36,297 bases of DNA from Bacteroidales bacterium (lineage in GTDB: Bacteria; Bacteroidota; Bacteroidia; Bacteroidales; VadinHA17), in assembly GCA_016928075.1 (NCBI GenBank), contig JAFGLJ010000013.1, positions 1-36,297 of the forward strand, given 5' to 3'. The position numbers and the translations under genes were made by a program. The notes under the pieces were generated by a model, which saw only the letters and a list, made by a program, of their open reading frames with translations, was not told where the DNA came from and ran no database searches. Shown one piece after another: positions 1-36,297 of the stretch (positions are counted from its first letter, which is position 1; each line of letters starts with the position of its first letter).

Positions 1-692
1 CCGACATTTATGTTTACACCGTAACTGTTTATGGGATTATAAACATACCAGTGCCAGGTTTTTGTGCCGTCAGGATTTTCGGTGACACCCTTAAACCTAC
101 CATTTGAGACGTCCATGAGGTTCCCGGGTGTGGTTATGCTGAAACGCATGCTGTCGGGTTCATCATACATGTGATCCTTGCAGGGCCACCATATGCTTGC
201 ACCACCGCCCTGGCATGAAGTGGCATAAAATGGATTTCCATTATCATCGTAAACCCATGTCAGTCCGTCATCCCAGGGAGGCCGGCGGCTTGCTTTTGGT
301 TTACCACCATAGAATACTGTGACTTCATTGGACTCACCTGCCACCTGCTGCTTATCTATCTGAACAAACCAGGCGTTTCCGTCACGTACAAATTCCAGTT
401 CTTTGCCGTCCTGTGTAATCCTTCTTATTTCCAGGGGAGGCTGAAGGTCAATCTGCATACGGTCATCAGGTTGTATCACTTCATACCTTATTAAGACATA
501 TCCTTCAATGGTACTGTCGGCCGGGTTGGTTTTAATATTCATATGGTAGAAAGTAAGGTCCCACCATTCCCTTTCCGGTGTTATGGAACCGCGGAGTGTA
601 TCCTGCCTTGTAAGAGGTTGCTCATACCTCTGTGCGTTAACACTGATTGCAGTAAGTGCCACAAGCATTGTGAAAACAATTATTCGTATCAT
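1..692 (-). CDS. M1-family aminopeptidase, N-terminal part (runs off left edge)
   Basis: The frame is open from an ATG at 692 down to the window edge, giving about 230 residues of a larger protein. It begins with a signal peptide (hydrophobic core IIVFTMLVALTAISVNA, then Gln), so the product is exported. The mature start, ITPEREWWDLTFYHMNIK, matches the N-terminal beta-sandwich domain of Bacteroidetes M1 (gluzincin) metallopeptidases. Further along, CQGGGASIWWPCKDH and a DEPDSMRFSI segment resemble the same family. The zinc motif (HExxH) and the GxMEN-type exopeptidase motif lie beyond the window, so activity cannot be checked. A -7 box (TAAGTTTG, 722-729 on this strand) lies about 30 nt upstream and supports this start. 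The likely role is periplasmic or surface peptide degradation. I am fairly sure of the family but not of the substrate. Confidence 0.82.
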   Translation of the reverse strand, partial: MIRIIVFTMLVALTAISVNAQRYEQPLTRQDTLRGSITPEREWWDLTFYHMNIKTNPADSTIEGYVLIRYEVIQPDDRMQIDLQPPLEIRRITQDGKELEFVRDGNAWFVQIDKQQVAGESNEVTVFYGGKPKASRRPPWDDGLTWVYDDNGNPFYATSCQGGGASIWWPCKDHMYDEPDSMRFSITTPGNLMDVSNGRFKGVTENPDGTKTWHWYVYNPINSYGVNINV

Positions 693-721
693 TTATGTAA
701 GATTTGTGTTTTTACTGATAC

Positions 722-729
722 CAAACTTA
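722..729 (-). promoter_or_regulatory. Bacteroidetes -7 box upstream of the M1 peptidase
   Basis: TAAGTTTG on the minus strand fits the TAnnTTTG -7 consensus of the Bacteroidetes primary sigma factor. It predicts a short leader of about 20 nt before the ATG at 692. No convincing -33 TTTG is seen at the expected spacing. Confidence 0.4.
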
Positions 730-791
730 CATAATTGTTTTTATATAAAAGGGGTGGGGAAAAATGTTATTGAACCGGAGACTAATTGCAG

Positions 792-975
792 GGAGCATGG
801 AGCATGGAGAAAGGAATGCAGAATGAAGAATAATGATTTAAGAAATATTCTCCGGGATTATGTTAATTAGGGGTAGATGACTCCCTATATTAATATTAAT
901 AGCAAATTAATCGATTAATAAACAAGCTTCCCCATGCTCCATGCTCCATGCCCCCTGCTCCCTGCCCCCTGCTCT
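792..975. repeat. Degenerate GGAGCATGG inverted repeat in the spacer
   Basis: GGAGCATGGAGCATGG at 792-807 is exactly complementary to CCATGCTCCATGCTCC at 932-947. The right arm continues to about 974 as a decaying CCTGCTCC/CCCCCTGCTCC array. Inside the loop are two perfect 14-bp palindromes: TATTAATATTAATA (888-901) and ATTAATCGATTAAT (906-919). The unit sits between two minus-strand genes, and its right arm ends at the stop codon of the 975-2615 gene. It may be a large hairpin or a decayed non-autonomous element. I see no open frame of interest in it. Confidence 0.6.
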
Positions 976-2615
976 TAGCTTTTTAACTGGTAAACCCTTA
1001 TCCAGTCAATTTCCATTGAACTGGAACCCGATATTGGTTTATCGAGGCCTCCTGAGAAATTAATGTACATTGGCTCAGAGGGTATATTGCCCGTTTGTTT
1101 GAATACTTCATAATTGTTTATCTTCCAGACAAGCTTGTGAGCAGTCCATTCCAGGGTGTAAATATAAAAGTCCCTTCCGTATTTGCCCCCTATTGAGGTC
1201 CTTGCAGATTTTTTCCCATTTGAAAAGAAATCCATCCATACCTTGCCTTTCCCTGTGCGGCAAACATCAATGTGAGGAGTTATCTTATCGGCAAGAAGAT
1301 AAAAGGCATGCCTTGGACCCACGGCTGTATTAAGCTTCACTTTCGCCTGGAATATTCCGTATTTCTGGCGGAAACTTTTGCCAGTGTTTAAGATACCCGT
1401 GGTATAGTTAAACTCCTTATTTCTGAATCCGCCGAAGTCAGGATTCCATACTTTGCCTTCTTTTTTTTGTGGCCTGGTGCTAATGCTCAGTATGCTGCTG
1501 CCCACATCAAAATTATCAGATTCAGTGTAACAGTGAAGATCCGTTTCCAGTGAATATCTTTCATTGAGCAGCCTGTCACCCCAGTAATGATTGGTAAGCC
1601 ATTTCTTAGTGTCCAGGTTGTTTTCATCAAATTCATCACTGAAAGTAAGCTCCCTGTTTTTAAGAATGTCGAATTTATCCGAATCTTTTACCTTGAAGTA
1701 CCATACAATATCATCACTCTTCTTAAGTTTTTCGTATTCCTGCTCTTCCCTGAAGAGATCGGATTTCTCATAGCGTTTCCTGTCGAGGAGGTATTCTTTT
1801 CTTTCTTTAAACTCGTCAGTCTGCAGGTATTCTTTCAACTCCCCATGCCGGGATACTTTTGGTGACCCTTCAAGTTTATTGAAGTTTGAGAGCTCTTTTG
1901 AGGACTTAAACCTGTAAAAGAACTTGATATCAGGATCGTTTTTAAGGTTCTTATATTCCTGCAGGTGCTTATATTCATCGGTATCCTTGAAAGTGATTGG
2001 TTTCATATTCTTCTTTTCAAGGAAAGCTTCCGAATTGATAAATTCGCCCAGACCCAAATACCTGCTGATGCTTGCCACACCAACAAGTTTATCGGCTTCC
2101 TCCTTCTTGCCTTTTCTGAGAAGCTTGTTATATGCTTTGACGTTTGAATCGGATTTCAGCTTTTTGTATTCTTTGAACCTGTTATATTCTTCAGTTTTTT
2201 TGAAGGTTATGGGCTTCATTTTCTGCTTTTCTTTGAAGCTGGCTGAATTAACCGTTTTTTGAAGTTCTTCATACCGTTTAATCTTATCCGAACCCTCCAG
2301 TTCACGATATTTCTTCAAATCCACGCTGTCACGTGTTTTAAAGTACATAGCCAGATCCTTGCTCTTGTCCAGGCGCTTAAACTCATGCTCTTTGTTAAAT
2401 TCTTCAGAATCTTTGAAAGTCAGGCTCTCAATTTGTTTTTTCTTTGTTTTAAAATCGGTAGAATTAACCCGGGCATCCAGTTCGTTATACCTTTTCAGTT
2501 CGTCTGATTTGCTGAATTTATTCAGTTTTTCAAATTCTTCGATAAGGGCGTTTTCTTCTTGCTCTATCTTTGTTGTTGAAGGGATTAAACCAAGTGACAG
2601 TTTGAGCTTAGCCAT
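975..2615 (-). CDS. Tandem-repeat protein with degenerate GH16-like C-terminal domain
   Basis: The protein has 546 aa. Residues ~37-320 form four lysine/glutamate-rich repeats of about 70 aa, starting near residues 37, 109, 182 and 251. They share the pattern K-RY-EL...NS..FK.K......TFK...EY...EYK.LK and are predicted helical. Residues ~323-546 look like a concanavalin A-like GH16 domain: LTFSDEFDENNLDTKKW at the start, a WNPDFGG region, then EIDWIRVYQ at the end. The GH16 catalytic signature E-I-D-x-x-E is replaced by H448-I-D450-V-C-R453, so the nucleophile and the acid/base glutamates are both missing. This suggests a binding domain rather than an enzyme. There is no signal peptide (MAKLKLSLGLIPSTTKIEQE), which is odd for a GH16 fold. 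A TATTTTTG -7 box lies upstream at 2662-2669. The domain call is from motif memory and the function is unknown. Confidence 0.78.
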   Translation of the reverse strand: MAKLKLSLGLIPSTTKIEQEENALIEEFEKLNKFSKSDELKRYNELDARVNSTDFKTKKKQIESLTFKDSEEFNKEHEFKRLDKSKDLAMYFKTRDSVDLKKYRELEGSDKIKRYEELQKTVNSASFKEKQKMKPITFKKTEEYNRFKEYKKLKSDSNVKAYNKLLRKGKKEEADKLVGVASISRYLGLGEFINSEAFLEKKNMKPITFKDTDEYKHLQEYKNLKNDPDIKFFYRFKSSKELSNFNKLEGSPKVSRHGELKEYLQTDEFKERKEYLLDRKRYEKSDLFREEQEYEKLKKSDDIVWYFKVKDSDKFDILKNRELTFSDEFDENNLDTKKWLTNHYWGDRLLNERYSLETDLHCYTESDNFDVGSSILSISTRPQKKEGKVWNPDFGGFRNKEFNYTTGILNTGKSFRQKYGIFQAKVKLNTAVGPRHAFYLLADKITPHIDVCRTGKGKVWMDFFSNGKKSARTSIGGKYGRDFYIYTLEWTAHKLVWKINNYEVFKQTGNIPSEPMYINFSGGLDKPISGSSSMEIDWIRVYQLKS

Positions 2616-2661
2616 TGCTGAAATTCTTTGTATGAAACCGGTTAAAGATAAAAAAATGTTT

Positions 2662-2669
2662 CAAAAATA
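2662..2669 (-). promoter_or_regulatory. -7 box for the GH16-like gene
   Basis: TATTTTTG on the minus strand is an exact match to TAnnTTTG. It lies 46 nt upstream of the ATG at 2615. A TTGA lies upstream, but at shorter than normal -33 spacing. Confidence 0.45.
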
Positions 2670-2795
2670 TAACATGAAAGGTTCAATATTATTGTGTTGC
2701 TAGCATTTGGCGGCACAGGAAATGAGAAGGGTGGGGATTATTCAAACTGGAATAATGGAATATTGGAATGTTGGAATGATGGGATTTGATTCCTA

Positions 2796-3125
2796 TTAAA
2801 GAAAGTGGCGGCAAATCAAATATCTTCTGTAGATTCAATCCATAGAAATATTGCTGAAGGTTACTGTAGAAAAAGTATTTCTTAGTATCTGAACTTTCTT
2901 AATTTTTCTCAGTCCTCACTTGGTGAATCAATATCAGGAACGAATACATATTATTATTCCGATCAGATTAAGAAAACCGATTACGAAGAATGGGATAAGC
3001 GAGCATATAAACTGGAGAATGGCCTGAAAAAGTTGATTGAAAGCCTTGAGGTAAAGAAATATACGGGTACATGGGAAGACAGCCAAATAGTTAAAGAGTC
3101 AAATGAAATCTACCAGATCACTTAA
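2796..3125 (+). pseudogene. Four-helix-bundle (S23/IVP-like) protein, broken
   Basis: Reading from about 2796 gives QISSVDSIHRNIAEGYCRKSIS, then an in-frame TAG at 2883-2885, then YLNFLNFSQSSLGESISGTN and a segment ending KLENGLKKLIESLE before a TAA at 3123-3125. The D-S-I-H-x-N-I-A-E-G-Y core and the SLGES and KLENGL motifs are characteristic of the small four-helix-bundle family related to the 23S rRNA intervening-sequence protein. The N-terminal helix and any start codon are missing (a TGA lies in frame at 2787). The usual residue at the TAG position is probably Glu, so a single G-to-T change would explain the stop. Intact members are ~120 aa; their cellular role is not well established. 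Confidence 0.82.
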
Positions 3126-3147
3126 ATATTATAACCCATTATTGACT

Positions 3148-3233
3148 CCCCACACTGACGCAGGTCTCTGACCTGTGCCGCTTGGCTCGTCGAGCTCGTC
3201 ACCTTCGCCCCCGAGACCTCGGGGTCTCAGGTT
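3148..3233. repeat. GC-rich nested palindrome cluster
   Basis: An island of high GC in AT-rich DNA contains a CAGGTC-TCT-GACCTG hairpin (3161-3175) and overlapping palindromes CCCCGAG-AC-CTCGGGG (about 3209-3224) and GAGACC-CC-GAGGTCTC-type pairings (3213-3228). A GCTCGTCGAGCTCGTC direct/inverted motif lies at 3184-3200. It sits inside the right half of the TGGAAT inverted-repeat unit. The minus-strand reading here is composed of these repeats and is not a credible gene. Confidence 0.5.
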
Positions 3234-3333
3234 CCTCGGTTCCATTAATCCATTGTTCCAATATTCCATAAAAAGAGGCATTAACCAAAAATTAACACAA
3301 AAAATTTGGAGAATTAGTTTAAAGATTCTTATA

Positions 3334-3366
3334 TTTGACTGACCGTTCATTCAAAACGGTATTTTG
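3334..3366 (+). promoter_or_regulatory. Candidate promoter of the TetR-headed operon
   Basis: TTTG at 3334-3337 and TATTTTG at 3360-3366 resemble the Bacteroidetes -33 and -7 elements. They are separated by 22 nt, and the -7 box is one base short of the consensus. The pair sits within and between the two operator-like repeats, so repressor binding would block it. Confidence 0.35.
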
Positions 3367-3400
3367 TTTGACAAATTAATGACTGAACGTTTAATCAAAA
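3336..3400. promoter_or_regulatory. Duplicated operator-like site (probable TetR autoregulation)
   Basis: TGACTGACCGTTCATTCAAAA (3336-3356) and TGACTGAACGTTTAATCAAAA (3380-3400) agree at 18 of 21 positions and start 44 bp apart, about four helical turns. Each contains a partly palindromic core (TGACCGTTCA and TGAACGTTTA), the kind of site TetR dimers bind. The second copy ends 4 nt before the TetR start codon. Autoregulation is inferred from this position. Confidence 0.6.
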
Positions 3401-3404
3401 AACT

Positions 3405-3977
3405 ATGCCAAGAACAGAACAGCAGTTTGAAGGAATAAGGGAAGAGAAGAAAGCCCTTATAATGCGGACAGCTCTTGAATTGTTTGCCACAAATGGCTTT
3501 CATGGCACAACGATAAGCAATATTGCCAAGAAAGCAGAGATATCAAAAGGGTTGTTGTATAATTATTTCGAGAGCAAGGAAGATCTTATGAAGGCTATCA
3601 TATATACAGGGCTTGAGAACATTGATAAGCTGATGGATCCCAATAAAGATGGGATACTGACGGGGGACGAGATGGAATTTCTCCTTGACAGGTACTTTAA
3701 ATTACTGAATGAGGATACCTGTTTCTGGAGGCTTTATTTCACACTTCTCCTGCAGGAGCCGATCTTAAAACTGGTAGAAGAAAGACTTTCAAAAGTAATA
3801 GGCAGCTATATCGATCTATTAAAATCATATTTTGAATCACGGGGAAGCGAGGATCCTTACACCGAAGCTGTTGTCTTCGGTGCTTTGCTTGATGGCATAG
3901 GTATGAACTACGTAGCCTATCCCGAGATATTCAAGGTAGAGAAAATAAAAGAGAGAATATTGAAAAAATACAGATAA
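3405..3977 (+). CDS. TetR/AcrR-family regulator with an EF-hand-like loop
   Basis: The protein has 190 aa, the usual length for the family. The N-terminal helix-turn-helix is clear: a helix with ALELFATNGFHGTTISNIAKKA, then ISKGLLYNYFESKEDL (residues ~23-61). The C-terminal ligand domain is aromatic-rich (CFWRLYFTLLLQEP) and unassignable by eye. Residues 78-89 (DPNKDGILTGDE) match the canonical EF-hand calcium loop at positions 1, 3, 5, 6, 8, 9 and 12, which is unexpected in this family. The gene heads an operon: the LolA-like gene begins 11 nt downstream, then the permeases, ATPase and barrel. Two operator-like repeats lie directly upstream, so it probably represses itself and the transport genes until an unknown ligand binds. 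Confidence 0.9.
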   Translation: MPRTEQQFEGIREEKKALIMRTALELFATNGFHGTTISNIAKKAEISKGLLYNYFESKEDLMKAIIYTGLENIDKLMDPNKDGILTGDEMEFLLDRYFKLLNEDTCFWRLYFTLLLQEPILKLVEERLSKVIGSYIDLLKSYFESRGSEDPYTEAVVFGALLDGIGMNYVAYPEIFKVEKIKERILKKYR

Positions 3978-3988
3978 CTAGACACAAT

Positions 3989-4738
3989 ATGAAAAAGAAA
4001 CTTTTTACAACCGTATTAATTGTTTTTTCATGTTTATTCATGTCAGCACAGGATGCCAGAGAAATCATTAAAAGGGCAAATGACAAGATAAACGGTGAGG
4101 AATCGAGTTTCAGCATTATGAAAATGACCATTATCCGTCCCGAGTGGGAGCGGACACTTGAATTTAAAAACTGGACCAAGGGAACAGATTATGCCCTGAC
4201 CCTTATCACTGCCCCGGCCAGGGATAAAGGTCAGAGTTTCCTGAAAAGGGGTTCGGAAATGTGGAGCTGGAACCCGACTATAAACAGGCTGATTAAGCTT
4301 CCACCATCAATGATGTCGCAAGGCTGGATGGGATCTGATTACACAAATGATGATATACTGAAGGAATCTTCAGTTGTTGAGGATTACATACATGAAATAA
4401 CAGGTGAGGACGAAATAGAGGGCCGTAAATGTTACAGGATAAAAATGACAGCAAAAGAGGAGGCAGCAGTTATATGGGGTCACCAGGTAAGGTGGATTGA
4501 TAAAGATGATTATTTATTCCTGAAAGCAGAGCTATATGATGAAGATGGATATCTTGTTCGTACTGAACTGGGTAAAAACATAAAAACAATGGATGGAAGA
4601 TTAATTCCATCAATACTGGAAGTCATACCGGAAGACGAGGAGGGCTATAAGACTGTAGTGGAAATAGAAGAAATAGAATTTAATATACCTGTTGAGGATG
4701 GTTTTTTCTCACAGCAGAACCTGAAGAGGGTTAGGTAA
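3989..4738 (+). CDS. LolA-like periplasmic outer-membrane lipoprotein-sorting protein
   Basis: The protein has 249 aa. A signal peptide (MKKKLFTTVLIVFSCLFMSA, then Gln) sends it to the periplasm. The mature part begins DAREIIKRANDKINGEESSF and contains MTIIRPEWERTLEFKNW, LITAPARDKGQSFLKRG, MWSWNPTINRLIKLPPSMM and SQGWMGSDYTNDD. These are the marks of the LolA-like family often annotated as outer membrane lipoprotein-sorting protein, whose half-open beta-barrel can hold acyl chains. It lies between a TetR gene and two FtsX-type permeases, like a periplasmic shuttle working with its own ABC machine. It is not the housekeeping LolA by sequence pattern. The cargo could be a lipid, lipoprotein or other hydrophobic compound. 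Family call good, cargo unknown. Confidence 0.88.
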   Translation: MKKKLFTTVLIVFSCLFMSAQDAREIIKRANDKINGEESSFSIMKMTIIRPEWERTLEFKNWTKGTDYALTLITAPARDKGQSFLKRGSEMWSWNPTINRLIKLPPSMMSQGWMGSDYTNDDILKESSVVEDYIHEITGEDEIEGRKCYRIKMTAKEEAAVIWGHQVRWIDKDDYLFLKAELYDEDGYLVRTELGKNIKTMDGRLIPSILEVIPEDEEGYKTVVEIEEIEFNIPVEDGFFSQQNLKRVR

Positions 4739-4759
4739 ACTACAAAAAGAATTATTGAT

Positions 4760-6172
4760 ATGAAAAATTATAAAATGGCCTGGAGGAATCTCTGGAGAAA
4801 TAAGCGAAGGACTGTAATTACAGCTTCTTCAGTGTTCTTCGCAGTATTTTTTGCCCTAGTAATGAGGTCGCTTCAGTTGGGGACCTATGACTCGATGTAT
4901 AAGAATATAATTGAATCATATTCAGGCTATATCCAGGTGCAGGATGAAGATTTCTGGGAAAACAAAATAGTCGATAATGTATTCAAAAATAGCGAAGAAC
5001 TCCGGGAAAAAATTACCGCAGACCGGAATGTTGAGGATGTAATTCCGCGTTTCGAATCCTTTGCCCTTGCATCAAGTGGCTCCCGCTCGAAGGGAGTGAT
5101 GGTGATGGGAATAGACCCGGAAAAGGAAAAACTATTATCAGACGTGGAAGATAAACTGGTCAAATATCGCCTTACAGATGAAGCTATCAGTGCAATTAAA
5201 TCCGAGGAAATCCCAGCTTATCTCGAAAAGAACATGGACCTTTTTCATGGGAACTCTTATTCTTCCGATGGCAGGCTACAGATAGAACTTGGTATTAAGG
5301 AAAACGATGAAGAATACCTCATGCCACTGTTCGAAAAATATGCCTCTGTTAAAAACGGCTATTTCAGCATGGGTGATAATGCAGCCCTGGTTGGCGACAG
5401 GCTTGCAAGATACCTCGGCCTTGAGAGGGGCGATACAATTATCCTGGTTGGACAGGCTTACCATGGCCATACTGCTGCCGGTAAATATGTTATTAAGGGT
5501 ATTGTGAAAATACCTAATCCTGATATTGAAAATAAAATAGTCTATCTCCCTGTCGACGTATGCCAGACTCTCTATTATGCAGATGGTATGCTTACGTCAA
5601 TGGTGGTGCATCTAATGGACGACGATGATGATGCAATAAACAATACATTGAAACGTCTTGATTCAAACATTGAAAGCCCATACCGTATCCTGGGCTGGAA
5701 GGAAATGAACGAGACACTTGTCCAGCAGCTCGATGCAGATAATAAAAGCGGAATTATAATGATTGGTATACTGTACCTGGTAATTGCCTTTGGTGTGTTT
5801 GGCACGGTTCTGATGATGACAGCAGAGCGGAGAAGGGAATTTGGGGTTCTGATAGCCATAGGCATGCAGAAAACGAAGATGGCCGGGGTTATGGTATATG
5901 AGATGCTTTACATAGGCCTTCTCGGTATCCTTGCCGGTGTGGCAATAGCCTTGCCATCGATAATCTATGGATATCATCACCCGATACATTTCCCGAGCAA
6001 ATTTGCCAAGATCTGGGAAGAATACGGATTTGAACCTGTCATGGCTTTTCAGTGGATTGATAAATATTTCCTTTCTCAATCGCTAGTGGTAGCAATAATC
6101 GTACTCGTAGCAGTGATATATCCTGTTGTGAAAATACGTAACCTGAAAGAAGTAAACGCAATTAAAGCATAA
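4760..6172 (+). CDS. ABC transporter permease, FtsX/MacB/LolC type (first of two)
   Basis: The protein has 470 aa. It starts with a basic amphipathic stretch (YKMAWRNLWRNKRR), a first membrane helix (about residues 18-38), and a large periplasmic domain of ~290 residues of MacB-PCD type. Three C-terminal helices follow (about 330-350, 374-400, 437-460). The FtsX signature is seen in FGTVLMMTAERRREFGVLIAIGM, and the coupling region is basic. Such four-helix permeases work by mechanotransmission, moving substrates in the periplasm rather than across the inner membrane. The gene is 21 nt after the LolA-like gene and 12 nt before a second permease, and the two likely form a LolC/LolE-like heterodimer. 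Confidence 0.9.
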   Translation: MKNYKMAWRNLWRNKRRTVITASSVFFAVFFALVMRSLQLGTYDSMYKNIIESYSGYIQVQDEDFWENKIVDNVFKNSEELREKITADRNVEDVIPRFESFALASSGSRSKGVMVMGIDPEKEKLLSDVEDKLVKYRLTDEAISAIKSEEIPAYLEKNMDLFHGNSYSSDGRLQIELGIKENDEEYLMPLFEKYASVKNGYFSMGDNAALVGDRLARYLGLERGDTIILVGQAYHGHTAAGKYVIKGIVKIPNPDIENKIVYLPVDVCQTLYYADGMLTSMVVHLMDDDDDAINNTLKRLDSNIESPYRILGWKEMNETLVQQLDADNKSGIIMIGILYLVIAFGVFGTVLMMTAERRREFGVLIAIGMQKTKMAGVMVYEMLYIGLLGILAGVAIALPSIIYGYHHPIHFPSKFAKIWEEYGFEPVMAFQWIDKYFLSQSLVVAIIVLVAVIYPVVKIRNLKEVNAIKA

Positions 6173-6184
6173 AACAATAATAAA

Positions 6185-7612
6185 ATGATAACAAAAACTG
6201 CATGGAAAAACGTATGGCGGAATAAAATCAGAAGCCTTGTGGTTATCGCTTCAGTTACAGTCGGGATCTTTGCCGGTGTATTTGCAGTTGGGGTAATGAA
6301 TGGGGCAGTGGATCAGCGTGTCGATGAAGTGCTCGACAACGAGGTTTCACACATACAGATTACTCACCCTGACTTCAGGTCGAATAATGACCTTGCATGC
6401 AATTTGGAAAATGTAAGTACACTGAAGGAACGTATTTCCGGGCTGGAAAAGGTTGAAGCTGTCTGCGACAGATTGTTTGTTGTTGGTATGGCAAACACAG
6501 CCAGGAAAAGTGTCGGGGTGAATATTATTGGGATAAATCCCGAAGAGGAAAAAGAAATATTTGGTTTATATAAAGAGCTTGAACCGGGTACCGGTGATTA
6601 TTTTGCTGATCCGGATAGGGAGGAGCTTTCATATATAGGGTTCGACCTGGCAAAAACCCTGAATATAATACGATACCAGGTCAACGATGAAATTATTGAA
6701 GAACTTCGATCAGAGGAATTGCCGGAGGATATTCTGGCAGGGATAAGTGAATTCACAGGAGAGAGGTTTGATAATGAAAGGAGTTTCAAAAAGGCCATGA
6801 GATCGGTGTTGACGGCCAAACAGGAGTCAGAATACGGAAGGCTGATTCTTGAGAAAGCACAGACGTTCAGGGAGAGAGCCAAGTTCACCCTGACTTTTGT
6901 TAACAGCAATAATCACCAGACAGGCGGGGTTTTCAGGGTTGGTGGTATCTATAATATCCCCAACAGCATGTTTGAGTCAAACCAGGTATTCATACAGGAC
7001 CGGATTCTTAGGCGGCTCATTGAATTTCCGGAAAATACAGCTCATCAAATCGTAATAAGGCTTACCGACGTTGATGACACCAGAACCATGACTAAAAAGC
7101 TGAGATCGGATTTTCCTGAGCTTGAGGTATTGAACTGGAAGCAGATACAACCCGATATGGCAATGATGTCTGATTTTGCAGGGGTAATGTATGGTTTTTT
7201 CATGGTAATAATACTCGCAGCACTGGCTTTCGGGATAGTTAACACAATGCTTATGGTGGTGCTTGAACGGACCAAGGAACTGGGAATGCTAACCGCCATA
7301 GGGATGAACAAGAAGAAGGTGTTCAGGATGATAATGACCGAGTCAGTTTTCCTTTCACTTACCGGAGGTGTTGCAGGTATGGTGGTGAGCTGGATTATTA
7401 TAAAAGTTACTTCCGCCAGAGGCATAAATTTCGGATCCATGCAGGAAGGTTTAGAAGCAATGGGTTTTTCATCATATATCTACCCCGATATAGGGATAGA
7501 CTTCTTCATGATAGTCACAATACTAATAATAATTACAGGCATTTTGTCTTCGGTTTACCCGGCACTTAAAGCCCTGAAACTTGATCCGGCTGAAGCATTG
7601 AGAACAGAATAG
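6185..7612 (+). CDS. ABC transporter permease, FtsX/MacB/LolE type (second of two)
   Basis: The protein has 475 aa and the same plan as the upstream permease: a basic start (TAWKNVWRNKIRSL), one membrane helix, a large periplasmic domain, then three helices. The FtsX motif is NTMLMVVLERTKELGMLTAIGM, and the end is VYPALKALKLDPAEALRTE, the usual C-terminus of MacB/LolE-like permeases. Its periplasmic domain contains an extra charged helical stretch (roughly residues 150-225), and the first permease carries a different insertion at a similar place. The two are therefore diverged partners rather than a recent duplicate. It lies 32 nt before the ATPase gene. Substrate unknown. Confidence 0.9.
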   Translation: MITKTAWKNVWRNKIRSLVVIASVTVGIFAGVFAVGVMNGAVDQRVDEVLDNEVSHIQITHPDFRSNNDLACNLENVSTLKERISGLEKVEAVCDRLFVVGMANTARKSVGVNIIGINPEEEKEIFGLYKELEPGTGDYFADPDREELSYIGFDLAKTLNIIRYQVNDEIIEELRSEELPEDILAGISEFTGERFDNERSFKKAMRSVLTAKQESEYGRLILEKAQTFRERAKFTLTFVNSNNHQTGGVFRVGGIYNIPNSMFESNQVFIQDRILRRLIEFPENTAHQIVIRLTDVDDTRTMTKKLRSDFPELEVLNWKQIQPDMAMMSDFAGVMYGFFMVIILAALAFGIVNTMLMVVLERTKELGMLTAIGMNKKKVFRMIMTESVFLSLTGGVAGMVVSWIIIKVTSARGINFGSMQEGLEAMGFSSYIYPDIGIDFFMIVTILIIITGILSSVYPALKALKLDPAEALRTE

Positions 7613-7644
7613 AAAAAAACAAAAAATATTAAATATCAGAAAAA

Positions 7645-8331
7645 ATGAAAGTACTAGAATTGTTTAACGTGCATAAGGTTTACAATACCACTCATGTAGA
7701 AGTGCATGCTGTAAATGATGTGTGCCTTGAATTTGAAGAGGGAGAATTTGCTGCCATTGTAGGTCCCTCGGGTTCAGGCAAAACAACATTGCTTAATATG
7801 ATAGGTGGGCTTGATATGCCCACTGAAGGCAGGATACTGGTTAACAGCACTGACCTTTCGACACTTAAGTCTTCAGCGATCATCGACTTCAGGATGAGAA
7901 ATATTGGTTTTGTTTTTCAATCATATAACCTGATTCCCGTTCTGACGGCAAAAGAAAATATAGAATTCATAATGAATCTTCAAAAATGGCCCAGGAAGAA
8001 AAGGGATAAACGAACTATGGAACTGCTGAAAGCAGTCGGTCTTGAAGACCGCGTTGACAGCCGCCCGGCACAATTATCAGGCGGACAGCAGCAGAGAGTT
8101 GCCGTAGCCCGGGCACTTGCTTCAAAACCCAGGTTTGTACTTGCAGATGAACCTACTGCAAACCTTGATACAAAATCAACTGAAAACCTGCTGGATATTA
8201 TGGAAAAGTTAAACAGGGAAGAGAATATTACTTTCATATTCTCAACCCACGACGCCAGGGTAGTGAAAAAAGCCAGGAGAGTGATCACACTTGAAGACGG
8301 GAAAGTAGTATCTGATGAAATAAGAGAATAA
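7645..8331 (+). CDS. ABC transporter ATP-binding protein, LolD/MacB type
   Basis: The protein has 228 aa, typical for this class. Walker A is GPSGSGKTT (40-48), the Q-loop is FQSYNLIPVLTAKEN (Q92), the signature is LSGGQQQRVAVARAL (144-158), Walker B is FVLADEP (164-170) with the D-loop TANLD, and the H-loop is STHD (H202). All catalytic residues are present. It is placed between two FtsX-type permeases and an outer-membrane barrel, so it presumably powers that machine from the cytoplasmic side. The barrel gene starts one base after its stop, showing tight co-translation. By sequence it could serve LolCDE, MacB or FtsE-like systems; context favours a dedicated exporter. Confidence 0.95.
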   Translation: MKVLELFNVHKVYNTTHVEVHAVNDVCLEFEEGEFAAIVGPSGSGKTTLLNMIGGLDMPTEGRILVNSTDLSTLKSSAIIDFRMRNIGFVFQSYNLIPVLTAKENIEFIMNLQKWPRKKRDKRTMELLKAVGLEDRVDSRPAQLSGGQQQRVAVARALASKPRFVLADEPTANLDTKSTENLLDIMEKLNREENITFIFSTHDARVVKKARRVITLEDGKVVSDEIRE

Positions 8332-8332
8332 T

Positions 8333-9484
8333 ATGAAACGGCTTTTTGTCCTGAATATATTATTCGTTCTAAGCCTTGTAATCGCGGGAGGCCAGGATAA
8401 ATCTTCCCCGGTAAGTTTAAAGGGTTACCTCAGCAATATACAGAGTATGATTTTTGAAGACCTTGAAGACGACTGGATAAATGACAATCTGCTTCATAAC
8501 AGGCTGAATATCAGACTATATGCTGGTACTAAAGTAACATTTGCCCTGGAATTACGAAACCGTTTTTTTACAGGAGATATGATAAAACTGGATCCGACAT
8601 ATGCTGGAAAACTGGCTGCAGACAATGGTTTAGTGGATCTCACAACGAATATTTTCAGTGAAAATTCTTTTATCCTGAATACGAAAATAGATCGTCTATG
8701 GGCTGATATAACCATGGGCCCTGTTCAGCTTAAGGCAGGACGCCAGAGAATTAACTGGGGTCAGACCTTCGTGTGGAATCCTAATGATATTTTTAATGCA
8801 TATTCCTACTTCGATATTGATTATCCAGAGAGGCCGGGGAGTGATGCCCTGAGGCTGCAGGTATACCCCAGCTATTCTTCTACAATTGAGCTGGCGGCAG
8901 CCATAAACAACGAGGAAGATCTGACCCTCGCAGGAATGTACAGGTTTAATAAGTGGGGATATGATATTCAATTACTCGCGGGAATGGTCGACAGTGAGGA
9001 TATTGTTTTCGGGGCAGGCTGGTCGGGGGCTATAGGAAGTACATCGTTCAGGGGAGAGATCAGCTGGTTCCAGCCGCAGGATAATTTTTCAGATACCACG
9101 GGGACAGGTCTTTTTACAATAGGATTCGACTATGGATTCTCGGGAACCGGCATGCTCCAGTTACAGGCCATGTACTGCAACAACCCTCTTAGTTTTAACA
9201 ATTTTGATGAATTCTATTCCGAAAACCTCTCCGCCAAGGACCTTGCATTTTCAGAATTTTCATTATTCGGTAGTGTCACATACCCGGTAACCCCCCTTTT
9301 TAACCTCAGCCTGGCAGCTATATGGTACCCGGATCTCGACGGATTCTATACAGGACCATCAGCAGAAATATCAATGGCCGATAACCTTGATTTCTCATTC
9401 ATCTGGCAGTATTTCAATGCTGAATTGAATGATGAAAGAACAAAGATGACACTGGTATTTCTGAGGATGAAATACAGTTTCTGA
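8333..9484 (+). CDS. Outer-membrane beta-barrel protein of the TetR/ABC operon
   Basis: The protein has 383 aa with a signal peptide (MKRLFVLNILFVLSLVIAGG). The rest alternates polar and hydrophobic residues in barrel fashion and ends with an aromatic residue (...FLRMKYSF), the usual outer-membrane sorting signal. The segment GRQRINWGQTFVWNPNDIFN followed by PGSDALRLQVYPS recalls the porin-like families (DUF1302 type) that accompany RND-type lipid exporters. I cannot place it more exactly by eye. It is the last gene of the tight operon, so it may be the outer-membrane exit or acceptor for whatever the ABC and LolA-like parts carry. Confidence 0.75.
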   Translation: MKRLFVLNILFVLSLVIAGGQDKSSPVSLKGYLSNIQSMIFEDLEDDWINDNLLHNRLNIRLYAGTKVTFALELRNRFFTGDMIKLDPTYAGKLAADNGLVDLTTNIFSENSFILNTKIDRLWADITMGPVQLKAGRQRINWGQTFVWNPNDIFNAYSYFDIDYPERPGSDALRLQVYPSYSSTIELAAAINNEEDLTLAGMYRFNKWGYDIQLLAGMVDSEDIVFGAGWSGAIGSTSFRGEISWFQPQDNFSDTTGTGLFTIGFDYGFSGTGMLQLQAMYCNNPLSFNNFDEFYSENLSAKDLAFSEFSLFGSVTYPVTPLFNLSLAAIWYPDLDGFYTGPSAEISMADNLDFSFIWQYFNAELNDERTKMTLVFLRMKYSF

Positions 9485-9493
9485 ATTATTTAA

Positions 9494-9501
9494 TACATTT
9501 G
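9494..9501 (+). promoter_or_regulatory. -7 box ahead of the ICMT-like gene
   Basis: TACATTTG fits TAnnTTTG and lies in the 41-nt gap after the barrel gene, 25 nt before the ATG. The next two genes may therefore have their own promoter besides read-through. Confidence 0.35.
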
Positions 9502-9525
9502 GCCATTGGAATAAAGCAATGATCT

Positions 9526-10260
9526 ATGGCCCTGGTACATGAATTTGAGAGGAGCGGTAACTGGCTTTTTAAAAGGAGAGGCTGGCTTCCTCTGTTTATA
9601 TTTATCCCTTCACTGGTTTATATATACCTGTCAGGTGCGAAAAATCTCGGGTTCAGGCCAGTCCTTGAAATAGCTTTTCTCGCGGTAAGTTTATTTGGCC
9701 AGTTTATCAGAGCTGTAACTGTTGGCCGCACACCTAAAAACACTTCGGGAAGAAATGTGAAGAAGCAGGTTGCGGATAGCCTTAACACCACAGGCATATA
9801 TTCGGTGGTAAGACACCCCCTTTACCTGGGTAACTTTTTCATGTGGCTCGGACCGGTAATATTCCTTAGATCAGTATGGATCGCTGTTATTTTTTGTCTT
9901 GCTTACTGGCTTTATTATGAAAGGATAATGTTTGCCGAAGAGCAATTTCTTAGGAGAAAGTTCAGTGAATCTTATGACTTCTGGTCAGAAAAGGTAAGGT
10001 CATTTATTCCTTCATTCAGTAATTATACCAGGTCTGACCTGCCTTTTTCTTTCAGGAATGTCCTGAAAAGAGAGTACAATGGATTTGGATTGATATTCAT
10101 GGTATTTGCCTTACTCGATATCATCCGCAACTACACACTTGAAGGAGGCCTGAGTATTCACCCGATGTGGGCTTTGCTTCTTGCATTCGGGTTTCTCACA
10201 TGGATTATACTCAGGACAATGAAGAAACGCACCACCTGGCTTGACGTCCGGGGAAGATGA
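9526..10260 (+). CDS. ICMT/PEMT-family membrane methyltransferase (possibly lipid A 1-phosphate)
   Basis: The protein has 244 aa and about five membrane helices. The family core is VVRHPLYLGNFFMWLG (residues ~92-107) and YYERIMFAEEQFLRRKFSESYDFW (~131-154), the SAM-binding half of isoprenylcysteine carboxyl methyltransferase-like enzymes. Bacteria lack prenylated CaaX proteins, so another substrate is needed. The Leptospira relative LmtA methylates a lipid A phosphate, and I recall Bacteroidales members of this length being named lipid A 1-phosphate methyltransferases. That assignment is an inference here. The stop overlaps the yidD start by ATGA, so the two are co-translated. A role in envelope lipid modification fits the operon upstream. 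Confidence 0.72.
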   Translation: MALVHEFERSGNWLFKRRGWLPLFIFIPSLVYIYLSGAKNLGFRPVLEIAFLAVSLFGQFIRAVTVGRTPKNTSGRNVKKQVADSLNTTGIYSVVRHPLYLGNFFMWLGPVIFLRSVWIAVIFCLAYWLYYERIMFAEEQFLRRKFSESYDFWSEKVRSFIPSFSNYTRSDLPFSFRNVLKREYNGFGLIFMVFALLDIIRNYTLEGGLSIHPMWALLLAFGFLTWIILRTMKKRTTWLDVRGR

Positions 10261-10595
10261 TGCCAATATTCCATATCTTTGCAAATAACATGGCAGTTCT
10301 GAGAAAAGTACTTATATACATTTTACTCGTACCCCTGTACTTTTATCGGTGGTTCATTTCCCCGCTTACAGGGCCATCCTGCAGGCATACCCCCACATGT
10401 TCGAAGTATGCCATTGATGCTTTAAAAATGCATGGTCCATTTAGGGGTTTTTTGCTGGCGGCAAATCGTTTCAGCAGGTGCAGGCCCGGTGGCACACATG
10501 GTTATGACCCGGTTCCAAGGATACTGGTCAAAAAGTACAGACCATGGATGAAATATACCGGTAAATGGCAAAGATCAAACAGGTTAAAACGGTAA
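10257..10595 (+). CDS. yidD: Membrane protein insertion efficiency factor YidD
   Basis: The protein has up to 112 aa. The family signature is complete: YRWFISPLTGPSCRHTPTCSKYAIDAL, then HGPFRGFLLAANRFSRCRPGGTHGYDPVP, with the conserved cysteines. YidD is a small amphipathic protein at the inner membrane that helps YidC insert proteins. The start is uncertain: ATG at 10257 overlaps the upstream stop, but Met12 at 10290 (MAVLRKVLIYILLVPLYFY) matches the usual YidD N-terminus better. The gene is here not beside rnpA or yidC as in many bacteria. Its end faces the LytTR gene with only 2 nt between stops. Confidence 0.95.
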   Translation: MMPIFHIFANNMAVLRKVLIYILLVPLYFYRWFISPLTGPSCRHTPTCSKYAIDALKMHGPFRGFLLAANRFSRCRPGGTHGYDPVPRILVKKYRPWMKYTGKWQRSNRLKR

Positions 10596-10613
10596 ACTCA
10601 GAAGTTTATCTTT
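10593..10613. terminator. Small bidirectional hairpin shared by two converging stops
   Basis: TAAACT (10593-10598), loop CAGA, AGTTTA (10603-10608), then TCTTTT. The stem includes the yidD TAA and touches the TGA of the LytTR gene (10598-10600). On the other strand it is followed by CCGTTTT. The stem is only 6 bp and AT-rich, so termination strength is doubtful. Confidence 0.35.
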
Positions 10614-11359
10614 TCCTTAAGTTTTTTATATCCCGAGCGGCTGACAGGAAGGCGTTCGCCTTCTTTTAGAATTGCAATATGCGTGTCTTTACCGTAAGGT
10701 TCAATCCTTCCGACATGTTCAATCGATACCAGGTATGATCTGTGGATACGTATGAATTCGTCAGAGGGGAGGTTTCTTTCATAATATTTCATCGTTTGTT
10801 GCTTTAACGCTTTCCCGGCAGTGTGATATATCATTACATAATCATCTTCAGCTTCCATATATCGAATATTTCTTACTGAAATGAAGCTGATAGCATTTCC
10901 TTTACGTATGACGATCCTGTTGAGTGGTGTCGATCCTTCAACCCTTTCAATTGCAAGTTTCTGTATTTTGCTTGTTGTACTTTCACCTTTCCTGATTCTT
11001 ATTATGGCCTTTTCCACAGCCTCATCAAAACGATTCTCTGAGAATGGCTTGAGAAGGTAGTCCACTGCATTCATATCGAAAGCTTTAATTGCATATTCAT
11101 CAAATGCAGTGGTAAAGATGATTTCCGGTTTTTCTTCAAGCACTTCCAGTAATTCGAAGCCGGTCAATTTTGGCATCTGAATGTCAAGGAAAATAAGGTC
11201 AGGGTTAAGTTCCTTTATGGATGTAAGCCCGCAATAGCCATCGGCACATTCCCCCACTAACTTAACTGATTTGTGTTTATCAAGGTAATGTTTGATAATG
11301 CTTCTTGCCGGTTCTTCATCTTCTATTATAAGTGCCGTTATTTGTTCTTTTGCATTCAT
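10598..11359 (-). CDS. LytTR-family response regulator
   Basis: The protein has 253 aa from the ATG at 11359. A longer frame reaches 11512, but that extension lies wholly inside the kinase gene, and the chosen ATG overlaps the kinase stop as ATGA. The receiver domain has the acidic pair E13/D14, phospho-acceptor D59 (LIFLDIQMPK), T84 and K104 (YLLKPF). The C-terminal LytTR DNA-binding domain covers about 150-253 (RNIRYMEAEDDYVMIYHTAGK, then FIRIHRSYLVSIEHV). LytTR proteins bind paired direct repeats about two helical turns apart, and such a pair lies upstream of the operon. It is the partner of the adjacent kinase. Confidence 0.95.
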   Translation of the reverse strand: MNAKEQITALIIEDEEPARSIIKHYLDKHKSVKLVGECADGYCGLTSIKELNPDLIFLDIQMPKLTGFELLEVLEEKPEIIFTTAFDEYAIKAFDMNAVDYLLKPFSENRFDEAVEKAIIRIRKGESTTSKIQKLAIERVEGSTPLNRIVIRKGNAISFISVRNIRYMEAEDDYVMIYHTAGKALKQQTMKYYERNLPSDEFIRIHRSYLVSIEHVGRIEPYGKDTHIAILKEGERLPVSRSGYKKLKEKINF

Positions 11360-12420
11360 AACTTTATATCTGCTTGTTCTGGTATATATAATTCTGCGGT
11401 AAACACACTCTCCTCTTTTTTCGTCTTCAGCCAGGCCCTGTTGCCGTAATACAGTTCCAGACGGCGCCTCACATTGTTTAAGCCCGTACCTGTACCGCCG
11501 GCAGGTATGCATTCAGGATCAAAATCATTACTGATAATGATGGATATAGCTCCATTTACCCTTTTTGCAATCAATTTTATGCTTACAGCCTCTGCACTTT
11601 CATAGACACCATGTTTAATGGCGTTTTCATACAGGGGTTGCAATATCATATTTGGGACCCTTACCCTCAGGCATTCTTCCTGGACATCTTCTTCGAGAAC
11701 AAGCCTTTCACCGAAACGTATTTTCTCAATATCGAGGTAAAGCCTCAGGTTCTCCAGCTCAGTTCGCAGATCGACTGTACGGTCCTCTTTACGTGAAAGA
11801 GCATATCTCATGAAATCCGATAGCTTGATTATCATTTCCCTTGCTCTTTCAGCATCTGATATTGTAAGTGAACTGATTGAATTCAGGCTGTTGAAAAGAA
11901 AATGAGGATTTATTTGAGATCGCAACATCATAAGCTCTGTTTCTTTGAGCATGTTTTCGAGTTTCGCTTCTCTAAAATTTTTTCTGGCAATATTTTCGAT
12001 GCTTATCATGAGGTTATAAGTCAGCATCACCACTGCATAAATAAATGCACCTGCACCCAGCCGGTAAAAAATTGAATTTGCCCAGAAGGACTGGTAGGAT
12101 GGCTTATCCTGCAGGAACATCAGCACCAGGAATTTTGTCAGGAACACCCATATACCAAGCACTATAAAGGCCATAGCGAGGTGGTTTAGTATCTCCATTA
12201 ATATGCTGTTCCGGCTGGTATTAAACTGTTTAACGGGAAACCAAAGGGCTACGGCAATGACGGCAAATATCAAAGCTGAGAGAAAGCCATCGGTAAATGA
12301 TGCAGCAACACTTATATCCGATGAGAAGGTAATGAGCAATGACTGACCCAGCCCGATTAATAGCCAGATCAGCCAGTAAACCAATAACCTTCTTCTTTTG
12401 CTGAGGATTGGATGGACCAT
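11356..12420 (-). CDS. LytS-type sensor histidine kinase (His_kinase/PF06580 family)
   Basis: The protein has 354 aa. Four membrane helices (about 13-32, 44-62, 76-101, 122-141) form a sensor without a large extracellular domain. The phospho-acceptor motif is LRSQINPHFLFNSLNSI with H173. The ATPase part shows ILQPLYENAIKHGV (N-box) and GGTGTGLNNVRRRLELYYG (G-box). This is the LytS/YehU-type architecture that pairs with LytTR regulators. Its start is 2 nt after the LiaF-like gene and its end overlaps the regulator gene by 4 nt. With no sensor domain of its own, it probably takes its signal from the LiaF-like membrane proteins encoded first, as in the Firmicutes LiaFSR logic; that comparison is inference. 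Confidence 0.94.
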   Translation of the reverse strand: MVHPILSKRRRLLVYWLIWLLIGLGQSLLITFSSDISVAASFTDGFLSALIFAVIAVALWFPVKQFNTSRNSILMEILNHLAMAFIVLGIWVFLTKFLVLMFLQDKPSYQSFWANSIFYRLGAGAFIYAVVMLTYNLMISIENIARKNFREAKLENMLKETELMMLRSQINPHFLFNSLNSISSLTISDAERAREMIIKLSDFMRYALSRKEDRTVDLRTELENLRLYLDIEKIRFGERLVLEEDVQEECLRVRVPNMILQPLYENAIKHGVYESAEAVSIKLIAKRVNGAISIIISNDFDPECIPAGGTGTGLNNVRRRLELYYGNRAWLKTKKEESVFTAELYIPEQADIKL

Positions 12421-12422
12421 TA

Positions 12423-13166
12423 TTAATAGCCTTTTATTTCACCTCCTCCAAAGACACATGCTCCTTTAATAACCAGTGTGCGGGACATATCTATAGTTGA
12501 AGAATAACCTTTCCGCGAATCTGAAAAACCTCCCAGCACGGGTGTTACATCAATAATAATATTCCAGTCAGGAGGAACAACAAAAGATACGCCGCCAAAA
12601 ACACATGAAATTTCAAGTTCACTGGTACCTACAGCCAGTTTGGCCTTGGTGAGGTCAATCTCGGCACCTCCAAACACACATGTTATTTTGCCACCCAGGA
12701 AATTCTGGCTGAGGATACGCCGCTCACCACCGCCAAAAATATTTACCATGTCAATAATATCACTTGATGTGCTTGACTCAGATACCCATTTCTCCTTCCT
12801 GAACCATCTGGCATTCGACAGGACAATCACACCAATGATGATAAGCACGGCGGGCCAGAATAGCCGGTAGGTCCTGAAGGGAATATCAAATACTTCAGGT
12901 AAAATAAAGAATCCGCCGACAGCCATCACTATGAGTCCGGGTACTTTATTCCCGGTGCCAAGGGTCATTACAAAACCAATTGCAATAAGCAGCATCTGCC
13001 AGCTGAATACTATATCCTGGAAATAGTCTGGCATCAGGCCTGCATTTCTTATAATAAGCATGAGGCCAAGCAGGATAAGAACCAAACCTATTGCAATCTT
13101 ACTTGTGGCTGAGTAGGTGCGATGAGGTTTGTTATCAAAATTCGAATGATGTTTCAATTCTCTCAT
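12423..13166 (-). CDS. LiaF-like membrane protein (DUF5668 plus FGG-repeat C-terminal domain)
   Basis: The protein has 247 aa. Four membrane helices lie within ~22-118 (LiaI/LiaF-like transmembrane module). A cytoplasmic or membrane-proximal beta domain at ~140-247 has five repeated turns: NIFGGG (142), CVFGGA (163), CVFGGV (188), PVLGG (209), CVFGGG (237). This matches the cell-wall-active-antibiotic-response C-terminal domain of LiaF. In Firmicutes LiaF inhibits a histidine kinase until envelope stress occurs; here the kinase is of a different family. The gene lies between a LiaI-like gene and the LytS-type kinase, in a four-gene operon. Confidence 0.85.
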   Translation of the reverse strand: MRELKHHSNFDNKPHRTYSATSKIAIGLVLILLGLMLIIRNAGLMPDYFQDIVFSWQMLLIAIGFVMTLGTGNKVPGLIVMAVGGFFILPEVFDIPFRTYRLFWPAVLIIIGVIVLSNARWFRKEKWVSESSTSSDIIDMVNIFGGGERRILSQNFLGGKITCVFGGAEIDLTKAKLAVGTSELEISCVFGGVSFVVPPDWNIIIDVTPVLGGFSDSRKGYSSTIDMSRTLVIKGACVFGGGEIKGY

Positions 13167-13195
13167 TTTCCTAATTTTTTAACATAATTAATAAT

Positions 13196-13537
13196 TTAGT
13201 TTTTTCGATAACGCCTGATAATACCTGAGGCTATCATAGCTAATCCCGCCAGTATAACGGTTGCAGGCCAGTAAAGCTTTTCATATATTACGGGTAATTC
13301 ATAGTTGATACGGGGAAGAAGAAAGTATCCCCCGACAGCTAACAGTATAATACCAAATGCTGCACTGCTATTGAAAAATACCACCACTCCTACAAATATT
13401 ATCAGCATAGGCCAGATAAAATAATCACGTAAGCTACCAAGGTTAAGCACGTCAATCATGGCAGCTCCGAGGAACAAACCCAGTAGGATAAGGAAAATTC
13501 CCATATGCCGGCCAGGATTATGTATTCTCTCATTCAT
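13196..13537 (-). CDS. LiaI/LiaF-like small membrane protein (DUF5668)
   Basis: The protein has 113 aa from ATG at 13537 (MNERIHNPGRHMGIFLILLG). A longer frame opens at 13621, but that start would lie upstream of the TATTTTTG -7 box at 13562-13569, so the shorter form is chosen. Four helices are packed as two pairs (PMLIIFVGVVVFF and FGIILLAVGGYFLLP among them), and it resembles the N-terminal half of the downstream LiaF-like protein, including GGYFLLP/GGFFILP. It lacks the beta domain. It likely interacts with that protein in the membrane. First gene of the operon; 29 nt separate it from the next. Confidence 0.75.
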   Translation of the reverse strand: MNERIHNPGRHMGIFLILLGLFLGAAMIDVLNLGSLRDYFIWPMLIIFVGVVVFFNSSAAFGIILLAVGGYFLLPRINYELPVIYEKLYWPATVILAGLAMIASGIIRRYRKN

Positions 13538-13561
13538 GATAAACAGATTTAATTCATGATT

Positions 13562-13569
13562 CAAAAATA
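13562..13569 (-). promoter_or_regulatory. -7 box of the Lia-like/LytTR operon
   Basis: TATTTTTG on the minus strand is an exact TAnnTTTG match, 24 nt before the chosen ATG. The nearest TTTG (13597-13600) is 27 nt away, longer than usual, which suggests the promoter needs an activator. Confidence 0.5.
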
Positions 13570-13599
13570 AGTAATAACCCATCTGTAATAGTACTCCAA

Positions 13600-13630
13600 A
13601 TCGGTAAAAACCGGTTTTCAATCGGTAAAT
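13600..13630 (-). promoter_or_regulatory. Candidate LytTR-binding direct repeat
   Basis: ATCGGTAAAA (13600-13609) and ATCGGTAAAT (13621-13630) are direct repeats exactly 21 bp apart, read TTTACCGAT on the operon strand. Two copies spaced two helical turns apart just upstream of a promoter is the standard LytTR arrangement. An ACCGGT palindrome lies between them. Autoregulation by the operon's own regulator is inferred. Confidence 0.5.
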
Positions 13631-13671
13631 GACTCTTTATCGCATATTTTCTTACTTTTTTACTTATTATC

Positions 13672-13702
13672 TTTAATAATTGGATAAGCTTTTATATTTT
13701 TG
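13672..13702 (+). promoter_or_regulatory. Promoter of the DUF177-rpmF-plsX-fabH cluster
   Basis: TATTTTTG (13695-13702) is an exact -7 match with TTTA (13672-13675, consensus TTTG) 19 nt upstream. Transcription would start roughly 14 nt before the ATG at 13723. Confidence 0.55.
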
Positions 13703-13722
13703 CACACCAATTTAAGATCATC

Positions 13723-14247
13723 ATGCAGAGTATATTTAGCATACCATTGAAGGGACTGAAAGAGGGTAATCATCTGTATGATTTTAAAATCGATAGCAAT
13801 TTTTTTGCTTCTTTTGAAAAATCTGAGATCCACGAGGCGGAATTAAAGGCCGTTGTAAGTCTGAATAAAAGTCCGTCCCATATAGAATTAAGAATAGAGA
13901 TTACCGGAACAGTGATTCTTATCTGTGACAGGTGTCTTGATCCGTATACGCAGGGAATAAGCACTGACAACAGGATACTGGTAAAGTTCGGGGAAAAATG
14001 GGAAGAGGTTGATGACGAGGTAATAATAATACCCTTTGGTGAGAGTGAATTCGAATTAGATCAGCTTATTTATGAATTCGCACACCTTGGTTTACCTCTG
14101 AAAAAGATGCATCCTGACGATGAATTTGGAAACAGCACCTGTAATCCAGACATGTTAAGCAAGCTTAAGCAGCACCTGGTTAACAGGAGCGGCAATGTCG
14201 ACCCTCGATGGAAGGAACTTGAGCAGCTAAGAAATATTAATAATTAG
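13723..14247 (+). CDS. DUF177/YceD-family protein, partner of L32
   Basis: The protein has 174 aa. It has a beta-rich N-terminus, then ITGTVILICDRCLDPYTQGI with the family's CxxC pair (C68, C71), an acidic stretch, and a third cysteine at C139 (GNSTCNPDM). These features and the position directly before rpmF identify the YceD/DUF177 family. YceD relatives are linked to 23S rRNA or large-subunit biogenesis and nearly always sit beside rpmF. The next gene is 13 nt away. A good promoter lies just upstream, so it heads this operon. Confidence 0.9.
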   Translation: MQSIFSIPLKGLKEGNHLYDFKIDSNFFASFEKSEIHEAELKAVVSLNKSPSHIELRIEITGTVILICDRCLDPYTQGISTDNRILVKFGEKWEEVDDEVIIIPFGESEFELDQLIYEFAHLGLPLKKMHPDDEFGNSTCNPDMLSKLKQHLVNRSGNVDPRWKELEQLRNINN

Positions 14248-14260
14248 AAATATATAAGAG

Positions 14261-14449
14261 ATGGCACATCCTAAGCGAAAAACATCCAAGACCAGAAGGG
14301 ATAAACGCAGAACTCATTATAAAGCAACAGCGCCCGCACTGACTATCTGTTCAAACTGCGGTGCGACAGTACGATTTCACAGGGTATGTCCTGAATGTGG
14401 TCATTACAGGGGCAAGCTGGCTGTAGAGAAGGAAGTATCTGCAAAATAA
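14261..14449 (+). CDS. rpmF: Ribosomal protein bL32
   Basis: The protein has 62 aa. It has the typical bL32 start MAHPKRKTSKTRRDKRRTHY, then the zinc-ribbon pairs C30/C33 and C43/C46 (ICSNCG, VCPECGHYRG). The intact C4 form is the zinc-binding paralogue type. A component of the 50S subunit. It is 9 nt before plsX, so a ribosomal protein and phospholipid synthesis enzymes share a transcript, as in many bacteria. Confidence 0.98.
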   Translation: MAHPKRKTSKTRRDKRRTHYKATAPALTICSNCGATVRFHRVCPECGHYRGKLAVEKEVSAK

Positions 14450-14458
14450 CATCCTGGT

Positions 14459-15397
14459 ATGAAGATAGGGCTCGATGTAATGGGCGGAGATTATGCACCC
14501 GGGGCAATCCTCGAAGGTGCATTTGATGCTTTAGGGTTCCTGTTGCCCGGCGAGAAAATTATTCTGATAGGTGATGAGAAAGCAATAAGGGATTGGGCAC
14601 ACAGGGAAGATATGGATCTTTCTCAATTCGACCTGGTGCCCTCCACCGAAGTCATTGAAATGGCAGAGCATCCTGCCCGTGCATTTTCACAGAAAAAAGA
14701 CTCAAGCATAGCGGTAGGCTTCAGGCTCCTGAAAGAAGGTTCAATCCAGGGTTTTGCCAGTGCAGGAAATACGGGGGCAATGCTTATCGGTGCCAGTTAT
14801 TCTGTGAATGTTGTACCAGGCGTGTTTCGACCGGCGCTGGTAATAGCCATACCTACCTCAGACGGTGGTAAGTCGGTGCTGCTCGATGTCGGACTGAATC
14901 CTGACTGTAAGCCGGACGTACTTCTTCAGTATGCAAAGCTGGGCAGCCTTTACGCAAAGTATGTACTTGAGATTGATAATCCTACCGTGGGTCTTTTGAA
15001 CATAGGGGAGGAAGAAACAAAGGGATCAGTTGTGGTCAGGGCTGCCTATGAATTAATGAAGGATAATCCTGCAATAAACTTTGTCGGTAATATTGAGGGC
15101 AATGTACTTTTTACAGGTGAAATGACGGATGTGGTTGTATGTGATGGTTTTGTGGGTAATACAATAATTAAACAGGGTGAGGCTTTTTACACTATATACA
15201 AAGAAAGGAATCTGAAAGACGAATTTTTTGAACGCCTGAATTTTGAAAGTTTCGGTGGTACACCAATAATCGGGATTAATGCAAATGTTGTTATCGGGCA
15301 TGGTATTTCCCGGAGAAAGGCTGTTATGAATATGATACTGCAAACGAGAGATGTGATAAATGCAGATCTTACAAAAAAAATCATTGAAGAAATTTGA
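14459..15397 (+). CDS. plsX: Phosphate acyltransferase PlsX
   Basis: The protein has 312 aa. Family landmarks are the start [21 protein letters not shown], the middle [15 protein letters not shown], a [10 protein letters not shown] segment, [11 protein letters not shown], and [16 protein letters not shown]. PlsX turns acyl-ACP into acyl-phosphate for PlsY, the first step of glycerophospholipid synthesis at the membrane surface. Gene order rpmF-plsX-fabH is conserved. The fabH ATG follows its TGA directly (one base between). Confidence 0.98.
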
Positions 15398-15398
15398 T

Positions 15399-16403
15399 AT
15401 GGAAAAAATTAGAGCCGCAATAACAGGAGTAAACGCCTGGTTTCCAGAGTATATTTTAACAAACGATGAACTGGCGACTATGGTTGATACCTCGGATGAA
15501 TGGATTATGCAGAGGGTTGGAATAAAGGAAAGAAGAATACTCAAGGGTGAAAAACAGGGTACATCTGTTCTGGGTAGCGAAGCTGTAAAAGGGCTGCTCG
15601 AAAAGACAGGTACAAAGCCGGAAGAAATTGACCTGCTGATTTGTGCAACAGTAACCCCCGATATGCTTTTCCCTGCAACAGCCAACATAATATCTGACAA
15701 GGTCGGAATAAAGAATGCTTTTAGTTTTGACCTTAATGCAGCCTGTTCAGGTTTTATTTTTGCATTGCAGACCGCTGCATCATATGTCGAGTCAGGAAGG
15801 TATAAAAAAGTAATACTTGTGGGTGCCGATAAAATGTCATCAATAACTGATTATACTGACAGGACCACATGTACCCTCTTCGGGGATGCCGCAGGCGCTG
15901 TTCTCATCGAACCAACGACGGATGATCTTGGAATAATAGACCACCTTTTCCATACCGACGGGTCGGGAAGGCATTCCCTTTATATGAAAGCAGGCGGATC
16001 AGAAAGGCCTGCAAGTCATGAAACCGTAGATGCAAGAGAGCATTTCGTATACCAGGAAGGACAGACAGTGTTCAAATTTGCAGTTTCCAATATGGCAGAT
16101 GTGGCAGTGGAGGTGATGAAAAGAAATAATCTTAAATCAAAAGATGTTGCATGGCTGGTTCCACACCAGGCAAACCTCAGGATAATTGATGCAACAGGAA
16201 GGAGAATGGGGCTTCATCCTTCACAAATAATGGTTAATATTGAAAGATATGGAAATACCACGGCTGCAACAATACCATTATGCCTCTGGGAATACGAAGA
16301 AAGAATGAATAAAGGGGATAATATTATCCTTGCTGCTTTTGGCGGAGGATTTACATGGGGATCAATATATGTAAAATGGGCGTACGATACAATAAAGAAA
16401 TAA
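15399..16403 (+). CDS. fabH: 3-oxoacyl-ACP synthase III (FabH)
   Basis: The protein has 334 aa from ATG at 15399. The frame is open back to 15360, but that earlier Met lies inside plsX, and [20 protein letters not shown] is the normal FabH start. The catalytic triad is complete: C116 ([11 protein letters not shown]), H256 ([12 protein letters not shown]) and N286 ([12 protein letters not shown]). FabH condenses acyl-CoA with malonyl-ACP to begin fatty acid elongation. Substrate preference (straight or branched) cannot be read here. A small hairpin with a T-run follows at 16412. Confidence 0.97.
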
Positions 16404-16411
16404 ATAGTTCA

Positions 16412-16431
16412 GTATTGATACAATACTTTTT
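16412..16431 (+). terminator. Hairpin and T-run after fabH
   Basis: GTATTG-ATA-CAATAC (16412-16426) is followed by TTTTT. The stem is short (6 bp). It overlaps the upstream part of the bactofilin promoter, so it could also be an operator. Confidence 0.4.
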
Positions 16432-16438
16432 ATCTTTG
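16431..16438 (+). promoter_or_regulatory. -7 box of the bactofilin-atp operon
   Basis: TATCTTTG matches TAnnTTTG, 34 nt before the bactofilin ATG and directly after the fabH hairpin. No clear -33 element; ATTG at 16414-16417 is too close. Confidence 0.45.
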
Positions 16439-16472
16439 AAAGTTATCTTTTTAATAATAAATTATCTAAGTC

Positions 16473-16886
16473 ATGGCAAAGGTTAATGAAACGGAAAATT
16501 CTACTATCAACCTGATAAGTAATGGTACAGAAATAACAGGCGACATTAAATCCGAAGGTGATATCAGGATAGATGGGACACTGATTGGTAACCTTTCAAC
16601 GAAGGGGAAAGTTGTTATAGGAAACACGGGAAAAGTAAAAGGTGAAGTGGTGTGCAAAAACTCAGAAGTATGCGGCGAAGTTGATGGGAAAATAAATGTC
16701 AGCCAGTTACTGACTCTGAAGATCTCATCCCGTATTAACGGAGATATCATCACTGAAAAATTGTCTATAGAACCTGGAGCAAGGTTCACAGGAAACTGTA
16801 ATATGGCTGAGGATAATGAGAAGCAAGAACCAAAAAGCCCATCAAAACAACCATTCGCAAAAAAAGAAGCCCCGGAAGAAGAATGA
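16473..16886 (+). CDS. Bactofilin (polymer-forming cytoskeletal protein)
   Basis: The protein has 137 aa. The bactofilin core has glycine- and valine-rich right-handed beta-helix turns: NLISNGTEITGDIKSEGDIR, IDGTLIGNLSTKGKVVIG, TGKVKGEVVCKNSEVCGEV. It has short disordered tails at both ends, the C-terminal one rich in Lys/Glu/Pro. Bactofilins self-assemble without nucleotides into filaments, often membrane-attached and linked to cell shape or peptidoglycan. Its 3' end overlaps atpZ by 71 nt in another frame, so it is coupled to the ATP synthase genes. No obvious functional link explains that. Confidence 0.95.
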   Translation: MAKVNETENSTINLISNGTEITGDIKSEGDIRIDGTLIGNLSTKGKVVIGNTGKVKGEVVCKNSEVCGEVDGKINVSQLLTLKISSRINGDIITEKLSIEPGARFTGNCNMAEDNEKQEPKSPSKQPFAKKEAPEEE

Positions 16887-17082
16887 CGATCTTGGAACCT
16901 ATGCCCGGTATACAGGCATGGCCTTCCAGATGATCGTCATTATTGGGTTAATGGCTTTTGTGGGGGTAAAACTTGATGAGCGCCGGGGTGGAGAAACTCC
17001 TACATTTACTGCCATACTCTCCCTTCTAGGCGTTTTCGCAGCACTGTATGTCTCGCTGAAAGATTTTATCCGGAAAAAATAA
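16816..17082 (+). CDS. atpZ: AtpZ/AtpI-family F1Fo assembly protein
   Basis: The protein has 88 aa. A basic, disordered N-terminus (KKKPRKKNDDLG) is followed by the family pattern YARYTGMAFQMIVIIGLMAFVGVKLDE and a second helix (LSLLGVFAALYVSLKDFIRK). AtpZ-like proteins help assemble the Fo c-ring or act as small channels. The ATG at 16816 lies inside bactofilin. A later Met would remove the basic tail and part of the first helix, so the overlapping start is preferred, though not certain. It is first in the synthase block, 4 nt before the next gene. Confidence 0.85.
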   Translation: MRSKNQKAHQNNHSQKKKPRKKNDDLGTYARYTGMAFQMIVIIGLMAFVGVKLDERRGGETPTFTAILSLLGVFAALYVSLKDFIRKK

Positions 17083-17086
17083 CCCG

Positions 17087-17476
17087 ATGAAAAAGGACGC
17101 GAGGAAATTCATTAACCTTATTCTCTATTCATTAACGGTATTTGCCGTTATGTCCATCGTGGTATTGTTATTCCATATACAAATAGAAATAACCACCCTG
17201 CTGCTGTCTACAATCATATTCTCTATAATAACCTCAATGGCCCTGCTTCTGTTTCTCATTGGCACTGACAGAAGCCCTGAAAAACAACCTTTATATACAA
17301 TGGCTGCGGTGGGGCTGAAATTATTCCTGTTAATAATATACGCCAGTGTATATTTCATAGTCCTGAAAAATACAGGACCTGTTAATATCATATTATTCTT
17401 TTTATTATATTTAGCTTTCACAATTTACCTTCTAAGGGTTGTATTTAAGATCTTGAAAATTAAATCTTTAAAATAA
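17087..17476 (+). CDS. Four-helix membrane protein, AtpI-like position
   Basis: The protein has 129 aa with four predicted membrane helices (about 12-31, 36-57, 73-93, 99-121) and a basic C-terminus (KILKIKSLK). Between atpZ and atpB, where AtpI (subunit i) is found in other phyla, so a c-ring assembly role is plausible. No sequence motif that I recognise confirms it. The name AtpI-like rests on size, topology and position. Confidence 0.7.
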   Translation: MKKDARKFINLILYSLTVFAVMSIVVLLFHIQIEITTLLLSTIIFSIITSMALLLFLIGTDRSPEKQPLYTMAAVGLKLFLLIIYASVYFIVLKNTGPVNIILFFLLYLAFTIYLLRVVFKILKIKSLK

Positions 17477-17484
17477 GTTCAGGC

Positions 17485-18841
<1,357 letters not shown>

Positions 18842-18848
18842 GATCTAA

Positions 18849-18884
18849 AGCAGCCTGTGACGGTTGGTCACAGAGCTGCTTTTT
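18849..18884 (+). terminator. Intra-operon terminator-like hairpin after atpE
   Basis: AGCAGC-CTGTGAC (18849-18861), loop GGTTG, GTCACAG (18867-18873), a bulged A, GCTGCT (18875-18880), then a run of five T. About 13 base pairs. It lies in the 64-nt gap between atpE and atpF, the widest gap in the Fo block. A partial terminator or RNA stabiliser here would raise the amount of subunit c relative to the genes that follow. Confidence 0.75.
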
Positions 18885-18905
18885 CATCAGAAAATTTAAA
18901 GAATT

Positions 18906-19418
18906 ATGATATTAGCCAGTAATCTTACATCACCCGAACTGGGAACAATAGTCTGGACAACTATTATTTTCCTGTTGCTTCTTCTTCTCCTCAGGATTTT
19001 TGCATGGAAACCAATAATGGACGCTATTAAAGCAAGGGAGGAAAGTATAAAGGGATCTCTTGAATCAGCCGAAGAAGCACGTGAGGAAATGAAACGCCTG
19101 AAGGCTGACAATGAAGCAATAATGGAAGAAGCACGTAAGGAAAGGGATGAGCTCCTCAGGGAAGCACGCGATGCCAGGGATAAAATGATTGCAGAAGCAA
19201 AGAAGCAGGCAAAAAACGAAGCGGATAAGTTGCTACAAAAAGCCCTAACCGGTATAGAGAGGGGAAAAACAATGGCTATTAATGATATAAGAAACCAGAT
19301 AGCCAGCCTGTCGGTTGAAATTGCTGAAAAAATCCTGGATGAAAAACTTAAAGACAGCAGGGAACAGAATAAACTTATAGAAAAACTCCTTGACGATATG
19401 GATCTCAAGGGGAATTAA
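18906..19418 (+). CDS. atpF: ATP synthase Fo subunit b
   Basis: The protein has 170 aa. The N-terminal membrane helix (IVWTTIIFLLLLLLLRIFAW, about 16-35) is followed by KPIMDAIKAREESIKGSL and a long charged helix of ~120 residues. The pattern KARE-SI---L--AE-A is typical of b. It forms the peripheral stalk from membrane to F1. The stop is 11 nt before atpH. Confidence 0.96.
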   Translation: MILASNLTSPELGTIVWTTIIFLLLLLLLRIFAWKPIMDAIKAREESIKGSLESAEEAREEMKRLKADNEAIMEEARKERDELLREARDARDKMIAEAKKQAKNEADKLLQKALTGIERGKTMAINDIRNQIASLSVEIAEKILDEKLKDSREQNKLIEKLLDDMDLKGN

Positions 19419-19429
19419 AGGCCCGGGTA

Positions 19430-19966
19430 ATGAATGAAAGCAAGATAGCAGTAAGATATTCCAAAGCACTCTTTATGTCAGCAAAGGAAAGGGGTATAAT
19501 TAAAGAGGTGAGGGATGATATGCTCTTTATCCTGCAATTGTCTAAAATGGAAGATTTCAGGGATGTAATTAAGAGCCCTGTTATTACCAATGCCAAGAAA
19601 CGGCAGATTATGACAGCCCTTTTCAAAGAAAATGTCAGTGAAATAAGCTTTGGTATGGTAACTCTTACTGTAATCAATAACAGGGAATCGTTCCTGCCAG
19701 GGATAGCAAGGTGTTTTATCGATCTTGCCGATCGGCATGAAGGAATAACCAAAGTCACACTTAAAACTAACATAAAGATAAGTGAAAAGAACAGGAACAG
19801 ATTCATTGAGATAATAGAAAGGGATATGGATACGAAAGCCGACCTCGACGAGATAGTGGATGAAGAAATAGCAGGGGGCTTCATACTGAAGGTTGAGGAT
19901 CTGTATGTTGATGCAAGCTTAAAGACACAACTTAGAAAAATACGTAGAGAATTAATAAAGAAATAA
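19430..19966 (+). CDS. atpH: ATP synthase F1 subunit delta
   Basis: The protein has 178 aa. It begins with ESKIAVRYSKALFMSAKERG, and ends with the family pattern DEIVDEEIAGGFILKVEDLYVDASLKTQLRKIRREL. It links the top of F1 to subunit b. Normal length; the next gene is 42 nt downstream. Confidence 0.96.
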   Translation: MNESKIAVRYSKALFMSAKERGIIKEVRDDMLFILQLSKMEDFRDVIKSPVITNAKKRQIMTALFKENVSEISFGMVTLTVINNRESFLPGIARCFIDLADRHEGITKVTLKTNIKISEKNRNRFIEIIERDMDTKADLDEIVDEEIAGGFILKVEDLYVDASLKTQLRKIRRELIKK

Positions 19967-20008
19967 TATAAAGTGGTTAAAACCACGTTTTAATGTTTTA
20001 ATAAAATT

Positions 20009-21589
20009 ATGGCAAATATAAAACCAGCAGAGGTATCAAAAATACTCAAAGAGCAGCTTGAGGGGATACAGACCGGTGCCGACCTTGATGAGGTGGGTAC
20101 CGTCCTGGAGGTTGGTGACGGTATAGCAAGGCTTTATGGCCTTACAAATGTTCAGGCAAACGAGCTTATTGAATTTGAGAATGGTGTCCAGGCAATTGTC
20201 CTCAACCTTGAGGAAGACAATGTCGGTGCTGTTCTCCTGGGCCCGTCTGAGGGTATCAAGGAAGGGGATATTGCCAGGAGGACAAGGCGCATTGCTTCAA
20301 TAATGGCCGGTGAAGGCTTGCTTGGAAGGGTGATAACTCCTACAGGACAGCCGATAGATGGGAAAGGACCTATTGAAGGGAAATTATATGAGATGCCTTT
20401 TGAACGTAAAGCACCGGGAGTGATCTTCCGCCATCCTGTTAAACAGCCCCTGCAAACAGGGCTCAAGGCCATTGATGCCATGATCCCTATCGGCAGGGGA
20501 CAGAGAGAGCTTATCATAGGTGACCGCCAGACAGGCAAAACAGCTATTGCAATAGATACAATCATTAACCAGAGGAGTAATTACGAAAAAGGTGAACCCG
20601 TTTATTGCATATATGTATCAATAGGGCAAAAGGCTTCTTCAACTGCCAATATAGCCGTAGTGCTGGAGGAACACGGAGCCATGGATTATACGGTTATTAT
20701 TTCTACAACCGCTGCCGACCCCGCTGCAGCCCAGTTCTATGCTCCTTTTGCCGGGGCTGCCGTAGGGGAATTCTTCAGGGATACCGGAAGAGATGCATTA
20801 ATCATTTACGATGACCTTTCCAAGCAGGCTGTTTCATACCGTGAAGTATCATTGCTGTTGCGCCGCCCACCGGGAAGGGAGGCATATCCCGGTGATGTCT
20901 TCTACCTGCACTCACGGCTGCTGGAAAGAGCAGCCAAGATTATAGACTCCGATGAAGTTGCGCTGAAAATGAATGACCTGCCCGAATCGCTCGAGGGAAT
21001 GATAAAAGGAGGAGGTACCCTGACAGCCCTCCCTATAATTGAAACACAGGCTGGTGATGTGTCAGCATATATACCAACCAACGTAATATCTATTACCGAC
21101 GGACAAATATTCCTTGAGGGCGATCTGTTCAATGCAGGGGTGCGCCCGGCTATTAATGTTGGTATATCAGTTTCCCGTGTAGGGGGTAATGCCCAGGTAA
21201 AGTCAATGAAAAAAATTGCCGGTACACTGAAAGTTGACCAGGCACAGTACAGGGAGATGGAAGCTTTTGCCAAGTTCGGCTCCGATCTTGATGCTTCTAC
21301 ACAAGCACTGATAGACAAAGGGTCGAAAAATGTTGAGATACTGAAGCAAAAGCAGTATGAGCCCATGAAAGTTGGAAACCAGATTGCCATAATATACTGC
21401 GGAACAAAAGGACTGCTGAAAAATATACCCGTTGAGAAAGTGAAACAGTTTGAAAAGGAATACCTGGAGTATCTCGAACTGAAACATCACGATGCGCTCG
21501 AAAAACTGGGTGCGGGAGAACTAAATGACGGAATAACTTCTGTACTTGAAAAAGTAGCTGCAGATATTAGTTCAAAATTCGAAAAATAA
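20009..21589 (+). CDS. atpA: ATP synthase F1 subunit alpha
   Basis: The protein has 526 aa. The nucleotide loop is [14 protein letters not shown], the arginine finger region lies in the [11 protein letters not shown] segment, and the regions [10 protein letters not shown] and [27 protein letters not shown] are intact. Non-catalytic subunit of the alpha3-beta3 hexamer. The start [17 protein letters not shown] is standard. It is 27 nt before atpG. Confidence 0.98.
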
Positions 21590-21616
21590 AAAAACGAAGG
21601 CGGGAAGAAATAATTT

Positions 21617-22501
21617 ATGGCCAGCTTAAAAGAAATAAGGAAAAGAATATCATCTGTGAAGTCAACGAGGCAGATCACCTCGGCAATGAAAATGGTGGCT
21701 GCAGCACGACTCCGTAAGGCACAGGACAAAATAGTGAAACTCAGGCCATATGCTTCCAAAATGCATGAACTGCTTATCGGGATAAGTGTGAGAATTGAAG
21801 AATCGGAAAGAGAACAGGCGTATAGCCGCAGTTCAGGGGATGAAAAAGTATTATTGATCGTTGTTACATCGAATAAGGGTCTGTGCGGTTCATTCAATAT
21901 GAACGTGATAAAGGAAAGCCTGAGAATAATAGATGAGAAATACTATGACCGGTACCGTAATGGCACCCTGAAAATAATGACGATAGGAAAGAAAGCATTT
22001 GATTTCTTCAGTAAAAGGGATTTCCTGATCTACGAAGATCACAGTAGCCTGTTTGATGATCTTACTTTCGATAATTGTTCAGCCCTGGCAGATAAAATAA
22101 TGGATGCATTCCTGGAAGGGGAATTTGACCGCGTTGAATTTATTTATAACAGGTTCAGGAATGCTGCCAACCAGGACCTTACTTATGAGAATTTTTTACC
22201 CGTAGAGACCGACGGAGAAAAGGATGACATTCAGACCGAAGATTATATTTATGAACCCTCAAAGGAGGAAATAATATTTGAATTGATTCCTAAAACACTC
22301 AAGATACAATTTTACAGGACTGTACTTGATTCATATGTCGCTGAGCATGGTGCCCGGATGACCGCCATGCACAAGGCGACAGATAATGCGACAGAATTAA
22401 TAAGGGATCTTAATCTTGAATACCATAAAGCCCGCCAGGCAAGCATAACAAACCAGATACTGGAAGTTGTAAATGGGGCAAAAGCATTGAGCGGCCAGTA
22501 A
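21617..22501 (+). CDS. atpG: ATP synthase F1 subunit gamma
   Basis: The protein has 294 aa. The family start is MASLKEIRKRISSVKSTRQI with TSAMKMVAAARLRKAQ, and the C-terminal helix contains ARMTAMHKATDNATELI and YHKARQASITNQILEVV. Central stalk rotor. Near 118-150 and 190-225 the sequence is less conserved, with an acidic stretch, but of normal length. The prenyl synthase gene begins 24 nt downstream. Confidence 0.97.
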   Translation: MASLKEIRKRISSVKSTRQITSAMKMVAAARLRKAQDKIVKLRPYASKMHELLIGISVRIEESEREQAYSRSSGDEKVLLIVVTSNKGLCGSFNMNVIKESLRIIDEKYYDRYRNGTLKIMTIGKKAFDFFSKRDFLIYEDHSSLFDDLTFDNCSALADKIMDAFLEGEFDRVEFIYNRFRNAANQDLTYENFLPVETDGEKDDIQTEDYIYEPSKEEIIFELIPKTLKIQFYRTVLDSYVAEHGARMTAMHKATDNATELIRDLNLEYHKARQASITNQILEVVNGAKALSGQ

Positions 22502-22525
22502 TACTGCACCTGATATCATTAATTT

Positions 22526-23500
22526 ATGTATAAATACGTAGAGCTGCAAAATATCGTCAACAGGGCTATTAATAACATGTCATATGATTATGAAGCCGAA
22601 AAACTCTTTGAACCCGTTAAATACCTGATGTCAATGGGTGGAAAGAGAATACGTCCGGTCATGACATTGATGGCCTGCAATCTGTTTGATGATAAAATTG
22701 AAAAGGCGATACTGCCGGCTGTCGGGATAGAGGTGTTTCACAATTTCACACTCGTACATGATGATATTATGGACAAATCAGAAATACGCAGAGGCTCAGC
22801 CACTGTCCATAAGAAATGGAATGTTAACCAGGCAATATTATCGGGCGATGTGATGGCTTTCATCGCAAATGAATGTATGCTCAGTGCTCCTGCATCTGTA
22901 CTTATGCAGGTGATGAAAATATTCAATGATACAGCCATAGATGTATGCAGCGGACAGCAGATGGACATGGATTTCGAACAAAAAAGTTTTGTATCCCATA
23001 CCGATTACCTTCGTATGATTGAACTAAAAACAGCTGTTCTGCTTGCCGCCGCGCTTAAAATAGGTGCCGTAACAGGAAATGCCGAACCTGAAGAGGCTGA
23101 AAAATTGTACAGCTTCGGCAGTAACCTCGGGCTTGCTTTCCAGATACAGGATGACCTGCTCGACACCTACGGTGATCCCCGGGTATTCGGCAAGAAAATA
23201 GGCAACGACATAGTGTCAAATAAAAAAACCATATTACTGATAAAAGCCCTTGAACTGGCTTCAGGACCCCAGCTGAATATTCTTAATCATCAATTACAGC
23301 TGGAAGAGTTCGATAGTGAAGAGAAAATAGCTGAAGTCAAGAATATATTTGACGAATTAAACGTAAAATCTGCAGTCGAAGATATGGCCAGGCAATATAC
23401 CGATCTGGCCTACTCATCACTTGAAGATGTAAAAGTTGAAAAAGTGAGAAAGGAAGAATTAATGCAACTGACCGCTTTCCTTCTTAACCGAACAAAATAA
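22526..23500 (+). CDS. Trans-prenyl diphosphate synthase (polyprenyl synthetase family)
   Basis: The protein has 324 aa. The motifs are GGKRIRP (38-44), the first aspartate-rich motif DDIMD (79-83) followed by RRG, and the second DDLLD in FQIQDDLLDTYGD, with GKKIGND. It lengthens allylic diphosphates with isopentenyl diphosphate. The residue five places before the first motif is Phe74, the position where an aromatic side chain limits chain growth, so a C15-C20 product is more likely than a long quinone tail. The first motif has no two-residue insertion, as in archaeal-type GGPP synthases. Placed between atpG and atpD, which breaks the F1 gene run. Product prediction is inference. Confidence 0.93.
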   Translation: MYKYVELQNIVNRAINNMSYDYEAEKLFEPVKYLMSMGGKRIRPVMTLMACNLFDDKIEKAILPAVGIEVFHNFTLVHDDIMDKSEIRRGSATVHKKWNVNQAILSGDVMAFIANECMLSAPASVLMQVMKIFNDTAIDVCSGQQMDMDFEQKSFVSHTDYLRMIELKTAVLLAAALKIGAVTGNAEPEEAEKLYSFGSNLGLAFQIQDDLLDTYGDPRVFGKKIGNDIVSNKKTILLIKALELASGPQLNILNHQLQLEEFDSEEKIAEVKNIFDELNVKSAVEDMARQYTDLAYSSLEDVKVEKVRKEELMQLTAFLLNRTK

Positions 23501-23602
23501 GCTATAAATCATTTAACCGTTAATAAAGGGTCACCACTCAAGGCAACAATAATAAAAGTGCCATAAAATGATCCCCAATCTTCAGCTATTTGATAAATTT
23601 TT

Positions 23603-23610
23603 TAAATTTG
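23603..23610 (+). promoter_or_regulatory. -7 box in front of atpD
   Basis: TAAATTTG matches TAnnTTTG, 25 nt before the atpD ATG, in the 134-nt gap after the prenyl synthase gene. TTTG at 23589-23592 is too close to be a -33 box. It suggests that atpDC has its own start of transcription. Confidence 0.45.
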
Positions 23611-23622
23611 TAGTTCAATTAA

Positions 23623-25140
<1,518 letters not shown>

Positions 25141-25155
25141 AAAGACAAATCAGCA

Positions 25156-25401
25156 GTGAAAATAGAAATCATTACACCCGAAAAAAAAGTTTACGAAGGA
25201 GATATACGCTCGCTTAAAGTGCCGGGGAAAAAAGGCGCTTTCCAGGTACTAAAGGATCATGCTGCAATAGTATCTACACTTATTGAAGGTACAGTGACTG
25301 TTACTGACATGAATCACAGGGACTCCGAATTTGAAATCAGGGGAGGTGTAGTTGAAGTCAGGCATAATACAATTATCCTACTGGCCGATAGTGTAACCTG
25401 A
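25156..25401 (+). CDS. atpC: ATP synthase F1 subunit epsilon, short form
   Basis: The protein has 81 aa (start codon GTG or equivalent at 25156, just after atpD). Only the N-terminal beta-sandwich is present: IEIITPEKKVYEGDIRSLKVPGKKG with FQVLKDHAAIVSTL. The two-helix C-terminal domain (~50 aa) that blocks ATP hydrolysis in E. coli is missing. The frame ends cleanly with TGA and no remnant is visible after it, so this is the native length and is also seen in relatives. Inhibition by epsilon must therefore work differently or be absent. Confidence 0.95.
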   Translation: MKIEIITPEKKVYEGDIRSLKVPGKKGAFQVLKDHAAIVSTLIEGTVTVTDMNHRDSEFEIRGGVVEVRHNTIILLADSVT

Positions 25402-25422
25402 CAAGGGAAATCTATCCCCTTG
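25402..25422 (+). terminator. Weak hairpin after atpC
   Basis: CAAGGG (25402-25407) can pair with CCCTTG (25417-25422). There is no T-run. It may mark the end of the atp operon but the evidence is thin. Confidence 0.25.
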
Positions 25423-25464
25423 CAGGGAACCACATCACATCCCTTCCTCTAATCCGAATACAAT

Positions 25465-26880
25465 ATGACAAATGATGAATTCATAAAACGGGCTCATGAA
25501 TTGGTTGACTGGATTGGTAATTATCTTGAGAATATTGAAGAATACCCGGTAAAATCACAGGTTAAACCCGGAGAAATCTATTCATCCCTTCCGCAGAAGC
25601 CCCCACGGGAAGGTGAAAACTTTGCAGACATATTCAATGATTTTAATGAAATAATAATGCCGGGGATAACCCACTGGCAGAGCCCTAATTTTTTCGCATA
25701 TTTTCCCGCAAACAGTTCTGCTCCGTCGGTACTTGCAGAAATCCTTATTGCAGCCCTGGGAACACAGTGTATGATATGGGAAACATCCCCCGCAGCCACG
25801 GAGCTGGAAGAAAGGGTGATGAACTGGCTCAGGGATATCATAGGCTTGCCTGAAAATTTCGAAGGAGTTATACAGGATACAGCATCCACAGCAGCACTGG
25901 CAGCACTGGTGACTGCCCGGGAAAGGATCAGTGATTTCAGGATAAATGAGAAAGGATTCGAAGAGGAACCGGTATACCGGATATATGGTTCAACCCAGAC
26001 TCATTCATCTATTGAGAAAGCAGTAAAAATAGCAGGTTTCGGGCGCAGTAACCTTGTTAAGGTGGACGTAAGAAATGATCTTTCACTCGATCCTGAGAAA
26101 CTGGTGCAGGCTGTTGAAAACGATATGGCTAAAGGGTATGTCCCCTGTTGTGTTGTTGCTACAGTCGGAACAACAGGAACGGTAGCCATTGACCCGGTAA
26201 AAGCTATAGGAGAAATATGCAGCAAATATAATATATGGCTGCATGTGGATGCAGCACTGGCAGGTACTGCCCTTATCCTGCCGGAATATGGATGGATGAT
26301 AGAAGGTAAGGAATATATCGACAGTTTTGTCTTTAATCCTCATAAATGGATGTTTACAAATTTCGATTGCTCTGCATACTTTGTGAGAGATGCCGGTCAG
26401 TTGATTCAAACATTCGAAATATTGCCGGAGTATCTCAAAACAAGGACAAGAGGGCAGGTTAATGATTACCGTGACTGGGGTATACCGCTTGGCAGACGTT
26501 TCAGGGCACTAAAATTATGGTTTGTAATAAGATCATTCGGTCTGGAAGGATTGAGAGAGAAAGTCAGGAACCACATTTCCTGTGCTGCCTGGCTGGCAGA
26601 GCGTGTAAAGGACCATCCGGCTTTTGAAATGACAGCTCCCCTCAGCCTCAATACTGTCTGTTTCAGGTACAGGCCTGAAAACATGGATGAAAAATACCTG
26701 AACGATATTAATGAAAAACTCAATCACGCACTGAACGATACAGGAAAAATTTACCTGACTCATACTAAAATAAACGGTAAGTACTCACTCAGGATGGTAA
26801 CATCCCAGACAAATGTTAAACTGGAAAATATAAAACGGGCATGGGCACTTATCACCGAAAAAGCCTCTGCAATTCAATAA
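25465..26880 (+). CDS. Group II pyridoxal-5'-phosphate amino acid decarboxylase
   Basis: The protein has 471 aa. The PLP lysine is K294 in NPHKWMF, the PLP aspartate is D262 (LHVDAALAG), and H180 (THSSIEK) stacks on the ring. The catalytic loop tyrosine is kept at Y323 (LPEYLKT), which indicates decarboxylation rather than aldehyde formation. The segment IPLGRRFRALKLWFVIRSFG is highly typical of aromatic amino acid decarboxylases. Substrate (Phe, Tyr, Trp, DOPA or other) cannot be fixed; the usual Tyr or Trp in HVDAAYAG is Leu265 here. The frame ends by overlapping the last codons of the minus-strand gene by 7 bp. Confidence 0.92.
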   Translation: MTNDEFIKRAHELVDWIGNYLENIEEYPVKSQVKPGEIYSSLPQKPPREGENFADIFNDFNEIIMPGITHWQSPNFFAYFPANSSAPSVLAEILIAALGTQCMIWETSPAATELEERVMNWLRDIIGLPENFEGVIQDTASTAALAALVTARERISDFRINEKGFEEEPVYRIYGSTQTHSSIEKAVKIAGFGRSNLVKVDVRNDLSLDPEKLVQAVENDMAKGYVPCCVVATVGTTGTVAIDPVKAIGEICSKYNIWLHVDAALAGTALILPEYGWMIEGKEYIDSFVFNPHKWMFTNFDCSAYFVRDAGQLIQTFEILPEYLKTRTRGQVNDYRDWGIPLGRRFRALKLWFVIRSFGLEGLREKVRNHISCAAWLAERVKDHPAFEMTAPLSLNTVCFRYRPENMDEKYLNDINEKLNHALNDTGKIYLTHTKINGKYSLRMVTSQTNVKLENIKRAWALITEKASAIQ

Positions 26881-29759
26881 GACCTGTCTTTACCCAGTAC
26901 AAAGCCAAAAACATCCATGTTGAGCAGAAACTCAAAATGCGATGATTTTTTAAATGGCATATACCCTGCCTGTAAACCGGCTGAAAGTTTTACCGGGATT
27001 CTCAGTAGATAGAAATCGGCCAGCAATTCAACCCCCGCCGAGGAAAAATAATCTTTCCCTTCCACCTGTTCCTGTTCCTCTATATCGTAAAGATTATTGC
27101 TGATAGCATAATCATAAAAGATTGTGTTCCTTATCCTGTTGACATACAAGAAGTTGCCAAGGTGAAAATCTGGGTAATACAACGGGAAGGCATAATCAAT
27201 GCTGAAACTGTTAAGATTTTCTGATATTATATGTTTGTAACCCCTGGGCAGTGATATCCTGTTATGAAGCAGCAGTCGCCTGAAATCCTGCTTTTCATAC
27301 TGGTATCTGAACCTTACTCCATGGTTCCTGAAAATCCCAGGGAAATAGAACGCAGAACTCAGTGTGGATACCGGGCCATACAGATCACGGTCAAAAAGGG
27401 AAGTGGTAAAATAAAGATCAACTACCTGTCCATACCTTGGCCATATATCCCGGTACGACATCTTAAGGAAATTGGAGAAATATATACGGGCGTTGATTAA
27501 TGTCTGGCCGTAATCGAACATTTCCTTATCATCGTCAAGCACATACTTGTTGGAATAGTTTATATTGACGGATGGCCAGACAGTCTGAATAAACCTGCTT
27601 CGTCTGAAATGCAGTGGAATATATACCGTGGTTTTGGTTGACAGACGGTTATAGATTATCGATGGAATGGCTGTTGTGTCGTTGCCATTGTAAATCAGCG
27701 GTTCACCGCCATAACTGAGATTGAAATCAACTGCCGGGTACAAGCCCTTCCAGCTTATATTTGAATGGATAAGATGCTCCTTATTAATGTATTCATATCC
27801 CACGGTGCTGATCAGTGAACTGAGATTATTCTGAGTCATGATCATGGCTCCGGGGCTTACCGGGATGTCATCAAAGGAAATATTATTTATGTCAGCATAA
27901 AAAGGCATCCAGCTGTGGAACCTGAAAAGATTGGTAATTTTGTTGTAATTCTCCTTCCTGTAATTTGGAGGCAGCGAATAATCACCCGGCCAGGTTAGCT
28001 TGTCTTCCCTGTCGAGATCATTAATGAATCGGTCTCTTTCAATTGTATATTCTTTCGTCGTGTCATATACCCTGTTGGTGCTGGCAATGGCAATGCTATT
28101 CCCATATGCGGAATAATCTGAAAAAATAATATTACCGGAAGCAAGTGAGATATCCGAAATTCCGAATCTTGATGAAGTAATTTGATGTATTTCCCCGTTA
28201 TCATCTATCCTGAATGCATTGTCAACTCCAGTGTACGAACTGACAAAAAATACTGATGAATCATTTTCCCTTACAGATTGCAGGTCATCTCTTCCTTCTT
28301 CAAGATAGGTTTTCCATTCACCTGTTTCAGTATTGAATGACATGATTCCTTCACCGTTTTCATTGGATGAGATAAAAACTATCTCTTTCATATCATCTGA
28401 CCATGAAGGGTAGGATATGAACCTGTTGCCGGGGCTTTCATGCCTGCTGTTAATATTTCCTGTCAGGGCATCCAGTATGACAAGGCTGTTTTTATAGTCA
28501 GCAGTGCTTTCGGCAGCAACTATTAATTTTTCATCTGATGTTATATCGGGTCCGAAAAACCTGCTTTTCACTGTTAAAGTACGTGACAGGCCGGTCTCGA
28601 TATTAAAGGTTTTAATCACGGAATATTCACGGTTTGCCCATCTGGGGTCATTGAAATGTTCGGCCCATACAATTGTACTTCTTTCATAGTTTAGTTTAAA
28701 CGGCCAGATATTTCCGGGTGCAAAAAGCCTGGTTTCCGTGCCTCTTTCTGTATTGACAAGGACAAAATAAGGGATACGGTAAAGGGAGGTTTTTATCGCA
28801 ATGATACTGTCTTTGCCTGCTTCCACAGGGGAGTAATAGTTTATATAATCTTCATTTTTCGGTGGATTCAGTGTCATGTAAGTATCACGGCCTTCCTGTT
28901 TCTCTTCATTTTTCCAGAGGTCCCTGAGGTACACCATGGTTTCAAAATATATTTCCTCCTTACTGTGGTTGGTATATTTCTTAAGTGCCGCATTTAATGG
29001 GTTCAATGTATAAGGCCTCAGGGCAACATAATCCATTGGCTCCTGCCATACCCTGTCACCGAACTTTGTCCTTGACCAGGCACTCATCTGGTATCCAAAC
29101 TGGTAATGATCGGGGGTATAATCCTTATAGGAGCCGAAAAGCATTTTGTCGTAGCTGTACAGATTATCTTTTTCAAGCAATACAGCTTTAAGCTTTTTCT
29201 CAAATGATGGAACCCGGCCCCTGCCCGAGTATGACCATGCACTTTCGGCAATCACAGCTTCCCCTTCCAGAAACCAGTATGGAGTAAAAATGCCAAGAGC
29301 CCCCGTATACTGCTCTCCAAAAATATATGACATGGTTTTTGATATTCCTCTCCTGAAACTGTGCATCTGCAATACATGTGTCAATTCATGAAGAGCCAGC
29401 TGCTCGATATGGTCCATGGGGATATTATCCTGACCCGGGAGAGGGTATAGTTCTATCCTTTTAGGAGCCCAGGCCACATACCCGTTTGACTCGGTAGTGT
29501 GGTTATGTATAATTACAGGTATTTTATCCAGTATGGGTTCTTTGTACATACCCTTAAGAAGGTCATATGCCTTTTCGAAACAGAACACAACCTTTGCAAT
29601 GTGATATGAATAGGATTCAGGGTAGATAAACGAGAAATGATATGAGTCCAGTTCTTCCCATTTAAATGATGCAGGCTCCTGTCCCGTATCATAATACTGG
29701 CTCTTGCTGCTGAGGCTTAAGAGTACCAGGCTAAGTGCTATGATGATCTTCCTGCTCAT
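26874..29759 (-). CDS. Secreted zinc protease / beta-propeller / outer-membrane barrel fusion
   Basis: The protein has 961 aa with a signal peptide (MSRKIIIALSLVLLSLSSKS). Residues ~35-280 are a gluzincin-type metallopeptidase: H124-E-L-T-H128 and, 37 residues on, E165 in WFLEGEA, the likely third zinc ligand. Residues ~290-560 are a series of four-strand blades with TolB/WD-like phrases (ISYPSWSDDMKEIVFISS). Residues ~600-961 are beta-barrel-like, ending in an aromatic residue. The plan suggests a peptidase fixed to the outer membrane with a propeller as an adaptor. Divergent from the DUF2723 gene; convergent with the decarboxylase. A TATTTTTG box is upstream. Confidence 0.85.
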   Translation of the reverse strand: MSRKIIIALSLVLLSLSSKSQYYDTGQEPASFKWEELDSYHFSFIYPESYSYHIAKVVFCFEKAYDLLKGMYKEPILDKIPVIIHNHTTESNGYVAWAPKRIELYPLPGQDNIPMDHIEQLALHELTHVLQMHSFRRGISKTMSYIFGEQYTGALGIFTPYWFLEGEAVIAESAWSYSGRGRVPSFEKKLKAVLLEKDNLYSYDKMLFGSYKDYTPDHYQFGYQMSAWSRTKFGDRVWQEPMDYVALRPYTLNPLNAALKKYTNHSKEEIYFETMVYLRDLWKNEEKQEGRDTYMTLNPPKNEDYINYYSPVEAGKDSIIAIKTSLYRIPYFVLVNTERGTETRLFAPGNIWPFKLNYERSTIVWAEHFNDPRWANREYSVIKTFNIETGLSRTLTVKSRFFGPDITSDEKLIVAAESTADYKNSLVILDALTGNINSRHESPGNRFISYPSWSDDMKEIVFISSNENGEGIMSFNTETGEWKTYLEEGRDDLQSVRENDSSVFFVSSYTGVDNAFRIDDNGEIHQITSSRFGISDISLASGNIIFSDYSAYGNSIAIASTNRVYDTTKEYTIERDRFINDLDREDKLTWPGDYSLPPNYRKENYNKITNLFRFHSWMPFYADINNISFDDIPVSPGAMIMTQNNLSSLISTVGYEYINKEHLIHSNISWKGLYPAVDFNLSYGGEPLIYNGNDTTAIPSIIYNRLSTKTTVYIPLHFRRSRFIQTVWPSVNINYSNKYVLDDDKEMFDYGQTLINARIYFSNFLKMSYRDIWPRYGQVVDLYFTTSLFDRDLYGPVSTLSSAFYFPGIFRNHGVRFRYQYEKQDFRRLLLHNRISLPRGYKHIISENLNSFSIDYAFPLYYPDFHLGNFLYVNRIRNTIFYDYAISNNLYDIEEQEQVEGKDYFSSAGVELLADFYLLRIPVKLSAGLQAGYMPFKKSSHFEFLLNMDVFGFVLGKDRSY

Positions 29760-29773
29760 ATGCTTTGGAAATT

Positions 29774-29781
29774 CAAAAATA
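29774..29781 (-). promoter_or_regulatory. -7 box for the protease/propeller/barrel gene
   Basis: TATTTTTG on the minus strand, an exact TAnnTTTG match 14 nt upstream of the ATG at 29759. TTTG at 29794-29797 is closer than usual for -33. Confidence 0.45.
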
Positions 29782-29858
29782 TAAAAGTTAAATCAAATTG
29801 ATTAAATTCGCTAACTGTATATATACATTCTTTTAACATATTGTAACTATAATAGTTT

Positions 29859-32800
29859 ATGAAACAGTTCAGGTTGGTAAATATATCACTTGGATGGTTC
29901 TCCTTCCTGGTGGCTGCAATAATATATATATTAACTGTTGAGCCAACCCTAAGTTTATGGGATTGTGGTGAATTCATAGCTACCTCATACAAGCTTGAGG
30001 TTGGTCATCCTCCCGGTGCTCCCATGTTTATGATTCTGGCACGCTTTTTTGCCCTTTTTGCCTCCGATGTAAGTAAAGTTGCCCTTGCTGTAAATATTAT
30101 GTCTGCCTTGGCGAGCGCGTTTACCATCATGTTCCTTTTTTGGACAATAACCCACCTTGCAAGGAAATTACTTGAAGGGGATAACAAAGAGCTCGGCACA
30201 GGACAAATAATCGCAGTTATGGGGGCAGGGCTCACAGGTGCTCTGGCATATGCTTTTTCAGATACCTTCTGGTTCTCAGCAGTTGAAGGGGAGGTATACG
30301 GTACTTCATCACTGATGACCGCACTTGTTTTCTGGGCTATTTTAAAATGGGAGAATGAGGCTGATCAACCTTATGCAAACAGGTGGCTTATATTTATTGC
30401 ATACATCGTAGGCCTGTCGATTGGAGTACATTTGCTTAACCTGCTGGCCATTCCGGCTATTGTGTTTGTTTATTATTTCAGGAAATATGAATTCTCCTGG
30501 AAAGGATTTACCTATGCATTATTATTTTCAATTGCATTCGTTGCAATTATTATGTGGGGCCTTTTGCCGGGTTTCATGATCCTGGCCAGCAAGCTCGAAC
30601 TTTTCCTGGTCAATAATATTGGACTTCCCTACAACAGTGGTCTGTACCTCCTGCTGGTTTTGTTCATTGTGTCAATAGTCTTCGCTGTAAGATCAAGCCT
30701 TGAAGGAACCAATAAACCCAAGATAATATCATTCAGTTTAGCCACCGTTCTGTTCAGCGGAATGTGGCTTATGACCGAAAGTACATTTTTTAATATTCTC
30801 CTGCTCGCTTTCCTCGGATTCATCGTATGGTTCTTTTCAGACAGGAAAGTGGTGGTTTTGAATACAGCACTGACCGTGGTGGTGGTTATCATGATCGGGT
30901 ATTCGTCATTTGCCACCATATATATCCGTTCACATGCAAATCCCCCCATGGATGAGAATAACCCTGAGAATGTCTTCAGTTTCCTCTATTACCTTAACCG
31001 TGAGCAATATGGTGACAGGCCTTTGCTTAGAGGTCCTTATTTCAATGCCCCCATTGTATCCTATGACAGGGGGAAGCCAACGTACAACCCCATTGAAGGT
31101 GAATACAGGATTACCAACCGTGACCTTGTGCCCGAGTATGACGAAAGATTCGTAACCCTGTTCCCAAGAATGTACAGCCCCCAGGATGACCATGTGGAGG
31201 TATATAAACAGTGGAATAACTTCAAGGGAACACCTGTACAGGTTACCGACCCGTCGGGAGAGAGGAGAATAGAACGTAAACCAACATTCGGTGAAAACCT
31301 GAAGTTTATGTTTTCATACCAGTTGGGGTTTATGTACTTCAGATATTTTATGTGGAACTTTGCGGGCAGGCAGAATGACACCCAGGGTTATGGCGGTCCT
31401 TTTGATGGTAACTGGCTGTCAGGGATTAAGGCACTTGATAAATCAAGGCTGGGGCCACAGGACAATATGCCTGATCATATGAAGAATCACCCCTCGAGAA
31501 ATGTGTATTACCTGTTACCCCTGCTCCTGGGACTGGCGGGTTTCTATTATCAACTTAACAAAAGTAAAAAGGATTTATGGGTGGTTCTGCTGCTGTTTAT
31601 AATGACAGGTATTGCCATAGTGATTTATCTCAATCAATATCCCAATCAGCCACGCGAGAGGGATTATGCATACGCGGGTTCTTTTTATGCATTCACTATA
31701 TGGATAGGGGTTGGGGTTCTTTTCCTTTACGAGATCTTTACAAAACTTGCAGGAGAAAAACTCTCGGCACTGATAGCCGGAATACTTTCCGTGGTGGCGG
31801 TACCGGTGCTGATGGCATCACAAAACTGGGATGACCATGACAGGTCGGGCAGGTACACTGCCACAGCCGTGGCAACGAACTACCTGAAATCAGTAGCTCC
31901 AAATGCAGTATTATTTACAAATGGCGACAATGATACCTTCCCTTTATGGTATGCACAGGAAGTTGAAGGCGTAAGGACGGATGTGAGGGTTTGTAACCTG
32001 ATGCTTTTAAATACCGACTGGTATATTGACCAGATGAAGATGAAAACCTATGAGTCGGAGCCTATGAAGCTCACAATGCCAAAATCAAAATATTATGACG
32101 GCGTAAACAATCAGGTGTTTATCATTGAGAATCCCCGGCTGACAGGTTTTGTTGATATCGACAAAGTGGTGGAGTTTATAAGGAGCGATAATGAAGGCAC
32201 AAAATACAGGTTTCCTGACGGTGAGGAGCATGACTACCTTCCAACGAGAAAAATTCGCATACCTGTTGATCGGGAAAAAGTTCTGGCATCAGGTACTGTT
32301 AAACCTGAAGATGCTGACCTTATAGTACCATATATTGATATTATCCTTGAAGGCAACTACATATTGAAAAGCCAGATGATGGTGCTTGACTTCCTGGCTC
32401 AGAACGATTGGGGAAGGCCGGTATATTTTGTTACAGGTTATCATGATGATGCTCTTGGATTGGAAGAGTATTTTCAGCTGGAAGGTAATGCGTACAGGCT
32501 TGTTCCTATTAAATCCCGGAATGTTAACTGGCTGGAGTATGGACGGATAGATACTGAAATACTCTATGATAACCTGATGAATAAATTCACATGGGGAAAT
32601 GCGAGTGATCCGGATGTATACCTGGATTATTATCACCGGCATACATTGCTGGTTGTAAGAGCACGGCTTAATTATGCCAAGCTGGCAAAAGCACTTGTAC
32701 TTGAAGGGAATAATGCAAGAGCAGTGAAAGCGCTTGACTATATTATGGAAAACTTGCCCCTCGAAAATTTACCCTGGGATAATTATATGCCTGATATAAT

Positions 32801-33065
32801 TGATGCTTACCTTCTCGCAGGTGACCATGAAACAGCACTCGAACTTATAAGGGAAATGATGGAGTATTATAGCGCAAACCTTGATTATTATACTTCCCTG
32901 CCGGCCAATTATATGCGAAGTGCGGATATGGAGATTCAATTGCCATTGGGATTCCTGCAGAGAGTGGCATCATCCTGCAGGCGCAACGGGCAGGAAGAAA
33001 CGGCAAAAGGAATTGATGCCATGGTTCAGGAATACATGGCGAAGTACTACAGAAATGTGCAGTGA
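29859..33065 (+). CDS. DUF2723 multi-pass membrane protein (probable GT-C-type glycosyltransferase)
   Basis: The protein has 1068 aa. The N-terminal DUF2723 domain is diagnosed by SLWDCGEFIATSYKLEVGHPPGAP (WDCGEF at 34-39, HPPG at 50-53) and about twelve membrane helices to residue ~360. A second membrane block lies at ~545-660 with RERDYAYAGSFYAF (~599). A soluble part with NGDNDTFPLWYAQEVEG (~687) follows. The last ~150 residues look like TPR helices. DUF2723 proteins are relatives of protein O-mannosyltransferases and are widespread in Bacteroidetes. The acidic WDCGEF on the first outside loop fits a GT-C catalytic residue. Substrate unknown. Confidence 0.9.
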   Translation: MKQFRLVNISLGWFSFLVAAIIYILTVEPTLSLWDCGEFIATSYKLEVGHPPGAPMFMILARFFALFASDVSKVALAVNIMSALASAFTIMFLFWTITHLARKLLEGDNKELGTGQIIAVMGAGLTGALAYAFSDTFWFSAVEGEVYGTSSLMTALVFWAILKWENEADQPYANRWLIFIAYIVGLSIGVHLLNLLAIPAIVFVYYFRKYEFSWKGFTYALLFSIAFVAIIMWGLLPGFMILASKLELFLVNNIGLPYNSGLYLLLVLFIVSIVFAVRSSLEGTNKPKIISFSLATVLFSGMWLMTESTFFNILLLAFLGFIVWFFSDRKVVVLNTALTVVVVIMIGYSSFATIYIRSHANPPMDENNPENVFSFLYYLNREQYGDRPLLRGPYFNAPIVSYDRGKPTYNPIEGEYRITNRDLVPEYDERFVTLFPRMYSPQDDHVEVYKQWNNFKGTPVQVTDPSGERRIERKPTFGENLKFMFSYQLGFMYFRYFMWNFAGRQNDTQGYGGPFDGNWLSGIKALDKSRLGPQDNMPDHMKNHPSRNVYYLLPLLLGLAGFYYQLNKSKKDLWVVLLLFIMTGIAIVIYLNQYPNQPRERDYAYAGSFYAFTIWIGVGVLFLYEIFTKLAGEKLSALIAGILSVVAVPVLMASQNWDDHDRSGRYTATAVATNYLKSVAPNAVLFTNGDNDTFPLWYAQEVEGVRTDVRVCNLMLLNTDWYIDQMKMKTYESEPMKLTMPKSKYYDGVNNQVFIIENPRLTGFVDIDKVVEFIRSDNEGTKYRFPDGEEHDYLPTRKIRIPVDREKVLASGTVKPEDADLIVPYIDIILEGNYILKSQMMVLDFLAQNDWGRPVYFVTGYHDDALGLEEYFQLEGNAYRLVPIKSRNVNWLEYGRIDTEILYDNLMNKFTWGNASDPDVYLDYYHRHTLLVVRARLNYAKLAKALVLEGNNARAVKALDYIMENLPLENLPWDNYMPDIIDAYLLAGDHETALELIREMMEYYSANLDYYTSLPANYMRSADMEIQLPLGFLQRVASSCRRNGQEETAKGIDAMVQEYMAKYYRNVQ

Positions 33066-33071
33066 TGAATA

Positions 33072-33485
33072 CTAGTATACGTATTCTTTACTGGTCAGAT
33101 ATTTCTCAAGAATACTTAATACTTTCTCCGGGATCACCGGTTTAAGAATATATTCGTTGATGCCTGCCAGTATTGATTCTTCTCTTGATTCCCTGGTATA
33201 GTATGCCGTGATCATTATTACAGGTACATTGCTGTTGTAATTGCGCAATGATTTTACACATTCAATACCATTTACGTAAGGGATCAGATAATCCATCATT
33301 ACAAGGTCAAATTTCTTTGGATCTTCCTTTACTGCGTTAAGGAAATCTGTCCCATTAAGAAAAGTGGAGGCTTCAGCAGAGGTTGTCTTGAGGAGAATCT
33401 CAAAATATCGTATTGTTGCCAGGTCATCATCAACAATAGCTACGGTTTTTCCTGATAGATCTAAGTTTCGGTGGTCAGAATGCAT
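33072..33485 (-). CDS. Single-domain response regulator (CheY-like)
   Basis: The protein has 137 aa and is a receiver domain only. The acidic patch is VDDD (19-21), the phospho-acceptor is D65 (LVMMDYLIPY), the switch residues are T93 (MITAYYT) and K115 (ILKPV). All needed residues are present, and there is no output domain. It lies tail-to-tail with the DUF2723 gene and is divergent from the SpoIIE phosphatase gene, which suggests it acts in the same signalling route. It may shuttle phosphate or bind a partner. A -7 box TATTTTTG is 26 nt upstream. Confidence 0.93.
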   Translation of the reverse strand: MHSDHRNLDLSGKTVAIVDDDLATIRYFEILLKTTSAEASTFLNGTDFLNAVKEDPKKFDLVMMDYLIPYVNGIECVKSLRNYNSNVPVIMITAYYTRESREESILAGINEYILKPVIPEKVLSILEKYLTSKEYVY

Positions 33486-33510
33486 CTACTTACTACTTCT
33501 TTGCTAATAA

Positions 33511-33518
33511 CAAAAATA
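33511..33518 (-). promoter_or_regulatory. -7 box of the CheY-like gene
   Basis: TATTTTTG on the minus strand, exact TAnnTTTG match, 26 nt before the ATG at 33485. Confidence 0.45.
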
Positions 33519-33556
33519 CGACATGAAAATATATATAATCTTTTAAAGTATCAGAA

Positions 33557-33577
33557 TTGTGAACAAGATATTCACAA
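33557..33577. promoter_or_regulatory. Palindrome in the divergent regulator/phosphatase promoter region
   Basis: TTGTGAA (33557-33563), 7 nt, TTCACAA (33571-33577): a perfect 7-bp inverted repeat. It lies between the divergent CheY-like and SpoIIE genes and could be an operator for both. The half-site spacing differs from CRP/FNR sites. Confidence 0.4.
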
Positions 33578-33655
33578 AAAAATAACAGTTGACCAATAGT
33601 TGCAAAAACAGATATTTATTTTGAAATTAGAGAATCTTAATAAACCTTACCTCCA

Positions 33656-35533
33656 ATGAATAAAAATAATCTGATCTCCGTTCTGGTGTTCTTGCTATGC
33701 TTTGCCGGCTCGTATGCCCAGGAGGGCTTTGACAACAGGACCAGGGCTCTTTATGTTTTTGATATTGCACGGTTTGTAGATTATGGTGATGCTCTTGACA
33801 GCATGGCTCTGTTTAAAGTAGGTGTGCTTTCAAAGGATAATGAATTATATTTCGATATGGCCAACCTGGCAAAAACCAGGAAAGAGATTCAGGGCAAACC
33901 CCTTGTTGTCGTGGTTTTCAGGGATGAAAGCAAGATAGAATATACTAACGTTTTATATGTGTCAAAAGATGAAGGCTTTAATATGGACAGGGTTAAGCAG
34001 ATGATTGAAGGCAGGAAAACGCTGCTGATAACGGAGGGCTATGAGTTCGGGCAGTCAATGTTTAATTTCATTGTGGTGAATGATCAGCCCAGGTTTGAGA
34101 TTAATCAGGAAGAAGTGGAGGAAGCCGGACTTACCATTCCGGTAGGCCTCCTGGTTCAGGCAGTAAAAACAAGGGAGGATTGGGAAAAACTCTATGACAT
34201 CACAAATGAGGAGCTTGAACGTCAGCTTGAGGTGGTACGCCGGCAGGATGAAATTATCCGGGAGCAGAAAGAGGAAATAGAAAAACAAAAAGCCCTGCTC
34301 GACAGCCTGGATAAGGAAATTAACGTAAGGGAAAACACCCTTGTGGAAAAGCAAAAAGAACTGCAAATACAGGCAGCACAAATCGGTGAACAGTCTGACG
34401 AGATACAGGCACAACAGGCAGTGATTATGGAACAGCAGGCCAAAGTTCAGGCGCAAAAGGACACCCTGGAAATACAAAGGGCTGATATCGACAGGCAGCT
34501 GGCCCGGATAGATGAGCAACTTAAGCTTATAAATGAGCAGGAGGAAAAAATCAAAATACAGCTCGAATCAATTGAAAAACAGAAATTAATGCTTTACGCA
34601 GCGGTGTTTGTTCTCATTTTGCTGAGCTTCCTTGCTTATTATATCTACCGCGGATACAGGATAAAGAAAGAAGCGAACATTAAGCTCGAAGAGAAAAACA
34701 GGACCATCCTGGCACAGAAAGACGAAATTGAAAAACAGCGGGATATCGCTGAATCGCAAAGAGACCAGATCGCATACCAGAAAAAACATATAACCGACAG
34801 TATAATGTATGCAAAACGCATACAAACCGCACTTTTACCCTCACTGGAATTGTTTAGTGATGAATTTGAACATTTCGTCCTTTATAAACCACTGGATATC
34901 GTCAGTGGAGATTTTTACTGGGTGAGCAAAAAGGAGGAACTGCAAATAATTATTGCAGCTGACTGTACGGGGCATGGAGTGCCGGGAGCCTTTATGAGCA
35001 TGCTCGGCGTAACAATGCTGAATGAGATAGTTAATGGTAGAGATATTACCCGGCCGGATGAAATACTTAATATCCTGAGGGATGAAATCATTCATTCATT
35101 AAAGCAGTCAATTGAAGAAGACAGGGTGAAGGATGGTATGGATATGACAGTGCTTGCAATTGATTTTAAAAATGATAAGGTAAAACTGGCAGGAGCCAAC
35201 AATCCCCTTTGTATAGTACGCAACAGTAAGCTTCTTACTTTCAAGGTCGATAAAATGCCCGTAGCTATCCACTATAATATGAAACCCTTCAGCCTCCAGG
35301 AAATCGAGCTGAAGAAAGGAGATTGCCTGTATATGTTTTCGGATGGCTTTGGCGACCAGTTCGGAGGACCTAAAGGGAAGAAATTCATGGTAAAAAACCT
35401 GAAAGATGAACTCGTTAAATTATCAAACCTGCCAATGCTCAAACAGGGGGGGAAACTCAGTGAAATATTCGAAGAATGGAAAGGTGACTCACCACAGGTC
35501 GATGATGTGACGGTGATTGGTATCAGGTATTGA
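33656..35533 (+). CDS. YfiR-like sensor / coiled coil / SpoIIE PP2C phosphatase
   Basis: The protein has 625 aa. A signal peptide (NNLISVLVFLLCFAGSYA) is followed by a YfiR/DUF4154-like periplasmic domain (~25-172), a long charged coiled coil (~180-312) of Gln/Glu/Lys heptads, one membrane helix (314-331), a short coiled coil, and a PP2C-type SpoIIE domain (~385-625). Catalytic aspartates are D419 (VSGDFYWV), D436 (ADCTGHGVPGAF), D563 (FSDGFGDQ) and the pair D616-D617 (VDDVTVI). It should sense something in the periplasm and dephosphorylate a cytoplasmic protein, often a STAS anti-anti-sigma factor. No such partner or kinase is in the window. The divergent CheY-like gene is a candidate partner. 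Confidence 0.93.
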   Translation: MNKNNLISVLVFLLCFAGSYAQEGFDNRTRALYVFDIARFVDYGDALDSMALFKVGVLSKDNELYFDMANLAKTRKEIQGKPLVVVVFRDESKIEYTNVLYVSKDEGFNMDRVKQMIEGRKTLLITEGYEFGQSMFNFIVVNDQPRFEINQEEVEEAGLTIPVGLLVQAVKTREDWEKLYDITNEELERQLEVVRRQDEIIREQKEEIEKQKALLDSLDKEINVRENTLVEKQKELQIQAAQIGEQSDEIQAQQAVIMEQQAKVQAQKDTLEIQRADIDRQLARIDEQLKLINEQEEKIKIQLESIEKQKLMLYAAVFVLILLSFLAYYIYRGYRIKKEANIKLEEKNRTILAQKDEIEKQRDIAESQRDQIAYQKKHITDSIMYAKRIQTALLPSLELFSDEFEHFVLYKPLDIVSGDFYWVSKKEELQIIIAADCTGHGVPGAFMSMLGVTMLNEIVNGRDITRPDEILNILRDEIIHSLKQSIEEDRVKDGMDMTVLAIDFKNDKVKLAGANNPLCIVRNSKLLTFKVDKMPVAIHYNMKPFSLQEIELKKGDCLYMFSDGFGDQFGGPKGKKFMVKNLKDELVKLSNLPMLKQGGKLSEIFEEWKGDSPQVDDVTVIGIRY

Positions 35534-35539
35534 TAATCT

Positions 35540-35767
35540 TCAGTCACATTCCCACCTCGTGGTAATATTACCATCAACCTGAGGAGGTGTATTCTGGATT
35601 GTTATTAACTCAGCCCCACAATATTCAGCTTCCTCTAATGTATTGACAAGGAATCCGTTTTCATAAACGTTAAGACGGCATATCTTGCAATCATCAAATA
35701 AACCTTCACAGGAAGTTAATCCCGCTGCAGCAAGTAGCAAAAGAAATAAGATTATAATCTTCTTCAT
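35540..35767 (-). CDS. Small cysteine-rich lipoprotein, copy 2
   Basis: The protein has 75 aa from ATG at 35767. An in-frame Met at 35788 would put seven polar residues before the signal peptide and overlap the upstream gene, so the inner start is used. A lipoprotein signal (MKKIIILFLLLLAAAGLTSC) has a lipobox ending at C20. The mature part has C27-K-I-C30-R-L-N-V-Y, then EEAEYCG (C50) and a terminal WECD (C74). Four cysteines remain after the lipidated one, so two disulfides or a metal site are possible. It is a paralogue of the gene 11 nt upstream. I recognise no family; function unknown. Confidence 0.8.
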   Translation of the reverse strand: MKKIIILFLLLLAAAGLTSCEGLFDDCKICRLNVYENGFLVNTLEEAEYCGAELITIQNTPPQVDGNITTRWECD

Positions 35768-35778
35768 TTTATTATTAA

Positions 35779-36024
35779 TTAGTCGCATTCGAATTTGGTA
35801 ACTGTCTCATGAGCGGTCCCCGCTCCTGTAATTACATCAGGGGCAGCTTTTCTTGCAGCCAGGTCTGAACCACAATACTCAGCTTCAAGCTCTGAATATG
35901 AAAAGACACCATTGACATATACGTTATATCTGCATATCTCGCAGTGCTCTAAAACCTTTTCGCAGGAAGTAAGCGCTGCCGCCAGTATCAGGAATGCTGC
36001 AAAATACAGAATCTTCTTTTTCAT
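35779..36024 (-). CDS. Small cysteine-rich lipoprotein, copy 1
   Basis: The protein has 81 aa. The lipoprotein signal (MKKKILYFAAFLILAAALTSC) ends at C21. The mature part shows C28-E-I-C31-R-Y-N-V-Y-V-N-G, then ELEAEYCG (C51) and ends FECD (C80). The same order of motifs (CxxCR-NVY-NG...EAEYCG...ECD) occurs in the next gene, so these are tandem duplicates in one operon. The central region differs (Ala/Thr-rich DVITGAGTAHETV). Exported and lipid-anchored, most likely to the outer membrane. No known domain is apparent. Confidence 0.8.
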   Translation of the reverse strand: MKKKILYFAAFLILAAALTSCEKVLEHCEICRYNVYVNGVFSYSELEAEYCGSDLAARKAAPDVITGAGTAHETVTKFECD

Positions 36025-36153
36025 CCTGGTTTGATTTTATGGAATAATACTACTGGCTTAATGCAATTATTGGTTACCTTAAATATAGTAAAGCATACAA
36101 TATCATTTTGCCATCTATCAAAGTTACTAAATTAACGTGAGTTCGACATAAAC

Positions 36154-36202
36154 ACAATATTTAATAATCTTTTAGTTATCAACAATTTAAATTAAATATT
36201 GT
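36154..36202. repeat. 12-bp perfect inverted repeat in right-hand spacer
   Basis: ACAATATTTAAT (36154-36165) and ATTAAATATTGT (36191-36202) are exact complements with a 25-nt loop. They are AT-only except for one C or G. It could be a terminator for the region ahead, an operator, or part of a mobile-element end; the window stops too soon to tell. Confidence 0.5.
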
Positions 36203-36237
36203 TCATAACAATTTGATATTCAGATATATAAAATAAT

Positions 36238-36287
36238 GGATTCTTCCTAAATTGGTATTTGCTAATAACCAAAAAAAAGAAGAATCC
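36238..36287 (+). promoter_or_regulatory. Leader inverted repeat ending at the start codon
   Basis: GGATTCTTC (36238-36246) pairs perfectly with GAAGAATCC (36279-36287), whose last base touches the ATG at 36288. If transcribed, the 32-nt-loop hairpin would occupy the ribosome landing area of the edge gene. Confidence 0.45.
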
Positions 36288-36297
36288 ATGAAAAAGA
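36288..36297 (+). CDS. Start of a gene cut by the right edge
   Basis: ATG AAA AAG A is all that remains. Met-Lys-Lys is a common start of exported proteins and of some transposases. The A-rich leader and the inverted repeats before it are the only context. No identity can be given. Confidence 0.4.

Follow-up and report, generated by a model that had tools for sequence, protein, structure and literature searches.

It has long been asked by what route lipids, LPS and lipoproteins apart, get to the outer membrane, and the envelope biology of the Bacteroidota is poorly charted. Both matters meet in a cluster of six genes from a Bacteroidales bacterium (GCA_016928075.1, contig JAFGLJ010000013.1; host genome 76% complete), of whose DNA we analysed a stretch of 36,297 nucleotides, hereafter the window. 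The locus raises the question of whether these genes form one transport system across the envelope, what it would carry and how it would be controlled. Were the module self-contained and its operator defined, the lipid-route question would become testable.

A conserved cluster from regulator to barrel

The first-pass annotation of this DNA had described six closely spaced genes in one direction, and the open reading frame calls agree, with gaps of 11, 21, 12, 32 and 1 nt:

3405-3977, plus strand: TetR-family regulator, 190 aa (PF00440 TetR_N, 63.5 bits)
3989-4738, plus strand: LolA-like periplasmic carrier, 249 aa (LolA_like PF17131, 181.7 bits)
4760-6172, plus strand: FtsX-type permease 1 (P1), LolC/E fold, 470 aa (FtsX, 50 bits; structure model)
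6185-7612, plus strand: FtsX-type permease 2 (P2), 475 aa (PF02687, 68.7 bits; profile match to LolF)
7645-8331, plus strand: ABC ATPase of LolD/MacB type, 228 aa (ABC_tran, 126.9 bits; best NCBIfam model LolD)
8333-9484, plus strand: outer-membrane beta barrel of about 18 strands, OprD/AlgE-type, remote DUF1302 (24.4 bits; structure model)

By eye, the full ATPase motif set claimed earlier was confirmed (GPSGSGKTT, LSGGQQQ, VLADEPT and the switch histidine), and the N termini of carrier and barrel resemble signal peptides and have no lipobox cysteine.

Comparing loci, we found that the order regulator, carrier, P1, P2, ATPase, barrel recurs across the Bacteroidota, with median intergenic gaps of 10-44 nt, and that the carrier belongs to a sharply separated orthologue group present in 58 of 149 genomes of the order Bacteroidales. 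Strong carrier matches numbered 60, not counting a 65-residue contig-end fragment with 53% identity (G013); of the 59 loci outside the window, 55 were examined (G012, G023, G076 and G114 were left out), and from these L072 and L093 were dropped as having no carrier ORF above 200 bits. All four downstream partners were found in 28 of the 35 order-sample loci with enough contig, in 5/5 judged loci of the 8 from named genomes (L004 was too short; L008 and L011 had no carrier ORF), and in 12/17 judged loci of the 20 in the phylum sample (L147 and L161 had no carrier ORF; L154 was too short). In the order sample the barrel went undetected in 6 of 35 loci (L066, L070, L071, L073 and L096, as well as L076, where all four partners were missed), and P1 in L052; the phylum-sample misses were the ATPase (L150), P1 (L158), P1 and ATPase (L160), the barrel (L162), and P1 and barrel (L163), and some of these may reflect simple ORF picking.

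Since the gene order is kept in other genomes, chance neighbourhood is ruled out, and the concern that these genes might rarely co-occur is answered by the 28 order-sample loci in which the partners stand together. The six genes constitute a conserved cluster, likely a single operon, and the proposal of one module running from inner to outer membrane is supported. A methyltransferase gene and YidD, which follow the barrel, were excluded from the module because, among 68 loci, L005 and L006, both close relatives, are the only ones in which they are labelled beside the barrel. Recurrent flanking genes are visible at other loci and were set aside.

The operator and a calcium-binding-like loop in the regulator

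Control by the TetR protein had been proposed, and gains support from an inverted-repeat operator that accompanies the TetR gene. Four features bear on it:

3330-3337, plus strand: predicted -7 promoter element TATATTTG, overlapping the first operator
3335-3353, plus strand: predicted first TetR operator TTGACTGACCGTTCATTCA, an inverted-repeat consensus upstream of the TetR gene
3380-3397, plus strand: second operator copy TGACTGAACGTTTAATCA, read in the sequence
3636-3674, plus strand: EF-hand loop DPNKDGILTGDEM, TetR residues 78-90 (pattern match)

Neither the operators nor the loop figured in the first-pass annotation. With up to 4 mismatches, the operator consensus, which was picked after inspection of the upstream regions, occurred in 36 of 38 regions upstream of a TetR gene and in 0 of 760 shuffles; the 38 are drawn from 39 TetRs, L151 (165 bits) lying below the 170-bit limit. 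The motif TAnnTTTG, which we take to be the -7 promoter consensus, overlaps the operator in 28 of these 38 regions, and similar second copies were seen by eye in some relatives, such as L044 and L045. Where no full TetR gene stands beside the carrier, the operator was found in only 2 of 37 loci, a set in which L082 has a TetR cut off at the contig end and one locus appears twice, as L010 and L081. A TetR gene lies near the carrier in only 26 of 48 loci, which counts against the reading proposed below.

The regulator, whose best family-profile matches are 6azh and 3whb, a fatty acid regulator, contains the canonical 12-residue EF-hand loop pattern, which arose by chance in 8 of 8000 shuffles. 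The pattern is kept in 119 of 120 homologues, the best listed of 970, a sample that leans towards the query because homologues were found by shared words. Among TetRs of type I operons (the ABC form found here) from the order and named genomes it occurs in 21 of 32, a count that excludes L119_11, a 129-aa ORF outside any type I locus (raw count 22/40), while it occurs in 0/7 TetRs of the wider phylum sample and in 0/26 lower-scoring TetR matches, the cut-off L082 protein among them. Of 20 aligned members, 13 had a Pfam EF-hand_1 match with an E value of up to 10 (best 1e-6), and the Pfam EF-hand models gave no match in the window's own TetR. The conserved loop thus resembles a calcium-binding site, and, as far as sequence can suggest, calcium may help to control the regulator; it cannot be required in every case, since the loop is missing from 11 of the 32 order and named-genome TetRs and from all 7 in the phylum sample. 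The regulator of this operon is apparently unreported. Few direct calcium-to-transcription routes are known in bacteria, and a TetR that carries such a conserved EF-hand would, if true, add one.

Carrier, motor and barrel

That the carrier might be the sole, housekeeping LolA of its genome, as had been considered at the outset, is not what we found: it scores 19.2 bits against NF053572 (cut-off 100), and 57 of the 58 carrier genomes encode LolA1 as a gene of its own; across the order sample, LolA1 is found in 141 of the 149 genomes. The sole exception among the 58 is the window's own 76%-complete genome, in which LolA1 was not found and a PF03548 search returned no match.

The structure model gives permease 1 the LolC/E fold of type VII ABC systems, and the permease 2 profile matches LolF (9w37) at E 1.8e-37; at 86.3 and 110.8 bits both permeases lie below the LolCE equivalog cut-off of 362.45 bits, and the ATPase reaches 229.9 bits against a LolD cut-off of 307.75, so filing the system as LolCDE was rejected. 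The presumed Hook hairpin is about 5 residues shorter in both permease profiles than in LolF, and in permease 2 is short also against LolE.

The same carrier family, with homologous barrels, occurs in three architectures: the ABC form described here, a form with another FtsX pair (type II) and a form with an MMPL/RND motor (type III). For 73 weak carrier matches, the analysis covered 45 regions, mostly the stronger ones, together with C15 from the window's own genome (in L136 no carrier ORF was picked). Type II rows number 21 by rule, L083 among them falling in the type I clade. Type III loci combine a PF17131 carrier, a homologous barrel and often a TetR, and in L097 and L098 the RND protein and carrier are fused; their motors were assigned from protein size and from hydrophobic stretches, with a Pfam scan of one free-standing and one fusion protein. 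The window's barrel aligns with type III barrels over 322 columns (hhalign probability 98.8, E 8.6e-17); among the ten type II barrels in set A4, two were chosen by place and length. In the carrier tree, which has midpoint rooting only, the type III rows L121 and L128 lie beside type II, with no star support, and in the permease tree (52 rows, with very long branches) P1 and P2 fall together with one type II permease (98/94), to the exclusion of the other type II permease and of six other FtsX proteins sampled from the same genome. No MMPL/RND pump is present among the six genes and the two that follow. Because homologous barrels stand beside LolA-like proteins served by an MMPL/RND pump or by another FtsX pair, one carrier-plus-barrel chassis is paired now with an ABC, now with an RND motor, which supports the earlier suggestion that an ABC motor here takes the place of an RND pump. 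If carrier and barrel serve both ATP- and proton-driven motors, one motor can be exchanged for the other, and a comparison of the forms would reveal what carrier and barrel each do.

These relationships bear on whether the cluster is an accessory Lol pathway that sorts a special class of lipoproteins, with the barrel as receptor or surface-exposure partner. The permeases are closest in sequence and fold to LolC/E and LolF, PF17131 is named for lipoprotein sorting, and the authors describing a Borrelia cluster propose lipoproteins as possible cargo (PMC13078400). Against it stand the unreached equivalog cut-offs, the shorter hairpin, the homologous carrier and barrel beside MMPL/RND pumps, an RND system with proteins of these kinds that is reported to handle monoterpenes (PMC6394551), and the absence of LolB among the six genes; we regard it as unlikely.

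For the barrel the structure model shows an OprD/AlgE-type channel rather than LolB, and its listed fold matches comprise this type and other porins, with no Omp85 among them. In Pfam it matched DUF1302 alone, at 24.4 bits against a cut-off of 23.2 with no single stretch passing, and searches of its profile against PDB sequences (to E 1) and with the barrel against PHROGs gave no match. Small hydrophilic solutes or sugars are what most OprD/AlgE-type barrels let through, and the modelled fold would suit lipid cargo poorly, unless this barrel works otherwise. Because OprD-type barrels are uptake channels, the system could run inward, the barrel admitting a hydrophobic nutrient that the carrier would pass to the ABC pair for delivery to the inner membrane; ABC systems of LolCDE and MacB type, however, extract or export, and we hold this reading to be very improbable. 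Efflux is also what is reported for the RND-type Ame system (PMC6394551).

Proposed route and known systems

On balance, we consider it somewhat probable that this cluster, likely repressed by its TetR, exports a lipid-like molecule from the inner membrane to or through the outer membrane. TetR would repress the operon by covering the promoter, with calcium on its EF-hand loop perhaps tuning repression; the cargo would be extracted from the inner membrane by the two FtsX-type permeases and the ATPase, ferried across the periplasm by the LolA-like protein and handed by the barrel into the outer membrane or through it. Outward transport is inferred from the known relatives LolCDE, MacB and HrtBA, all of them extractors or exporters. 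Probable cargoes are a free lipid, a terpenoid, a pigment or some other acylated small molecule, and not bulk lipoproteins, for which the relatives have LolA1 and in whose pathway LolB would hold the place taken here by the barrel. More tentatively, and with greater doubt than hope, one may extend this export reading to a calcium-sensing TetR, its inter-domain helix-loop-helix turned EF-hand, that controls ABC lipid export within a modular ABC/RND family sharing one carrier and barrel, the trans-envelope route being built on leakage of calcium or lipid past the envelope.

HrtBA, the heme exporter, shares the type VII ABC fold; it is TetR-controlled in Lactococcus, a monoderm, and works with neither carrier nor barrel. 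A TetR-controlled exporter of toxic compounds (drugs, bile-like lipids, fatty acids or porphyrins), HrtBA/MacB-like with carrier and barrel added, is improbable in our judgement: the cluster has no MacA adaptor or TolC, and the iron data belong to the RND form. MacAB-TolC itself has in common with the lipid exporter proposed here the FtsX-type permease domain, and was rejected as a label since Pfam found neither adaptor nor TolC in the 8 proteins scanned; the cluster differs further in its separate ATPase and two unequal permeases.

LolCDE-LolA-LolB is alike in its LolC/E permease fold, LolD-like ATPase and LolA-like carrier, whereas the present cluster scores below the equivalog cut-offs, has a shorter Hook hairpin and a barrel in place of LolB, is accessory (58/149 genomes), carries an operator-linked TetR and, in relatives, stands alongside LolA1. 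A LolA-superfamily carrier is likewise found in RND/MMPL systems, namely the Castellaniella Ame efflux system, a precedent that also has a DUF1302 protein (PMC6394551), and the TetR-MMPL-LolA-like set of P. gingivalis (PMC10434189, PMC10470040); the motor there is an MMPL/RND pump and here an ABC system. The Borrelia BBJ23-29 cluster (PMC13078400) comprises a MacB-like type VII ABC system with its ATPase, a LolA-like protein, an outer-membrane barrel and TPR proteins, with the same proposed logic; its barrel is of the Omp85 type, its permease homodimeric and its gene list, as given there, has no TetR. The Borrelia cluster is a distant precedent for this module and limits the earlier claim to an undescribed system: a comparable arrangement is already in print, although with a barrel that differs in type from the one modelled here and with no TetR in its gene list.

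Conservation of the cluster and its separation from housekeeping LolA

In the window, Pfam and NCBIfam models identify a TetR, two FtsX permeases and an ATPase closest to the LolD model, accompanied by a PF17131 LolA-like carrier (Pfam, 181.7 bits) and a barrel that scores marginally above the Pfam DUF1302 cut-off, with gaps of 11, 21, 12, 32 and 1 nt across the six ORFs. The source assembly is 75.7% complete in 76 contigs, the window being contig 25. At a threshold of E 1e-10, the carrier had matches in 84 of the 149 genomes of the order. These matches separate into two groups: a strong one of 60 matches from 58 genomes, all with E no higher than 6.9e-67, and a weak one of 73 matches with E 5.6e-36 or above, in which a short fragment probably belongs with the strong matches. 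Among 55 strong-group loci fetched, 35 could be judged, having a carrier ORF followed by 7.5 kb or more of sequence. Both permeases, the ATPase and the barrel were all present in 28 of these (P1 in 33, P2 and the ATPase in 34 each, the barrel in 29), and a TetR gene lay within 600 nt upstream of the carrier in 26 of 48 strong-group loci. Named Bacteroidota genomes provided 8 loci, with the complete four-gene set in 5/5 judgeable ones. In the phylum sample, the P1 profile matched 66 of 247 genomes at E 1e-40, and 12 of 17 judgeable loci (20 fetched) carried the complete set. Neighbouring genes in operons with the window arrangement (type I) have median gaps of 10 to 44 nt. By gene calls and locus comparison, the module that the first-pass annotation singled out is real and conserved, and was correctly picked out.

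Several features of these loci vary. The window permeases (4760-7612, + strand) are ~470 aa each versus roughly 405-410 aa in many relatives, with extra periplasmic stretches accounting for the longer proteins in this and some other lineages. In four loci (L011, L094, L095, L164) a single ATPase is flanked on both sides by a P1-P2 pair, and in L094 and L164 the barrel also lies between the pairs. In the window, the cluster is followed by a gene for a protein related to LmtA, the lipid A phosphate methyltransferase of Leptospira (9526-10260; 236.3 bits versus a cut-off of 325), and then a YidD gene (10257-10595); of the other loci, only L005 and L006, both close relatives, have these two genes labelled beside the operon. 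At 975-2615 (- strand), a 546-aa protein shows, by eye, repeated charged units and then a distinct C-terminal part.

The housekeeping carrier LolA1 (NF053572) was detected in 141 of 149 order genomes, above cut-off in 134. Since 57 of the 58 carrier genomes encode a separate LolA1 (in one, G136, as a 42-bit fragment only), the possibility that the carrier is itself the housekeeping LolA is ruled out. The sole exception is the window's own incomplete genome, in which LolA1 was not found; its nearest family member (G112) has LolA1 and no carrier match. Two further LolC/E-like permeases were found on contigs C28 (225.5 bits) and C57 (147.2 bits) of the own genome, both below the 362.45 cut-off.

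Exchange of the motor

In 45 regions read around weak carrier matches, we found two other arrangements. Type II has the order TetR, barrel, ATPase, two permeases (about 390 and 424 aa) and carrier; type III has TetR, an RND-type protein (~770 aa, 9-14 hydrophobic stretches), carrier and barrel. The single free-standing pump scanned with Pfam, in L139, is an MMPL protein (130.9 bits). Carrier and RND protein are fused in L097 (MMPL 175.9 bits, LolA_like 168.7 bits; Pfam) and L098. Some weak-match sets are incomplete, either beginning at a contig end or with TetR or barrel unfound. In all, 58 rows were classed as type I (window included), 21 as type II (including one truncated type I), 21 as type III and 2 as fusions, while 3 remained unclassed.

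The type I barrel profile had a match within 4 genes in 15/21 type III, 8/21 type II and 0/2 fusion rows. DUF1302 exceeded its cut-off in two type III barrels (L139, L133), was not called in either of two type II barrels scanned, and was below cut-off in the barrel-like neighbours of L097 and L126. Profile-profile comparison related type I barrels to those of type III (probability 98.8, E 8.6e-17, 322 columns) and type II (97.3, E 2.6e-11, 300 columns), and on the carrier tree the type labels require 7 changes versus 42.5 in shuffles. Judged by sequence, this barrel homology and label distribution indicate that a single carrier family with homologous barrels occurs with either motor, ABC or RND.

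A type II set is also present in the window's own genome, divided between two contigs, with no ATPase seen between barrel and permeases on C61:

C61:1-3562 (L165), type II barrel with the two permeases, one of them cut by the contig end
C15:175-912 (L003), type II carrier, at the contig start

In L139 (1604-8955), two half ABC exporters precede the RND pump; L136 has similar genes, its carrier ORF not having been picked.

A predicted operator and an EF-hand-like loop in the TetR

The motif TTGACTGANCGTTCAGTCA occurs with at most 4 mismatches upstream of 36 of 38 TetR genes and in 0 of 760 shuffles. Its first bases are overlapped by TAnnTTTG, which we take to be the Bacteroidota -7 element, in 28 of 38 upstream regions, and it precedes the carrier gene in just 2 of 37 loci lacking a full adjacent TetR. 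The predicted operator overlaps the putative promoter element and tracks the TetR gene, so the TetR is likely a repressor of its own operon that acts by masking the promoter. The window features are:

3335-3353, predicted operator copy 1
3380-3397, predicted operator copy 2
3636-3674 (TetR residues 78-90), EF-hand-like loop DPNKDGILTGDEM, fitting the EF-hand pattern

Among the best 120 of 970 TetR homologues, 119 fit the pattern and all of these keep Asp 1, Asp 5 and Glu 12; in the remaining one Gly replaces Glu 12. Conservation of the loop in these homologues (3.37 bits) is about equal to that of the DNA-binding domain (3.44), the remaining ligand domain reaching 2.76. The pattern is present in 21 of 32 operon TetRs from the order and named genomes, in 0/7 from the wider phylum sample, in 0/26 lower-scoring TetR matches, in 0/476 other ORFs of similar size and in 8 of 8000 shuffles. 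Of 20 aligned members, 13 are hit by Pfam EF-hand_1 when E values up to 10 are admitted, the best being 1e-6; the window's own TetR gives no match. Aligned with 6azh and 3whb, the loop directly follows the DNA-binding part, at the junction with the ligand part, and is not an insertion relative to either structure. An EF-hand TetR is apparently unreported so far: none of 15 listed titles, out of 347 matching papers, concerns one, and a search narrowed to Bacteroidetes gave no paper, a provisional result as subscription journals were mostly outside the search. The 'tetr' matches seen in a Dx[DN]xDG paper are a species name, not TetR.

Comparison with known systems

The only paper found on a LolA-like protein, ABC transporter and barrel in one operon concerns Borrelia BBJ23-29 (PMC13078400), and the only one joining DUF1302 and LolA concerns Castellaniella Ame (PMC6394551). 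For PF17131 the one paper found is, from its listing, on Burkholderia surface antigens. Published work also covers LolA and LolB in F. johnsoniae, and iron data exist for P. gingivalis, P. intermedia and B. thetaiotaomicron, with hemin data for P. gingivalis. The L139 type III set (TetR, two ABC exporters, MMPL, carrier, barrel) resembles, by gene names, the iron-responsive P. gingivalis PG1175-81 set.

Combined, these results describe the module as the ABC-driven version of a carrier-barrel family in which motors are exchanged; its TetR bears an EF-hand loop, a combination that is apparently unreported. The module's cargo, transport direction and calcium control are what we infer. Its mode of action most likely resembles that of a LolCDE-style extractor, here coupled to a barrel: whereas the LolCDE system has LolB at the end of the line, the window module has the barrel in its place.
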